In this document: positions 1 through 64,000 of the stretch, one piece after another
How positions within the stretch are numbered: the stretch's first letter is position 1
How the letters are laid out: the number at the start of each line of letters is the position of its first letter
Origin: Methanolobus sediminis
GTDB lineage: Archaea > Halobacteriota > Methanosarcinia > Methanosarcinales > Methanosarcinaceae
DNA length: 64,000 nt
Direction of reading: 5' to 3'
NCBI RefSeq assembly: GCF_031312595.1
Contig: NZ_CP133592.1
Location: 2,108,001-2,172,000, forward strand
Made by a program: the position numbers and the translations under genes
The notes under the pieces: model-generated
Databases searched by the model: none
Told to the model about the DNA's origin: nothing
What the model saw: the letters and a program-made list of their open reading frames with translations, nothing else

Positions 1-1
1 A

Positions 2-895
2 AGCATATTTGAGACTGTTCGCTCAGAGTATGGCGAGGTCATAGATGATTTTGGTGATGATGCAGCGATCATCGATATTGGCACCGATGATGTAATTCTG
101 TTTGCAGCCGATGCCATATGGGGCAGGATTGTCAACAAGAGTCCATGGTGGACAGGCTATACTTCTGTTGTTGTCAATGTGAACGATATTTCCGCAATGG
201 GGGGACGTCCTCTTGCAATGGTCAATGTGATGGCTTCAAGTGACCTTGAATCCACAGAAGAGATCATGAAAGGAATCCGCGATGGTATCAGTAAGTTCGG
301 AGTTCCAATGGTTGGCGGTCATATGCACCCTGACACTCCATACAACTCACTTGCAGTTGCCATAATCGGAATTGCAAAGAAGGACTCCGTTATCAGAAGT
401 GATAGTGCAAAGCCCGGAGATGTTGTAATAGTTGCCTATGATATGGATGGTCGTGTAGGAAAGAACTCACCATATAGCTGGGATACCACATCTTTTAAGG
501 ATGCTGATGTTGTTCGTGAGCGTTTCATGGTCATGCAGGAGATTGGAGAAAAGAAGCTGGTAACTGCCGGAAAAGACATAAGCAATCCGGGAACAATCGG
601 CACTCTCGGTATGCTCTGTGAGGTCAGCAGGGTTGGTGCTTCAGTTGATCTTAGCAAGATTCCATGCCCTGAAGGTCTTGATTTTGAGCAGTGGCTTAAG
701 ATATATCCTGCAACCGGTTATGTTGTCACTGCAAAGGCCGAGCACGCTGATGAGTGTGTTGAGATTTTTGAGAATGCAGGTATAAAGGCTGCTGTAATCG
801 GTGAGATCAATGACAGCCAGGTAATTGATGTTTATAATGACAGCGGCAAAGCTGTTGTCTTTGATTTCAAGGAAAGCGGAATTACAGGAATATAA
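2..895 (+). CDS. Methanogenesis marker protein 2 (AIR-synthase-like), 5' end outside window
   Basis: The frame is open from base 2 with no start, so the N-terminus lies outside the window; the GTG at 179 is an internal Val codon. The visible 297 residues begin just before a DFGDDAA motif, followed by VNVNDISAMGGRP and GGHMHPDTPYNS. These are the ATP and metal-binding signatures of the PurM/HypE/ThiL (AIR synthase-related) fold. The overall sequence fits the methanogen-specific family 'methanogenesis marker 2', found in essentially all methanogens but without a proven reaction. By fold it should be a cytosolic ATP-dependent enzyme forming an activated phosphate intermediate; the substrate is unknown. 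The fold is clear; the exact subfamily is recalled from memory. Confidence 0.82.
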   Translation, partial: SIFETVRSEYGEVIDDFGDDAAIIDIGTDDVILFAADAIWGRIVNKSPWWTGYTSVVVNVNDISAMGGRPLAMVNVMASSDLESTEEIMKGIRDGISKFGVPMVGGHMHPDTPYNSLAVAIIGIAKKDSVIRSDSAKPGDVVIVAYDMDGRVGKNSPYSWDTTSFKDADVVRERFMVMQEIGEKKLVTAGKDISNPGTIGTLGMLCEVSRVGASVDLSKIPCPEGLDFEQWLKIYPATGYVVTAKAEHADECVEIFENAGIKAAVIGEINDSQVIDVYNDSGKAVVFDFKESGITGI

Positions 896-997
896 ATTGA
901 CAGCAAAATGCTGTCTTTTCCCTGACTTTTATTTTTGAATCTAAGTTTGCGATAAGAAAATGATAACAATTGCGGATCAATAATGAGAGCACTTTAC

Positions 998-1303
998 TTA
1001 ACTCTCGATCCATGCCTGGAGTTCTTCATGCAGGAACTTCTCAGCAGCCTGTACTACTTCCAATTTTCCTCTGAGAGCAATTAGTTCCCTTTCATCAGTA
1101 TCCACAATTTGTACATTTATCTTCCTTTCAACAGGTTCGAGGTCGAACTCTTCTACGAGGTCATAGATAATGTATGAAGGAGTTCCAGGTGGTATGATAA
1201 GGTCATAGAGGTCTGTAAGATCCTGTTCTTCCGGTTTGTTTTCCTTCTTTGTTTTTGATCTTTCAAGATCTTCAAGAGTAAGTTTCCTTGTCAATGTGAT
1301 CAC
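998..1303 (-). CDS. Conserved hypothetical protein, 101 aa
   Basis: I do not recognise this protein. It is soluble and acidic, with a charged N-terminal stretch (about residues 8-28) and then a compact alpha/beta-looking region with no Cys and no membrane segment. The DLYDLIIPPGTPSYIIYDLVEEF and INVQIVDTDERELIALRG stretches have the alternating hydrophobic pattern of a small folded domain. It converges with the marker-2 gene and diverges from the radical SAM gene across a 160-nt AT-rich gap that probably holds both promoters. Normal codon use and lack of a competing frame support coding. Confidence 0.65.
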   Translation of the reverse strand: MITLTRKLTLEDLERSKTKKENKPEEQDLTDLYDLIIPPGTPSYIIYDLVEEFDLEPVERKINVQIVDTDERELIALRGKLEVVQAAEKFLHEELQAWIES

Positions 1304-1465
1304 CGTCTTTCTGCTTTGATGGTGTGATACACATAAATAGTAATCGCTATGTCTGTTTCAGGGCAAATGCCGAATTTATGGGGTCTAACTATTAATACTG
1401 TTAGTTATAAAAATGTAGATAGTTATGATCATTTTAAAATTGATATTGAGTGAAGGAGTGTATGA

Positions 1466-2161
1466 ATGAGATTAATTGATTTATCCGATGCAAAAGGACA
1501 GATAAGGGTTGAGTTTGGAGGATGCAATATGAAGTGTCCTTATTGCGTTCATATACATCAGCCTGTAAAAGAATGGACTCTGGATGAAGTATTGGATTAT
1601 GCCAGTAAGTCCACAACAGATAACGTATACCTTGGAGGTGCAGAACCAACCCTTCAGAAAGATTTGCTTCCTCTAATAGAGGGATTGCATGATATGGGAA
1701 AACAGGTCATCCTGAAATCCAATGGTATGAAGCCCGATGTACTTGAAAAAGCCCTTCCATTTGTTTATGGTTTTGTACTTGAGATCAAAGCACCGGGAGA
1801 TGATGTAAAGGCAGTGATGGAAGTTACAGGGATGTCTGAGGAGAGGACACAGAAATACCTGAAACTCCTGAGTGAATCCATGGCTATTGCAAAAAAGAAA
1901 TGGCTCAGGATATGGATACGAGTGATTCCTGAATATGTTAATGCTGAAAACATGCCTCGCATATTGCCAGATCTTGAGGGCGCTTCAGAAGTTATGCTCT
2001 ACCAGTTCATGAGCAATCCTGATTTTGACCTTCCTTTCATGGGTCATGATACGCCGACCCCTTTGTGGAGTGAGTTAAAAGAACTTGGAAACATGGTTCT
2101 TGAAAAAGTCTCTCAGGTGAGGCTTGTAGGAGACAGGGGAAAACTGGTGCTGACAAAATAG
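1466..2161 (+). CDS. Radical SAM protein, PflA/NrdG-like
   Basis: This is a 231-residue cytosolic protein with the radical SAM motif CNMKCPYC (CX3CX2C) at about residues 19-26, which binds the [4Fe-4S] cluster that cleaves S-adenosylmethionine. YLGGAEPTL (about 54-62) matches the SAM-binding GGE region, and VILKSNGM and VLEIKAPG resemble the later strands of the barrel. It is short, like pyruvate formate-lyase- or ribonucleotide reductase-activating enzymes, and lacks a SPASM or C-terminal accessory domain, so it may be an activase. The target is unknown and no glycyl-radical enzyme lies nearby. Two ATGs sit at 1462 and 1466; only 1466 is in frame, with GGAG at 1454-1458. Confidence 0.8.
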   Translation: MRLIDLSDAKGQIRVEFGGCNMKCPYCVHIHQPVKEWTLDEVLDYASKSTTDNVYLGGAEPTLQKDLLPLIEGLHDMGKQVILKSNGMKPDVLEKALPFVYGFVLEIKAPGDDVKAVMEVTGMSEERTQKYLKLLSESMAIAKKKWLRIWIRVIPEYVNAENMPRILPDLEGASEVMLYQFMSNPDFDLPFMGHDTPTPLWSELKELGNMVLEKVSQVRLVGDRGKLVLTK

Positions 2162-2304
2162 AAGTAGAATTGAAGAGTTGAGAGGATTTTTCGGAATCCT
2201 TTTAAACTAATTTTTATATTATTTTATTGTGTCTCAGGTTGCTTTTTATAAATGCAAACCGGTACATTTATTCGTTTAAACAATGTTATATAGGGTTGAT
2301 TGAA

Positions 2305-2616
2305 ATGCAGGAATACAAGTTAAAGCGTGGTTATAAACCTGAGATGGATAGGATTTACGAGTGTCTTACAGAGAGCTTTCCAAGTGACATAAAGGAAGAA
2401 GATGGGAAGTATGTAACTTCTTATGGTGTTCTTTCCAAAATTACGGTGTGGATAGAAAATAAGAAACTGGCTGTTGATACTGAGTCTGACACTTCCATGA
2501 CAGATGATGAGCTTATTCTTGATTCTAACAAGCGTTTCAGGGATTTCCTTTACGCAGCTACAGGTTATACTGCTAAGGAACGTCTGAAGCAGGCAAAGAA
2601 GGAAGTTTCCAATTAA
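2305..2616 (+). CDS. DUF5611 family protein
   Basis: A 103-residue protein beginning MQEYKLKRGYKP, which matches DUF5611, a small family largely confined to methanogens and relatives. The reading frame is open further upstream to a GTG at 2227, but the 26 extra residues are low-complexity; ATG 2305 has an AGGG-type ribosome site and gives the usual family start. The sequence looks like a small alpha/beta domain (a KITVWIENKKLAVDTES hairpin) followed by a helical tail rich in Lys. Function is unknown. It is followed 33 bp later by the DUF98 gene on the same strand, so the two are probably cotranscribed. Confidence 0.75.
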   Translation: MQEYKLKRGYKPEMDRIYECLTESFPSDIKEEDGKYVTSYGVLSKITVWIENKKLAVDTESDTSMTDDELILDSNKRFRDFLYAATGYTAKERLKQAKKEVSN

Positions 2617-2649
2617 TTTTCTTCTTTTTTAGCTCCCGGAGTCATTAGT

Positions 2650-3156
2650 ATGGACTTTCTCGAAAAACTGAAGAGCTTTGATATTCCAACCTGTCTAAGG
2701 GTCTGTGCAGGAACGGATGGTTCGGTTACTTTCCTGCTGGAGATTATGACCAAGCATCCTACTGCTGTTGTTACAGAGTATCAGCACATTATTCCTGCGG
2801 ATGAGCAAATGGCTGAACTGTTTGATGTGAGCGTGGGTGCGGATATCAATGAACGTGTGGTAACTCTTACTGCAGGTGATGTGCCATATGTGTTCGCCCG
2901 TTCCCTATCGGCCATTGAAAAGATGCCTGAAGGTGTACGTGCTGATATGATGAAGGCTGATATTCCGATAGGCAGGATTCTTCGCGACCACGATATTGAG
3001 ACTCGCAGGGATTTTGAAAACATTGAGATTATTGAAGATGAGCCTCTGTTCGGAGCGCAAAAACTGCTTTCACGTTCCTATCGTATTGTCCATCACAGCG
3101 GCGTGTTGATGTGGATCAATGAGAAATTTCCTGTTGACGCACGCTGGTGCTTATAA
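2650..3156 (+). CDS. DUF98 (chorismate lyase-like) family protein
   Basis: This 168-residue cytosolic protein resembles DUF98 (PF01947), whose fold is that of chorismate pyruvate-lyase UbiC. Features include an N-terminal helix, the central strand-rich part (AVVTEYQHI, DVPYVFARSLSAIEKMP) and the C-terminal SRSYRIVHHSGVLMWINEKFP, where family members carry the strand and Glu near the ligand pocket. In methanogens such a protein could supply an aryl acid precursor for a cofactor such as methanopterin, but that is inference. It follows DUF5611 at 33 bp and precedes tRNA-Thr. Start ATG 2650 is the only plausible one. Confidence 0.72.
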   Translation: MDFLEKLKSFDIPTCLRVCAGTDGSVTFLLEIMTKHPTAVVTEYQHIIPADEQMAELFDVSVGADINERVVTLTAGDVPYVFARSLSAIEKMPEGVRADMMKADIPIGRILRDHDIETRRDFENIEIIEDEPLFGAQKLLSRSYRIVHHSGVLMWINEKFPVDARWCL

Positions 3157-3231
3157 ATAACTGCTCTTCCAACCGAAAGCTTATTAATTGATTCTGTATA
3201 TTAGGGGAGAGCACCCCCATATTCTGTTCGT

Positions 3232-3303
3232 GCCTCGGTGGCTTAGGGGTATAGCGCGTCCTTGGTAAGGACGAGGCCGTGGGTTCAAATCCCACCCGAG
3301 GCT
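3232..3303 (+). tRNA. tRNA-Thr (GGU)
   Basis: The sequence folds into a full cloverleaf. The acceptor GCCTCGG pairs with CCGAGGC, the D arm closes with GCT/AGC, the anticodon stem is CGTCC/GGACG with loop TTGGTAA (anticodon GGT), and the T stem is GTGGG/CCCAC with loop TTCAAAT. The discriminator is T, normal for archaeal tRNA-Thr, and CCA is not encoded. There is no intron. A GGGG/CCCC hairpin follows at about 3313-3328. Confidence 0.96.
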
Positions 3304-3368
3304 TGAAATCTCGGGGTTAAAAGCCCCATATTATTTTTATTACATCCGTAAAGTAATATTTTTGAGCT

Positions 3369-3438
3369 TTGCCTAGCTTGGCCAAAGGCGATGGGCTTAG
3401 GACTCATTCTCGTAGGAGTTCGAATCTCGTCCCATGCA
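3369..3438 (+). pseudogene. Broken tRNA-Leu (UAG)
   Basis: From position 8 onward this is clearly a tRNA-Leu: a D arm GCC..GGC with the AAAGGCG run, an anticodon stem ATGGG/CTCAT with loop CTTAGGA (anticodon TAG at 3398-3400), a long variable arm TCTCGTAGGAGTTC, and the 3' acceptor strand CCCATGC with discriminator A. Two parts are missing. The 5' acceptor strand, which should read GCATGGG, is replaced by unrelated TTGAGCT. The 5' strand of the T stem is absent: GGAGTTC runs straight into GAATCTCGT, as if about 8 bp between two GAGTTC repeats had been lost. Neither the acceptor nor the T arm can form, so it should be non-functional. Confidence 0.75.
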
Positions 3439-3578
3439 TTTTATTTTTTGAATCTATGTAACGCCGAATTTCAATATAAGATATATTTATATATATACTA
3501 TTTGTATTATTGATTGGAAATTACAAAAAGACTGTTTAAATATCTATATACAATATGGATTAAATATAATTTGACAAA

Positions 3579-3863
3579 TCAATATTTCTCACCTAAGTTC
3601 TTTTCTTTAGTTCTTTTTTAAAGATGAAGTGGAATACAATTCTGATTATGTGTTCCTTAATAATCAATATCTATAGCTGAAACTTGTATAGAATCTATTA
3701 AAAGTTGCATCTCTTCTACAATCAATTTACCAATTGTTGTTAGTTCAAAGATGTCAGCATAGCGAAATACAAGATACTGCTCTTTTAAGATGTTAATTTG
3801 AAGAAGTAGTGATTATCTTGTTGTATTCAGTGGCTTGAACATTTGTATACTACTAAATAACCC
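3579..3863 (-). pseudogene. Decayed winged-helix regulator (FilR1/DUF1724-type), N-terminal domain
   Basis: Reading one minus-strand frame through its stops gives NTTR, stop, SLLLQINILKEQYLVF, then FELTTIGKLIVEEMQLLID, then AIDIDY, stop, GTHN..CIPLHL, stop, KR. This follows the order seen in the large Methanosarcinaceae family of HTH regulators with a FilR1 domain, which typically read NTTRQALLPQI..ELTTIGKLIV..DIDYWGTHN..IPPHL. The stops sit where Gln (CAA to TAA) and Trp (TGG to TAA) are expected, i.e. point-mutation decay in one frame. The N-terminal start and the whole FilR1 domain are gone. The family call is by recalled pattern, not a search. Confidence 0.7.
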
Positions 3864-3946
3864 CTAATATATTGGATTCAAATAACAATATTTATATATT
3901 TTTTTACTATATTTTGTTGTATAGCTACGGGAGTACTTTGAAACAT

Positions 3947-4873
3947 ATGAACAGTAATAAATTAGTTGAAATTGATATTTTAAAAAGCGTTGGAATCTTC
4001 TTTGTAATTTATGTGCATTTGCCCGTGTTTTTTTCGGATATACAAACAGTACCGTATGCACAATCTGCAATCCCATTGGGGCTTTCATGTTTCTTTTTTA
4101 CATCCTCCTACACACTATCAAAATATAATAATTTCTCAGATGATAATAAAATAGAAACGTTCTTAATTAAACGTGCTAAACGAATATATCCTCTTTATTG
4201 GACTGCTATTATATCATATATCATCATATTTGGATTTTTAAAAATCAAGGCAGACACTAACAACTTAAGTACAATAGGTATTACCGATTACATAGCTATC
4301 ATGATGGGTGCTCATGAACTTAGTTTAGACTTTCCACCAGTGCCTTATTTGTGGTATATAGGAGCCATACTATTTTTCTATGTTCTATATGTACTCATTA
4401 TAAAATATGCTAACTCTGAATTTGATATTTTAAGAAATTCGCTATTGATCTTCTTGAGTATGCATTTAATTTCTTTCCCCTCTAGTATTTATATGTACTA
4501 TCCTGTTTTTATTGCAGGGATATTTGCAGGCAGAGCGCGTGCTTTATCAAAATTCAACCCCTATACATCGAAAATCCCTACTGAGGTAACTAATGTATTC
4601 AGTTATATTGCATATTCATCTTATGCGGTGTATCTGTTTCATGGCCCTATTCTTTCAATCATGGAGACTATAAACTCCTATTTTGGACTATCTGGATATA
4701 TTGGACTCCTTTATCTTCTCTGTGTTGATGTGCCTATTATGTTCCTTGGGTGTTATTGCATCCAACAAGTAGCAGACGGTAAATTGGACATTAAAAACTT
4801 AAACAGCTGGAAGTTCGGCTATGTAGAATACCTATCGAAATCACTATCGATTTCGGAAATATGGAAAAAATAA
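3947..4873 (+). CDS. Acyltransferase 3 family membrane protein
   Basis: This is a polytopic membrane protein of about 308 residues. It starts NKLVEIDILKSVGIFFVIYVHL, the usual first helix and His of acyltransferase 3 (PF01757) proteins, and has around eight to nine hydrophobic segments, with an internal KRAKRIYPLYW (the family's R-[IV]-x-P-x-[YW] motif) and a late YSSYAVYLFHGPILS. Family members transfer acetyl or other acyl groups to sugars, lipids or surface polymers. ATG 3947 is preferred over the upstream 3872 start because GGGAG lies just before it and the extra residues are low-complexity. The gene is AT-rich, stands alone in the accessory region, and is likely horizontally acquired. 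Confidence 0.8.
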   Translation: MNSNKLVEIDILKSVGIFFVIYVHLPVFFSDIQTVPYAQSAIPLGLSCFFFTSSYTLSKYNNFSDDNKIETFLIKRAKRIYPLYWTAIISYIIIFGFLKIKADTNNLSTIGITDYIAIMMGAHELSLDFPPVPYLWYIGAILFFYVLYVLIIKYANSEFDILRNSLLIFLSMHLISFPSSIYMYYPVFIAGIFAGRARALSKFNPYTSKIPTEVTNVFSYIAYSSYAVYLFHGPILSIMETINSYFGLSGYIGLLYLLCVDVPIMFLGCYCIQQVADGKLDIKNLNSWKFGYVEYLSKSLSISEIWKK

Positions 4874-4931
4874 TCTCTATTAAGGACAACATATAACATT
4901 TTATTGATTAGTATAATCACTTGAATTTAGA

Positions 4932-4947
4932 GGATTTCTACAGAGCC
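4932..4947 (-). repeat. IS-end-like repeat, copy 1
   Basis: The minus strand reads GGCTCTGTAGAAATCC. It matches copy 2 at 5522-5537 at 14 of 16 positions and in the same orientation. GGCTCTGT-type ends are common among archaeal and bacterial insertion sequences. No matching inverted end was found, so these look like solitary remnants. Confidence 0.4.
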
Positions 4948-5204
4948 GGAAGTTAGTTCATTTATCACATTGACACTACATGCATAGCAGATATACCCTT
5001 TTTAGTTCATGTTCTTCTGTCAGATTGAGTGCTTCATCTCATCATTTCTCAATCTTTACAGATTAATATTGTAGGAAAATTCTCTATAAGTATATCTATT
5101 TTTACTCAGTATTTCAATCTTCAATGCTTATTTTTCCGAACAAAAACACCAGCATTAACTCATTAATTGCTCCACACAACAGAAAAAGGAGTAAAGTAAC
5201 AATT

Positions 5205-5520
5205 ATCCTTAGGATAAGGCCATTTTGGCGGTTTCCGTCCTCGATGCCCACGTGCTACTGCGGGCGGAGCACCGCCTTGCATTGGTATTTGACACACTGT
5301 CGTCCTGTGCTCCGGTTGGTGCTCGGACCACAGTGCTTTAAGGTGGCTGGTGCACCGATGCTCACAGGCTCGCATCCGTGCAATATTATAATCTAAAAAT
5401 GCGATGCTTTTTTTTGTAGTACGTTCAAACGCCACTTGGACTTATTGAGGCGTTGGAAACGCAGTTTGGAGTTGACGCTCAGGCGCCGCTTAGGCTGTAA
5501 TCTGGATACCCTCCCACGAT
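5205..5520. other. GC-rich patch of unknown origin
   Basis: By hand count the 60-base lines at 5221 and 5281 are about 65% and 52% GC, against roughly a third in the flanks. Neither strand gives a protein I recognise, and it does not look like rRNA or tRNA. It lies against the second IS-end-like repeat, which fits a fragment of a foreign insertion, but this is inference from composition and position only. Confidence 0.4.
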
Positions 5521-5521
5521 G

Positions 5522-5537
5522 GGGTTTATACAGAGCC
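5522..5537 (-). repeat. IS-end-like repeat, copy 2
   Basis: The minus strand reads GGCTCTGTATAAACCC, 14/16 identical to the copy at 4932-4947 and in direct orientation. It ends 6 bp from the stop codon of the histidine kinase, marking a possible insertion junction at the 3' side of that gene. Confidence 0.4.
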
Positions 5538-5543
5538 GTTATT

Positions 5544-8159
5544 CTATGAATTGTGATTAATTGCTTCTTGAATAATCGGTATTGTAAATGTGAATTTACT
5601 TCCCTTGCCAACTTCACTTTCAACATGGATCTTTCCTGAATGCATCTCGATGTAATATTTCGCAATAGAAAGTCCTAATCCCGTTCCGCCGTGAGTGCGG
5701 TTTGAAAATGAACTAACCTGTTTGAATGGATCAAATATAGCTTGCTGCTTTCCCAGAGGAATACCAATACCGTTATCCCATACAGAGATCTGAACACTGT
5801 TGTTCATTATTTTAGAACTAACACAAACTTTTCCATTTTCAGGTGTGAATTTGACTGCATTGCTAAGAAGATTATATAGAATTTGTTTAAGCTTCAGTTT
5901 ATCAGCATCTATTTCTAGCTCTTCAAATTCCTTATAAACTTCAAAATCAATGTTTTTATCTTTGAACAGAGGGTCCATTAATGTTGTGATCTCATCGATC
6001 GTTTCCTGTAAACCAATTGTCTCTGGTGTAAATTCCATATTACCTGATTCTATTTTTGAAATGTCAAGTATATCATTTATTAATTCTAGCAAATGTTTGC
6101 CGCTTTTCAGTATATTGCAGGCATAACTCATTTGTTTTTCATTCAGCTCACCGAACATCTTTTCTGTCAGAATCTGGGAAAATCCAATGACAGAATTAAG
6201 TGGCGTACGCAGTTCATGACTCATGTTCGCAATGAACTCTGATTTGATCTGATTTGATTCTTCTGCAATTGCCTTTGCCTGAAGAAGAGCTAATTCAGCC
6301 TTTTTACTCTCAGTTATATCCTGTATTGTGCCTATTACTACATTTCTTTCTTCAAAGTACTCTGCTACAGCATTGATGATACGATTCTCCTCGTTTTTTG
6401 ATTTGGATATCTCAAATTGGATATCATAAGGTTCTTTTCTTTCAATAAGGTCATTCAATGCCTTGTCCATCATTGGACGATATTTTGACAATGGAATTTT
6501 TTGTATTCTTTTTATTGTCAGTTTTTCATCTATTCCAACTCCGTATATTCTTCTTGCTTCCTCTGAAGCGTCAACCATTCCAGAATTGAAATTGAACTCC
6601 CAGCTTCCAACATGTCCCACTTTTTGAGCCGTACGTAATTGCATTTCTTTCCTTCGCAATTCCATTTCTGCCTTTTTACGCTCAGTAATATCCCTGCATA
6701 CGCAAAAAGCCACTTTCTGGCCGCCAATGTTTGCTACGTTCGAACTGACTTCGACATCCAGTAAAGTCCCATCCTTTCGACGGTGGCATGTCTCGAATGT
6801 TTGTCCGAATTCATCAATATTCTTTACAATCTCAATTATCTCTTCAGGTGTTGAAATGTATTCCCAGTCCCATACATGTAACTGGAGTACCTCATCTATG
6901 GAATATCCCAGCATATCCGCATATTTCTGATTAGCCTCAACTACTTCACCTTTGTCGTTAACAACAACAATTCCATCATTGGATTGTTCAAAGAGGATAC
7001 GTCTCCTGATAGTTTCTTCTGTTACTTTTCCTTCGGCCACTTTCACAGCATCCAGTACCTGATTGAAACCCCTGGGTATCGCCTCTAAATCAATACCGAC
7101 ATCAACATTTGCTCTCTTGTCTAGATTTCCCTGAAGAGTAGCATTGGTTATGTCATCAAATTCAGTAACTATTTTTTGAATTCCATCAGAAATAGATTTG
7201 CTTAGAAGGAATGAAGCTAAAACACCAAGAATTACAAAGACTAAAACAGCCATTATTAAACTGTTTCTGATTGCCAGTAGAGGACCTGCAAACTCTTCGT
7301 AATAAGTAGTTGATATTATGTACCAATCATTAGGCTCATAGTACGTGTAACCTGCAATTTTTTCTCGACCTTCCCACTCATAAGCAATAATGCCTTCTTT
7401 GCTATTGATAATATCTTTTGTAAAGTCATACTCGTAGACATTCTCACCTTCCATACTGGGGTGAATAACAACATTTCCTTCAGAGTCCATTACATAGAGA
7501 TACCCAGTCTCACCTACAACAATTTCACCTATATGCTCCCTTATCGTATTGATAAATGGATCTTCAAGAATACCAACATAAAGAATACCTATGATCTCAC
7601 CAGCACCATTTCTGATAGGTTCGTATGCGGTCAAATACCAGGCATTGACCACCCATGCCCTTCCGTAGAACGTTTCACCTTTGTTGACAACTGTATCATA
7701 CACTGGTTGTGACACTGTGGTACCAACTGCTCTTTCTCCCTCATCGTTGATAACATTAGTAGAGATTCTTACAGCTTCTCTATCCATTACCTGAAATACA
7801 GTAGCTGTCCCACCTACCATATTCTTGACATTATCTACAATCTCAAAATTATTGTTGACAACATAATTTTCCCCGAGTACCATCTGTCCATCAACAATTT
7901 CAGGATCTCCTTTTGAGTAGAAAACGGTCCTTGCAACTCCCAGATCGCTATTTACTTTGTCTTGTGCAAGGGAAAAAGTAGAATCAATGTAAATTTTTTC
8001 AAGGAACAATTGGTCATTCAAATACTCATCTAATTGAGACCAGGTACCAGCTTCTGTTTGGTCGTAAGCATAAAATCCAACAATTATTACGGGTAATATC
8101 GTTAATAACAAAGATACTATCAGTATTTTATGATAAATGCTTATCTTTTTTAAAATCAT
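5544..8159 (-). CDS. Membrane sensor histidine kinase (Cache-HAMP-PAS-PAS-HisKA-HATPase)
   Basis: An 871-residue sensor kinase. A first membrane helix lies at about 12-29, an extracytoplasmic Cache-type sensor at about 35-295, a second helix at 299-320, then a HAMP-like linker to about 375. PAS domains follow at about 385-495 and 510-615. The HisKA box SHELRTPLN has its phospho-acceptor at His648; the ATP-binding domain shows N767, DNGIGIP (795-801) and GGTGLGLS (824-831). The Cache part ([27 protein letters not shown]) is of the kind that binds small organic ligands. There is no receiver domain and no regulator gene beside it, so its partner is elsewhere. GGAG precedes the ATG. Confidence 0.93.
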
Positions 8160-8918
8160 CTAGCATGCTCCAGATATATATGAAACAATTTCGCATGAAT
8201 ATACACACTAAATCGGCTGTTTCTATGTGCAATATGGGATGCATCTAATATTCCATACAATTGAAAACTGATTAAGTGCAAGATTTGAAAAAGGTATTGA
8301 ACTAAGGGTACTAAATGCCTTTTTAGAACATTCAGGTTCATTGAAATGTTATTATTCAATCTATGTGATTTCAATTTATTTGAAAAACGTACAGTATAGT
8401 TAACAATAAGAGATGTTACCAATCTCAAGTCATTCCATATCTGTAAAGTATACCAATCAGGATGCATGCTCTTATATAGTTGTATCAATGAATAATATAT
8501 AAATATACTTAATAGAATTAATGCCATTATATGTGAAATTATATTGTAGTGGGGTTAATTACAACTCTCGGTAAAATGCACAAACAATACTGCAAGCATG
8601 TGTCAGTATGACTTTGTATTTTTAGGCTTAGCAATCATCTCTCTATTTCTTTTATTTTTGTGTTGCTCAATGACCACTTAGATTATGTTATCAAAATTTA
8701 CTTTATCTGGGGGAAGCGAAGTTATGGAGTTCAAAATCCTGAAGTTTGCAATTATTCATTGAAAGGTAATGGATAGAACTACTCTCTACAAAGTTAAGTA
8801 TTATATTGTTTTTAGTTTCTTAATATGGGGTTTAGAATAGGGACAAATAGAAAAATCTAAAACTGAAGTAAATACCATATAAGGTCTGAAGTTAAATCTA
8901 TTTCAAAGGTCGGATAAA
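8160..8918. other. AT-rich intergenic stretch of 760 nt
   Basis: No gene is supported. An open frame at 8156-8527 (minus) has no recognisable domain, no ribosome site and overlaps the kinase start. The stretch presumably contains the kinase promoter and, near 8872-8880 (CCATATAAG), a TATA-like element for the small gene at 8919. The remainder looks like eroded non-coding DNA. Confidence 0.5.
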
Positions 8919-9137
8919 ATGACAGAAACAAAAATGATTCCTGTTCTGAACAAAGCATCAGAAGCGAACTATAAAGAGAATCCAGCATGTAGTACATGTG
9001 GAAAAGGTGGTTGCTGTAGTGGGTTTGGGATTACAGCAGGATCTGAGAAAGAGGTAGTATACAGAAACGTATTCCTGTACCTGTCCATGGGAGCAATTAT
9101 CTTTGGAGCCACTTATCTGTCCATATTGTTTCACTGA
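8919..9137 (+). CDS. Small Cys-cluster membrane protein, 72 aa
   Basis: I do not recognise this family. The N-terminal half is soluble and contains CSTCGKGGCC, four Cys within ten residues (about 24-33), a spacing able to hold a metal or Fe-S centre. A single membrane helix (about 49-68, NVFLYLSMGAIIFGATYLSILF) ends the protein, placing the Cys cluster on the N-terminal side of the membrane. AAGGTCGG lies before the ATG. It stands alone on the plus strand, convergent with the next gene. A role in redox or metal handling at the membrane is inference from the Cys motif alone. Confidence 0.55.
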   Translation: MTETKMIPVLNKASEANYKENPACSTCGKGGCCSGFGITAGSEKEVVYRNVFLYLSMGAIIFGATYLSILFH

Positions 9138-9176
9138 GAAAACACTATCAGGAGCGTATTATGGAATAGATTCCTG

Positions 9177-9554
9177 TTAATGTTCCGACAATAAAACCAC
9201 TATTCCTATTATAGAAATAATTCCTTCTCCTCTTATCATTAAGTATGCAGAGAGAATTAACAGGGCCAGCAGGAACAAAGTTTTCGAGAGATCTTTTATG
9301 GGTCCGTATTTTCGAACAATATTGCTCTTAACTTCCAGATTTTCTATTCTGTAACCCCTTATTGTCTCCACTATATCTGTAAACCCTTTGGGCATTTCCT
9401 TTAGAATGGTCAGATATTCATTAGCTTCAAACTGAATTCCTTCTACAGCTTTACCGGGAGAATATCGTTCCCTGAGAACTTTGCCAATAAGTTCATCAGC
9501 ATCAGATATTATTATACTTTTTAGCTTGATTTTTTTATTATAAACCACTGCCAA
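9177..9554 (-). CDS. Hypothetical protein with C-terminal membrane segments, 125 aa
   Basis: Unrecognised. A soluble charged domain (residues 1-85, including VLRERYSPGKAVEGIQFEAN) is followed by two closely spaced hydrophobic stretches (about 90-106 and 111-123) that could form a hairpin in the membrane. The start is uncertain: the frame opens at a TTG (9554) with an alternative GTG two codons on, and neither has a clear ribosome site. It converges with the 72-aa gene and diverges from the S-layer-like gene. Confidence 0.5.
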   Translation of the reverse strand: MAVVYNKKIKLKSIIISDADELIGKVLRERYSPGKAVEGIQFEANEYLTILKEMPKGFTDIVETIRGYRIENLEVKSNIVRKYGPIKDLSKTLFLLALLILSAYLMIRGEGIISIIGIVVLLSEH

Positions 9555-9679
9555 GTTAAAAACTGCAATTCCAATGTTTATGACATATTTTCAGTATCAT
9601 TAGTTCGAAACATATATTTCCTCTCAAAATAAATGTACTTTATAGTAGAATCCCTATCTTTTAACAGGTGGGGGATATA

Positions 9680-12001
9680 ATGAAAATCAAACAAATCATA
9701 CACATTTGTTTTGCAACACTCTTTATTTTTCAGGAACTGGTTTCAGGTGTGACAATAGCTGATGCCATAGAAGCCAAAGGACCGATATACAATGGTAATG
9801 ATCTTACAGATATAATCGGTGACTCTTCATCGGATTTTATAGAAATGAACGTAAAGAATTTCCGGGGATTCTATTATGACGTTGACGGGGGAATTTCCAC
9901 AGAATATCTCAGGATCTATGGTGGAAACTATGTCTCAGATAGGACTATTAACGAACAAGGTCTCGAATACACAAGTTCTATAATGTCCGCAGACTATGAA
10001 TGCATAGCATGGGAAGCAGATTCCTATTATGTCATGGGTCTTTTTGGGGATGTATATGTTCCATTAAAAGCTGATACTTCACTCCAGCTTGCCAGATTAA
10101 TAATGGATGATGGAAACAGATATACAATAATAGAAGGCCAATCATTCAAACTTGGTGAAGGGTATACGATTACACCAGGACAAATAGATGCAAAAATGGG
10201 CACAGTATATCTCGAACTTTCAAAAGATGGTAATTTTATCGATGCTGAAACCCTTGATATTTCAAACGGGGAAGCAACGTGGGTATACAAAATAAATGTT
10301 GCAACTAAAACTAATGCCGAAGTAATGAGAATACGTGTTACAGATGCATTTCAGGGTCAAGCTGGCAACCTTATGGTAGTAGAAGGCATCTGGTTGACTG
10401 ACTTCAAAAATAGCATTGAGATTGTGACTGGTGATACTTATGGCGTATTTGAAGTAGAGAATCTGCCTGTGAATAGTTGTGACCTTATTCTGAAAAACAA
10501 TGTTCCAATAACACTGAGCTCAGGCTCGGTACAGGAACTTATGGATGAACTTAGGTTTGTAGTAACAGACTCATCAGAATACTTAGAGTTTTACCTTACC
10601 AATGAACCTGTGGATATTTCAGTTTACAAGCCGGATTTGGTGATAGTATCTGCCAACAGATGGAGTTTAACAGAGAATGGAGAATATCTTTCTATATATT
10701 TAGACATTCTCAACCAGGGTTTCATTCCCTCAGATAGCACTTCAGTCCGCATTGAAATAATGGATCCTGAGTGGCCTGAAATTGAAGCTGAAACCGATGT
10801 TCCGGCTTTGGACTCCGGGGAGGATGTAACTGTAATAATTGAAGTATACATTCCTGAAGAACTGCATGGAACAACCCATAATTTTGCCATCGAAATCGAT
10901 CCCGAGAATTACATCTCAGAGATGGATGAGAACAATAACCTAATAGAGACACCTGTTATCTATATTCCAGAGCTTCTTCCTGATCTGGTAATCACAGATG
11001 TCAGCTCTTATGTTACTGAAAATTATCTGGAGATTTATGTTGATATTGCAAATCATGGAACCGCATTTGCGGATTCATTTATTGTTTCTACAGTTTCATC
11101 AGAGACTTCTCACCAGTGGTCTTACTCGGAAAACGTAGTCGATGGTCTTTATCCCGGTGAAGATATTACTCTGGAAATTGTGCTGGAAATACCGGATGGC
11201 CTGCCTGGACAATCTAATATCGATATCATTGTTGATCCTGATAATACAATAAAAGAGCTTGATGAGAGCAACAATGCATGGTCACAGGAAATGATTGTGG
11301 ATGAGAGTATCGGCAGGGCACCGATAGATGAATTCTCCGATGATCTCCTGGAACCAGAGACTCAACCAGAGTGGCACGATCTGGATATTTTATTGGGAAT
11401 CATTCTTCCCATTGCAGTTATCGGTGGATTTTTAGTTCTCTACCCAAGGTTAGTAAAACTCAAATGGGAGGCAAAAGCAATTGAAAAATGTCTGGAAGAT
11501 TGTCCTCCTGGTACAGAATATTGTCTTAAGGAAATATGCCTGAAGCCTGGTTCGTGTAAGATTACAAAACTTCATCTAAAAGCCTGCACATCTGAAGATT
11601 GCAAAAAGAAGACGATAGAAGGGGACATTATCTCTGATTTGAATCGGATTCGTACAGCATCCTATCAGAGTGAGAATCCAGATGTACTGCTACATGAAGT
11701 GGAAACTCTGGCTTCTAAAATCCTGGAAGTGATTATCTTATGGTTAACCGGAAAAGCCGAATCTTATGATGTTTCCATATCTGCAGATATTGATCTGGGT
11801 GAAGCGACTTGTAAATACACGCGGTATATCTGCAATCAGGATAGTAAGCCCGGTAAAAATAAGTCATGGGAAAAGACTGTAAAAGGCTGCAACCGTAGTA
11901 TAGGTACTTTAAATGATTTTGATATTGAAAAGGCTAATATTTCTGAAAAATTGCAACAGGATTTTAGTCGAATGATGATGCAATTCATAGAGGGAGTTTA
12001 A
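9680..12001 (+). CDS. Surface protein with S-layer-type and CARDB domains and a Cys-rich inner tail
   Basis: About 773 residues. A signal peptide covers about residues 1-28 (HICFATLFIFQELVSGVTIA). The next part to about 290 follows the Methanosarcinaceae S-layer domain pattern (FRGFYYDVDGGISTEYLRI, then YTITPGQIDA and YLELSKDG). Two CARDB-like beta domains follow (about 320-430 and 435-545), each ending with a DPDNTIKELDESNN-type turn. A membrane helix at about 565-588 (ILLGIILPIAVIGGFLVLY) and positive residues put the last 180 residues inside the cell; this tail has about ten Cys. Canonical S-layer proteins end at or just after the helix, so this looks like a sensor or anchor built on S-layer parts. 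ATG 9680 follows a strong GGTGGGGG; a GTG at 9668 overlaps that site. Confidence 0.78.
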   Translation: MKIKQIIHICFATLFIFQELVSGVTIADAIEAKGPIYNGNDLTDIIGDSSSDFIEMNVKNFRGFYYDVDGGISTEYLRIYGGNYVSDRTINEQGLEYTSSIMSADYECIAWEADSYYVMGLFGDVYVPLKADTSLQLARLIMDDGNRYTIIEGQSFKLGEGYTITPGQIDAKMGTVYLELSKDGNFIDAETLDISNGEATWVYKINVATKTNAEVMRIRVTDAFQGQAGNLMVVEGIWLTDFKNSIEIVTGDTYGVFEVENLPVNSCDLILKNNVPITLSSGSVQELMDELRFVVTDSSEYLEFYLTNEPVDISVYKPDLVIVSANRWSLTENGEYLSIYLDILNQGFIPSDSTSVRIEIMDPEWPEIEAETDVPALDSGEDVTVIIEVYIPEELHGTTHNFAIEIDPENYISEMDENNNLIETPVIYIPELLPDLVITDVSSYVTENYLEIYVDIANHGTAFADSFIVSTVSSETSHQWSYSENVVDGLYPGEDITLEIVLEIPDGLPGQSNIDIIVDPDNTIKELDESNNAWSQEMIVDESIGRAPIDEFSDDLLEPETQPEWHDLDILLGIILPIAVIGGFLVLYPRLVKLKWEAKAIEKCLEDCPPGTEYCLKEICLKPGSCKITKLHLKACTSEDCKKKTIEGDIISDLNRIRTASYQSENPDVLLHEVETLASKILEVIILWLTGKAESYDVSISADIDLGEATCKYTRYICNQDSKPGKNKSWEKTVKGCNRSIGTLNDFDIEKANISEKLQQDFSRMMMQFIEGV

Positions 12002-12334
12002 TTCATTAAAAAGGCAGTTAAGCTTTGCAGTTGAGTTTGCTGCTTTTATCCATTTTCAGAAACAAGAGTTGATTTTATTATTAGTTACTTATTCATCTTT
12101 TAATATTAATATTAATATTAATATTAAAAAATACTATATGTTTTATTCTCCACACTTTATGAAAAGATGTGGTAAGATTTATACCTCAAAACTACGAATA
12201 TATTATTGCAATAACCAAATGTAACCTACGGTGTACAATATGGAATATGCAAAAAATAATGCATGTGAGCTTTATTTTTGTAAATCAGGTTTGAGAGATA
12301 GCAGTCTTTTTATAGATCCAGGGGTTGGTCCATT
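12002..12334. other. AT-rich intergenic stretch, 333 nt
   Basis: No gene is seen. It contains the TAATAT tract listed below and several TATA-like runs, presumably including the promoter of the DUF5658 gene. Confidence 0.5.
12101..12126. repeat. Simple repeat (TAATAT)n
   Basis: About four units of a 6-bp TAATAT/TAATATT-phase repeat, without a gene. A second simple tract, (ATT)n, occurs at 12986-13007. Both lie in the AT-rich accessory region and may simply be slippage products. Confidence 0.8.
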
Positions 12335-12631
12335 ATGTCTTTCCTGAAAGACATGAAGGCAGTGTTGCTTCTCTATGTTTTGGGTGACACCTTTACTACT
12401 ATTTATGCTTTAAAGACAGGTCATTTCTATGAGTTTAATCCTGTATTGTCTAATATTTTCCACACATATGGATTTACTTCACTTATTCTTTTGAAGATTG
12501 CTATTTTGCTTGTAATGTATCATGTCTACAAAAATGCTGACCGGTATTACTGGAACATAACACGATATTCTGTTGCTTTCATTGGCCTGCTTACAACATT
12601 GAGTAATACGCTAGCATTTTTTCATGGTTAA
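12335..12631 (+). CDS. DUF5658 family membrane protein, 98 aa
   Basis: Three hydrophobic helices (about 8-25, 44-63 and 76-95) with the opening LLLYVLGDTFTTIYALKTG and the FNPVLSNIF turn that I associate with the small DUF5658 membrane family. The paired Asp/Thr in the first helix and Asn-Pro after it are typical of that group. Its role is unknown. A GGGGTTGG run precedes the ATG. It is monocistronic: the next item downstream is an ATPase gene fragment. Confidence 0.7.
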   Translation: MSFLKDMKAVLLLYVLGDTFTTIYALKTGHFYEFNPVLSNIFHTYGFTSLILLKIAILLVMYHVYKNADRYYWNITRYSVAFIGLLTTLSNTLAFFHG

Positions 12632-12689
12632 ATAGTCTAAGTGCAAAATAAGTGATCACTACTAATTTTCTCTGCCTTAATGCTTTTAA

Positions 12690-12866
12690 GAAAATTTATC
12701 TTATAAAAAAGAACGTGAGTTAAACGGTCTGCTCGCCAGCATGAAGAACTTCAGGATGAATGAAGGATTAATAATCACATCCGGTGAGTTTGGAGAGAAT
12801 GAGATTGATGGGAAGAAAGTTAGATATGTGCCGTTGTGGTATTGGATTTTGAAAGAAAATACCTGA
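12690..12866 (+). pseudogene. 3' fragment of an archaeal AAA ATPase (DUF4143/DUF234 type)
   Basis: An open frame of 58 codons without a start reads KKERELNGLLASMKNF, then NEGLIITSGEFGENEIDGKK and VRYVPLWYWIL before TGA. This is the usual C-terminal end of archaeal ATPases of the DUF4143/DUF234 kind, which finish with EGLIIT, E-I-[DE]-GKKI and VPLWKWLL. Everything upstream, including the Walker motifs, is missing and the frame is closed by TAA at 12687. It is therefore a remnant of a deleted gene. The family identification is by pattern memory. Confidence 0.7.
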
Positions 12867-13063
12867 AAATTTAAATCTCACTTCTTCCCTCTGTTCTTCT
12901 TATCCCTCTCATATATCAACGTACTTTTTCCCGAGACGCTATGCGTTATCTTGTCGATATTTCGACATCCTTCACTTAGTTAAAAATTATTATTATTATT
13001 ATTATTTCCAGATCAATATCGTGTAATCTGATAGTCACTTAGTAAAAAATACAAAGAAGCAAC

Positions 13064-13405
13064 CTACTGTTGCCCCTTCCTCAAACTCTTCATTCTTTCA
13101 AGTTCAGCCTCAAGTTCCTGGATCTTCAGCTCATCGATCTTATCGGTAAGCTCGTCCAGTTCCTTGTCTGCCATTTTTACAGAATCGTGGATCTTTTCAA
13201 GAATATTCTTTTCCAGACTGAGTTTTTGTCTCTTTGTTTCACTGACAAGATCCTCAACAAGTATTTTTCCTTCTTCCTTGCTAAGTTTTCCGGAATCAAC
13301 TTTTTCTTTAACGAATTCTCTGATCTTCTCTTCTGAAAGTGCTGCAAGTCCTGCACCGATAAGTGCTGCTGCTCCTAAAAGACCGACCTTTTTCATTTTA
13401 TCCAT
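13064..13405 (-). CDS. Phasin-like coiled-coil protein, 113 aa
   Basis: A short hydrophobic N-terminus (KKVGLLGAAALIGAGLA) is followed by a long charged helical region with LSKEEGKILVEDLVSE and a C-terminal heptad-like stretch (LTDKIDELKIQELEAELERM). This layout is that of phasin-family or PhaI-like proteins, which coat granules or associate with membranes. No polyhydroxyalkanoate gene is nearby, so the biological role is open. The frame extends to 13447, but ATG 13405 has a perfect GGGAG site and begins at the conserved hydrophobic part. Confidence 0.7.
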   Translation of the reverse strand: MDKMKKVGLLGAAALIGAGLAALSEEKIREFVKEKVDSGKLSKEEGKILVEDLVSETKRQKLSLEKNILEKIHDSVKMADKELDELTDKIDELKIQELEAELERMKSLRKGQQ

Positions 13406-13654
13406 ATTAAAACTCCCACAGGTTAATTTTCGTAAATAAACTGACATACAATGTTTAAGTTCAATCCCAAAGTCTGATCAACATTGTATTAACATAAGTA
13501 AATGGGAGTTCAAAATATATCAAATAGATGGAACTCTATAAGAATCAATATAAATTAGTTCGCATTCATTAAAAAGAGAAGGGCACTACAGAAATCTGAT
13601 TATTCACAGGTTCTGTAATTTCAGTTAAAATTGAACAATATATACTAAGATCTA

Positions 13655-13876
13655 TTAATGGTGGTGGCCACAGCCACAGCTTCTCCCGAGGAATGTGGAA
13701 ACCCTGTGTTTAAGGTGGTGAACCTGATGCTCGGTCATATCATCAAGAATGTCCTTATGTTCAGTATCAATATGCTCAAACATATTCTGCTCAACTTCAT
13801 CAAGGCTGTCTCCAATTGCCATATAGTTACAGCCATCGATCCCTACATCACTGCATTTAACCATTTTTATTTTCAT
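13655..13876 (-). CDS. DUF1059 family protein with a C-terminal Cys/His tail
   Basis: A 73-residue protein. MVKCSDVGIDGCNYMAIGDS and the following helix VEQNMFEHIDTEHK match DUF1059, a family of small proteins with a Cys near the start, a second Cys in the GCNY/DCDY element and a His in HI..EH. Here an extension ends in SCGCGHHH, adding two Cys and three His and suggesting metal binding. Function is unknown. The start could be Met1 or Met5. It stands alone between two short intergenic regions. Confidence 0.78.
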   Translation of the reverse strand: MKIKMVKCSDVGIDGCNYMAIGDSLDEVEQNMFEHIDTEHKDILDDMTEHQVHHLKHRVSTFLGRSCGCGHHH

Positions 13877-13999
13877 AAAGTCTGCTCCGGTAGTTAGGAA
13901 TGGGATAAATGCAGGTAGTAGGATATAAACTTAGTTTTCAAACGAATTTTTCCAGATTGGTAACATATTTATCGCTAAGAGTCAATCATATTTTGAAAC

Positions 14000-14533
14000 A
14001 TGAAGATCAATGACCTTAAAGCCATCCTGAAATTCAGTTCAAGAGAGGAAGCCATATTTGGAAGATTCGACATTCCTAAGGATGCATTCTATCCCATGAT
14101 CCTCTCACTGAAAGTTGGAGGTGCATGGAGCTATTCCACAGATGACCTGAAAAGCATCTCTGTGATGAAAGTCTTCACGGATTACGATAAAGAGAGTAAA
14201 ACAGGTCATACTATTGAAGAAGTCTGGTTGTTACTGAATCCTGAGTGGATATCAAAGGAAGGAATTGTTCACAGGCTGGAAAAATGTGGTGGGAAAGATG
14301 AACGTTCTCTTGTTACTAGACCATATTCAGTTACACTCAAGGCTGAAAGAATAATAGTTGCCTCAATCAGCACTGCAAAAAAGAAGATCTTCGTAAAAGA
14401 ATCAACTGAAAAAACAGTATCATTCTCCGGTCCTTCTGCATTCTATGCTGCACATGAGATGGAACATCTGGAACATGTGGAAATAGAAGGACTTCCCATG
14501 TGGGCTTTTGAATATGAAGAAGTAAAGGACTGA
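14000..14533 (+). CDS. Hypothetical protein, 177 aa
   Basis: I do not recognise this protein. It is soluble, mixed alpha/beta, without signal peptide or membrane helix. Notable are the WSYSTDDLKSISVMKVFTDY and EVWLLLNPEWISKEGIVHRL stretches and a late HEMEHLEHVEIEGLP run containing three His and several Glu within about 12 residues, which could be a metal site. Normal codon use and no competing frame support coding. It precedes the TPR gene by 180 nt. Confidence 0.6.
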   Translation: MKINDLKAILKFSSREEAIFGRFDIPKDAFYPMILSLKVGGAWSYSTDDLKSISVMKVFTDYDKESKTGHTIEEVWLLLNPEWISKEGIVHRLEKCGGKDERSLVTRPYSVTLKAERIIVASISTAKKKIFVKESTEKTVSFSGPSAFYAAHEMEHLEHVEIEGLPMWAFEYEEVKD

Positions 14534-14679
14534 ACTTCACATTTTAATGTCTCAACTAAGTCATTAATTAAGGCATATCTTTTTATATACTTCATACATG
14601 CATTAAAAATGCAAATACAGTTATTAAATAGATAAACAATTTAATAACTGGGTTAAAGGTACTGATTATTTCACTCTAT

Positions 14680-14695
14680 CCGGAAAGCTTTCCGG
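14680..14695. promoter_or_regulatory. Perfect 16-bp palindrome in the leader of the TPR gene
   Basis: CCGGAAAGCTTTCCGG is a perfect palindrome lying 18 bp before the ATG at 14714 and just before its AAAGGTG ribosome site. It is GC-richer than the surrounding leader. It could be a dimer-binding operator or a small RNA hairpin over the translation start; the sequence cannot decide. Confidence 0.45.
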
Positions 14696-14713
14696 TTTGA
14701 AAAAGGTGTTTAC

Positions 14714-15835
14714 ATGGGAATGTTAGATGACGTAAAATCAAAGAAAAAGCAGAAAGCTGCTGAGAACTGGATTAAAATGGGTGATTCAGCCAAAACGATT
14801 GAAAAACAGGTTGAATATTACACTAAGTCACTGGATATAGATCCTTACAGTGCTGAAGCATGGTTCAAGAAAGGCCAAGCTCTTGAAAAAATGGGACGCT
14901 TTGAAGAAGCCAAAAAAAGCTTTGATCTTGCCATAGAAGTCGACCCGGATTATCAGGGTCTTATCGGAGGTTCCTACAAACCTTCTGCTGATGTTCCTTC
15001 CTCTTTATTAGTTGAAGAGGATTTAAATGAGGTAGAACCTCCTGAATCTGTAATTGAAGAAGAACTGATGGAAGAAGAATTCATTTATGAGCCAGAGACC
15101 ATTGACGCTGAAGAACCTTCAGATGAGGGTATTTCCTCATATAGACCACCTGTTGGTGATGAATCGATATTCAGCAACATGATATCAAATAATGATTCTG
15201 ATAATGAACCATCATATTCAGATGAAGATCATGTTGAAGAGCAAGAAGAGTTCATCGAAGAAATCGACACAGAACCTGAAATATTTGCTGCACATGATTC
15301 AGAATATGAATCCCGTGAAGAACCAGAGGAGATTGTTTTCGGAGGTAGTTCTATTTCTTCATCAGAACCCACTGAAGATAATGTGATCTCAGGTTCTCCA
15401 TCAGTTGCTGAAAGAGATGAACCATCTGTATTATCATCTCCTGAACCTATGGAAGAAAGGGAGGATACATTCTCATCCCCATCCTCTACAGCACCGGAAG
15501 AACCTGTTTCTTCAAATACAGCTGATGAGAATATCATAGGAAGATCCAAGCCTAAATCAATATGGTCTCCATCTGCAAGCACTTCGGCAAGCACTCCGGC
15601 AAGCACTCCAGCAAGCACTCCAGTAACCGCTTCAGTTCCTCCAACGTCAGAAGCACCAAAAAGACAAACATCAGGATATGAAGCACCTTCCGGCAGTATA
15701 GCAGTTTCTAAACCAGTTGCAATTTCAGGAGCTGATCTTGTGGACATAAGGATACCATTGAATGAAACTCTCAAGTTCTGGGCAGTCGGCGTTGTGGCAA
15801 TGCTTATTGTCCTGATTCTCTCCAGGATACTTTGA
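14714..15835 (+). CDS. Tail-anchored TPR protein with a long acidic linker
   Basis: 373 residues. The N-terminal 90 hold at least two tetratricopeptide repeats (AWFKKGQALEKMGRFEEAKK, preceded by a VEYYTKSLDIDPYSAE repeat), a protein-binding scaffold. Residues about 100-275 are Glu/Ser/Pro-rich and surely disordered. About 283-305 is a Ser-Thr-Ala-Pro tract built on repeated ASTP units, encoded by a tandem GCAAGCACTCC(A/G) DNA repeat at about 15577-15625. A single hydrophobic helix at the very end (WAVGVVAMLIVLILSRIL) predicts a tail-anchored protein with the TPRs in the cytosol. No catalytic domain; partner unknown. A 212-codon antisense frame over this gene is a composition artefact. Confidence 0.82.
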   Translation: MGMLDDVKSKKKQKAAENWIKMGDSAKTIEKQVEYYTKSLDIDPYSAEAWFKKGQALEKMGRFEEAKKSFDLAIEVDPDYQGLIGGSYKPSADVPSSLLVEEDLNEVEPPESVIEEELMEEEFIYEPETIDAEEPSDEGISSYRPPVGDESIFSNMISNNDSDNEPSYSDEDHVEEQEEFIEEIDTEPEIFAAHDSEYESREEPEEIVFGGSSISSSEPTEDNVISGSPSVAERDEPSVLSSPEPMEEREDTFSSPSSTAPEEPVSSNTADENIIGRSKPKSIWSPSASTSASTPASTPASTPVTASVPPTSEAPKRQTSGYEAPSGSIAVSKPVAISGADLVDIRIPLNETLKFWAVGVVAMLIVLILSRIL

Positions 15836-15960
15836 GACTGTAATATCACAGGTTTAAGGAATTCCAATTAAAAACAGAGATGTCCGTTTTCAGGATATCT
15901 TTATTCTTTTTTATGTTTTCTTAAGTTTAAACGTGCTTTTCAAAATGCTTGGTTCATTAT

Positions 15961-17268
15961 TCATCCGATAAATATCCAGTAAACAAATATCTGCACTATG
16001 GTGAGAGGTATTCCAATTCTGGCAAATTCAATGAATCCAAGTGAGATATTACCCCTGCGTTCGGCGTTCTGTATGATGATAACATTGCTTGCAGCACCCA
16101 GGATTGACAGGTTTCCTGAAATAGTACTTCCTGCTGCAAGTGCCACAAAATCCCCGGTGCTGGCATTGGCATGCAAAAGTATGGGTATATAAAGAGCCAC
16201 CAGTGGAACGTTGGATATTAACTGGCTGAGCGTTACACTTATTGTAAGGATCATTGGCACTGTGCTGATGTCAATTTCGGATGAAGAGATAATATTCTGG
16301 AAGAATCCACTGTCCCATACACTTTCCATTAGTATGAACATGGCCACGAAAAAAATAAGGGTGTGCCAATCCGTATTTTTCAGTACTTCTTTTCTTCTTT
16401 CACTGAAAATGAGAATCGGTATTGAAGCTATCAGAGCTATGTATGTGAGTTTCAGGTCGAAAAGTTCTGTCAATCCGGTTATTGCCAGTAGTATCTTTAC
16501 ACAAACAAGGAGCAATACAAGTGCCAGTGAAGTTCTGGAAAGTCCTGCAAGTTTCTGATCGCTTATAACCTGCTTTGAATGGCTCAGCACAGTTGAAGTG
16601 AAATTCTTCCGATATGCAATTCTCAGGAATAAGTATGCAATTAATAGGTTAATGGCAGTTGGAAGAAGCAGATGTTCCATAAATGCAATAAATGGATTCG
16701 GTATGCAACTTTCAATTGCTATCAGAAGATTCTGGGGATTACCTATTGGGCTTATTACACTTCCAGTTGTCACTGCAAAAGCAAGGCTCATAAGAAGCAG
16801 TTTTGGATCAATATGATGGTCCTTTGCAAGCAAAAGCACTACTGGAGTTCCGATTATAGCAAGTGTGTCATTCATAAGAAAAGCTGAGGCAAATCCCATT
16901 CCAAAAAGGATGTACAGCACTACCAGATCAACGGAACCTGCGGTTTTAAAAAATCGATACGAAAGGTGGGAAAGATAACCACTCATTTCAAGAGCCTGTC
17001 CTATAGTGAACATTCCAAAAAGGAATAGTATAACATCGATATTGACAGCTTTAATGGCGGAAGCTATTGAGATCTGGCCTGTCAGAAGCACTGCGGCTGC
17101 ACCAAGTGACATTATCTGCCAGATGCCAAGTCTCACATTTCCAACCTGTCTTACGGCTGTAAGAAAGAACACAACGGCTAGAATCACTAATGGTATTATC
17201 ACTGTAGCTTCAAATCTGCCGGTTTGCTTAAATATTTTACTTAGAACTCTGCTCCCGTGTACTTTCAA
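15961..17268 (-). CDS. SLC13/ArsB/NhaD-type permease
   Basis: A 435-residue integral membrane protein with about eleven helices, of the ion transporter superfamily that includes ArsB, NhaD and SLC13 anion carriers. The two inverted-repeat signatures are visible: MNDTLAIIGTPVVLLLAK with SVISPIGNPQNLLIA in the first half, and ISNVPLVALYIPI with LSILGAASNVIIIQNAE in the second. The substrate (carboxylate, arsenite, sulfate or Na+/H+ exchange) cannot be told from sequence. The start is a TTG with AAGGATAAG before it. It is divergent from the FAH gene with only 41 bp between starts, so the promoters overlap. Confidence 0.82.
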   Translation of the reverse strand: MKVHGSRVLSKIFKQTGRFEATVIIPLVILAVVFFLTAVRQVGNVRLGIWQIMSLGAAAVLLTGQISIASAIKAVNIDVILFLFGMFTIGQALEMSGYLSHLSYRFFKTAGSVDLVVLYILFGMGFASAFLMNDTLAIIGTPVVLLLAKDHHIDPKLLLMSLAFAVTTGSVISPIGNPQNLLIAIESCIPNPFIAFMEHLLLPTAINLLIAYLFLRIAYRKNFTSTVLSHSKQVISDQKLAGLSRTSLALVLLLVCVKILLAITGLTELFDLKLTYIALIASIPILIFSERRKEVLKNTDWHTLIFFVAMFILMESVWDSGFFQNIISSSEIDISTVPMILTISVTLSQLISNVPLVALYIPILLHANASTGDFVALAAGSTISGNLSILGAASNVIIIQNAERRGNISLGFIEFARIGIPLTIVQIFVYWIFIG

Positions 17269-17309
17269 TACTTATCCTTATCTAGAATGAAAACAAAACA
17301 GTCCCACTA

Positions 17310-18041
17310 ATGTTCGGACGATTCAGGTATAACGATAATGTATTTTACGGAGAGGTTGATGGAAATAAAGTTACTTCCATGGAAGGCTCTTTCATGGAGT
17401 GCGAACTCTCCGAATTGGAAATACTTCCTCCTTCAAATCCATCAAAGATCGTATGTGTGGGTTTGAACTATCATGACCATGCCATCGAGCTTGGTATGTC
17501 TGTTCCCGAAGAACCAATATTGTTTATAAAACCTCCATCAGCTGTTATCGGAAACCACGGAAAGATAATGTACCCGAAAATAAGCAAGCATGTAGATTAT
17601 GAAGCAGAGCTTGCTGTTGTTATAGGGAAAAGGTGTAGGAATATAACTTATGACCGGGCTTGTGATGTGATCGCAGGTTTTACCTGTTTTAATGATGTGA
17701 CTGCCCGTGACCTGCAGCAAAAAGACGGTCAATGGACAAGGGCTAAAAGTTTTGATACTTTTGCACCGGTGGGTCCTTTTGTAGTACCTGTTGGAGATTT
17801 TGATCCTGAGAACGCTTCTATTGTAAGTCGTGTAAATGGTGAGGTAAAGCAGGATTCTAACATAAGCAACCTGATATTTGATATTCCTTATCTGCTGGAA
17901 TTCATTACCGGAGTTATGACACTGGAGGTTGGAGATATTATTGCAACAGGAACTCCTCCCGGAGTAGGTGAGATTCATCCCGGAGATGTTGTTGAAGTGG
18001 AAATTGAAGGAATAGGAACTTTGGTCAACGAGGTTGCATAA
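17310..18041 (+). CDS. Fumarylacetoacetate hydrolase (FAH) family protein
   Basis: A 243-residue cytosolic protein with the FAH fold. [13 protein letters not shown], then [15 protein letters not shown], the metal-ligand segment [26 protein letters not shown], and the final [13 protein letters not shown] are all family hallmarks; the acidic residues for Mg2+ or Mn2+ (E in YEAELA, D in NDVTARD) are present. Members hydrolyse or decarboxylate beta-diketo acids such as acylpyruvates or oxaloacetate; which applies here is unclear. There is no strong ribosome site, so translation may be leaderless. Its stop overlaps the next ATG (TAATG), indicating coupling to the winged-helix gene. Confidence 0.88.
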
Positions 18042-18340
18042 TGCTATTCGATCAGGTTAACAAAGAGCTGGAACTTTCCCAGCGTCATTTAGAGGTTTTA
18101 AAAGTAGTTGTTGAAAGAGGGCCAATTGGTATTCTCAAACTTGCAGAGGAAACAGGCATGCCAACTCACAAAGTACGCTATTCTTTGCGTGTGCTTGAAC
18201 AGGAACAACTGATCAAGCCTTCATCACACGGCGCGGTTGCAGGAGACGCAGTAAAAGAGTTCCTGTCTGATTTTGAAAAGAACATCAAGGAACTGATTGA
18301 CAGGGCTGAGGAAGTAAAGGAAATAGGTGACTCTTTCTGA
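18041..18340 (+). CDS. Winged-helix DNA-binding protein, 99 aa
   Basis: The protein is one HTH domain: a helix ELSQRHLEVLKVVVERGPIG, the helix-turn-helix GILKLAEETGMPTHKVRYSLRVLEQEQLI, and a short wing (KPSSHGAVAG), then a C-terminal helix likely used for dimers. It is translationally coupled (TAATG) to the FAH-family gene. Small archaeal regulators of this kind are widespread; the targets are not evident. Coupling suggests it may sense or control the FAH enzyme's pathway, which is inference. Confidence 0.8.
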   Translation: MLFDQVNKELELSQRHLEVLKVVVERGPIGILKLAEETGMPTHKVRYSLRVLEQEQLIKPSSHGAVAGDAVKEFLSDFEKNIKELIDRAEEVKEIGDSF

Positions 18341-18507
18341 AAGAATTTCTGTTTTATTTATGATCTGACCATATCTTTTAAGTTCAGTTCTTATAATTCA
18401 CTCTACTATATTGATGATTGTCGGACAATAGCAATTCCACTACGAAATTCATGTTATTCCGGCACTTGACACTTAATGCTCATATTTGATTTTCCCGGAG
18501 ATCTATA

Positions 18508-20217
18508 ATGACTTTAACTGACGACGATAAAAAGACCATAGAGAAATATGCACTGCAGAATGCTGTAAAATACGGCCAGGCACCACAGATCGGTGCAGTT
18601 ATGGGTCGTGTGATGGGTGAATGTGCCCACCTGCGTCCAATGGCAAAGGAAGTCGGGCCTGTTATTCAGGAGATCCTTGCAGAAGTTGCTAGGGAAACCC
18701 CTGAACAGTGGCAGGCACGTCTAGAGGCTATTGCTCCTGAACTTATTGAGGAACTCAACACAAAGAAGGAACCTGATAAAGGTCTTAAAGCACTTGATGT
18801 TGAAGAGGGACAGCAGGTCGTTATGCGTTTTGCACCAAATCCAAATGGCCCTCCAACCCTTGGAAGTACCCGTGGTATCGTTGTCAACTCAGAATATGTG
18901 AAGAAATATGGTGGCAAGTTCATCATACGTTTTGATGATACTGACCCTCAGACCAAGCGTCCGATGCTTGAAGCATACGACTGGTATGTGGATGACTGTA
19001 AATGGCTTGGTGCTGACCCTGATGAGATTGTCATTGCATCAGACAGAATTCCAATGTATTATGACTATGCCAGAAAGCTCATCGAAATGGGAAAAGCATA
19101 CGTCTGTTTCTGTGACGGTGCAGATTTCAAGAAATTCAAGGATGCCAAGGAAGCATGTCCTCACAGGGACGTAAGTCCGCAGGAGAACCTTATGCACTGG
19201 GACAAGATGCTTGCCGGAGAGTATGAGGAGAAATCCGCTGTCCTGCGTATTAAGACCGATATTACTCACAAGGACCCTGCGCTTCGTGATTTCGGAGCGT
19301 TCAGGATCGTCAAGGTCCCTCACCCACGTCCGGAAGTGGATGACAAGTACTGTGTCTGGCCACTTCTTGACTTTGAAGGTGCAATCGAGGACCATGAACT
19401 CGGCATGACCCACATCATCAGGGGTAAAGACCTGATGGACAGTGAGAAACGTCAGACATATATCTACAATTATCTCGGTTGGAAATATCCGAAAACAACC
19501 CACTGGGGTCGTGTAAAGATGCACGAGTTCGGTAAGTTCAGTACCAGTTTATTACGTAAGTCCATTGAGGATGGCGAATACTCAGGCTGGGACGACCCCC
19601 GTCTTCCAACACTCCGTGCAATGCGCAGAAGGGGTATTCTCCCTGAAGCCATTCGCAAGTTCTTCATCGAGATGGGTGTAGGAGAGACAGATATCAGCAT
19701 TAGTATGGACACACTTTACGCAGAGAACCGTAAGCTTGTTGACCCTATTGCAAACAGGTATTTCTTCGTATGGGACCCTGTTGAGATTGAAATAACAGAT
19801 TCAGAAGCATGTACAGTAAATCCTTCATTGCATCCGACAGAAGACAGGGGATGCCGTGAGATAGAAGTTGCCGATAAGGTCTACATCTGCAGTGAGGATG
19901 CTGAAAAACTACAGGTCGGTTCAAAGCTCAGGCTCAAGGACCTTTTCAATTTAGAGGTCACTTCTATAGAGCCTCTGCAGGCAAAGCATATCGGAGATTC
20001 CATTGAGTCAGTGAAAAAGGAAAAGATGAAGATCATCCACTGGGCTCCTATGGACGGAATTCCTGTAAGAGTTTTGTCACCTGACGGAGAGTTTACAGGT
20101 ATTGGTGAAAAACAGGTTACAACTGAGCTTGATAAGATCGTACAGTTCGAAAGATTCGGGTTCTGTCGCATCGACTCAGTTGACAGTGAAGTTGTGGCTT
20201 ATTACACACATAAGTAA
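18508..20217 (+). CDS. gltX: Glutamyl-tRNA synthetase (archaeal)
   Basis: 569 residues, normal for archaeal GluRS. It charges tRNA-Glu, and in archaea that lack GlnRS also tRNA-Gln, whose Glu is amidated by GatDE. An N-terminal archaea-specific helical extension (about 1-100) precedes the class I catalytic domain with its HIGH-type motif APNPNGPPTLGSTRG (109-123) and the KMSKS equivalent FSTSLLRKS (about 340). The C-terminal half is the beta-barrel anticodon-binding region. GGAGATC sits before the ATG. Monocistronic by spacing. Confidence 0.97.
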   Translation: MTLTDDDKKTIEKYALQNAVKYGQAPQIGAVMGRVMGECAHLRPMAKEVGPVIQEILAEVARETPEQWQARLEAIAPELIEELNTKKEPDKGLKALDVEEGQQVVMRFAPNPNGPPTLGSTRGIVVNSEYVKKYGGKFIIRFDDTDPQTKRPMLEAYDWYVDDCKWLGADPDEIVIASDRIPMYYDYARKLIEMGKAYVCFCDGADFKKFKDAKEACPHRDVSPQENLMHWDKMLAGEYEEKSAVLRIKTDITHKDPALRDFGAFRIVKVPHPRPEVDDKYCVWPLLDFEGAIEDHELGMTHIIRGKDLMDSEKRQTYIYNYLGWKYPKTTHWGRVKMHEFGKFSTSLLRKSIEDGEYSGWDDPRLPTLRAMRRRGILPEAIRKFFIEMGVGETDISISMDTLYAENRKLVDPIANRYFFVWDPVEIEITDSEACTVNPSLHPTEDRGCREIEVADKVYICSEDAEKLQVGSKLRLKDLFNLEVTSIEPLQAKHIGDSIESVKKEKMKIIHWAPMDGIPVRVLSPDGEFTGIGEKQVTTELDKIVQFERFGFCRIDSVDSEVVAYYTHK

Positions 20218-20312
20218 AAAAGAAAAGGGGACTTCAAATCCCTATTATTTTTTGATTTATTTTCATAGTTTCATCCAAAAAGTCTTTTTTCCAGTTCACT
20301 GTTTTACATAAT

Positions 20313-21275
20313 ATGGAATCTCTTCCCAAATGCAGTTTTTCACGCCCAAAAATTGTTATCAGCAGATGTCTCGGTTTTGATAATTGCCGATATGATGGGC
20401 AAATTGTTCAATTTCCTTTAGCAGAAGCCATGAAACCATTTGTTGAATTTATTGATGTGTGTCCGGAGTACGATATTGGCCTCGGGATTCCTAGAGAACC
20501 TATACTCATTGTTGAGGATATTGACGGCAGTAACAGGAAACTGATACAACCTGCAACAGGACTTGATCTTACTGATAAAATGAAATCATTTTCCCGCTTT
20601 TATCTTGAAAAACTGGATGATTTTGATGGTTTCATCCTCAAATCAAAATCTCCTTCATGCGGTATAGGTACTACTAAAGTATTTCCTGATGCAGAGGCAG
20701 ATGAATATACCCATCATGAAGGTAATGGATTCTTTGCAGAAACGGTGCTTCATGATTACTCAGAAATCCCTGTCATAGACGAGGAACAGATAAAAGACCC
20801 GATAAAGAGAGATTATTTTCTGACACGGGTATTTGTACTTGCATCTTTCAGGGATGCATCTGTTTCATGCAAACTTCATTCACTGGTACGGTTCCATACT
20901 GATAATAAGCTGCTTTTCATGGCTTATAATAAACAGATAATAACTGCTATGGGAAACATAGTTGCCAACCGGGAGAATCTACCGGCTGAAAAAGTGTATG
21001 AGGATTACACCGGACTTTTAATGCAGATACTATCAGAAGCTCCACAAAGTGGCCCTGTTATCAATGCTTTTATGCATGCCTTCGGTTATTTTTCAAGACA
21101 TCTCAGTGCCGCTGAGAAATTCGGATTCATGCAGCAGTTGCAAAAGTTGCGGACAGATGACTCCGTGATATTTGAATTAAGAAAATGGTTCATGTTAATG
21201 GCAGATACATATAATGTGGAGTATCTTTCAAAGCAGACACTTTTCTGCCCGTATCCACCGGAGTTATCTGTTTAG
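20313..21275 (+). CDS. DUF523-DUF1722 (YbgA-like) fusion protein
   Basis: 320 residues in two parts. The N-terminal half has the DUF523 hallmarks KIVISRCLGFDNCRYDG and EYDIGLGIPREPI, plus KSKSPSCGIG with conserved Cys residues (about 15, 20 and 117) that may bind an Fe-S cluster or metal. The C-terminal part from about 185 (SLVRFHTDNKLLFMAYN, HAFGYFSRHLSAAEK) is DUF1722, known as YbgA. The fusion is common in bacteria and archaea, sometimes linked to DNA photolyase or 2-thiouracil desulfurase activity; its role here is not determined. It starts at ATG 20313. Confidence 0.85.
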   Translation: MESLPKCSFSRPKIVISRCLGFDNCRYDGQIVQFPLAEAMKPFVEFIDVCPEYDIGLGIPREPILIVEDIDGSNRKLIQPATGLDLTDKMKSFSRFYLEKLDDFDGFILKSKSPSCGIGTTKVFPDAEADEYTHHEGNGFFAETVLHDYSEIPVIDEEQIKDPIKRDYFLTRVFVLASFRDASVSCKLHSLVRFHTDNKLLFMAYNKQIITAMGNIVANRENLPAEKVYEDYTGLLMQILSEAPQSGPVINAFMHAFGYFSRHLSAAEKFGFMQQLQKLRTDDSVIFELRKWFMLMADTYNVEYLSKQTLFCPYPPELSV

Positions 21276-21417
21276 TTTTGATGATTTTATGGGCTTTAAT
21301 TCCTTAATAATACCTTATAATTATAAGTGCCCCCACATCAGATACTTTCATATCTTTTGAATTTCCATATTATATTGTCGGTACATGTCACGTGGGAAAT
21401 CTAAAGGAGATGCTATC

Positions 21418-21657
21418 GTGGAAGACAATAATGATATCGAATTGATGGACGTTCAGGAATCTGATGAAGATGAAGAATTGATAGAAGTTTGTCCGGTATG
21501 TGGTAGTCCGGAACTCTATTATGAAGCAGGCGGTACTGAAGGTCTCTACCACTGTAAGTATTGTGGTTATATAGGTGCCTTTGTCATTGATGCGAACCTG
21601 GAAATGATGAAACTGATACGTGACGAATACGAAAGTAAGGCACGTGTTTCTGAATAA
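21418..21657 (+). CDS. Zinc-ribbon protein, 79 aa
   Basis: An acidic N-terminus is followed by CPVCGS (about 26-31) and CKYCGY (about 47-52), two CX2C knuckles forming a zinc ribbon, then a helical tail (LEMMKLIRDEYESKA). Such small ribbons bind nucleic acid or protein partners. The frame opens at ATG 21385, but AAAGGAG at 21404-21409 sits about 8 bp before GTG 21418, which is the better start; the ATG has no site of its own. It converges with eS1 over a shared hairpin. Confidence 0.75.
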   Translation: MEDNNDIELMDVQESDEDEELIEVCPVCGSPELYYEAGGTEGLYHCKYCGYIGAFVIDANLEMMKLIRDEYESKARVSE

Positions 21658-21707
21658 TCTAAAGCTACGCTTGCTGAGTGAAACAAATTAAGAAAAAAGA
21701 TGTTAAC

Positions 21708-21724
21708 AGGTGGTTTAACCACCT
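21708..21724. terminator. Bidirectional hairpin terminator
   Basis: AGGTGGTTTAACCACCT is an inverted repeat with 6-8 bp arms between convergent genes (stops at 21657 and 21744). A-rich sequence lies on the left and ATTGTTTT on the right, so each strand has T-rich sequence after the stem, as archaeal termination favours. Confidence 0.6.
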
Positions 21725-21743
21725 ATTGTTTTAAGTCTAAGAT

Positions 21744-22334
21744 TTACTGCTTTGCAGGGACAGATTTGACTTCTGTCTTTCTGATCTCTACCCTTCTGAG
21801 TGGGTAGATGGACTTTGCGTTCCTGTAGATGTTTGCGGAAAGCTTGCCCATGATAGCTTCTTCGATGAACTGCTCGAAGTTAAGCTCTGCTGCACGTTCC
21901 TTGACGATCTTGACCATTACTTCCCTGATGCCTTTGATCTGGCTTGATCTTGCTCTCTTTACGGTGAAGCATATTGGTTTTACTCTGATGACGTATCCGT
22001 CCTTTGTTGTTACGTCAAGGTTTGCGTCGATCCTTGAGGTCTGACGCTTTACAATTGAGCGAAGGTAATCTGTTGTGATCTCGTGACCGAGGAATCTTGT
22101 GTTTGCAATGTCACCACTGACATTGTTGATCTCGAGTCTGAGCTTTGTGTTATGCTTTGTGAAATCGTTAGCAATTTCGCCGACTGTGGTCTCAACGACA
22201 CGACCGATGAGCTGTTCAGGCTCTTCTGCAGGTGTAACGCCAATGTTTGTCCTGCTGATGAATTCCGGTGTTTCTACGTTGTACCATGTCTTTGACTTCC
22301 ATTTGTCTAACTTTCTCTGCACTTTCCTTGCCAA
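21744..22334 (-). CDS. rps3ae: Ribosomal protein eS1 (S3Ae)
   Basis: 196 residues, the usual archaeal size. It begins [18 protein letters not shown] and contains [17 protein letters not shown] and [15 protein letters not shown], characteristic of eS1 on the 30S platform near the mRNA exit. The start is TTG with a strong GGAGG upstream. A TATA-like TTTATATATGG lies about 140 bp upstream. In many Euryarchaeota this gene sits with rpsO, recJ-like and pcc1; here it is about 7 kb from pcc1. Confidence 0.97.
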
Positions 22335-22644
22335 GTAATAATTCCTCCAGATGAGTGTGATTTAATGATATAATTTAATGAATATTTGTAATCTGTAATT
22401 GTTCAACGAGCTGTCATAAATAATTATGAGATAATGTATGCACTGATAAATTGGCTCTCTATAGTATGCATATCCATATATAAACAAATCGGTTAGGCCG
22501 ATCTAAAAAGTATCTGCATCAAATTTGCATTCAGGCAATAATGGTTACAAAAAAGTATTTTATGAATAAATACTTCTCTATGGCAATAGTAATTGAATAA
22601 TTGCATGTAGTAAACTCATCATCAAAAAACTAAGGGGCACTTCA
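22335..22644. other. Divergent promoter region of eS1 and thiM
   Basis: 310 nt without a gene. It holds the TATA-like element listed next, a small ATCGG/CCGAT inverted repeat at 22488-22502, and AT-rich sequence before thiM. I looked for a TPP riboswitch before thiM and saw no convincing core. Confidence 0.5.
22474..22484 (-). promoter_or_regulatory. Probable TATA box for eS1
   Basis: On the minus strand the sequence TTTATATATGG matches the methanogen TATA consensus TTTATATA. It lies about 140 bp before the TTG start, implying a leader of roughly 110 nt. Confidence 0.4.
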
Positions 22645-23430
22645 ATGAAAAATCCGCTTGAATCTATAAGGGAATCTAAACCGCTGGTACATCACATAAC
22701 AAACTGGGTAACCATCTATGATTGCGCAAACATCACAAGGGCTTTCGGCGCTCTTCCAATTATGGCTCATGCCCCGGAAGAATGTGCAGACATGACCGGC
22801 ATTTCCACAGTTTTTGTTCTTAATATCGGAACCCTTACAACAGAACTTATCGATGCAATGATCCTCTCTGCAAAGGCTGCAAATGAGAAGAACATGCCTG
22901 TAGTCCTCGATGCAGTAGGAGTCGGTGCGACAAAGTTCCGTGATGAGATGGCTGCAAAAATACTTGATTCCGTTCGTGTGGATATAATCAAAGGAAACTA
23001 CTCCGAGATTGCAAAACTTGCAGGTGAAAATGCAATTACAAGAGGTGTAGAGGCCACATCAATTGAAGCTGATCCAAGGAAGGTTGCAAAGGAATTTGCA
23101 AAAGCCAGGTCATGTGTAGTTGTAATGACAGGTGCTGAAGATATTATCAGTGATGGAGAAAGAACATTCGTTGTCAAGAACGGGCATGAACTGATGGGTT
23201 CAATTGTAGGAACAGGCTGCATGGCTGCATCAATAATAGGTTCTTTTGCAGGAGTAAACTCAGACCTCTGTGAAGCTGCAAAAGATGCACTCTGCTATTT
23301 CGGAATTGCAGGACAGCTCGCAGCCGAAAAGTCTGCAGGTCCCGGTACCTTTAAGATGTATCTCTATGATGAGGTCTACAACCTTTCCGATGAAAGAGCA
23401 CAGTCCATGATGAACTTTGAAGAACAATGA
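22645..23430 (+). CDS. thiM: Hydroxyethylthiazole kinase
   Basis: 261 residues, full length. It phosphorylates 4-methyl-5-(2-hydroxyethyl)thiazole with ATP in thiamine salvage. The ribokinase-like fold is shown by [17 protein letters not shown] at the start, [23 protein letters not shown] and the anion-hole motif [11 protein letters not shown] near residue 190 with the catalytic Cys. Its TGA overlaps the ATG of thiE by 4 bp, so the two are cotranslated. Start follows GGGGCAC. Confidence 0.96.
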
Positions 23431-24086
23431 AGCCGATGACTGACAAAAGAGCATTGCTGGATGAAATTGATTTTTACCTTGTGACAGATTCCGGTCTGTC
23501 CAGAAAAGGTACTCTTTCAGATGTGGAAAAAGCAGTTGCAGCAGGATGCAGAATAGTACAGTATCGTGAAAAGTCCATCAGTACAAAGGACATGATACTT
23601 GAAGCGGCACAAATTAAGACACTATGTGGCAGCGAGTCTATTTTCCTTGTAAATGACCGCGTTGATGTTGCTTTAGCCGTTGATGCTGATGGTGTACACA
23701 TCGGACAGGATGACATGCCAATAGATACTGCAAGAGCACTTCTAGGATCTAACAAAATAATAGGTCTTACAGTTCATAATGTAGAGGAGGCTCTTGAAGC
23801 AGAAAGAATGGGTGCAGATTATATTGGTCTCAGTCCTATTTTCAATACTTCTACTAAAAAGGATGCTGGAAATGGCATAGGTCCTGAAAGCATCAGAGCT
23901 GTAAAAGATAGTATTAAAATCCCTATTGTTGCTATAGGTGGCATCAATAAGCAAAACAGTGAAAGTGTAGTTGTTAGTGGCGCTGATAGTCTGGTTGCTA
24001 TTTCTGCTGTTGTATGCAGTGATGATGTAGAAAAAGAAACCAGAGAATTCATTGATCTGATACAAAGGATCAAATCTCTGAAGTAG
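23427..24086 (+). CDS. thiE: Thiamine-phosphate synthase
   Basis: 219 residues, a TIM barrel joining hydroxyethylthiazole phosphate to HMP pyrophosphate. Typical elements are [14 protein letters not shown] (pyrophosphate binding), [41 protein letters not shown] and [10 protein letters not shown]. It overlaps thiM (ATGA), and together they complete the last two steps of thiamine phosphate formation from salvaged thiazole. A second Met lies three codons downstream. A pair of hairpins follows the gene at 24121-24156. Confidence 0.96.
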
Positions 24087-24120
24087 CTACCTGTATTTTG
24101 AATTCTGGCTATATTTTTAA

Positions 24121-24156
24121 ATATTTTCAAAATATCTATGCTTCTAAATAGCATAG
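24121..24156 (+). terminator. Hairpin pair and T run after thiE
   Basis: ATATTTTCAAAATAT (24121-24135) is followed by CTATGC/GCATAG (24136-24156) with a 9-nt loop, and a CATTTTTTGG run lies just downstream. This fits a terminator for the thiME pair, though AT-rich palindromes are common here. Confidence 0.4.
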
Positions 24157-24265
24157 AATCAATCATTTTTTGGTTTTGAGATAAACGAATCAAAACCTCA
24201 TAGGTAATAACTCTGCATGAATATATATTTATTAATTAATAATATACTGTGTATGAGGGATAATT

Positions 24266-24757
24266 TTGCCAGTGATTAAAGATAAAATAACACTTGAAAA
24301 AATGCTTCAGCGTATGTACTGGATAGAAGCGGAAATGGAACAACTTGGCACCTGGGAGGCTCGTATTGAAATGATGGATGAGAATATTGCTGCACTTGAG
24401 ACATTATCACATGATTCAGACAGACATGGGGAGCTCATAAAAAAGTGGCTAATTAAAGGGAACATTTCCATACCAGATGAAGCGCCTCACGGCCTTCCAA
24501 AACATATATTTGATTTTACTGGTTCTTCAAGTCAGGAAATGTTCAAGACTATAATGAAATATGAAATACTTGCAATGAATGCCTATAAAGATATGAAGAA
24601 TACCAATCCTGCTGTCTTAAGTCAAGTATTTCCTAATGAAGGTGATGTGAACGAATTTCTTGATGATATGGAACAACTGATAAAAGATGAGGAAATGCAT
24701 GCAGGCATCTGTAAAAAACAGGTGGGTGGTTATACAACAATAATGTATGGAAACTGA
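24266..24757 (+). CDS. Hypothetical helical protein with possible ferritin-like metal site, 163 aa
   Basis: Unrecognised. It is all-helical in appearance, with EAEMEQLGTWEARIEMM, a central HDSDRHGELIKKW, then MKYEILAMNAYKDM and IKDEEMHAGICKKQ. The Glu/His spacing (E..H in the second helix, YE..AY in the third, EExH in the fourth) resembles a diiron four-helix bundle of the ferritin-like or rubrerythrin class. That is inference; residues are not aligned to a known member. The start is a TTG with GAGGGA upstream. It is monocistronic. Confidence 0.6.
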   Translation: MPVIKDKITLEKMLQRMYWIEAEMEQLGTWEARIEMMDENIAALETLSHDSDRHGELIKKWLIKGNISIPDEAPHGLPKHIFDFTGSSSQEMFKTIMKYEILAMNAYKDMKNTNPAVLSQVFPNEGDVNEFLDDMEQLIKDEEMHAGICKKQVGGYTTIMYGN

Positions 24758-24928
24758 TATCATTTTAATTGATAATGAGGGATAAACCCTCAAAAATGCT
24801 TAAATTATTCTTTTTTTCAGCAGATTACAAAATTACTTAACCTACAGTAACCTATTTTCTAAAACTGACATTTTTCGTAAATGTCAGAGATTTGTATTTA
24901 TGGTTTAATAGTGGAGGAGGGAGTGACT

Positions 24929-25864
24929 ATGAAAGCCGCTCAGATAAGTGAATACGGAAAAGATGTAGTAAAAATAAACCCAGATGCAGAGATGCCGGAA
25001 CTTTCATCCGGAAATGTCATTGTGAAAGTACATGCAGCAGGTGTGAACCCCATTGACTGGAAGATAACAGAAGGATATTTGGGTCAGGCACTATCCGATA
25101 ATTTTCCTTTGACCGTAGGCGATGATTTCGCCGGCACGGTTGAGGAAGTCGGCGAAGATGTAACAGAATATACAAAAGGAGACAATGTATATGGCTCCGG
25201 CGGTGTCAGGATGGGAGGTTCAGGAGCCATTGCAGAATACTTAGTTACCGGGGTTAATCTAATATCAAAAAAACCTGAGGATGCAAGCAATCATGAAGCT
25301 GCGGCCTTACCTCTTACAGGAGTAAGCGCAGTTGATGTAATTTATAATAAGATTAAGCTGGAAAAAGGCCAGAAAATCCTTATTCATGGTGGTTCCGGTG
25401 GAATTGGTTCAATGGCAATCCAGATTGCAAAACATCTGGGAGCATATGTGGCCACAACTGCCAGAAAGGATAAGGTGCAGTATCTTAAAGACCTAGGTGC
25501 CGACGAGATCATCGATTACAAAGACGAGGTATTTGAAGAGATACTAAAGGACTATGATGCAGTTTTCGATACGGTAGGCGGAGATACATATAAAAGATCG
25601 TTCAAGGTACTGAAAAAAGGTGGTGTGATCGTATCGATGCTCGGGCAGCCGGATACTGAACTGATGAACAAATATCAGGTTAATGCCCTGGGGCAATTCA
25701 CACAGACCAACAGCGATAGCCTGAAGAAACTGGCAGAACTTTTTGATGATGGGGCGATAAAAGTGTATATTGACAGGGTTTTCCCACTGGATGAAGCGGC
25801 AGAAGCTCTAAAATACCAGCGGGACAACAGTGTGAAAGGAAAAGTTGTGATAGAAATAAATTAA
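24929..25864 (+). CDS. NADP-dependent quinone-type oxidoreductase (MDR family)
   Basis: 311 residues of the zinc-independent medium-chain dehydrogenase/reductase family. The catalytic fold opens MKAAQISEYGKD, shows AAGVNPIDWKITEG and GDDFAGTVEEVG, and the Rossmann part has HGGSGGIGSMAIQIAK (nucleotide binding) and DAVFDTVGGDTY. Zinc-ligand Cys residues are absent, as in quinone oxidoreductases and enoyl reductases. It probably reduces quinones or reactive enones; the substrate is unknown. The frame extends to 24881, but ATG 24929 has GGAGGAGGGAG before it and is the real start. Confidence 0.9.
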   Translation: MKAAQISEYGKDVVKINPDAEMPELSSGNVIVKVHAAGVNPIDWKITEGYLGQALSDNFPLTVGDDFAGTVEEVGEDVTEYTKGDNVYGSGGVRMGGSGAIAEYLVTGVNLISKKPEDASNHEAAALPLTGVSAVDVIYNKIKLEKGQKILIHGGSGGIGSMAIQIAKHLGAYVATTARKDKVQYLKDLGADEIIDYKDEVFEEILKDYDAVFDTVGGDTYKRSFKVLKKGGVIVSMLGQPDTELMNKYQVNALGQFTQTNSDSLKKLAELFDDGAIKVYIDRVFPLDEAAEALKYQRDNSVKGKVVIEIN

Positions 25865-25931
25865 AGGAACTCTGTTCCTTACATTTATTAACTATTTTTT
25901 CCAAATTTATGATTAATTTTAAAAGGATTAA

Positions 25932-27503
25932 TCAGAGGAATTTAATTCCTCTTGGCATCTCTCCTACTCTTCTCCTGAATTCCTCAGGCCAGTTTTCAGG
26001 GTCAATTCCTTTCTGTGCAAAGAAAGCGGAAGCCCATCTTTCAAGTCCAACACCGGAACATCCTGACCAGAGTTCCTCACCGGACTGGCACTTGACATTG
26101 AATCCTGATGGATACTTGTTTCCGTTTACACTGACATTCTGGAATTCCAGCCATTCAGCGTCCTCACCGCGGTAAGGAAGTACAGCTTCATAATCGGTTG
26201 TACCGGCTTCAGTCTGCTCGGAAACTCCTGTGAGTCCTTCCTGTGCCATGAACCATGGAGTTACCCATGCCTTTCTCCATTCAAGGTCAAGTATCTCATT
26301 GAAGATATGCATATAACGGTCATGCAACTCGTTTGCGGTCTTAATTACCTGTTCCTTGTTTCCAACCCAGAGAATCTCTATCCTGTGGAACTCATCCACA
26401 CGTTCCATTCCGTGGATTCCACCACTCTCATACCTGTGTGAGGTTCCTGACCTGTCAAACACCTTTATCGGGAACTCGTCGGTTGGTACGGTCTCACCCT
26501 GCAGGTATGTCCAGAATGGAGGACACTGTGCGTAGCACATTCCACCAATAGGGTCACCGATCTTCTCCTTGATAAGTGAAGTTGGAACTTCAAGGGTCAC
26601 CTTGTAATGATCAATAACTTCCTCCCAGAACTCAGGGTCTCTTGTCTTTGGAGGACATACGTAATAGATCTCAGGATAGACACCCTTTGCATGTCCAGAT
26701 TTCTGCCAGACTTCCCATGGTACAAGTTTCGGGAAGATCATTTCCCTGTATCCGAGAGGTTCAAGAAGCTCCTCAAGAACAATTCTCTCAAAAGTCCTGA
26801 ACATCCTTGTGGATTGCGGACCATGTATCCACTGACCTCTGCTGGCACCTCTCTTAAGCCAGCCAGCATCCACCATTGCTTTGGTCGGATCTTCGTTGAA
26901 CTTGTGGTCTTTTTTCTCACTCTGCCAGAGAATGTTCCAGTGCTCGGTCTTTCCACCATAGGACTGCTGCTCGAGCTTGTCCTCCATAAGGGAAAGTATC
27001 CTGTCAGGAACACGGTTTGACATTGCAGACTCATCAACATCAAGAACTAATTTGATAATTCCATCGTTGTAGGTCATTTCTGCAACATAAGGGATCTTCA
27101 TTGGAGGAAGTTCTTTCTCAGAAGGAACTTCAATTGTGAATGACTCTACCTCGATTCCACGAATTCCTATTTTGAACTCCTTTCCAAGTTTTCCTGCAAG
27201 TGGTTTTCTCATACGGAGCAATGCATCATGGACACGCACGTACCTGCCGGATTCAATAACGAGTTTTATCCTGTCACCATCTACTTTCCATCCTGTGACC
27301 TTTGCACCCTGTCCTTCCGGTGCACCCTTGGTAAGAATACTGTGATTAGCTTCATGGATGTACTTGTCAACAACATCTGTGGCCGGTGTTGCATCTGCAC
27401 TTGTCTTAATTGAACACTCCAGCCTGAATTTGAAGTCAATTGCAATTCCTGCACCTTCCGGTTTATCTGCCGGACAGCATTCATCTCTTTTCTTTGCTTC
27501 CAT
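25932..27503 (-). CDS. serS: Seryl-tRNA synthetase, methanogenic type
   Basis: 523 residues. This is the rare archaeal SerRS (type 2) with an N-terminal domain unlike the bacterial coiled-coil arm. Features include [32 protein letters not shown] (class II motif 2) and [20 protein letters not shown] (motif 3), with Cys residues able to provide the active-site zinc found in this type. It charges tRNA-Ser. Such enzymes are limited to methanogens and a few relatives. It ends close to the oxidoreductase gene (convergent) and is divergent from panE. Confidence 0.96.
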
Positions 27504-27707
27504 AGATTTCCATTCCTCTGTATGATTGTGATAGGGAAAATCAAGCAGCTATAACTGCTTCTTATGAACGTTATTGTTATTTCCAGCCCTCAGGCTACTT
27601 TATGCAAGATGTATCTTTTGCTAATTAAGAGCTTCTCTTAATTGGTCAGCCTCCAAGAGTTATTCTTTTAACGGAAAAAAGCGTCTAAGGCAAAAAAGAG
27701 GTGCTCT

Positions 27708-28637
27708 ATGAAAATCCTGATATTAGGTGCAGGAGCAGTGGGTCTGACCCTTGCTGCAAAATTATCTTCTGTTTGTGATGTACATGCAGTATGCCGTCAG
27801 AGGCATGCTGACAAAATAAGATCAGATGGTTTTAAAATGACAGGCATCTGGGGCGAAGCTACCTGTAAATTCAGCTGTTCGGAAGATGCCCCCGAAGATG
27901 ATTACGATTATATATTCATTTCTTCCAAGTCCACTGCGACCGAATCAATCTGTGAGCAATTTGCTGATATCATTAAAGGCAGGGAAGTTATCAGTATGCA
28001 GAACGGTATTGGCAACGAGGAGATCATAGCCAGATACACCGATAAGGTAATCGGAGGTACCATAATCACCGGTTTTGAATGGGCAGGAGATGCACAGATA
28101 CATGTGTCTGTAGAAACCGGACCAATGAACCTCGGAAGATTCCCTTCAGGACTCGATGAAAGTGTCCTCAGGCTTGTTGAACTGGTAAAGAGTGCCGGAA
28201 TTCAGGTTAGTGGTTCAGAGAACATCATGAGTTCTGTCTGGTCAAAAGTCCTTTATAATTCAGCCCTCAACCCACTTGGTGCTGTCATGGGAGTTCCATA
28301 CGGTAAACTTGAGAACTCACACGCATGGAGTATTATTGAGAACATCGTTCATGAGGCTTTCAAGGTCACTGAAGCCGAAGGTGTTGTACTTCCATGGAAA
28401 ACAGCAGAAGAATACCTTGCTTTCCTCCATGACTTCCAGCTCCCAAATACTGCAGAACATCATTCATCCATGTATCAGGATATCACATCGGGAAGGAAGA
28501 CTGAGATTGATTTTCTCAACGGTGCAATAGTATCAAGGGCAAAGAAACTTGGAATTGATGCACCATACAACACATTCATTTCAGAGCAGATTCGCTTCAT
28601 GGAAGCATTGCAGGCAGAAAAGCTGAAACAGGAATAA
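27708..28637 (+). CDS. panE: 2-dehydropantoate 2-reductase
   Basis: 309 residues. It reduces ketopantoate to pantoate with NADPH in coenzyme A biosynthesis. The N-terminal Rossmann motif is ILGAGAVGLTLAAKL; the family signatures ISMQNGIGNEE, GTIITGFEWAG and KVLYNSALNPLGA (with the catalytic Lys) follow in order, and the C-terminal helical domain ends with FLNGAIVSRAKKLGIDAP. It is divergent from SerRS and followed 56 bp later by the glycosylase gene. Confidence 0.93.
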   Translation: MKILILGAGAVGLTLAAKLSSVCDVHAVCRQRHADKIRSDGFKMTGIWGEATCKFSCSEDAPEDDYDYIFISSKSTATESICEQFADIIKGREVISMQNGIGNEEIIARYTDKVIGGTIITGFEWAGDAQIHVSVETGPMNLGRFPSGLDESVLRLVELVKSAGIQVSGSENIMSSVWSKVLYNSALNPLGAVMGVPYGKLENSHAWSIIENIVHEAFKVTEAEGVVLPWKTAEEYLAFLHDFQLPNTAEHHSSMYQDITSGRKTEIDFLNGAIVSRAKKLGIDAPYNTFISEQIRFMEALQAEKLKQE

Positions 28638-28693
28638 GGATTACAAACTAAATTTGAAATTAATATTGAAACTAGTATTGGAATCGTGATTAT

Positions 28694-29263
28694 ATGGCAG
28701 TCAGGTCGGTAAGTGAACTTGTGGAGCAGGGATTTGAAGCTGTTGAAAAAGAAATACTTGAATGTACAGACTGCCAGCTTCATGAGACTGTAACCAATAA
28801 AGTAATCAGTAAAGGCTCCAGAACTCCGAGAGTTGTTTTTGTTGGCGAAGCTCCAGGAAAGAACGAAGATGAAACCGGCGTTCCATTCTGCGGAAGAGCA
28901 GGCAAGAACCTCGATGGCATGATCGAGTACATGGGACTTTCAGGCGATGACTATGCTGTTATAAACACTATCAAATGCCGTCCTCCAAAAAACCGTAATC
29001 CGCTCAAAAGCGAGATCAAAGCCTGCAAGCCATTTTTAGAAGCACAAATTCAATTGCTAAATCCAAAAGTGATCATACTTCTTGGAAACACCGCTGAGAA
29101 AGCATTTTGTGATGGTGAAAAACTAGAGTGGGGAGTTCCAAAAGAAGTTAGTGGACAATATACTCTTCTGAAAATATACCATCCTGCAGCACTTATTTAC
29201 CAGCGCTCAAGAATTGAGGAACAGAACGCGCTTATTGATAATAACAGGCATCTCTGGGGATAA
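28694..29263 (+). CDS. Type-4 uracil-DNA glycosylase
   Basis: 189 residues, the normal size. It removes uracil from DNA. The [4Fe-4S] ligands of type-4 enzymes are all visible: C24, C27, C95 and C111. GEAPGKNEDETGVPF (about 51-65) is the water-activating motif A and IYHPAA (about 165) the motif-3 His region. It lies downstream of panE on the same strand, possibly cotranscribed, and converges with pcc1. Confidence 0.95.
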   Translation: MAVRSVSELVEQGFEAVEKEILECTDCQLHETVTNKVISKGSRTPRVVFVGEAPGKNEDETGVPFCGRAGKNLDGMIEYMGLSGDDYAVINTIKCRPPKNRNPLKSEIKACKPFLEAQIQLLNPKVIILLGNTAEKAFCDGEKLEWGVPKEVSGQYTLLKIYHPAALIYQRSRIEEQNALIDNNRHLWG

Positions 29264-29306
29264 CGGTAGAATTGTAAAAGAAGAAATCTTAATACCAGAT
29301 ACAAAC

Positions 29307-29540
29307 CTATTTTTCAAGGTCTTCTGCTATCTCTTCAGCTAGTTTTGCATTCATCAGCAGATCATCCACAGTGGCAATAAGTGAAGTTATCTTTTCCGTG
29401 GAAATATGAATACATACGCTGTCATCTTTGACTTCTGTATACATATTTGTCAGGTTATCAGGAGCTAGTGAATTTGCAATTCTCTTTGCCACATGTATGG
29501 CGCCTTCATCCTTGAATTCAATAGTTGTAGTAATTTTCAT
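29307..29540 (-). CDS. pcc1: KEOPS complex subunit Pcc1
   Basis: 77 residues. Pcc1 forms the dimer that holds Kae1 in the KEOPS complex, which makes the t6A modification at position 37 of ANN-decoding tRNAs. The two-helix/three-strand pattern with IEFKDEGAIHVAKRIANSLAPDN, VCIHISTEKITSLIATVDDLL matches the family. Its ATG overlaps the recJ/GAN stop (ATGA), the normal archaeal arrangement. Confidence 0.93.
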   Translation of the reverse strand: MKITTTIEFKDEGAIHVAKRIANSLAPDNLTNMYTEVKDDSVCIHISTEKITSLIATVDDLLMNAKLAEEIAEDLEK

Positions 29541-30877
29541 TGAGTTTGCTCCTGCTTAGGGAGTTGTTCTGCAACTATCTCATCAACCTTGGCAATGAAC
29601 TGCTCGGCAGTTCCCGGTGGGATTGATGCGCCTGATGCAACATTGTGTCCTCCGCCTTCTCCACCAACTAACTTTGCAGCTTCACGGAGTGCAAATGAAA
29701 GGTCAAGTCCCTTCCCCACAAGTGCACGGGTGCCCCTTGCAGAAACTTTCACAAGATCATCAACCTGGTTTACTGCAACAAAAGGCATATCGGGATTTAC
29801 ATATCTGACAAAAGTACTGGCAATCATGCCTGTAGATTCCATGTCAGTGCCTATCAGGTAACCGATGCTTTTTCCTTCTTTGACCATATCCATGCCTTTT
29901 TTGATATTCTCCACAATGGATATCTGGTGAGAGATTGCCATATCTCTTGCTTCTTCCAGATGGTTTTTATCTTTCATGCATATGGAAAGTCCCATTCCAT
30001 ATTTTTCAGCCTTACCGCAGGTATTGAGAATTGCAACAAGGTCATAGACATTGGGAACGATCTCATTGTTCAATATGTAAACATCACCGATTGCAGCATC
30101 CACAGCCTCAGGACTTGCATGCTTTGCAAGTTTGAGTGCAACTGCTGAAGTAAGTGCTTTTGTCTGGTCCGGGTTCAGGTCCTCGATATTTCCTTCAATT
30201 TCAAGGAAATCCAGGAACTGGGCTATCTTTTCGCTGTCACCGGTTATATCTAGATAAGGTTCAGGCGTGTATTCAAGCACCTTTGCAATATCACCGTCAC
30301 CGATTTTGAGCCCTTTCTTTATTGAAACGACTTCAGCATTCACAGCCTCTTCAAGAATATGACCGTTAAGTGTACTGAAAATCTGTTTGTCACCCACAGC
30401 ACCTGCAATAGCAAGTCCCGCCAGGTCAATATTTGCAGGTTCCATTTCCATTGCCACAAAAAAAGTAACTCCTGATCCTGATATGTGCATTGCACCGTCA
30501 ATTCCCACAATATGCGGGTTTACCAGCACCTTTGCAGGAGATTCACCTACAGGAACATGGTGGTCAAGTACAACTATTTCCTGCTTTATTTCGGAGATTA
30601 CATCTGACTGGCCGCTGCCCATATCACAGAAAATAACAAGGTCATCATCTGCTGTGGTTTCCTTGACCATTTCAACAACGGACTTATCAAGACGTGGTAC
30701 AATAGATGTATGAAAACGAATATCCTGTCTTAAAAGAGCCTGGCAGATAATGCCGGCTGATGTCAGGCCATCTGCATCATTATGGGAAATTACACGTACG
30801 TGTTCGTATTTCTCTATTACGTCTGCCGCTTCCCGTGCCAGTTCCTTGAGTTTTTGCATCTCGATATTTAAGTTCAT
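29537..30877 (-). CDS. RecJ-like DHH exonuclease (GAN family)
   Basis: 446 residues. The DHH motifs are present: ISHNDADGLTSAG (about 31-43), CDMGSG, VVLDHHVP (about 100-108), and the DHHA1 part ending GGEGGGHNVASGASIPPG. Archaeal proteins of this kind, called GAN or archaeal RecJ, are single-stranded DNA exonucleases that bind GINS in the replisome. RBS AGGAG precedes the ATG. It overlaps pcc1 downstream by 4 bp and follows the UDP-GlcNAc module by 31 bp. Archaeal gene-order knowledge links rpsO, this gene, pcc1 and eS1. Confidence 0.92.
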   Translation of the reverse strand: MNLNIEMQKLKELAREAADVIEKYEHVRVISHNDADGLTSAGIICQALLRQDIRFHTSIVPRLDKSVVEMVKETTADDDLVIFCDMGSGQSDVISEIKQEIVVLDHHVPVGESPAKVLVNPHIVGIDGAMHISGSGVTFFVAMEMEPANIDLAGLAIAGAVGDKQIFSTLNGHILEEAVNAEVVSIKKGLKIGDGDIAKVLEYTPEPYLDITGDSEKIAQFLDFLEIEGNIEDLNPDQTKALTSAVALKLAKHASPEAVDAAIGDVYILNNEIVPNVYDLVAILNTCGKAEKYGMGLSICMKDKNHLEEARDMAISHQISIVENIKKGMDMVKEGKSIGYLIGTDMESTGMIASTFVRYVNPDMPFVAVNQVDDLVKVSARGTRALVGKGLDLSFALREAAKLVGGEGGGHNVASGASIPPGTAEQFIAKVDEIVAEQLPKQEQTQ

Positions 30878-30908
30878 CCGAATCTCCTAATAAAGATGGC
30901 AACGAGCC

Positions 30909-32117
30909 TTAATTAGTTTTTCTTCTGTACATCAGGACTTCACCGGGAATGGTAGAACTTCCGGCTTCCATCACAGTACCGATATTGATGCTGGTATTGA
31001 TGCCTGTGTGTACATCATCGCCCATAATTACACCAAGCTTCCTTCTTCCGGTATCCACAACCTCGCCCTTGATAACAGATTTCACATTCTTATTGTCATG
31101 CCTGAGGTTTGCAACCTTTGTCCCGGCACCGAAATTACAGTTAGTTCCTATCACACTGTCACCGACATAACTGAGGTGACCGACATTTGTGCCATCCATG
31201 ATCACAGTGTTCTTTATCTCAACAGCATTACCTATACGGACATCATTACCGATTGCAGTTGAAGCCCTGATAAAGCAATTAGGACCTATATCACAGTCAT
31301 CACCTATAATGGCAGGGCCCATGATATAAGCACCATTTCTGATAATGGTGTTCTTTCCTACTTTCACATTACCATGCAATGTTGCATAGGGTTCGATTGT
31401 TCCCTCGCAGGTATTATCAATTTTTTCGAGCAGAACCTTATTTGCGTCCAGAATATCCCATGGTCTCCCAATATCGATCCACTCGGTTTCAAGAACTTCA
31501 TAACCAACATTAAGACCATCGTCAATCATCATCTGAAGGGAATCAGTAATTTCATATTCACCCCTTGATGATTTACCGGTCTTTGCAATATAATCGAAAA
31601 TAGCATCATGGAAAAGGTATATGCCTGCATTTGCAAGGTTTGTAGGTGGATTTTTAGGCTTTTCAATGATGCGTGTAACCTTATTCTCATCGGTTTCGAT
31701 TACTCCAAAATGGGAAGGATTTTCTACCTTCTTGACACTGAGAATAGCATCTTCTGTTCTTGATATTAAATGAGCAATATGTTCTGTACTTACAAGCATA
31801 TCCCCGTTGAGTACTATGAAATGACCTTTCACAAAGCCTTTTGCACAACCAATGGCATTTGCAGTTCCAAGCTGCTCTTCCTGGCGCACATATTCAACAC
31901 TAATTCCAAGGTGGCTACCATCTTTGAAATAATCCTTAATAGCGTCCTCACGGTAACCTGTCACGATCAGGAATTCTTTTACTCCTGCCTCAATTGCCGC
32001 ACTGATAGTGTGCTCCATCATTGGTTTGTTAGCAATTGGAAGCATCACTTTTGGTTTTGAAGCGGTGAGCGGTCTCATGCGTGTACCTTCACCGGCAGCC
32101 AGAATTACTACTTTCAT
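30909..32117 (-). CDS. glmU: Bifunctional sugar-1-phosphate nucleotidylyltransferase/acetyltransferase (GlmU)
   Basis: 402 residues: a pyrophosphorylase domain ([19 protein letters not shown]) and a C-terminal left-handed beta-helix. It should acetylate GlcN-1-P and couple GlcNAc-1-P to UTP, the last two steps to UDP-GlcNAc. All five acetyltransferase residues I recall from the Sulfolobus ST0452 enzyme (H308, Y311, N331, K337, K340) are present with a constant +6 offset (H314, Y317, N337, K343, K346). ATG 32117 is preferred over GTG 32126: AAAGGAG sits before it and it gives an ATGA overlap with glmM. Confidence 0.93.
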
Positions 32118-33415
32118 TTGAGGCACTCCTTTACTATATTCTCAACTTTGGCATGTAGTTTCTCAACATCCTGCCTTGCTTCTGCTGTGACCCTTATCTT
32201 TGCCTCGGTTCCAGATGGTCTTACAAGCACCCACCCGCCTTCCATATCAACCCTGATACCATCGATACTGGAAACCTCACCCATGCTTTCAAGTTTTGAA
32301 CTGACAGCCTGCATTACTGCAGACTTCTTATCGTTATCACATGCAACCGTGCTTCTGAGTGTCGGATACTTTGGCAACTCATCTCTGAGTTCTGAAAGTT
32401 TCTTCTCCTTTACAATATCAACAAGCAGGGCTGCTGCATAGATTCCATCCGGGCAGTAGGAAATTCTCGGGAAAATCCAGCTTCCAGATGGCTCGCCGCC
32501 AAAATCAGCTTTAAGTTTCTTCATTTCCTCGGCAACATAAACGTCTCCAACCCTTGTGTGAACAACAGTAGAACCGGGCATGGAGTCATCAACTATCATT
32601 GATGTGTCAACTGGAACCACGATCATCGGGTTACCTGTGCACTCAAAGCGAGCAAAGATTGCAAGCATTTCGTCCCCTGAAAGGAAACCACCTTTTTCAT
32701 CCACAGCCATCATCCTGTCGGCATCACCATCGTGAGCAATACCAAGAGCTGCATCGAATTCCTTTACTGCTTTTTTCAGCATCCAGAGGTTCTTATCATT
32801 GGGTTCCGGGTTACGTGCCGGGAAATGACCATCAAGCTGGGAATTAAGCGTGATAACCTCGCATTCCATTTCGCGTAAAAGGAAAGGTGTTATTGTACCT
32901 CCTGCACCGCCTCCACAATCAATTACAACACGTATAGGTGCACCAGTGGAGTGACTGAGTATCATGTCCATGTGGTCCCTTACAGCATTTCCGTATGTGG
33001 TGATTTCACCCACCTCATTCCAGGGAACATAAACAAAATCCTCTTTCTCAATGATGTCCTCGATCTCTTCCTGCTGGGCTGAATCAAATGCCATGCCATC
33101 AGGATTCCAGAGCTTGATCCCGACGTCTGTTGCAGGGTTGTGTGATGCAGTGATCATTACACCACAATCATAATTTCTAGCTGCGTATGCAAGTGTTGGA
33201 GTTGTTACAAGACCAACTCTTACAACATTACATCCTGCAGACATCAGACCGGAAATTACTGCAAGCTCTATCATCTCCCCAGCTACCCTTGGGTCCCTGC
33301 CAATAACAGCAGTCTTCTTTGATTTTCCAAGAGCCATTCCAACTTTCAGTGCCAGGTCTACGGTAACTTCTACATTTGCAAGTCCGCGGATGCCTGAAGA
33401 ACCAAATAACTTCAT
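32114..33415 (-). CDS. glmM: Phosphoglucosamine mutase
   Basis: 433 residues, converting GlcN-6-P to GlcN-1-P. The four signatures are in order: phosphoserine loop TASHNPATD (about 90), metal loop DGDADR (about 225), GGEPSGSW sugar loop (about 315), and phosphate-binding RPSGTEAK (about 400). It starts [11 protein letters not shown]. It lies between glmS and glmU and overlaps glmU by 4 bp (ATGA), so the module is translated as a unit. Confidence 0.95.
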
Positions 33416-33443
33416 TTGCTATCCTCTCTAAAAATAAAATAAT

Positions 33444-35273
33444 TTATTCTACAGTCACACTCTTTGCAAGGTTCCTTGGTTTATCAATGGAGCATCCCTT
33501 TGCATGTGCAGTATAATATGAAAGCAACTGCAGTGTCACTGAGGAAAGTACGGGTGAGAGTAACTCATGTGTAGGTGGCACACGTATCACTACATCCACA
33601 TATTTGTCAATCTCTGTGTCATCGTCATCTGCAACTGCAATAACAGTTGCATCACGTGCCTTTACTTCCTTGATATTGCTCAGTATTTTCTCGTATGTGT
33701 GTCCTTTTGTAGCTATTGCCACAACCGGGGTCTCATCTGTGATTAGTGCCAGTGGCCCATGTTTAAGCTCACCTGCTGCATAACCTTCAGCATGAATGTA
33801 TGAGATCTCCTTTAGCTTCAGAGCTCCTTCAAGAGCAACAGGATAATTCAGGTAGCGTCCAATGAAGAAGTAGTCCCTTTTATCAGCGAACTGCACCGCA
33901 CACTCATTAATTTCTTCCTTCCTGCTGAGCACTTTCTGTATCTGTCCGGGAAGCTTTTTAATGCCAACTATAAGGTCTTTTGCTTCATTGGCACTGATAA
34001 CTCCTCGTGTTCTTCCAAGATTTATGGCAAGCATGTAGAGAGCCATAAGCTGTGCTGTGAATGTCTTTGTTGCAGCAACGCCTATTTCAGGTCCGGCTCT
34101 GGTGTAGAGCACGCTATCCGATTCCCTTGTTATTGTACTTCCAACTACATTTGTAATTGCGATACTGCGGCATCCGTAAGATGCTGAACTCCTGACTGCT
34201 GCAAGAGTATCGGCTGTCTCACCGGATTGTGTGATTGCAATTGTGAGTTCCTCTCCGCAAAGAACCGGATTACTGTACCTGAACTCGGACGCAGTTTCAA
34301 CATCAGTATGCAGGCCCGCAAGTTTCTCAAAGAGGTATTTCCCAAGAATACCGGCATTCCAGGAAGTTCCGCAGGCTATAATAGTGGCTCTTCTTAGTCT
34401 TTTTACTTCATCAGGTTTCAGGTATATCTCTTCAAGTGTGACGTTTCCTTCGAGCTCAGAAAGCTTACCTGCAAATGTGTTCTGTATGGAAGTTGGCTGC
34501 TCGTGAATCTCTTTGAGCATAAAATGTTCATAACCTGCCTTCTCCGCAGCTTCAAGATCCCATTCTATTGTTTCTGTGTCTCTTGAAACAGAGTTTCCTT
34601 CAAGGTCATATATTTCTATTGAATCAGGTCTGAGAAGACCTATCTCATTATCATTTATGAATATGACTTCTTTTGTGTGCTTCAAAAATGCAGTAACATC
34701 GGATGCTGCATAATTGCTGCCATTGCCAATTCCTATTACAAGGGGACTGTCTTTTCTTGCAAATGCTATAACATCCGGATCGTTATTGCTAAGAGCAGCA
34801 ATAGCATACGAGCCATCAAGTTCCTTTACAGTTTGTGCAAGGCCATCAAGAAGACATATTTTATCATCGCAGCTCATTTTGGAATGTAAAAGATGTGCAA
34901 TGACTTCGGTGTCTGTGTCTGACTTAAACTCATATCCCTGATCTATCAGTCTTTCCTTGAGTTCCAGATAATTCTCAATTATACCATTATGAACGACTGA
35001 TATGTCTGATGATGTATGAGGATGAGCATTCCTTGTTTCCGGTTTTCCATGTGTAGCCCATCTTGTGTGACCGATTCCTATATTTCCTGATACGTTCTCA
35101 GGAATAATTTCTTCCAGGTTCTTTATTCTGCCTGCAATTTTATATGTTTCAAGTTTTTCGTTAAAAACAGTTACACCGGCAGAATCATAACCTCTGTACT
35201 CCAGCATTTTAAGCGATTCAAGCAATATAGGTACTGCCTGTCCATCACCAATATATCCAACTATTCCACACAT
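33444..35273 (-). CDS. glmS: Glucosamine-6-phosphate synthase (isomerizing)
   Basis: 609 residues, normal length. It makes GlcN-6-P from fructose-6-P and glutamine. The N-terminal glutaminase begins MCGIVGYIG with the catalytic Cys2, plus GHTRWATHGKP. Two SIS domains bind the sugar phosphate (IACGTSWNAGI, TQSGETADTLAA). The end is PRNLAKSVTVE, as in all GlmS. It commits carbon to the UDP-GlcNAc path, lying 28 bp before glmM and 15 bp after the GlmU-like paralogue. Confidence 0.97.
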   Translation of the reverse strand: MCGIVGYIGDGQAVPILLESLKMLEYRGYDSAGVTVFNEKLETYKIAGRIKNLEEIIPENVSGNIGIGHTRWATHGKPETRNAHPHTSSDISVVHNGIIENYLELKERLIDQGYEFKSDTDTEVIAHLLHSKMSCDDKICLLDGLAQTVKELDGSYAIAALSNNDPDVIAFARKDSPLVIGIGNGSNYAASDVTAFLKHTKEVIFINDNEIGLLRPDSIEIYDLEGNSVSRDTETIEWDLEAAEKAGYEHFMLKEIHEQPTSIQNTFAGKLSELEGNVTLEEIYLKPDEVKRLRRATIIACGTSWNAGILGKYLFEKLAGLHTDVETASEFRYSNPVLCGEELTIAITQSGETADTLAAVRSSASYGCRSIAITNVVGSTITRESDSVLYTRAGPEIGVAATKTFTAQLMALYMLAINLGRTRGVISANEAKDLIVGIKKLPGQIQKVLSRKEEINECAVQFADKRDYFFIGRYLNYPVALEGALKLKEISYIHAEGYAAGELKHGPLALITDETPVVAIATKGHTYEKILSNIKEVKARDATVIAVADDDDTEIDKYVDVVIRVPPTHELLSPVLSSVTLQLLSYYTAHAKGCSIDKPRNLAKSVTVE

Positions 35274-35288
35274 TTTTTCACCCTGAAC

Positions 35289-36506
35289 CTAATTTATAAG
35301 TGCATTAGTTGGTACGTCCTCTGCAATTGTTTTTCCAGAACCGATGCGACAGTTAGATGAGATCATCTTTCCGGCACGAACTAACACGTTTCCACCAATA
35401 TCTGTATCATCACCAATTACAGTTCCTAACTTTTCAGCTTCATTAAGCTCATTTTCAAGAATTATATGTAGTTTTTCCCCTTCTTCTGTGATGAAGTTAG
35501 GGCCTGTTGTGACATTACTTCCTACAACGGAGCTTGATATGTTGCTGTGTGTACTGACCCGCACGTCTTGCATCAATATGCTGTTTTTGATATATGAGAA
35601 TGAGGCAATAGATACGTTATTACCAATGCTGGTGGAGGGCAAAATGACCACATTTGGGCCAATATCACAGTTGTCACCAATTATCACGGGTCCCACAATG
35701 TATGATCCTGCCCGAATGGTTGTGTTCCTGCCAATACAAACACTTCCTTTTATGCTGACACTATCCTCGATTTTTGCTTTTGAAACATCAGTTTCAGAGT
35801 CACCGAGAATAATTGTGTTCGCTTCCAGAAGGTTCCATGAATAAACTGCATCAAGCCATTCTGCATTTGTTATTGCTGTTGTGACAGACATGCCTTCATC
35901 GATCATCATTTGAAGAGTATCTGTAATTGCATACTCACCAGTTGTTGATATGGCTGTTCTTTCAATCATGGAAAAAATATCACTCTTGAAAAGATAAATA
36001 CCAGTGTTGATAAGATGACTTATAAGGGTCTTTGGTTTTTCGATGATCTCAACAACTTTCTTTCCTTTGGCAACTATTACTCCATAGCCACTGACATTAT
36101 CTTTTTTGCATGTGAGTAATGTTGCATCACCTTCTTCACCATTGATCAGGTCTGCAATACCGTCTGATCCGATTATATTGTCCCCGTTGACAACAATAAA
36201 TTTGTCCTCATCTTTTCCTATCAGATCGCGTGCCTGAAGAATTGCGTGTGCTGTTCCTATCTGTGCTTTTTGTTCCACATACTCTATTTTCACACCAAAG
36301 TTGATCCCATCTTCAAAATAGTCCATGATACGCTCTTTTTTGTAACCGACTACCAGAACTATCTCTTTAATATCATTCTTAACAAGAGCATTGATGATAT
36401 GTTCAAGAATTGGCTTGTTTGCCACCGGAAGCATTACCTTTGATCTTGTAAGTGTGAGAGGCCGGCATCTTTTCCCTTCACCGGCTGCAAGTATGACAGC
36501 TTTCAT
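35289..36506 (-). CDS. GlmU-like nucleotidylyltransferase paralogue with diverged acetyltransferase site
   Basis: 405 residues, clearly paralogous to the glmU three genes downstream. The N-terminal nucleotidyltransferase is intact: LAAGEGKRCRPLTLTRSK (4-21), VVNGDN (about 105-110), EIIEKPK. The C-terminal beta-helix remains but its acetyltransferase residues have changed: T319 and N322 sit where the paralogue has His and Tyr, and FITEEGEK replaces the Asn/Lys segment. It is probably a sugar-1-phosphate nucleotidyltransferase (glucose- or GlcNAc-type) rather than an acetyltransferase. It begins the four-gene module 15 bp before glmS; RBS is weak. Confidence 0.88.
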   Translation of the reverse strand: MKAVILAAGEGKRCRPLTLTRSKVMLPVANKPILEHIINALVKNDIKEIVLVVGYKKERIMDYFEDGINFGVKIEYVEQKAQIGTAHAILQARDLIGKDEDKFIVVNGDNIIGSDGIADLINGEEGDATLLTCKKDNVSGYGVIVAKGKKVVEIIEKPKTLISHLINTGIYLFKSDIFSMIERTAISTTGEYAITDTLQMMIDEGMSVTTAITNAEWLDAVYSWNLLEANTIILGDSETDVSKAKIEDSVSIKGSVCIGRNTTIRAGSYIVGPVIIGDNCDIGPNVVILPSTSIGNNVSIASFSYIKNSILMQDVRVSTHSNISSSVVGSNVTTGPNFITEEGEKLHIILENELNEAEKLGTVIGDDTDIGGNVLVRAGKMISSNCRIGSGKTIAEDVPTNALIN

Positions 36507-36691
36507 GGAATATAATGCTCTTTAAAACAATTTATAAGTTGCCTTCATAAGTGTTTGAGATAACAATAGATTTCTGTATTTTGAAATATTCGTTACAGAG
36601 CTAACGCTGAAATCCAAAAATCATGAAAAAAAGAAAAGTTGTGTTTGACCAATTGGCCAAACAAAAGTTTGTAATTAAATCTGAAATATGT

Positions 36692-37150
36692 TTATCTGGT
36701 GATAAGCATCTCAGCAGTTTCTGGCTTGTATTTCCAGTCAGCTGGAAGAACCTTTGCGGACTGGTAGTATTTTACCAATCTTCTGATCTTGGATTCGGTG
36801 TTCTGGAGAGCACGCTTGTTGTGTACATCCTTGTGGTTGTAGTTCATGTGCTTTCTCATTCCGATTGCCTTTACGATAAGGTTGTAGAGATCTTCAGGTA
36901 CAGCGAATTTTTCACCGTTTTCTTTCAGGATCTTTGTGATCTTCTTGCCGGTTGCAAGCTTTACATCAGGTACACCATACTTGTCCCTGAGGATCATTCC
37001 GATCTCGCTTGTGCTTACTCCCTGCTTCCAGAGATCAGCAACTACGGTTGTTACTTCTTCGCTGGTCATTGTTGACCATGAAGGTACTTCTGTACGAAGT
37101 GGTCTTGTAGGTCCAGAGTTTCCTTTCCTACGGGTGTGCATTTTTGCCAT
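36692..37150 (-). CDS. rpsO: Ribosomal protein uS15
   Basis: 152 residues, the long archaeal/eukaryotic form. It opens [19 protein letters not shown], then [23 protein letters not shown], and has the rRNA-binding core with [28 protein letters not shown]. It binds 16S rRNA helix 22 region. The start ATG follows a strong CAGGAGGAAG. The preceding 260-nt gap to hisS is rich in inverted repeats and may be its leader. Downstream is the GlmU-like paralogue after 185 nt. Confidence 0.96.
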
Positions 37151-37159
37151 AATCTTCCT

Positions 37160-37400
37160 CCTGATAATTGTAATTCAAGTTTTAATTCAAGTTTTGATTA
37201 ATTTAGCCTATATTGAATTTAGATAGGATTCAATATAGAATTGATGTTTTGATCCTTATCGAACTCTTGAACTTGGGAGTCGGTTCGATAAAATGTTAAT
37301 GTGATTGGCGAAGTGCTACCTATGAAGTCAATCATCTCATATATATGTTATGATTGATGGAGCACTGCTCCAAATATGAGATTTTCGTCACCTGATTATG
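37160..37400 (-). ncRNA. Structured leader candidate between hisS and rpsO
   Basis: In the direction of rpsO this stretch holds several inverted repeats. ATCTCATAT/ATATGAGAT (37374-37382 with 37334-37342) encloses a TGGAGCA/TGCTCCA stem (37358-37372). CAATCAT/ATGATTG (37350-37356 with 37329-37335) competes for the same bases. Then comes TTATCGAAC/GTTCGATAA (about 37257-37291) and TATTGAAT/ATTCAATA (37210-37235), then two copies of AAAACTTGAATT just before the ribosome site. It could be an autoregulatory leader or a hisS terminator plus promoter. No known family recognised. Confidence 0.4.
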
Positions 37401-37411
37401 ATATTAATTTA

Positions 37412-38644
37412 TCAGCAAGTGAATTTATCAATAACTTCCTCGATACTCAGAAGTTCCTGTTCGCCGCTTGTCATATCCTTTAACATGACTTTTCCAGCTT
37501 CAACTTCCTTTTCACCTATTATGATAACGTGTTTAGCACCAATGTTGTTGGCATGTGATAATTGAGCTTTGAAGTTCCTTTTCATCAGGTCATTATATAC
37601 AGGCATATGTTTCCTGAGTTCATTAGCCGCCTTTATTGCATCAAGACGGGTAGTGTCTTTGGCAATAATCACGACTGGAACATCATCAGGTGCTTCTAGT
37701 TCACATACTTCCATAATCCTGTCAAATCCAAGACCAAACCCAGTTGATGGGACATCTCCTCCACCAAAGAGCTGAATTAGTTGATATGAACCTCCACCAC
37801 ATACCTGATTCTGAGCACCGAGTCCTTCTGCGTAAATCTCAAAAACAGTGCCAGTATAATAATCAAGTCCTCTTGCAATTCCAAAATTAATTGTGTACTC
37901 TACACCATAAGCATCCAGCATGGTAAGAAGTTCCTGGAAATCTTCAATTTCAGGTATATCGCCTATAATTTCTCTTGCTTTTGTAATGGCATCATTACCT
38001 GTAAGGGATATCAGCTCAATAAGTTTCATTCGAAGATCAGCAGGAGCATTTATTTCCTCAAGGAAATCATCAAGACCTTCATAGTCCTTCTTGTCAACAA
38101 GTCTCATTATTTTGCTTTGATGCTCTGTTTCCAGTACACTGAGAAGATTCCTAATTACGCCAAGATTGTTTACGTTCAAATCACCTTTGATACCAACTGC
38201 TCTGAGCATTTCTGTTGCCAGTGCAATAACCTCGGCATCAGCATCCATTTTCCTGCTACCTATGAGTTCCACGCCAAACTGCCAGAACTCTCTGAAGCGT
38301 CCTTTCTGCGGTCTCTCGTACCTGAAACAGTTCTCAAAGTAGAATAATTTCAAAGGCTGTTGATATGCCTGCATCTCATTGACATACATCCTCATGACAG
38401 GTGCAGTCAATTCAGGACGCAGGGTCATATCTCTATCACCTTTATCTGTGAAATTGTAGAGTTCCCCGATTATTCCCTCACCTGATTTGAGAGTAAATAG
38501 TTCGAGATTCTCAAATGTAGGGGTGATTATTTCATTGAAGCCCCAGTTCTTTACTACCTGGCGCAGTATGCCTTCTACATATCTTCTTTTCTTTGTATCC
38601 TCAGGGAGGAAATCACGTGTTCCTCGTGGTTTAGTGATCTTCAT
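37412..38644 (-). CDS. hisS: Histidyl-tRNA synthetase
   Basis: 410 residues. Class II synthetase charging tRNA-His. Visible are [14 protein letters not shown] at the start, motif 2 ([24 protein letters not shown]), the histidine motif [14 protein letters not shown] (about 257-270) and [13 protein letters not shown], then [12 protein letters not shown] (motif 3) and a C-terminal anticodon-binding domain. It is the first gene of the long minus-strand block, divergent from a lipoprotein gene. Confidence 0.96.
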
Positions 38645-38685
38645 TTTGTGTCAACCTGATAAGTGTGAATTCTAGATTTACTATA

Positions 38686-38708
38686 TGATTAATCTGAAAG
38701 ATTAATCA
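38686..38708. promoter_or_regulatory. Inverted repeat upstream of hisS
   Basis: TGATTAATC, TGAAA, GATTAATCA is a perfect inverted repeat with 9-bp arms, about 42 bp upstream of the hisS start and in the divergent region shared with the lipoprotein gene. GATTAATC is itself a palindrome. It could be an operator for either gene; AT content makes chance occurrence possible. Confidence 0.4.
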
Positions 38709-38883
38709 GTATTTCATGTTAATATGTCTGGTAGTATAAATGTAGTATATTTTACAGTTTCGATTAGTTAAGAAATGAATGTTCTTCTCTTCTAATCAAT
38801 GTTTTATTCTCTTTTTGCAAATTATAATGTCAATATTAGGTATCTTTATTAATTATGCCACTTCAATTGTTTGTGGTGGTTGA

Positions 38884-39330
38884 ATGCTGGAACGAAAGTG
38901 TGTGGTTACACTCAAAGTATTAATTGTAATATTGATAGCTGTTTTACTGTCCGGTTGTACTGAAAATGGGACTGAGACTGAGGAACTTATAGAAACACTT
39001 GAAAGTACCGATACAGATTCATTTTCTATTGAACAGCAGTATGGTGAATCTGGAGAAACTATCATAGTTCCTGATGGGATTCAGGTGAAAGAATGGAAAA
39101 TTGCTGTTGACAGAATACTGATCACGCTTGAAAACACTGAAACGTCGGGGATCTATATTAACAAGATTTCTGCAGATGTATCTTTTGATGATGACATGTC
39201 GACTTTCAGGCATTATGAAGCTTCAATGAATGCTGAATTAGGTCCTGGCGAAATCAAAGTTATCTCAATAAGGATACACAAGTTCAGTGATTGGGAAAAA
39301 CCATCTCTAAAATCGATAGAAGTAAGCTGA
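38884..39330 (+). CDS. Putative lipoprotein, 148 aa
   Basis: Residues about 8-24 form a signal segment (LKVLIVILIAVLLSGC) ending in a lipobox LSGC, so the mature protein probably carries a lipid on Cys25 and faces outside. An acidic spacer follows (TENGTETEELIETL), then an Ig-like or FxLYD-type beta domain (EWKIAVDRILITLENTETSG, GPGEIKVISIRI). I recognise no specific family. A GTG further down could also start it. It is divergent from hisS and monocistronic. Confidence 0.7.
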   Translation: MLERKCVVTLKVLIVILIAVLLSGCTENGTETEELIETLESTDTDSFSIEQQYGESGETIIVPDGIQVKEWKIAVDRILITLENTETSGIYINKISADVSFDDDMSTFRHYEASMNAELGPGEIKVISIRIHKFSDWEKPSLKSIEVS

Positions 39331-39449
39331 TTAAACAGTTTATTTCTTTAATTGTGGTTTTGCTTTCTGCATAAATCAAAAACATTAAATATCCTTAAAT
39401 GTACTCAATTATACATTGTTGAATTCACTTTTTTACAGAGGTAGATACT

Positions 39450-40748
39450 ATGGAGCATACTAAGATATTACTTGACGAAAATGAAATGCCGAAACAGTGG
39501 TATAACATACTTGCAGACCTGCCTGTTGAACCACCACTGAACCCTGCAACCAATGAGCCAATGAATCCTGCAGATCTTGAGCCTATATTTGCAAAGGAAC
39601 TCATCAATCAGGAGATCAGCTCCAAAAAATACATTGACATTCCAGAAGAGATAAGGGAAATATACACACTCTGGAGACCATCACCTCTGCACCGGGCACA
39701 CAGGCTTGAAAAAGCTCTTGGAACACCTGCAAAGATATACTACAAGAATGAAAGTGTCAGTCCTGCAGGAAGCCACAAGCCAAACACTGCGATCGCACAG
39801 GCGTACTACAACATGAAAGAAGGCACCGAAAGGATCACAACTGAAACCGGTGCAGGCCAGTGGGGTAGTGCATTATCACTTTGCTGTAACTATTTTGACA
39901 TTGAATGTAAGGTCTACATGGTAAGCTCAAGCTTCTACCAGAAACCGTACAGAAAGTCACTTATCAATCTCTGGGGAGCAAAAGTAGTTCCATCCCCAAG
40001 TCCGGACACACAGTTTGGAAGAAAGATCCGTGAAATGTACCCTGACACAACAGGAAGTCTTGGAATAGCCATTAGTGAAGCTATCGAGGATGCAGCACTT
40101 AATGACAACACCAAATATGCTCTCGGTAGTGTCCTTAACCACACCAGTCTGCATCAGACAGTAGTCGGTCTTGAGACCCAGGCGCAGTTTGACAAGACAG
40201 AGGATTATCCTGACATAGTTATCGGATGCTGTGGTGGTGGAAGTAACCTCGCTGGTGTAAGTCTGCCATACATCAGGGACAACCTTGCAGGTCACACTAA
40301 CACAAGGTTTATTGCAGTCGAGCCATCTGCGTGTCCAACTCTCACCTGTGGAGAGTTCAAGTATGACTTCGGTGACATGGCACAGATGACACCTCTCCTT
40401 AAGATGTACACACTCGGTTCTGAATTTATACCACCTGCAATCCATGCAGGAGGTCTCAGGTATCACGGTGCATCACCAATCATCAGTAAGCTTGTAGCAG
40501 ACGGAATCATGGAAGCAACCTCATACCATCAGGTAGAGGTATTCGATGCAGCAGTTCAATTTGCACGTACTGAAGGAATTGCTCCTGCACCAGAGTCATC
40601 ACATGCTATCAAATGTGCAATTGATGAAGCACTCAAATGCAAGGAGACAGGCGAAGAGAAGACCATCCTGTTCAACCTCAGTGGTCACGGTCACTTCGAT
40701 ATGGCTTCCTATGACAAGTACTTCAGCGGCGAGCTGACTAACGAGTGA
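39450..40748 (+). CDS. TrpB2-type tryptophan synthase beta-like enzyme
   Basis: 432 residues. A PLP enzyme of the TrpB2 group, longer than TrpB1 and able to act without TrpA in studied cases, making tryptophan from indole and serine. The PLP lysine is K110 in AGSHKPNTA; the Ser-binding [12 protein letters not shown] and the phosphate-binding [10 protein letters not shown] are present. There is no trpA or other trp gene beside it, as is usual for TrpB2 genes. It is monocistronic, convergent with mscS. Confidence 0.92.
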
Positions 40749-40836
40749 TTTTAAATATTAAATATTAAATCTAAAAAAGGTGGCATGGTTACATGCCACA
40801 AATCCTGTTTTTATTGAAGAGCTCAATTAATTACTT

Positions 40837-41766
40837 TCATACAGATACTGATTCTTCCTCTATTGCAGAGACTTCTGCCTGCAGATCCTTCTTGTACACA
40901 ATGGTACGGTATGGGAATGGTATTTCAATTCCTTCGGCATCGAATCTCTTTTTGATTGCTTCCCTGATGTCGCATCCGGTATCATAGGCAATATCCCTGT
41001 CATCGACCCAGATAAGTAGCCTGAGAATAACCGCAAAATCTCCAAGTTCCCTCACACGAACAGTAACGACTTCATCTTTCTTCATATCAGGGTGATATTT
41101 CTTGATCTGGCTGAAAGTCATGGAGTTTGCGTGTTTTCTGGCCTCACATATCATTATCTGCCTTGCCTTATCAATATCCGCGTCATAACTCACACCGATG
41201 TCAATTGGCCAGTTGACCGTTGGATCTTCGATGGACCAGTTGATTATTGCATCTTCACTTATCACGCTGTTAGGAATAATGAGCCTTCTATTATCCCATG
41301 TTCTGACCACTGTATGCCTGAGTGTGATATCAGTGATCCGTCCGTATTCATCCTTGATTGTTACTAGGTCTCCCACTCTGAAAGGCCTGAATGCTGCCAG
41401 AGAAATACCGGAAATGATATTTGACAGTGTACTCTGTGCTGCAAGACCAAGAACAATACCTGCAAAACCTGCACTGGCAAAAAGAGTAATGGAAAGAGTC
41501 TCAAGTGAGGGTATAAGGTTAACGACAATCATTATGCCAATGAGATATATCGCAGCAACCATAGTGTGCCTTACAACCCTGTAACTTGTAAGATCGACAT
41601 TCATTTTTTTGCTTACGATGTTGAATTGCCTTATAAGTAATCTGTCAACGAATCTTGCAAGAAAAATAGTAAGTAATATAATTGTGATAACAACTAGCAG
41701 GTTAACAAGTTTCCATGTTGCCCATTCTGGTATTGATAAGATATCAGCCATATGACCCTGTAACAT
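40837..41766 (-). CDS. MscS-family mechanosensitive channel
   Basis: 309 residues. Three hydrophobic segments at the N-terminus (about 16-40, 68-86, 95-118), the last with the Gly/Ala-rich pore helix GFAGIVLGLAAQSTLSNIISG, followed by the beta domain opening FRPFRVGDLVTIKDEYGRI and the C-terminal alpha/beta domain. It acts as a pressure valve for osmotic downshock. ATG 41766 begins the frame; Met6 (41751) has AGGG just before it and is an alternative start. Confidence 0.9.
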   Translation of the reverse strand: MLQGHMADILSIPEWATWKLVNLLVVITIILLTIFLARFVDRLLIRQFNIVSKKMNVDLTSYRVVRHTMVAAIYLIGIMIVVNLIPSLETLSITLFASAGFAGIVLGLAAQSTLSNIISGISLAAFRPFRVGDLVTIKDEYGRITDITLRHTVVRTWDNRRLIIPNSVISEDAIINWSIEDPTVNWPIDIGVSYDADIDKARQIMICEARKHANSMTFSQIKKYHPDMKKDEVVTVRVRELGDFAVILRLLIWVDDRDIAYDTGCDIREAIKKRFDAEGIEIPFPYRTIVYKKDLQAEVSAIEEESVSV

Positions 41767-42035
41767 ATTAGTAATTGAATAGATATGAGCTTATTGTTAC
41801 TTCTCAAAAACTTTCAACAACATTTCTTAAGTTTAGAAATGTTTATAATGTATAGTTTCAGATTGTTATAAGGAGTGAATTAACATCCTGGTGAAGGAGT
41901 GTTGTTTGGGAAAAACAAGCATTCTTAGCGGTAGCTAGATTGTTTGTCATTATATATTTTTAAACTATTATTTGAATTTGATTGAACACTTCTTTCAGGT
42001 CCAGTTATCACTTTCAATAAATAAAAGGGGCTAAC

Positions 42036-43511
42036 ATGAAAGAGATATACGACAAAATGGCAAGAGAGGCCATGAATGCACAAAAAGCTGTTGTCAGCAC
42101 TATAAATAAGAAGAGAGGCACCGCTTTTAAGGTAGAGGATGCAAAACCTTATGTTGATGCAGTTAACAAGATGGAACCGAAGGGCGAGCAGTGTAAAGAA
42201 GTGTTTGACCTTCATGTCAACTCTGTAAATACACATTATGATGTCCTTTCCGGCTTAACAGACAGCGTGAGGCCGGAGGATGACCCATTTGTCGAACATT
42301 ATCAGACACCACCTATTCTTGATATATTGTATGAGGAGGACCCTGCATTCAGGGCATCAGTGGAAAAGTTCATTGATAAAATTGGTAGGTCGGAGGCTCT
42401 CATCGGTAAAGAGTCCATTAGAAGGTATGGTGGATTCTACGGTCCTACCTGTGTTGTAGACTTTGCTTTTGTCCCGGGAAGTACCAGCAATGTAGTCAAC
42501 AGGATACTTCAGAAAACAGATATTCCTGTGGATCACAAGCGAGCAATTCTTTCTTCCAAATCATGGGGTATGAACACATCATATGGTATTGGTGCAAAAT
42601 TCCAGATGGCCATTGAAAATGGTAAGACTCCTTCTGAAGCTATAAAAGAAGAAATCGAAATGCTTCAGATGGTCTATGATGCACCTATGGCTGCTCAGGC
42701 CAAGCTTATGGATGAGGCAGGGCATATATCATTTGACGTAAAGAAGTATATGAGCGAATACAAGAACAGGATGAAGAAAACTGTCAAAGCTGCCATGGAT
42801 GCAGATGTATTCTACGGAAATATCGTAACTGTTCCTGCATATGGTGTAGGTGATGTTGCTCATCACATCTCCCAGTCTATGTTTAACATGACAAAGGACG
42901 ATGTTGTTATGGCTGTTATTAATGCTGTAACCGATGTCATGGATGGTACCATGAACAATGCTATGGGCAAGTTCAAAGATGAGTATTCACCACTGACAAT
43001 AGCAACGGACGCTGCCGCTGCCGCCACCACAAAGATCCTCTGGATGGATGGCTTCACGACAATGATGGTACTTGATCTGCTGGTCAAGAGATACCACAAC
43101 CTTGTACTTAACAATCCAACAAGAGGAGCAGCAGCTGAACTTCACAATGTGGACTTTATCGATCTTATCGAAAAGGGTGAGCGTATCATTGACCACAAGC
43201 CAAGGGGAATGGGTGGAAAAGTCCAGGGCATACCTGTCGATCTGAGCCCGATTGAGAAGAATGAGGTTCTGAACAACCCACAGCGTTACACATATCCTGC
43301 ATGTGCTATCACAGTCAGGTTCTCAGCCCTTATGCGGCTGGCTGATTTCCCATGTCTGCTTACAAGTGAGCCTGTCACTGCTACCATGATGACGAATATC
43401 ATAGCCCTGCACAAGACGGAACCACATTCACCTGCACGTACCTGTAAGTTCTGTGCAGCTAACTACTTCGACTATAAGTGCAAGTACTGCAACTGGACGG
43501 AGGCAGTTTGA
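42036..43511 (+). CDS. DUF2193 family protein with C-terminal zinc knuckles
   Basis: 491 residues, cytosolic. It matches DUF2193, a family found mostly in methanogenic archaea and without a known reaction. The central region is helical with a striking SPLTIATDAAAAATTKILWMD segment and GIGAKFQMAIENG; the C-terminus has CKFCAANYF..CKYCNW, two CX2C pairs that should hold zinc. It looks like an enzyme rather than a structural protein. A GGGGC site precedes the ATG. It lies 50 bp before the aquaporin gene but a hairpin terminator separates them. The 270-nt upstream gap has a strong TATA-like TTTATAATG near 41839. Confidence 0.85.
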   Translation: MKEIYDKMAREAMNAQKAVVSTINKKRGTAFKVEDAKPYVDAVNKMEPKGEQCKEVFDLHVNSVNTHYDVLSGLTDSVRPEDDPFVEHYQTPPILDILYEEDPAFRASVEKFIDKIGRSEALIGKESIRRYGGFYGPTCVVDFAFVPGSTSNVVNRILQKTDIPVDHKRAILSSKSWGMNTSYGIGAKFQMAIENGKTPSEAIKEEIEMLQMVYDAPMAAQAKLMDEAGHISFDVKKYMSEYKNRMKKTVKAAMDADVFYGNIVTVPAYGVGDVAHHISQSMFNMTKDDVVMAVINAVTDVMDGTMNNAMGKFKDEYSPLTIATDAAAAATTKILWMDGFTTMMVLDLLVKRYHNLVLNNPTRGAAAELHNVDFIDLIEKGERIIDHKPRGMGGKVQGIPVDLSPIEKNEVLNNPQRYTYPACAITVRFSALMRLADFPCLLTSEPVTATMMTNIIALHKTEPHSPARTCKFCAANYFDYKCKYCNWTEAV

Positions 43512-43517
43512 TCACAG

Positions 43518-43538
43518 ATGTGCCTTTTTAAGGCACAT
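43518..43538 (+). terminator. Hairpin after the DUF2193 gene
   Basis: ATGTGCCTT, TTT, AAGGCACAT forms a 9-bp stem 6 bp after the stop, followed by TTTTGTTTT. It precedes the aquaporin ATG by 24 bp, so it may reduce read-through or shape the aquaporin leader. Confidence 0.6.
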
Positions 43539-43561
43539 TTTGTTTTCAGGCAGGTGATTAC

Positions 43562-44311
43562 ATGTCAGAACCGGGTCTATTAAAAAGATCCATCGCCGAA
43601 CTGATCGGGACATATGTGCTGGTCTTCCTGGGAACAGGGTCCGTAGTCACAACCGTCCTACTTCTTCAGGGTACAGATTCAATACCTGGCAATACTTTTA
43701 ACGTGGGTATTGATATCGCAGCATGGTTTGCCATAGGCATTGCTTTTGCCATAGCGATAATTGCAATGATATACGCCTTTGGCCATATATCAGGAACACA
43801 CATCAATCCGGCTGTAAGCATTGCATTATGGGCAACAGGACGTTTCCCTGCAAAAGATATGCTTGGTTACATCGTCGCCCAGCTAATCGGTGCAAGCCTT
43901 GCTTCTTTCACTATTGTTGCAATACTGGGAAGCAGGGCAGTTGCCACAGGTCTTGGTGCCACGGCGATGTTTGATGGTGTTAGTTACGGCCAGGCTATAC
44001 TATGTGAAGCGGTTGCAACCTTTTTCCTGATGCTGACAATTATGGGTTCTGCGGTGGATAAAAGGGCACCTGCAGGTTTTGCAGGGCTTGCAATCGGTCT
44101 TGTGGTAGCTGCGGACATTATCGTAGTTGGAAATATAACCGGCTCATCCCTGAATCCGGCACGTACTTTCGGACCGTATCTTGCAGATTTCCTTCTTGGA
44201 GGGTCGAATCTCTGGTGGCAGTTCCCAATTTACATAATCGGTCCGATCGCAGGCGCTGTGATTGCAGCTTTGCTTTATGACTACGTGGCAGATGCCAAGG
44301 AAAATAACTGA
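43562..44311 (+). CDS. aqpM: Aquaporin (AqpM-like)
   Basis: 249 residues with six membrane helices and both half-helix motifs: NPA at 82-84 (GTHINPAVS) and NPA at 198-200 with Arg201 (GSSLNPARTFGP). This is a MIP channel of the methanogen AqpM kind, passing water, glycerol or small gases. RBS AGGTGAT. It is in tandem with the DUF2193 gene and is followed by its own hairpin. Confidence 0.94.
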   Translation: MSEPGLLKRSIAELIGTYVLVFLGTGSVVTTVLLLQGTDSIPGNTFNVGIDIAAWFAIGIAFAIAIIAMIYAFGHISGTHINPAVSIALWATGRFPAKDMLGYIVAQLIGASLASFTIVAILGSRAVATGLGATAMFDGVSYGQAILCEAVATFFLMLTIMGSAVDKRAPAGFAGLAIGLVVAADIIVVGNITGSSLNPARTFGPYLADFLLGGSNLWWQFPIYIIGPIAGAVIAALLYDYVADAKENN

Positions 44312-44316
44312 AATTG

Positions 44317-44332
44317 GCAGCATTTTTGCTGC
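44317..44332 (+). terminator. Hairpin and T run after the aquaporin gene
   Basis: GCAGCA, TTTT, TGCTGC lies 6 bp past the stop and is followed by TTCTTTTTTT. A typical hairpin-plus-T terminator appearance. Confidence 0.65.
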
Positions 44333-44441
44333 TTTCTTTTTTTGAGGTCAAAAAACTGAAATTACAACTGACATCACATTCTACAATCCATGATCAGGGC
44401 AATTTTAATTAGATATAACCCTCTCTTAAAACAGAGTTATC

Positions 44442-46694
44442 ATGAAGATTGAATCCCTGGATCTGCCGGAATCTGTTATACGTTTTTACCTTGACTCCGG
44501 CATAGAAGAACTCTATCCTCCTCAGGCCGAGGCAATTGAAAAAGGGTTACTTGAAGGAAAAAACCTGCTGGCTGCGATTCCTACAGCTTCAGGAAAGACT
44601 CTTCTTGCAGAACTTGCAATGCTAAAAGCAATATCAAATGGAGGAAAGGCTCTTTATATAGTTCCTTTGCGTGCACTTGCAAGTGAGAAGTTCGACCGTT
44701 TCAGAACATTCTCATCAGTTTCAGTAAAAGGAGAAGGAAACGGAGGTCTGAGGGTTGGCATATCCACAGGTGATTTTGAATCAAGGGATGAATGGCTCGG
44801 TTCCAATGATATCATAGTTGCTACATCTGAAAAAACAGACTCTCTATTGCGTAATGAGACTTCCTGGATGCAGGAGATTACCACAATTGTAGTTGATGAG
44901 GTGCATTTGCTTGATTCGGCCAACAGGGGTCCGACACTGGAAGTAACTCTCACAAAACTCATGAAACTGAATCCAGGATGCCAGATAATCGCTCTTTCAG
45001 CAACCGTGGGCAATGCTTATGAGATAGCAGACTGGCTGAAAGGAAAACTTGTTCTCAGTGAATGGAGACCAACACGCCTCCAGGAAGGTGTCTATCTTAA
45101 TGGAAATATCAATTTCCATGGTTCACAGAAACGCATCGAGGCCAGATCACAGGATGATGCAGTTAACATTCTGCTTGACACCTTAGAAGAAGGCGGTCAG
45201 TGCCTTGTTTTTGAAAGCAGCCGCAAGAACAGTGTTTCATTTGCCAAAAGGGCAGGCACAAAGGTGGCTGAAACTCTGGACAAACCAACAAGGAAAGCAC
45301 TTGATGAACTTGTTGAGGAAATTATAGAGAATGGTGAGACCGAAGCAGCCAATGAACTGGCAAAGTGCGTCAGGAACGGAACTGCTTTCCATCATGCAGG
45401 GCTCAATTCTGCACACCGCAGAATTGTGGAGGATGGATTCAGAGCTAACAAAATAAAGGTAATTTCCAGCACTCCGACCCTTGCAGCAGGACTTAATCTT
45501 CCTGCAAGAAGGGTAATTATCAGAAGTTACAGACGTTACGATCCAAATTATGGTATGCAGCCAATCCCTGTTCTTGATTACAAACAAATGGCAGGTCGTG
45601 CAGGCAGGCCGCATCTTGATCCTTATGGTGAATCCGTCCTTATCGCAAAATCCTATAATGAAATGACAGGGCTTTTTGACAACTATATTGATGCTGATGC
45701 AGAGGATATCTGGTCCAAGCTTGGTTCAGAGAACGCACTGAGAACCCATATTCTTTCTACAATCGTCAACGGTTTTGCAACAACAAGGGATGGTCTTCTT
45801 GAATTTATAGAAGCCACGTTCTTTGCTCACCAGAATGACACATGGGGAATCATGGATGTTGTGGATGAGTGTCTTGATTTCCTGAGAATCCATGGTATGC
45901 TTGAGGGTGAAGATACTCTGTTGCCAACAGTACTTGGAAGACTTGTATCAACACTCTATATCGATCCACTTTCTGGTGCTTACATTGTCGACGGGCTGAA
46001 AAAAGCCAAAGCTGAGAACATTACAGACATGACTCTTTTGCATCTTATATGCAAAACACCGGATATGAGGCAGCTCTACATGAGGGCCAGTGATTATGAA
46101 GTAATCAATGATATTATCATGGCTCGCAGCGATGAGTTTGTGGAGATTCCTCCAAGGTCAAAGGAAGTTGATTATGAGTGGTTCATGGCTGAAGTGAAAA
46201 CTGCTCTTCTGGTAGAGGACTGGATTAACGAGAAGTCTCTTGACCAGATAACAAAGAAGTTCGGTGTTGGTGAGGGTGATGTCCATGCATTTGCCGATAT
46301 TGCAGAGTGGCTCATGCATTCAACTTCCAGACTTGCAGGACTCATTGCTCCCGAAATGGCAAAAGACATTTCCAGTCATGTTGCCCTGCTGGAAAAAAGG
46401 ATACACTATGGAGCCTCTTCCGATCTTATCGAGCTTGTGAGCATCCGTGGAATTGGTCGTGTACGTGCACGTAAGCTCTATGACAGTGGACTAAAAACAG
46501 TGCAGGCCATCAAAAGCTCAGATATTGGAACTGTTTCCGAACTTATAGGTCCAAAGACTGCCAGGAAACTGTTTGAGGAACTTGGTCTTACTTCAGGATT
46601 GAGGCCATCCGGCTCAGGAGATGGCATAAAGTCCGAAACCATGAGTTCGCTTATGGAAAGAGAGCAGAGCACTTTCAGTGATTTTGAAAAATAG
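44442..46694 (+). CDS. Hel308-type DNA helicase
   Basis: 750 residues. A Ski2-like superfamily 2 helicase that unwinds lagging-strand forks in archaea. The helicase motifs are in order: Q-like YPPQAEAI, Walker A PTASGKT (47-53), [33 protein letters not shown] and [10 protein letters not shown]. The C-terminal part has the winged helix, ratchet and a HhH-like end ([22 protein letters not shown]). No strong RBS; probable short leader. Monocistronic by spacing. Confidence 0.94.
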
Positions 46695-46827
46695 GCTATT
46701 GGTCTTTATGGCTGAACGAGTGCATGTTCTAAGCGTTATATATGATGAACAGGTATAAGCATCAGAAAATAATCATTATCTTTAAACACATCATTACTAA
46801 CTATTTACAAACCTCAGGGGAAATACT

Positions 46828-48108
46828 ATGCTTTACAAGAAACTATCCGAACTTACCGATGAAGAAAAGAGCAAACTGATAGGACGTGGTGGCGGAGATC
46901 TTGCAAATGTTGAAGATACAGTTGCAGCTATCCTTGAAGATGTAAAGCATAATGGTGATGCAGCCCTGCGTGAATATACTAAGAAGTTCGATGGTGCTGA
47001 TATTGAGGCAGTCGAAGTTACAAAGGAAGAGATTGACGAGGCTGCGGCAAGCATTGATCCTGAACTGATGAAGCACCTTGAATTCGCTGCTGGCAACATC
47101 CGCAGGTTCCATGAGGCCCAGATGCCACAAAAGACATGGTTCATTGAAGTCTCACCGGGAATTGAACTTGGACAGAAATTTACTGCTCTTGAAAGTGTCG
47201 GAGCCTATGTGCCGGGAGGCAGGGCATCATATCCTTCCACAGCTTTAATGACCATAGTTCCCGCAAAAGTTGCCGGTGTTAAGAATGTTGTTATGTGTAC
47301 TCCACCGGGCAAGGACGGGAAAGTAAATCCTCTCACTCTTGCGGCAGCAAAAGTTGCCGGAGCAGATCATGTATATAAGATCGGTGGTGTGCAGGCAGTT
47401 GCCGGTATGGCATACGGTACTGAAACCGTCATGAAGGTTGATAAGATAGTTGGTCCTGGCAATGTTTTTGTCACTTCTGCAAAGATGCAGGTGAGAGATA
47501 TGGCTGAGATCGATTTCCCCGCCGGTCCAAGTGAAGTGCTTATCATAGCTGACGATTCATGCAATGCCAGGATGGCAGCTTCAGATATGATCGCCCAGGC
47601 AGAGCACGATCCTAATGCAGTATCTGTTATTGTTACAACTTCCGAGAAACTTGCTGCAGATGTCAAAGCTGAAGTACTTAAACAGGCAGAAAAGACCCTC
47701 AGGACTGAGATTGTGAATACTTCCCTTGCAAATGCCGCAATTCTTATAGTAGACTCAATGGATGAATGTATCAAGTTCTCAAATGAATTTGCACCCGAGC
47801 ACCTTGAGATCATGGTGGAAAACGATGATGAGGTCCTTGAAGGTATCGAACATGCAGGTTCCATATTCGTTGGGAACTACGCCCCGGTTCCTGTCGGTGA
47901 CTATGCATCAGGTACAAATCACGTGTTGCCTACCGCAGGATATGCCAGAATATATTCCGGACTGAACCTTGCGCACTTCATGAAGTCTGCAAGTATCCAG
48001 AGAATTAGCAAGCAGGGACTTGAAACTTTGAAAGAGCCTGTAATTGCTCTTGCTGAAAAAGAGGGTCTGCAGGCACATGCAGATTCCGTTAGAACAAGGT
48101 TCGAGTAA
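46828..48108 (+). CDS. hisD: Histidinol dehydrogenase
   Basis: 426 residues, full length. Zinc- and NAD-dependent enzyme for the last two steps of histidine biosynthesis. Signatures: [52 protein letters not shown] and APEHLEIM, with the zinc-binding residues in these segments. No other his gene is adjacent apart from hisS 8 kb away. CAGGGG precedes the ATG. Confidence 0.96.
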
Positions 48109-48211
48109 ATTACCTTTCTATTTTTTTGATTTTTAAATCGGTAATTATTTAATAGGTGAATACATACATTATTTTAATAAGTTCTCAACGAACTGGAGGT
48201 GAGGGAGACTT

Positions 48212-48610
48212 ATGAAAATAAGAGTTGTAAGTTCGCGAGAGGAGATACCACATCTGAATCCAGGTGAGAAGGTTATCCATCTTGCATTCAGACCATCGAA
48301 CAAGGATATTTTTTCACTGGTCCAGACCTGTCCTAAAGTGGAAGTTATCCAGATCCCGAGTTCTTACAGGCGTACAGTCTCAAAGTCCATCGAGATGTTC
48401 ATGCAAATGCAGGGTATTAAGCTCATTGAAGGTGATGTCTGGGGCCACAGGAAAGACATCAACGAGTATTATAGTATCGCTCCGGCGCTGCTTGATAAGA
48501 TCAAAGAGCTTAAATCAGAAGGCATGTCTGATGAGGATATAGTAAGTAAACTTGAGCGCGAAGGTAAACTAAATAAAGAAATGTTGTTCTACATACTGAG
48601 CAAAAAATAG
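48212..48610 (+). CDS. DUF1699 family protein
   Basis: 132 residues, soluble. The opening MKIRVVSSREEIPHLNPGEKVIHLAFRPS and VIQIPSSYRRTVSKSIEMF agree with DUF1699, a family confined largely to Methanosarcinales. A C-terminal helix pair with SEGMSDEDIVSKLEREGKL resembles an HTH-like tail. Function is unknown. It is preceded by GGAGGTGAGGGAG and stands alone between hisD and the tetrapyrrole genes. Confidence 0.82.
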   Translation: MKIRVVSSREEIPHLNPGEKVIHLAFRPSNKDIFSLVQTCPKVEVIQIPSSYRRTVSKSIEMFMQMQGIKLIEGDVWGHRKDINEYYSIAPALLDKIKELKSEGMSDEDIVSKLEREGKLNKEMLFYILSKK

Positions 48611-48669
48611 ATTTTTAGGGTTGGAAAAGGTGCGGTATCTAACGGTACGGCACTCCATTTATATTTATT

Positions 48670-48697
48670 AAGATTTGATTTTTCTTATTCAAATCTT
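48670..48697 (+). terminator. Hairpin and T run after the DUF1699 gene
   Basis: AAGATTTGA and TCAAATCTT form a 9-bp stem with a 10-nt loop, immediately followed by TTTG. It lies about 60 nt past the stop. It may end DUF1699 transcription; the remaining 150 nt up to cobA hold its promoter. Confidence 0.5.
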
Positions 48698-48846
48698 TTT
48701 GTCACATTGGTTTTGTTTATCTATCAGGTTCTGCTTTTTAGACTACTTATAAAGTTACCTTGTTTTCCGTCTTTTCAAGACGATGCATATTTATAACTTG
48801 GTAAGTTCATTACCATTCTGATAAAGATTAAGAGGATCTCACTAAC

Positions 48847-49614
48847 ATGGCCCAGAAATATGGTAAAGTCTATTTGGTTGGTTCAGGCCCGGGTGACCCG
48901 GAATTATTGACAGTTAAGGCACGCAGGTTACTTGATACAACTGAAGTAGTTGTATACGATCAGCTTCCGGGTAAGGCGATAATAGATTCCATTCCTGACA
49001 GCGCTGAAAAGATCGATGCAGGTAAACATGCAGGTGATCACACACTCACACAGGATGAGATCAATGCTGTTATCATACAGAAGGCAAAGGAAGGAAAGAA
49101 CGTACTACGCCTCAAAGGTGGCGATCCTTACATGTTTGGCCGTGGTGGAGAAGAAGCTGAGGAACTCATTGCAGAAGGGATTGAGTTTGAGGTCGTTCCA
49201 GGTATTACATCAGCTGTGGCAGTTCCGGCATATGCAGGCATACCTGTTACCCACAGGGATCATGCATCAATGGTGACTTTCATCACAGGTCACGAAGATC
49301 CTACTAAAGAGGAAACAGCTCTTGACTGGGAAACACTTGCAAAATTCGATGGTACCATTGTTATTTTCATGGGTGTAAAAATGCTTGGCAGGAATGTCGG
49401 TGAACTTATGAAATTCGGCAAGGATCCAAAAACTCCTGTTGCTCTTATTGAGAGAGGTACAAGACCTGACCAGCGCGTGACCGTTGGTGTCCTTGAGAAT
49501 ATAGCAGAAGTTGCAAAGGAGAGAGGTGTAAAGGCACCTGCAATTACCATAATTGGTAATGTTGTATCATTGCACGATATTCTTGGCGAACAGGTCTCTA
49601 ATTATTTTGATTAG
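48847..49614 (+). CDS. cobA: Uroporphyrinogen-III C-methyltransferase
   Basis: 255 residues, single-domain SUMT. It methylates uroporphyrinogen III twice with SAM to give precorrin-2. The family motifs are VYLVGSGPGDPELLTVKA at the start, VVYDQLPG, RLKGGDPYMFGRGGEE and EVVPGITSAVAVPAYAGIPVTHRD. There is no fused hemD or siroheme part. It is 3 bp from hemD, so the pair is cotranslated; the product feeds siroheme, archaeal heme, cobamides and F430. Confidence 0.96.
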   Translation: MAQKYGKVYLVGSGPGDPELLTVKARRLLDTTEVVVYDQLPGKAIIDSIPDSAEKIDAGKHAGDHTLTQDEINAVIIQKAKEGKNVLRLKGGDPYMFGRGGEEAEELIAEGIEFEVVPGITSAVAVPAYAGIPVTHRDHASMVTFITGHEDPTKEETALDWETLAKFDGTIVIFMGVKMLGRNVGELMKFGKDPKTPVALIERGTRPDQRVTVGVLENIAEVAKERGVKAPAITIIGNVVSLHDILGEQVSNYFD

Positions 49615-49626
49615 AAGGTGTTACCT

Positions 49627-50424
49627 TTGACAGAAAAGTCCAAAAGACCTGTACTTGCTATAATGAGGCCAAAACGTTACCTGAAAGATTCAGTGGAACT
49701 TGCACAGGATATGGGTTTTGAACCGCTTGCAGTTCCAATGATTGAGCTTGAAGGTATGAAGGATGAGTTTTTCGATAGCTTTGTTGAAAGGGTAATGGCA
49801 GGGAAATCGGATTATGTGATATTCACAAGTGCAAACGGCATAGATTTCACACTGGATAAGATCCCCGCCGATGAGCATGAGAAATTCATTGCTGCCCTTA
49901 ATTCCACAAAAGTTATTGCCATAGGACCAACTACTCGCAAGGCGCTGGATGACATGGATATAAACGTACTTGGCATGCCGGGAGTTTATAGTTCAGAGGG
50001 TCTTGTGGAGTATCTCTGTCCTGATGTAAAAGGTAAAGTCATTGATACTGCAAGAAGTTTCTACGGTTCAACGCTTCTGATTGAAGGCCTGAAGAACTGC
50101 GGTGCTGAGGTGCACGAGACAAATGTTTACACACTGACAAAACCTGAAGGTAACGAGCAGGAAAAATTCATTGCAAAGGTACTTGCAGGTGAGGTTGATG
50201 TGTTCGCATTTACAAGTTCCATGATGGTGCGCAATTTCTTTGAGCATGCTGTGGACCAGTCTTCAAAGGATGAAGTGATAAATATCATGAACAATTCCAT
50301 CGTTGCAGCCATCGGCATACCAACTGCAAAGACCATTGAGGGTTACGGTGTGAAGGTTTCAGTGACTCCTGGAAAATTCACATTCGAGGATATTCTCAAA
50401 AAAGTTCAGGATATGCTGAATTAG
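49627..50424 (+). CDS. hemD: Uroporphyrinogen-III synthase
   Basis: About 265 residues. It closes hydroxymethylbilane to uroporphyrinogen III, the substrate of the adjacent CobA. The two-domain pattern is visible though sequence is loosely conserved: PVLAIMRPKRYLKDSVELAQ, DYVIFTSANGIDF, KVIAIGPTTRKAL, and DVFAFTSSMMVRNFFEHA with AAIGIPTAKTIEGYG. The frame extends to GTG 49618, but AGAAGGTG is more likely the ribosome site for TTG 49627. Confidence 0.92.
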   Translation: MTEKSKRPVLAIMRPKRYLKDSVELAQDMGFEPLAVPMIELEGMKDEFFDSFVERVMAGKSDYVIFTSANGIDFTLDKIPADEHEKFIAALNSTKVIAIGPTTRKALDDMDINVLGMPGVYSSEGLVEYLCPDVKGKVIDTARSFYGSTLLIEGLKNCGAEVHETNVYTLTKPEGNEQEKFIAKVLAGEVDVFAFTSSMMVRNFFEHAVDQSSKDEVINIMNNSIVAAIGIPTAKTIEGYGVKVSVTPGKFTFEDILKKVQDMLN

Positions 50425-50549
50425 CATTTCCCATTATTTATTTTTTGAATAAAAAGTTCTCTATACCATAGATATAATATAGGATGATGGTATAGGAGTT
50501 TCGCATATAATAGAACAATCTTCTTTTATCTTTTATTCGGAGTCCGATT

Positions 50550-51749
50550 ATGATAGGAATTTCAAAACTTTATTGCAGAACCGTGGAGCCTTCGGACGCG
50601 CTCAGATATGGGCGTGACTCTAAAAAACTCCCATCACATTTGCTCCAGTTCTCAAAGGATAAAAAACCAGTTGTAGTCTGGAATGTCACCCAGCGCTGCA
50701 ACCTTCGCTGCGTCCATTGTTATGCTCACTCAAAAGACATAGAATACAAAAATGAACTGACTACCGAGGAAGGTAAGGCTCTCATAGATGACCTTGCAGA
50801 TTTCGGTTGTCCTGTAATACTTTTCTCAGGCGGCGAACCTCTAATGAGGAAAGACCTGCCTGAACTTGCAGGCTATGCACGTTCAAAAGGCATCAGGGCT
50901 GTAATTTCAACAAACGGTACCATGATCACAGAAGCGATGGCAAAAAAGCTCAAGGATATTGGTCTTTCTTACGTAGGTATTTCTCTTGACGGCATGAGGG
51001 AAACAAACGATAAGTTCCGTGGTATTGAAGGCTCTTTTGACAAAGCACTCCAAGGTCTGCACAACTGCCAGAAAGAAGGCATCAAGGTAGGACTCAGGTT
51101 TACCATCAATCGCCATAATGTCCATGATATTCCTGCAATATTTGACCTGATGGAAAAGGAAAACATTCCACGTATCTGTTTCTACCATCTGGTATATTCA
51201 GGCCGTGGCTCTGAGATGGTCAATGAAGACCTGAGCCTTGAAGAGAGTCGCAAGACTGTGGACCTGCTTATGGACAAAACAAGAGAGCTTCATGCAAAAG
51301 GCTTCAAAGCTGAAGTACTGACTGTGGATAACCACTGTGACGGTCCATACATCTACATGCGTCTTCTGAAAGAGGATCCAGAGAGAGCCGCTGAAGTTCT
51401 TGAACTATTGAACATGAACAGGGGCAATTCCACTGGAATTGGCTTTGGATGTGTATCCTGGGATGGTTCAGTACATCCTGACCAGTTCTGGAGACACTAC
51501 ACATTTGGCAATGTAAGGGACCGCAAGTTCAGCGAGATCTGGAGAGATACAAGCGATGAACTCATGGCAGGACTAAAAGACCGTAAGCCTCTGATAAAGG
51601 AAAATGCTGACAGGTGTGCCCATTGTAAATGGTTAGATGTCTGTAACGGGAACTTCCGTGTAAGGGCGGAAGCTATCTATGGCAACACTTGGGCAGACGA
51701 TCCTGCATGTTATCTTACCAAGGAAGAGATAGGTTACGACGATTCTTAA
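50550..51749 (+). CDS. ahbC: 12,18-didecarboxysiroheme deacetylase (AhbC), radical SAM
   Basis: 399 residues. Radical SAM motif CNLRCVHC with C50, C54, C57, then FSGGEPLMR, and a C-terminal second-cluster region (GFGCVSWDGSVHP, CAHCKWLDVCNGN, DPACY). In the alternative heme route it removes the two acetate side chains of didecarboxysiroheme to form Fe-coproporphyrin III. The start MIGISKLYC and SDALRYGRDSKKLPSHLLQF are shared by methanogen AhbC and by NirJ relatives. It follows cobA-hemD by 125 bp, consistent with a siroheme-heme unit; ahbA/B/D are not in the window. Confidence 0.9.
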   Translation: MIGISKLYCRTVEPSDALRYGRDSKKLPSHLLQFSKDKKPVVVWNVTQRCNLRCVHCYAHSKDIEYKNELTTEEGKALIDDLADFGCPVILFSGGEPLMRKDLPELAGYARSKGIRAVISTNGTMITEAMAKKLKDIGLSYVGISLDGMRETNDKFRGIEGSFDKALQGLHNCQKEGIKVGLRFTINRHNVHDIPAIFDLMEKENIPRICFYHLVYSGRGSEMVNEDLSLEESRKTVDLLMDKTRELHAKGFKAEVLTVDNHCDGPYIYMRLLKEDPERAAEVLELLNMNRGNSTGIGFGCVSWDGSVHPDQFWRHYTFGNVRDRKFSEIWRDTSDELMAGLKDRKPLIKENADRCAHCKWLDVCNGNFRVRAEAIYGNTWADDPACYLTKEEIGYDDS

Positions 51750-51764
51750 GTAACCTTTTTTCTT

Positions 51765-51866
51765 TTATGCATGCATGTAGGGTGTTACATAGTTTAGTAT
51801 AATCACTGCCATGATACCGACTATAATGGCAAGGAATGCAAGTTTTCCAATAAGTTTTCTGATCAC
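51765..51866 (-). CDS. Small single-helix membrane protein, 33 aa
   Basis: Start GTG 51866 with GAGGGAAAA upstream gives a short positive N-terminus, IRKLIGKLAF, and one hydrophobic helix, LAIIVGIMAVIIL, ending NYVTPYMHA. The frame is open further upstream to 51980, but those residues look non-coding. It lies 118 bp downstream of the superoxide reductase gene on the same strand, a possible companion. Function unknown. Confidence 0.5.
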   Translation of the reverse strand: MIRKLIGKLAFLAIIVGIMAVIILNYVTPYMHA

Positions 51867-51984
51867 TGTTTTCCCTCTTTTTAAAAACTCATTTGCATGA
51901 TGTTCTTGTAAAAGATGGAAATGGACAAGTATAAAAAAGATGTGGCGACTGATACCACAAATTGTAGATTTTTCACTCAATTAT

Positions 51985-52335
51985 TTAAACTTCAATACAG
52001 TTCTTCCACACGCCGTGGATATTACAGTATTCAAGTGCACAGAATGCTTTGAAGTCATCAATGTTGTTGACATGGAATGAGGCTGTAGGCTCGGTGTAAA
52101 CAGGCTCGAAGTTCATTCTTCCAAAATCTACCATCTTACCATCCTTTGTAATGCCGTAAAGCTCGACCCATTCGATGTGGTGCTCAACAGTGTTCGGATG
52201 TTTTACTTCCTTTCCGACAGTTACACGTACAAAGTCTGCCTTTGCCTGGCCATGTCCTCTGATGATATCAATCTCAGGGACATGCTTCTCTTTACCTTCA
52301 ACTTCCTTTCCTTTAAGTGCTTCTTCAAATTCCAT
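51985..52335 (-). CDS. sor: Superoxide reductase (neelaredoxin, class II SOR)
   Basis: 116 residues without the N-terminal desulforedoxin domain. It reduces superoxide to peroxide at a mononuclear His4-Cys iron site. The ligands are visible: H18 (EKHVPEI), H46 and H52 (KEVKHPNTVEHHIEW), then C104 and H107 (YCNIHGVW). It follows ferritin by 49 bp; together they limit oxygen damage and free iron in this strict anaerobe. Confidence 0.95.
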   Translation of the reverse strand: MEFEEALKGKEVEGKEKHVPEIDIIRGHGQAKADFVRVTVGKEVKHPNTVEHHIEWVELYGITKDGKMVDFGRMNFEPVYTEPTASFHVNNIDDFKAFCALEYCNIHGVWKNCIEV

Positions 52336-52384
52336 TTATCTCACCTTTTGTCAGATTTTGTGTTTTTGATAACTGTGATTCTGT

Positions 52385-52906
52385 TTACTCGCTTGTTGTA
52401 GCTGGTGGTGTGAACACCCTTGTCAGGAGTTCTTTGTCAAGCATGTAGAGGCCGTTTCCATCGTCTCCTATGAGCTTGAGTTTTGCAATAAGTTCATTGT
52501 CATTAGCTTCTTCCTCGATCTGTTCTGTCACGAACCACTGGAGGAATATCTGTGTGGCATAGTCCTTTTCTTCGTTTGCAAGGGTCACAAGATCATGGAT
52601 TGATTTTGTAATGAACTGTTCATGCTTAAGTGTCGCTTCAAACATTTCTAACGGAGTTCCAAAGCTTTCAGGTGGTTTTTCAATTGCTTCAAGTACAACT
52701 TTTCCACTCTGGTTGTTCACATAATCGTATATCTTCATTGCATGGGTCATTTCTTCCTGGTACTGAACCATGAACCAGTTGGCAAAACCGTCAAGCCCTT
52801 CATATGTGCAGTGAGCTGACATGTCCATATAAAGATATGCGGAATACATCTCCTTATTGATCTGCCCGTTGAGGGCTGCTATCATCTTTTCACTTAACAT
52901 TTTCAA
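52385..52906 (-). CDS. ftn: Ferritin
   Basis: 173 residues, a 4-helix non-heme ferritin forming a 24-mer iron store. KMIAALNGQINKEMYSAYLYMDMSA, FMVQYQEEMTHAMKIYDYVNNQ, and LQWFVTEQIEEE supply the ferroxidase Glu and His ligands. It sits between a DsrE-like gene and superoxide reductase with 49-bp gaps, all on the minus strand. Confidence 0.95.
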   Translation of the reverse strand: MKMLSEKMIAALNGQINKEMYSAYLYMDMSAHCTYEGLDGFANWFMVQYQEEMTHAMKIYDYVNNQSGKVVLEAIEKPPESFGTPLEMFEATLKHEQFITKSIHDLVTLANEEKDYATQIFLQWFVTEQIEEEANDNELIAKLKLIGDDGNGLYMLDKELLTRVFTPPATTSE

Positions 52907-52955
52907 TCTCCATTCTTAATGCTGTTTCACTATCTGTTCTGATATGTATAAATGA

Positions 52956-53306
52956 TCAAACTACGATTATCTCGTAGCCGTCATTAATATATCGAGCCAT
53001 ACTTGGATGTCCGAACATTTCATCGCATAGCGGAAGTTCCTGATTTTTCGCACTTTCAAGGCTTTCCATTTTGGATGCACATGCTCTGCATACGCAGTCG
53101 ATAAGTCCTGCCTCCTTTGCTTTGAGGTATAGGGCAGTAAATGGTTTTTTCTCACCTTCTGCCTCCTTCACAAGACGGGTCGCAGAACCTTCGATTATAA
53201 GCTTAACATCATATCCTTTATCTTTCATATCAAGTGCATTCATCAGGGAATGGATGAAACACATCTCCTCTCCGTTAAAAGCAAAAATAGCTACTTTTCT
53301 GGTCAT
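52956..53306 (-). CDS. DsrE-family small protein
   Basis: 116 residues with the DsrE/DsrF-like fold: VAIFAFNGEEMCFIHSLMNALDM at the start, KLIIEGSATRLV, and a Cys pair in CVCRACASKM where DsrE relatives place a sulfur-carrying Cys. It may relay sulfane sulfur or reflect a redox role near ferritin and superoxide reductase. Substrate unknown. It is first in the oxygen-defence group. Confidence 0.82.
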   Translation of the reverse strand: MTRKVAIFAFNGEEMCFIHSLMNALDMKDKGYDVKLIIEGSATRLVKEAEGEKKPFTALYLKAKEAGLIDCVCRACASKMESLESAKNQELPLCDEMFGHPSMARYINDGYEIIVV

Positions 53307-53507
53307 TATATCACCGGATTAACCCTTCTGCTTCCCCTGCATACAATTGAAGAGATTTCTATAAAGTGCTTTCGGTCTCCTGATATTTTCATTCAAAATA
53401 CGGAGGTACCACGCCTGCAATGGTTTACAGATTGATGTCTACGATTATTTGTGTATTATTGTGTGCAGTTGTGCATATTGTAAAAATAAAATCGTAAATT
53501 TGATATA

Positions 53508-53732
53508 CTAAATTCTCGTCACAGTGGGTGGCTTGTCTTTTGCACATAACCGGGCAGAATATAGGGCATATGTTCCAGACGGTATCATCACCCATTCGTC
53601 AAGGAAATGTTTGCTTTCGATCGTACACCAATGACCTCTTGTCCGTGGAGTTTTCTGCAAGATACTCTTTTCTGCAAGATACTCTTTTGTGCAAGGGCAG
53701 CCTCTTTTTAAAAGAGGTAAGATTATTATCAT
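53508..53732 (-). CDS. Doubtful small ORF containing a 17-bp duplication
   Basis: A 74-codon frame from ATG 53732 (GGAAGGA before it), ending KPPTVTRI. The latter part, HWCTIESKHFLDEWVMIPSGTYALYSAR, reads like a genuine protein, but I recognise no family. Two perfect 17-bp copies at 53655-53688 lie inside it. Because 17 is not a multiple of three, the frame after the duplication differs from that in a single-copy ancestor, which would have stopped after about 18 codons. It may be a recent fusion of two frames, or not coding at all. Confidence 0.3.
   Translation of the reverse strand: MIIILPLLKRGCPCTKEYLAEKSILQKTPRTRGHWCTIESKHFLDEWVMIPSGTYALYSARLCAKDKPPTVTRI
53655..53688. repeat. Perfect 17-bp tandem duplication
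   Basis: The unit CTGCAAGATACTCTTTT occurs twice head to tail, with a decayed third start (GTGCAAG) following. It appears to be a recent replication slip in or near the doubtful small ORF. Confidence 0.9.
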
Positions 53733-53918
53733 GTTCCTTCCGGTTCGCATAAATATGTTTATCAGCATGCTCCGGTATTCCTGGTCTAACCAGATAATTT
53801 AAATAATCTTACACCACTTAGGATAAAAACACAATCAATACATTCAATGAATTGATGAATTTCACACATATATCAAATACATCTAATTACATTTTATCGC
53901 ATTTACCGGAGAGTCACA

Positions 53919-56510
53919 ATGACAATTCCTAAAGAATATGACCCACACATTATAGAGCCTAAATGGCGCGATTCATGGGATATGACCATGTATCACTTTG
54001 ACTGGAAAGATAACAGCAGACCCCAGTTCCTCATTGATACTCCGCCACCATATCCTACCGGAAATTTCCACATCGGTAACTCTCTTAACTGGTGTTACAT
54101 CGATTTTGTTGCAAGATATAAGCGTATGTGCGGGTTTAATGTGATGTTCCCACAGGGATGGGACTGTCACGGTCTTCCTACCGAAGTAAAGGTAGAGGAA
54201 ATCCACGGCATTACTAAGAATGAGGTTCCAAGGGAAGAGTTCAGGAATATGTGCCGTGAACTCACAGTTGGTAACATCGAGAAGATGAGACAGACCATGC
54301 TCAACCTCGGATTCTCCACAGACTGGAGCAACGAGTTTGTGACAATGGAACCTGAGTACTATTCCAAGACCCAGAGGTCTTTCAGGCAGATGTACGATAT
54401 GGACCGTCTCTATCAGTCTGAGCACCCTGTAAACTGGTGTCCAAGATGTGAAACTGCTATTGCTTTTGCAGAAGTTGAATATGATGCAAGGGAAACAAAG
54501 CTCAATTTCCTGCACTTCGATGGTCTTGAGATAGCAACCACAAGACCGGAATTACTTGCAGCCTGTGTTGCAGTTGTGATTAATCCAGAAGATGAACGCT
54601 ACAAACAGCACATCGGTTCAACTGTGAAAGTCCCTCTCTTTGGACATGAGGTAAAGGTCATTGGGGACGAGGCTGTAGACCCAACATTTGGTACAGGTGT
54701 TGTTATGATCTGTACTTTCGGTGACAAACAGGATGTCAGATGGTGGCTGGAGCACGGTCTTCCACTGCGCAAGGCAATTGACAAACAGGGTCTTATGACC
54801 GAGATTGCAGGCAAGTACCAGGGAATGACAATTCCAGAATGTAAGCAGGCAATAATCGAAGACCTCAAGAGCGAAGGTTATCTCTATGATCAGAAGTCAC
54901 TGGATCAGAATGTCGGTATGTGCTGGAGATGCAGCACTCCTATTGAGATCCTCTCCGAACGCCAGTGGTTCATTAAGATTCCTAATGAAGAGATCGCAAT
55001 GGCAGCAAATGAGATCGAGTGGCTGCCAGAGTACATGAAGGTCAGGCTTGACAACTGGAACAACACTATGGAATGGGACTGGTGTATATCCCGTCAGAGG
55101 CTTTTCGCAACCCCGATTCCTGTATGGTATTGTAAGGACTGTGGCGAAACAATGGTTGCAAAGGAAGAGTGGATGCCAATCGATCCAACAACACAGCAGC
55201 CACCGGAAGCCTGTAAATGTGGATGTACAGATTTCGAGGCAGAAGAAGATGTTCTGGACACATGGATGGATTCATCAATAACAGCACTACATGTTTCAGG
55301 CTGGCTCACAGACCACGAAATGAGGCTTCCAACTCAGTTACGCCCACAGGGTCACGATATTATCAGGACATGGGCATTCTATACAATTCTCAGGTCAATG
55401 GCAATTCAGGGCAAGAGGCCATGGGATGCTATTCTTATCAACGGTATGGTTCTTGGTGAGGATGGGCACAAGATGAGTAAGTCACTTGGTAATGTCATCT
55501 CACCTGAAGAAGTAATTAAAGATTATAGTGCTGACTCTTTCAGACAGTGGGCTGCAATCGGTGGTTCACCAGGTTCAGACGTAATGTTCCGCTGGAAAGA
55601 TGTCGTTTCAGCATCAAGGTTCTTCGCAAAGATGTGGAGTATTTACAGGTTCAGCATGTCCCACCTTGAGGAATATGAACACAGTGCCCTTGATGTTTCA
55701 GAACTTAAGATCGTTGACAAATGGCTCCTGAGCAACCTTAACAGGCTCATAGCTTCAGTAACCGATTCAATGGAAAAATACCAGTTCGATGAAGCTTTCA
55801 AGGCTGTAAGGGGTTTCACATGGGATGTCCTTGCTGACAACTATATCGAGCTTGTAAAGGCACGTCTCTATGGTGATGATGAAGCTGGAAAGAAGGCAGC
55901 AAGGTACACTTTGTATGTGGCTATTGATGCGCTTTCACGCATGCTTGCACCGTTCGCTCCGTTCTTTGCGGAGGAAATGTTCTCACGCATTGGTGAGGGT
56001 AGTGTTCACGTTCAGGCATGGCCTGAAGTTTGTGATTCACTTATCGATGAAGATGTGGAGAAATCCGGAGAGTTCATCAAAGAGATTGCAAGTAATGTAA
56101 GACGCTACAAGTCCGAGCATGGAATGGCACTGAACGCTCCTCTTGAAAAGATCGAGATATACGGAAGTCTTGATGACCTTACAGACGTACTTGGAGCTAC
56201 CAATTCTCCTGTAGAGATGATCGACGGTGAACCTGACTTCGAGCACGTACCTGTGAATGTTAAGCCAAACATGGGTATGATCGGTCCTAAATTCAGAGGA
56301 CAGGCCAAGGCAATTATCAATGCACTTACAGATGCAAATCCAAAGAAGGTTGCAGATGAGGTAGCAAATGGTAAGGTTGTCGTTGAAGTAGATGGCCAGA
56401 CTATCGAGCTTGAACCTGAATGCGTGGAGATCGAGAAAGAGGTAGTTTCTGCAGGAAGGGCTGTGGATGTTCTTGACATCAGCGGAATTCCTGTTGTGAT
56501 TATCAGATAA
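53919..56510 (+). CDS. valS: Valyl-tRNA synthetase
   Basis: 863 residues. Class I synthetase with HIGH motif [15 protein letters not shown] (about 44-58), editing (CP1) domain with [13 protein letters not shown], zinc-knuckle Cys pairs (CWRCSTP; CKDCGE, CKCGC) and KMSKSLGN (about 520). The C-terminal coiled tail of bacterial ValRS is absent, as in archaea. Start ATG 53919 follows GGAGAGTC. A large hairpin follows the gene. Confidence 0.97.
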
Positions 56511-56560
56511 TATATCGATAATATCGCAACGATAAGGAATATTCAGTAAATACTGTTTCA

Positions 56561-56600
56561 GGATGCTTTATGTGTTCCACATAACTCTTTTAAAGCATCC
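56561..56600 (+). terminator. Long hairpin after valS
   Basis: GGATGCTTTA pairs with TAAAGCATCC (10 bp), with a nested TATGTG/CACATA in the loop and a T-rich run after. It lies about 50 nt past valS and 120 nt before the PUA gene, where a terminator is expected. Confidence 0.6.
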
Positions 56601-56723
56601 CTTACTTATTTTCGTAGTATAATTAGTAAGATCAATTGAATTACTAATAGAGTTATCTATTAATTACAAGATTACTATCGATAAACAATCCAATTCAAAA
56701 TATCTTATCTGACAGGTGATAAG

Positions 56724-57206
56724 TTGAAAATAAAGTCCAGGGTACAGTTAAGGAAGTCTGCAAAGAACCAGCTTTTAAGTGATATTACATCTGTTTTCGG
56801 AGATGATGTAAAACAACTGGAAAATAGTAAGTTTGAAACCGCAAACATAGATGATCTGTCTCTGATACTGGTTGACGGTGAACCTTTGCTTTTCCAGATA
56901 AATGAATTCTACTTTCCTACTGTAAGGGGAGTGTTGAAGCTTGGTCTGATGAAGAATGTGGTAACGGTTGATTCCGGTGCCGTGCGTTTTGTAGTAAATG
57001 GTGCTGATATCATGTGTCCTGGTATAGTTGCTGCAGATGATAATATTCAGGAAGGCGATCCGGTCATCATTATTGAGGAAGCTCACAGCAAACCTCTTGC
57101 CATTGGAACTGCATTGATTCCGGGTGCTGAGATGAAAGGGAACACTGGAAAAGGTGTGAAGTCCATTCATTATGTAGGCGACAAGCTCTGGAATCTTGAC
57201 ATCTAA
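56724..57206 (+). CDS. PUA-domain RNA-binding protein
   Basis: 160 residues. The C-terminal half (about 75-150) is a PUA domain: TVDSGAVRFVVNGADIMCPGI, EGDPVIIIEEAHSKPLAIG and KGVKSIHYVGDKLW. The N-terminal half resembles the MCT-1/Tma20-type pre-PUA part (LRKSAKNQLLSDITSVFG). Such archaeal proteins probably bind tRNA or the small ribosomal subunit, as MCT-1 does in eukaryotes; that is inference. TTG start with AGGTGAT upstream. Confidence 0.88.
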   Translation: MKIKSRVQLRKSAKNQLLSDITSVFGDDVKQLENSKFETANIDDLSLILVDGEPLLFQINEFYFPTVRGVLKLGLMKNVVTVDSGAVRFVVNGADIMCPGIVAADDNIQEGDPVIIIEEAHSKPLAIGTALIPGAEMKGNTGKGVKSIHYVGDKLWNLDI

Positions 57207-57388
57207 AAGAAATCATTAAAATAGGATGAGATTAAATATAATTGTCAGTTAATACCATTAAATAGCAGTAACTAAATATCACCGGCAGATAATACTGACA
57301 TGGTCCGGTATACGCAATCCAATCCGGTAACATTTTAAGTATTAGTGCTATTAATATAACAGTGTTTTTGAATACATGAGGGCGAATT

Positions 57389-57769
57389 ATGGCAAATATT
57401 GTTAACAAATTGTTTGGTGGCAGCAGCAAAAGCTCAACCACTGAGGATGAGTATACTGAACTTGACCTTACCAAGTACGAAGAGGTAATGGATGACGAGC
57501 CTGCAGAGACTTACATCCGTGTTGCAGAACTTACAAACCTCAATGAGCTGACCGCACTCAAAAAAGAGATATATGACGGTAACATCGTAATGATAGACAT
57601 CTCAAACATCAAGGTTGACAAGTTATTACTTGACCGTGCTTTGAAGGATCTCAAGGAAGTAGTAATGGATGTTCATGGCGATATCGCCGGTATCAAGGAA
57701 GACCAGGTTCTTGTAACTCCAACAGGTATCAAGATCGACAGGTCAAAGATCATTGGTGGCAGATATTGA
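57389..57769 (+). CDS. sepF: Cell division protein SepF
   Basis: 126 residues. Archaeal SepF tethers FtsZ to the membrane: the N-terminal MANIVNKLFGG is the amphipathic membrane-binding helix, followed by an acidic linker and the SepF domain (TYIRVAELTNLNEL, GNIVMIDISNIK, DVHGDIAGIKEDQVLVTPTGIKID). Its stop overlaps the TTG of zpr1, suggesting coupling. TATA-like AT-rich sequence precedes it. Confidence 0.93.
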   Translation: MANIVNKLFGGSSKSSTTEDEYTELDLTKYEEVMDDEPAETYIRVAELTNLNELTALKKEIYDGNIVMIDISNIKVDKLLLDRALKDLKEVVMDVHGDIAGIKEDQVLVTPTGIKIDRSKIIGGRY

Positions 57770-58404
57770 GCGAAAACTATTCCTGTCAGAAATTTGTAAC
57801 AAGGACTTCATGTCCTCTCTGCCATGAAGAGCTGATCATCAGCTGGCAGGGTGATGAAATTCCTTATTTTGGTGAGGTAATGTACATCACCGCATCATGC
57901 AGTTGCAGTTTCAGGTTTGCTGACACTCTTATTCTTTCCCAGAAAGAGCCAATGCGTTATGAACTGCTGGTGGAGGGTCTTGAAGACCTCAACAGCAGGG
58001 TAGTACGTTCTACTTCAGGTACCATCAGGATACCAGAGCTTGGAATTGATGTTGAACCGGGTTCAATATCAGAATCATACATTACCAATATTGAGGGTAT
58101 ACTTGACAGAATTCTCAGTGTGGTTATCACAGCAACCAAATGGTGTGAGGATGATGAAGAAAAACGATTACGTGGTCTTGAAGTCCAGGAATTCCTCAGG
58201 GATGCAATTGAAGGGCAAAGACAAATAACCGTTGTCATAGAGGATCCATTCGGTAATAGTGCAATCATTTCTGAAAAGGTGAAATCTTGTGTACTTGCTC
58301 CTGAGGAGGCTGGCTGTCTTAAGACAGGCATGATCGTCTTTGATGCAAATTCTTCTGAGATGGAATTGGATGCAAGTGATTCAGAGCACCGCATTACAGA
58401 TTGA
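57766..58404 (+). CDS. ZPR1 zinc-finger domain protein
   Basis: 212 residues with one ZPR1 module. The zinc finger is CPLCHEELIISW with CSCSF about 28 residues later; the rest (KEPMRYELLVEGLEDLNSRVVRSTSGTIRIPELG, EGILDRILSVV, IEDPFGNSAI) follows the ZPR1 A/B domain. In eukaryotes ZPR1 is a chaperone for eEF1A; the archaeal role is presumably related. The start is TTG overlapping the sepF TGA. Confidence 0.88.
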   Translation: MSENYSCQKFVTRTSCPLCHEELIISWQGDEIPYFGEVMYITASCSCSFRFADTLILSQKEPMRYELLVEGLEDLNSRVVRSTSGTIRIPELGIDVEPGSISESYITNIEGILDRILSVVITATKWCEDDEEKRLRGLEVQEFLRDAIEGQRQITVVIEDPFGNSAIISEKVKSCVLAPEEAGCLKTGMIVFDANSSEMELDASDSEHRITD

Positions 58405-58627
58405 AACCTAATCGATTAAGATTTCCATTTCATTTTTCTTTTAATTCTTCTTTTTATTCCTTCCTATCAGAAATTTCTGTTCAATCCGAATAGTTGTTTT
58501 TATATCTGATTTTAGAATTTCAGGTCAGTAGTGCCATCTGCCTCAGTCCGGCTATGAAAGGAAATGGCTATAAGCAATGTATTAGTTATTGTAGCCAAAT
58601 CAAGTATGAAACTTATAAGGTGAATAA

Positions 58628-60061
58628 ATGGCAGAGCAAGAAAAAGATGCTGCACTTCCTTCTAAAGAGAATTTCAGTGAATGGTATAACGATCTGCTCT
58701 TAAAGGGCGAGATCATGGATGTACGTTATCCTGTAAAGGGACTTTATGTATGGTTCCCATTCGGATTCAACATCAGAAGAAATGTTTATGATATCATGCG
58801 CAGGCTGCTTGACAAAGATCATCAGGAAACAATGTTCCCACTCCTTATTCCTGAAAATGAGTTCATGAAAGAAGCAGAGCACATCAAAGGATTTGAAGAT
58901 GAGGTTTATTGGGTAACACATGGTGGTCTGACTCCGCTTGATGTGAAGCTTGCACTCCGTCCAACCAGTGAGACTGCAATCTATCCAATGTACAAGCTCT
59001 GGATCAGGTCACATGCAGACCTGCCACTTAAGCTCTACCAGATAGTCAACACCTTCAGGTATGAGACAAAACACACACGTCCTCTTATCAGGCTCCGTGA
59101 GATCACTTCATTTAAAGAGGCTCACACAGTCCATGCTACATGGGACGATGCGGCAGCACAGGTCGATGAAGCTATCAGAATATATACTGAGTTCTATCGT
59201 CAGCTTGCTGTACCTGTACTTGCATCCAAAAGGCCTGACTGGGATAAATTCCCTGGTGCAGATTATACAATTGCAACCGATGCACTGATGCCTGACGGAA
59301 AGACTCTCCAGGTAGGTACTGCCCACCACCTTGGTGACAATTTCGCAAAAACTTTTGATATTACTTATGAAGACGCTGAAGGCGAACAGGTCTATGCTCA
59401 TCAGACTTGTTATGGAGTTTCCGAGCGTTCCATAGCTGCTCTTATTTCCATGCACGGAGATGACAAGGGTCTTGTGCTTCCGCCAGCAATTGCTCCTGTT
59501 CAGGTTGTCATTATTCCTATCATTTTCAAGAAAGCCGAAGGCGTACTTGAAGCATGTGAAGAGTTAATGAGTAAACTCGAGGCAGTGGGAATTCGCGTCA
59601 AAATGGATGCAAGTGACGACCGTCCGGGTGCCAAGTATTACAAGTGGGAAATGAAAGGTGTGCCTGTAAGACTTGAACTTGGTCCAAGGGATCTCCAGAA
59701 CAATGCGGCTATGCTTGCACGTCGTGATACCGGGGAGAAACAGCAGTTTTCTCTGGATACAATTGTTGATGATGTGTCTTCAATGCTTGATGATATTCAT
59801 GATTCACTTTATGAAAAGGCAAAGGAAAGTGTCTATTCACGTGTCTTTGACTGTGATGACCTTGATGGTGTCAAAGAGAATCTTCCAAAAGGTATTGCAA
59901 AGATCTTCTGGTGTGGCAACAAGGAATGTGGCCTGAAACTGGAAGATGAGATTGGTGCAGGAATACTTGGAATACCAACTGATCAGGAAGAGTGTAAGGG
60001 CAAGTGTCCTGTATGTGGCGCAGATGCCAGCACCAAGGTGTATGTTGCAAGGACATACTGA
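58628..60061 (+). CDS. proS: Prolyl-tRNA synthetase (archaeal/eukaryotic type)
   Basis: 477 residues. Class II synthetase. [48 protein letters not shown] (motif 2 area), [37 protein letters not shown] (motif 3), and a C-terminal anticodon domain followed by a zinc-binding part ([16 protein letters not shown]) typical of archaeal ProRS. No insertion domain for editing is present. The gene is 53 bp before cobT. Confidence 0.97.
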
Positions 60062-60114
60062 GTTTGTCAGGAAAAAGTCATATACTCCCTGTAAAATACA
60101 TCTAGGCGATTGGT

Positions 60115-61191
60115 ATGGATACGTTATCACCTGAAAAAGTCCGGTTACCTGAAAAACCGTTATTCGTCTGTGTCCTTGGAAATACGGAGACTGCATATAT
60201 CGAAGGTCTTTCCGCAGCAGGAAAGACTGCAAAACTGACAGACTATACGCCTGCCGGTGATGCAGAGGTTCTTGAGACAGGAACTATTATTGATATTCCT
60301 ATCTTACCTATGACACCTCCATATGACACACCTACACCTGCACTCATCACACGTGCAGCACTTTCGATAACAGGTGTGCCTCATATATTTGTGAATTCAG
60401 GTCTGAAGGTGCTTCCGGCTAAACAGGTTCCTCTTGTAGATATCGGAGGGAAGCCAGGTGGTGACATCAGAAAGCCGGTTGCTGTGCACAATGTACAGGA
60501 AGCTTTTGATAACGCTTTCAAGCTTGGAGAGAAGCTTGCAAAGGAACATGACTTCATCATGATCGGTGAAAGTATCCCTGCGGGAACAACCACTGCAAAT
60601 GCATTATTGCAGGCACTTGGTTATGATGGGAACGTTAGCAGCAGTTCCGATGCAAATCCTCTGACACTTAAAAAAGAGGTTGTGAGGGATGCTTTGGTCT
60701 CATCAGGAATCACTTTTGGTTCTCTGAGTGATGATCCTCTTAAGGCAATAGCTTCCGTAGGTGATCCTATGATGGTTGCAGTTGCAGGAATTACTGCAGG
60801 ACTTGGTGACACACCTGTGGTCCTTGCAGGCGGCACTCAGATGGCATCGATATTCGCTGCCATTAAACACATGGGATATCCTACTGACAACGTAAAGATA
60901 GTAACTACAAGTTATGTGGTTCGTGATGAAACTGCCAACTTTGTGGAACTGGTAACTGAGATTGGTGCAGATTATGAAGGAGCAGATCCTGAATTTGGAA
61001 AGTCTTCATTCAAAGGTCTGCAGCAATATGAGGTAGGTTTTGTGAAAGAAGGTGTAGGTGCAGGTGGCGCTATTTACCTCACGGCCATGTATGGATATTC
61101 AATGGAAGAGTTACGCTCAAAGATCGAGCAACTCTGTGATGAGCTGTGCAAATTCGGGGATCTCGCCCGGGTTGCCGGTGAAGATATATAA
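60115..61191 (+). CDS. CobT-like NaMN phosphoribosyltransferase (archaeal)
   Basis: 358 residues. It resembles the archaeal family related to nicotinate-nucleotide:dimethylbenzimidazole phosphoribosyltransferase, which activates the lower base of cobamides. Visible: GGKPGGDIRKPVAVHNVQEAF, IGESIPAGTTTANALLQALGYDG, VAVAGITAGLGDTPVVLAGGTQMA and VGAGGAIYLTAMYG. In a methanogen it would prepare the alpha-ribazole part of its cobamide for methyl transfer. It follows proS by 53 bp, perhaps cotranscribed. The call is at family level. Confidence 0.85.
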   Translation: MDTLSPEKVRLPEKPLFVCVLGNTETAYIEGLSAAGKTAKLTDYTPAGDAEVLETGTIIDIPILPMTPPYDTPTPALITRAALSITGVPHIFVNSGLKVLPAKQVPLVDIGGKPGGDIRKPVAVHNVQEAFDNAFKLGEKLAKEHDFIMIGESIPAGTTTANALLQALGYDGNVSSSSDANPLTLKKEVVRDALVSSGITFGSLSDDPLKAIASVGDPMMVAVAGITAGLGDTPVVLAGGTQMASIFAAIKHMGYPTDNVKIVTTSYVVRDETANFVELVTEIGADYEGADPEFGKSSFKGLQQYEVGFVKEGVGAGGAIYLTAMYGYSMEELRSKIEQLCDELCKFGDLARVAGEDI

Positions 61192-61210
61192 GCGTAGGCG
61201 TGTAGTACCG

Positions 61211-61220
61211 CTAAATATAT
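61211..61220 (+). promoter_or_regulatory. Probable TATA box for tRNA-Trp
   Basis: CTAAATATAT lies about 40 bp before the mature 5' end of tRNA-Trp, a position that leaves a short 5' leader for RNase P to remove. Confidence 0.4.
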
Positions 61221-61260
61221 CTTTGATAAGATGTATTCAGGGGATACTACCCGAATTTAT

Positions 61261-61456
61261 GGGGTTGTGGCCTAGCCCGGCATGGCGATGGGCTCCAGCG
61301 GATAAATGATGAACAACGGGTCTACTGAGACTAACCCGACGGGGTTGGTTTGTGAGGAACCGTTGGAGCACTGATATGTGCTCATGAGAACTATAGCTGT
61401 TTTTTCAGCTGTTCGGAGAGACCCGTCGATCGTGAGTTCGAATCTCACCAACCCCA
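61261..61456 (+). tRNA. tRNA-Trp (CCA) with a 122-nt intron
   Basis: Exon 1 is 61261-61298, the intron 61299-61420 and exon 2 61421-61456, 74 nt mature. The acceptor GGGGTTG pairs with CAACCCC, discriminator A; the D stem is GCC/GGC, the anticodon stem ATGGG/CCCGT (one G-U) and the T stem GTGAG/CTCAC. Anticodon loop C32 U33 C34 C35 A36 G37 then A38 after splicing. The splice sites fit a bulge-helix-bulge: CTCC pairs with GGAG, with 3-nt bulges AGC and AGA, giving the canonical cut after position 37. The intron is a guide RNA, listed separately. Confidence 0.96.
61299..61420 (+). ncRNA. Intronic box C/D guide RNA for tRNA-Trp
   Basis: The intron holds box C ATGATGA (61306-61312), D' CTGA (61325-61328), C' GTGAGGA (61352-61358) and D CTGA (61371-61374). 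The D' guide ACGGGTCT pairs with AGACCCGT of the tRNA and its fifth nucleotide faces C39. The D guide CCGTTGGAGC pairs with GCTCCAGCGG around the anticodon and its fifth nucleotide faces C34. This is the same design as the Haloferax volcanii tRNA-Trp intron, which directs 2'-O-methylation of residues 34 and 39. A GCTG..CAGC hairpin fills the 3' part. Confidence 0.9.
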
Positions 61457-61658
61457 TCTATTTTCTTGATTTAGTTGTCCTAAAACAGGGCGAGTAACTC
61501 TTTCTATGCCTAAACTATATATGTAGATAGAACTATATAATTAATAGTAAAATTTAAAATAATTTTACTTATATAATACAACAAGATGGGACAATTACCA
61601 TTAAATTTATATTGCAATGTATTTATTTAATTTACGTGTAAAAAGGAGCCTATGATTC

Positions 61659-62420
61659 ATGCACTACAGGGATAAAGTACTCATTGTTGACGACGAGCAG
61701 GCTATAGTAGAGCTAATGGGACTTTACCTTAAATCAGATTATGATGTTATTCCTGCATATAGCGGGCAGGAAGCGCTGGATAAGGTCAAAACCGAAAAGC
61801 CGGATATTATTCTGCTTGATGTGATGATGCCTGATATGAATGGGTATGAGGTATGCAGGGTTTTAAAGACGTCAGTGGAGACACAATTCCTGCCAGTGGT
61901 GATGGTTACTGCACTGTCTGGCAAGGATGACCGTATAAAAGGTATTGAGGTTGGTGCGGATGAGTTCCTCGGAAAACCTGTAAACCGTCTTGAGCTTGTG
62001 ACAAGGGTAAAATCTCTCCTGCGTATAAAGCACCTTCAGGATAAGATTCTTGCAGAGAGGAACGAGGCAATGAATTATCTTGATATTGCAGGTTTTGTTG
62101 TTTTTGTACTTGACAGTGATATGAAGATCAATCTTGTGAACCGTAAAGGTAACGAAGTATTGGGTTACAATGAGTTCGAACTTATTGGCCATGATTTCAT
62201 TAAATTCCTTGTACCGGAAGGAAAAGGTTCCGAACTTCGGGATGAGTTTACTGAAATTATTTCCGGTGAATCCGAACCACAGGAATTTGCCGAGCACGTT
62301 GTCCTTGCAAAAGATGGAAAAGAAATCCCTATGCGCTGGTATGATGTTGTCCTGATGGATAACGATGGTAAAATTACCGGTATCCTGCGTTCAGGGGAAG
62401 ATCTGAGTAAATTTGAGTAA
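61659..62420 (+). CDS. Response-regulator receiver with a PAS domain, no output domain
   Basis: 253 residues. A receiver domain (1-120) has the acidic pair D11/D12, phospho-acceptor D54 in ILLDVMMPD, T84 and K106 (GKPVN). A PAS domain follows at about 135-250 (DIAGFVVFVLDSDMKINLVNRKGNEVLGYNEFELIG). The frame ends there, with no kinase, HTH or GGDEF output. Similar short receiver-PAS proteins are frequent in Methanosarcinaceae. Its kinase partner is not adjacent; the kinase at 5544 is one candidate only by being unpaired. Confidence 0.9.
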   Translation: MHYRDKVLIVDDEQAIVELMGLYLKSDYDVIPAYSGQEALDKVKTEKPDIILLDVMMPDMNGYEVCRVLKTSVETQFLPVVMVTALSGKDDRIKGIEVGADEFLGKPVNRLELVTRVKSLLRIKHLQDKILAERNEAMNYLDIAGFVVFVLDSDMKINLVNRKGNEVLGYNEFELIGHDFIKFLVPEGKGSELRDEFTEIISGESEPQEFAEHVVLAKDGKEIPMRWYDVVLMDNDGKITGILRSGEDLSKFE

Positions 62421-62454
62421 TTGAAATGAGTAATTAGAATCCTGAGCTTTTTAT

Positions 62455-62763
62455 TTAAACGTTTATCATCTCGCACTCGGTGTTTTTCCGGTCTCCTTCT
62501 CTTTTGAACAGGTTTCTTGTCATGCAGCACATCCATCTTTTGTGCAGGACGAAATGAAGACCAGTAAGTAATGTAAGCAGTATGGCTGATCTGTTGTGAA
62601 TAAGTGTCCATGTTACTTTGGTAATGCCTATAAATTCCTGATATCTTCCCTGTCGTACTCCTGAAGGGATGACAAGGTATAATACAAAACCTGTAATGGC
62701 AACTACAATGAATAATACAGCCAGCAAGATGTCGACATAGTAGTTCAGTTTTGATATGTTCAT
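62455..62763 (-). CDS. DUF4405-type membrane protein, 102 aa
   Basis: Two main hydrophobic helices (about 11-33 and 58-76) in LNYYVDILLAVLFIVVAITG and RSAILLTLLTGLHFVLH, with a loop containing GRYQEFIGITKVTWTLIHN. The His in the IHN and HFVLHKRW elements resemble heme- or quinone-binding His of the DUF4405/cytochrome b561-like small proteins. Start ATG 62763 has GAGGAAAAAG before it; the upstream 62808 start is less likely. Role unknown. Confidence 0.78.
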   Translation of the reverse strand: MNISKLNYYVDILLAVLFIVVAITGFVLYLVIPSGVRQGRYQEFIGITKVTWTLIHNRSAILLTLLTGLHFVLHKRWMCCMTRNLFKREGDRKNTECEMINV

Positions 62764-62993
62764 CTTTTTCCTCTGGGAATTGTCTTTACTAAAATACCAT
62801 GTCAACATTATATAAATTTACATTTCTCTGCTGGTAATTTGCATTTTTATCTCTGAATTGTGCAAAGGTTTAAATTCAATTGGGTTAAGTAGTAGTCCTG
62901 TTTCATTGTCGGGATTAGTCCCGTGGGAATGTAGCTTTTGTAATTTTCAAAAGTTGAACCGTGAAACTAGAAATGAAACTTAGGTGAACTAAT

Positions 62994-63584
62994 TTGTCAA
63001 AATCATTTTATTCATACGTAAGAGACGCATGGAAAGACCCGGACAACACATATGTCCGTGAGCTTAGATGGGAAAGACTTCAGGAATGGAGAAGAGAAGG
63101 ATCTGTAACAAAGATCAGGCGTCCAACTCGTATTGACCGTGCCCGCTCCCTTGGATACAAGGCAAAGCAGGGTATCGTTGTAGCTCGTGTAAAGGTACGC
63201 AGAGGAGGTCTTAGAAAGTCCAGATACATCCGTGGAAGACGTACACAGCGCATGGGTAAGAACAAGATCACTGGTGGAATGAGCATTCAGAGAATCGCTG
63301 AACAGCGTGCTGACAGGAAATTCCCTAACATGGAAGTTCTCAACTCATACTGGGTAGGCGACGACGGTAAATCCAAGTGGTACGAGGTTATCCTTGTAGA
63401 CCCAAGCCACCCTGTAATCAAGAGTGACAAGAACCTCAACTGGATCTGTGACAACACCCACAAGGGACGTGCACACCGCGGTAAGACCAGCGCAGGCCGC
63501 AAGGGCAGAGGTATGATGACCCGTGGAACCGGTACTGAAAAGACCAGGCCAAGCCTGAGATCCAACCTCAACAGGGGCAAGTGA
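62994..63584 (+). CDS. rpl15e: Ribosomal protein eL15 (L15e)
   Basis: 196 residues, usual for archaea. It begins [15 protein letters not shown], then [39 protein letters not shown] and a basic C-terminus [18 protein letters not shown]. It belongs to the large subunit near the peptidyl-transferase core. TTG start with AGGTGAAC upstream. Its stop overlaps the GTG of the next gene (GTGA), as in many Euryarchaeota where these two are paired. Confidence 0.97.
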
Positions 63585-64000
63585 TCCACTATATTAACTT
63601 GCGCGTGATCGCGCACTCTACTGAGGATCTTTCCAGGGTACGTGGTGCCCTGGACTTCTTTTTACGGAATGCCACCGGCATGTCCGACGATGATGTTACC
63701 GATGAACTTGTAGACGTAACTGATATTGAAGGTCACTATGGTAATCCGTCTGTGATGCTCAGTTCGCAGATCTCACGCAAATCGGATTCTGTAAAACTTG
63801 CCAGGTTTATCAGGGAAAACATGAGCCCTGAAGATGTAGAAGACCTGCGCAGTGAAATGCCTGACAGGCTAGATGATGACCAGTTATTCCATATGAGGTT
63901 TGACAAACAGGCAGCTTTCCTAGGGAAACTGGTGCTTAGTTCGTCATCCGATGCCATTACTGTCAAAGTAAAAATAGCCACTTATCCGAAGAACCGTCTT
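63581..64000 (+). CDS. Exosome-associated RNA-binding protein (COG1325/PF01877 type), 3' end cut
   Basis: The GTG at 63581 overlaps the rpl15e TGA by 4 bp and has AGGGG upstream; 140 codons are visible and the frame runs off the window edge. The protein begins [23 protein letters not shown] and contains [12 protein letters not shown] and [16 protein letters not shown], the RNA-binding domain family predicted to associate with the archaeal exosome and consistently paired with rpl15e. Family members are about 140-150 residues, so only a few codons are missing. Confidence 0.88.

Follow-up and report, generated by a model that had tools for sequence, protein, structure and literature searches.

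Leaders of S15 genes offer the standard example of how many unrelated RNA folds can recognise one and the same protein. In E. coli, S15 regulates its own gene, rpsO, by "entrapment," in which the leader forms a pseudoknot by pairing between the loop of a hairpin and the region where translation starts. For archaea, our search of the literature found two predicted S15 leaders and no experimentally tested one. These are the Rfam families S15-Methanomicrobia (RF03137) and S15-Halobacteria (RF03143), which belong to clan CL00121, and mimicry of an rRNA junction was seen in both (Eckert & Weinberg 2020, PMC7247131). The initial annotation of the locus described here was aware of no archaeal counterpart to the S15 leaders, which these two families provide. 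In addition, archaeal L7Ae is probably autoregulated through a k-turn in its 5′ UTR, with the Shine-Dalgarno sequence (SD) inside the k-turn stem (PMC6298567).

We analyzed a 64,000-nucleotide stretch of the genome of Methanolobus sediminis (the window), whose closest named relatives are strains of M. vulcani. In the window, hisS ends at 37412 on the minus strand, the strand that also carries rpsO, and the two genes are separated by a gap of 261 nt. The minus strand of this gap has a predicted folding energy of −50.2 kcal/mol, compared with −37.4 ± 4.0 kcal/mol for shuffled sequences (z −3.2, 0/200 shuffles). An rpsO orthologue was found in 94 of 100 relatives, but its upstream neighbor differs between them, and in most of them hisS is absent from this place. 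The parts that persist are the TATA box, CACTTCGCC near the predicted start, the hairpin P1 and the SD (Table 1). Because hisS-rpsO synteny is not conserved, the element belongs to rpsO; a hisS 3′ UTR or terminator was ruled out, since the element is kept while the upstream genes change. On the plus strand, a weak Rfam match to the C/D RNA family RF00538 (snoCD11; 37337-37410), which scored 22.1 bits where the gathering score is 60, was judged to be due to chance; the stretch sits between hisS and rpsO, and this adjacency is missing in most relatives. The initial annotation had drawn attention to this gap as a possible switch-like leader, and all of the sequences it quoted are present in the window; it pointed to the right place for a partly wrong reason.

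Table 1. Positions of the rpsO gene, its leader and its promoter in the window.
Feature	Position	Strand	Basis or remark
rpsO (archaeal uS15, 152 aa), gene downstream of the leader	36692-37150	-	Pfam Ribosomal_S13_N, E=1.4e-24; Ribosomal_S15, E=1.1e-15
Shine-Dalgarno sequence AUCAGGAGGAA (GGAGG at 37157-37161)	37155-37165	-	GGAGG kept in 16/16 aligned Methanolobus leaders
Duplicated AAAACTTGAATT (copies 37172-37183 and 37184-37195); AAAACUUGAAUU complementary to loop AAGUUCAAG	37172-37195	-	Not conserved as a repeat
Second hairpin P2, clade-specific, 11 bp (37208-37218/37228-37238), 9-nt loop	37208-37238	-	
Hairpin P1, conserved leader core, UUAUCGAAC...GUUCGAUAA	37256-37291	-	Covariation; 30 best covariance-model matches upstream of rpsO
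P1 9-bp stem TTATCGAAC/GTTCGATAA	37256-37264/37283-37291		
P1 loop CUCCCAAGUUC (CUCCC-AA-GUUC)	37269-37279	-	CUCC complementary to SD GGAG
Conserved start-proximal motif CACTTCGCC	37307-37315	-	TTCGC at TATA-fixed distance in relatives
Predicted transcription start	~37316-37321	-	Derived from TATA position
rpsO TATA box AACATATATAT, with upstream BRE-like flank CAATCAT (37350-37356)	37339-37349	-	Little or no variation across 16 Methanolobus leaders whose upstream genes are unrelated
Outer 9-bp stem ATCTCATAT/ATATGAGAT	37334-37342/37374-37382		Uses or flanks the TATA box
Inner stem TGGAGCA/TGCTCCA	37358-37364/37366-37372		
Alternative pairing CAATCAT/ATGATTG	Spans 37329-37356		

The core of the leader is the hairpin P1. 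The CUCC and GUUC of its loop are nearly invariant across 30 leaders, while the sequence of the stem varies (GAAC/GUUC, GGUU/AACC, GAUU/AAUC, GAUC/GAUC, GUUU/AAAC, AAGUUA/UAACUU and GGCUAU/AUAGCC). Among 30 Methanosarcinaceae hairpins, 10 of 11 pairs showed two-sided changes, and the covariation score was 0.435, compared with 0.241 ± 0.019 after shuffling and at most 0.185 with slid partners. These 30 hairpins had been chosen by eye, and the test was redone on Methanolobus leaders aligned over their whole length; here P1 was 90% paired, with a score of 0.420 versus 0.245 ± 0.027 for shuffled and at most 0.123 for slid versions. When P1 was traced along the tree of rpsO genes, parsimony required two-sided changes on at least 18 branches, and the covariation is therefore not one inherited change counted repeatedly. 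The counts were taken from alignments A1, A3 and A4; differences in loop length made the MAFFT alignment A2 and the RNAalifold consensus poor. Covariation in relatives, the check that the initial annotation had itself put forward, thus gives strong support to a structured leader that is conserved before rpsO.

A covariance model of P1 was searched against 112 genomes of the family. It matched at least 44 of the 112 at E≤1, which is a lower bound because the strict filters missed the window genome itself. Thirty-three matches, in 33 different genomes, had E <0.001, and the remainder had E≥0.049. The best 30 matches all (30/30) lay directly upstream of rpsO and on the same strand. These data strongly support a conserved structured rpsO leader in Methanosarcinaceae, which shows two general features of r-protein leaders: a covarying structure 5′ of an r-protein gene and, among the best matches, a consistent tie to that gene. 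The initial annotation had described two stems here, of 9 and 8 bp. The 9-bp stem was correct and is part of the conserved element; the other is 11 bp long, not 8. This second hairpin, P2, formed 11 of 11 pairs, with compensatory changes, in eight M. vulcani-clade leaders (L001-L005, L007-L009) and was absent from the remaining leaders. Long hairpins resembling P2 were observed in L082 and L014.

We compared the leader with the two known archaeal families. Using cmscan, RF03137 and RF03143 were matched before rpsO in Methanomicrobiales- and Halobacteria-like genomes; neither family had a match in the window at E<=10, and none of 150 genomes of the class exceeded the RF03137 cutoff (gathering score 42.2 bits). 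Of two short strings that we chose ourselves from RF03137 leaders to look for rRNA-like junction sequences, [UC]CCGAC and UUGGGA, neither was found in any of 13 Methanosarcinaceae leaders, a weak test given that, in three RF03137 leaders, [UC]CCGAC was present in 3/3 and UUGGGA in 1/3. Membership of the rpsO leader in either family was ruled out, as the window gave no covariance-model match to them at E<=10. The leader is similar to RF03137 and RF03143 in being a structured RNA directly upstream of archaeal rpsO, with covariation and with uS15 as its probable ligand. However, those families form a multistem junction, whereas the core here is a single hairpin with a CUCC...GUUC loop. It is probably a new type of S15 leader within a known category. 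Our best reading is that it represents a third archaeal S15-leader candidate, not in Rfam, which would act in translational control and may do so through pairing between loop and SD.

P1 lies within the predicted 5′ UTR. In Methanolobus psychrophilus, the TATA box is 19–22 nt from the transcription start and the 5′ UTRs of r-protein genes average 165 nt (PMC5378194). Applied to the TATA box of rpsO, this spacing predicts the start given in Table 1; the TATA box is 48–58 nt upstream of P1, which fits the published spacing, and a predicted 5′ UTR of ∼167 nt, derived from the TATA position and that spacing, fits well. The initial annotation had interpreted the mutually exclusive stems at 37329-37382 as a conditional RNA switch. 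The pairings are indeed present in the window genome, and transcripts reading through from hisS would contain them, but they overlap the conserved TATA box and lie upstream of the predicted start, which would make them promoter DNA, and they showed no covariation. In 16 Methanolobus leaders, 55% of the pairs of the outer stem could form, compared with 33–47% in controls slid by 1–3 columns, and the inner TGGAGCA stem was private to the window genome; outside the promoter sequence, the stems are not conserved and relatives lack them. We therefore regard an RNA switch at this position as extremely improbable.

A perfect 8-bp inverted repeat, TCAATCAT-N14-ATGATTGA, surrounds the TATA box (37328-37357, minus strand) in some members of the M. 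vulcani clade (p ∼0.01–0.02 per sequence), and Methanohalophilus has GGCACA-N14-TGTGCC with the same spacing (p ∼0.06–0.08); other genera are without it. Such a repeat might be an operator that controls rpsO at the level of DNA, leaving the leader without a regulatory role. However, the repeat is weak or absent elsewhere, and an operator leaves the covarying hairpin downstream unexplained, which makes this reading quite improbable. As a general operator the repeat was rejected, because it is not conserved.

The distance between the TATA box and TTCGCC is fixed at 30–34 nt in most relatives. Of 52 Methanosarcinaceae leaders from genera other than Methanosarcina, 46 had TTCGC at the TATA-fixed distance (0.7 on average after shuffling); it also occurred in leaders of the Methanocella and Methanoperedens types, group labels that are inferred beyond the named records. 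In the window genome, TATA-N(18-30)-CTTCGC occurred 7 times, versus 5 for a reversed-pattern control. The distance from the motif to the start codon ranges from ∼35 to 240 nt; this variation assigns the motif to the 5′ end or to the region of initiation. CTTCGC at the TATA-fixed distance of rpsO was observed in several archaeal families (L061, L065-L067, L069, L070, L108, L110, L111, L113, L117, L180, L190, L191, L193, L209, L213). The motif is also the reverse complement of the 16S stretch GGCGAAG, and we considered CUUCGCC as an antisense to it; support for this ends at the 7-nt match. Pairing of CUUCGCC with the start codon region, AUGGCAAAG, comes close to fitting but was discarded as a general rule: an A/C mismatch stays and, by eye, Methanoperedens-type leaders have no GCC.

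The SD of the window genome is complementary to the 3′ end of its 16S rRNA, CACCUCCU, and complementarity between the loop CUCC and the SD extends to almost every genus. Of 37 leaders tested, about half had CUCC as their best SD complement; for most of the remainder, the better complement was the P1 3′ arm or the adjoining GUUCC of the loop. In the window, the loop was predicted to form a 14-bp discontinuous duplex with the AAAACUUGAAUU stretch and the SD (−9.9 kcal/mol). The duplication reported in the initial annotation is present here, but the exact duplication was not seen in the other aligned Methanolobus leaders; the duplicated AAAACUUGAAUU may extend the loop-SD pairing. Cognate pairs of loop and SD region gave −7.92, compared with −7.52 ± 0.15 when permuted (13/2000), in a permutation that takes no account of ancestry.

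Other genera provide further observations on this pairing. In three species of Methanomethylovorans, the loop/SD-region duplexes have predicted energies of −10.8 to −13.6 kcal/mol, and between two of these leaders (L049 and L052) one duplex position was changed, by eye, on both sides. In Methanosarcina the loop has a further partner in 8 nt that lie upstream of the SD, with 98.5% of cells paired; one pair has a two-sided change, in three sequences, and the score was reached by 13 of 500 shuffles. A leader whose SD is not GGAGG (L095) is also without a CUCC loop. In L025, AUCC replaces CUCC, and in both leaders with a changed CUCC (L024, L025) the best loop duplex joins GUUCC to GGAAU across the end of the SD. 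In many species, the loop-SD pairing is just 4–5 bp, and because the SD hardly varies, covariation is unable to prove it in Methanolobus. Combined across genera, these sequence observations favor a loop-SD pseudoknot. As the mechanism, we hold loop-SD pairing to be plausible at somewhat less than even chances; in the window genome it appears as complementarity, which is not proof.

The SD could also be reached by an exchange of arms, in which the 3′ arm of P1 (UUCGAUAA here, CCUGGUAA elsewhere) would have two alternative partners, the 5′ arm of P1 and UUAUCAGG at the SD, such that factors stabilizing P1 would open the SD. Pairing with UUAUCAGG, just before the SD AGG, is possible at 7–8 of 8 positions in all 16 of 16 Methanolobus leaders, and in L006 and L010 its predicted energy is −10 to −12 kcal/mol. 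However, the window genome has only five contiguous pairs, followed by a mismatch and two G-U pairs; by eye, the match is missing from the arm in Methanomethylovorans and Methanohalophilus; and the support from SD variation comes from two leaders only. Moreover, uS15 bound to P1 would then predict activation and not feedback repression. We consider an arm exchange improbable.

Turning back to the main reading, we favor translational control over attenuation, since the sequence of the window has no U-run after P1. It is somewhat probable that the rpsO 5′ UTR is a translational uS15 autoregulatory leader, a putative function, and slightly more so that uS15 is its ligand. We propose that, when there is little free uS15, P1 would exist as a hairpin alone and the SD would be open. 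In excess, uS15 would bind the leader at the hairpin and/or at the 5′ CUUCGCC end, and the bound protein would stabilize pairing of the loop CUCC with the SD GGAG, creating a long-range pseudoknot. This pseudoknot would block loading of the 30S subunit, as the pseudoknot does in E. coli rpsO. The two systems would share pairing between a hairpin loop and the start region, which is inferred here from complementarity. They differ in that they have no sequence relation, that the loop would target the SD over ∼100 nt in the window genome, and that the ribosome is archaeal. The likeness to L7Ae (PMC6298567) is that an archaeal r-protein is thought to repress its own translation by occluding the SD, but ligand and gene are different and no k-turn was noted in P1. 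In its entirety, the model in which Methanosarcinaceae control uS15 synthesis by an unlisted leader, through a long-range loop-SD pseudoknot that uS15 stabilizes, is a tentative candidate.

The conserved leader might instead answer a signal other than uS15. It could be an RNA thermometer responding to cold or growth rate, act on RNA stability, or bind a different RNA-binding protein. In Methanolobus psychrophilus, cold adaptation has been tied to long 5′ UTRs in which stems are predicted to mask the SD (PMC5378194). On the other hand, among the 30 best matches in 112 genomes the element sits at rpsO alone, and other archaeal orders have predicted S15 leaders at rpsO. We think such a signal rather unlikely.

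Control by uS15 through such a pseudoknot, if true, would make this leader a third structural solution among archaeal S15 leaders and an archaeal counterpart of the E. coli S15 mechanism, unrelated in sequence. The candidate is structurally different from the two predicted archaeal S15 leaders and extends across Methanosarcinaceae, including the genetically tractable Methanosarcina, in which r-protein autoregulation via an SD pseudoknot becomes directly testable for archaea. It also points to rpsO leaders having been replaced or rebuilt on several occasions within a single archaeal phylum.

Leaders vary among the relatives. A second Methanolobus group (L016, L017, L019, L020, L022, L023, L027-L029) has a different stem with the loop UCUCCUGUU. 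The P1 element is absent from the leaders of one small genus of the family (L103-L105). These three leaders, L103, L104 and L105, have a different conserved rpsO leader, UUGAGUUAUUUUCGACAC...UAAC.CGCGAAGA, without a CUCC loop and with a GAGGU-like SD. In Methanosarcina the leader is larger, and a hairpin loop carries UCUCCC. Within Methanosarcina (L054, L059, L090, L091, L098, L099, L101, L102, L195-L203), the leaders also have a nearly invariant closing helix, UUUACCGA/UCGGUAAA. The 3′ strand of this helix is shared with an invariant GUUAUA/UAUAAC hairpin, whose loop also contains it; helix and hairpin are therefore alternative or kissing pairings.
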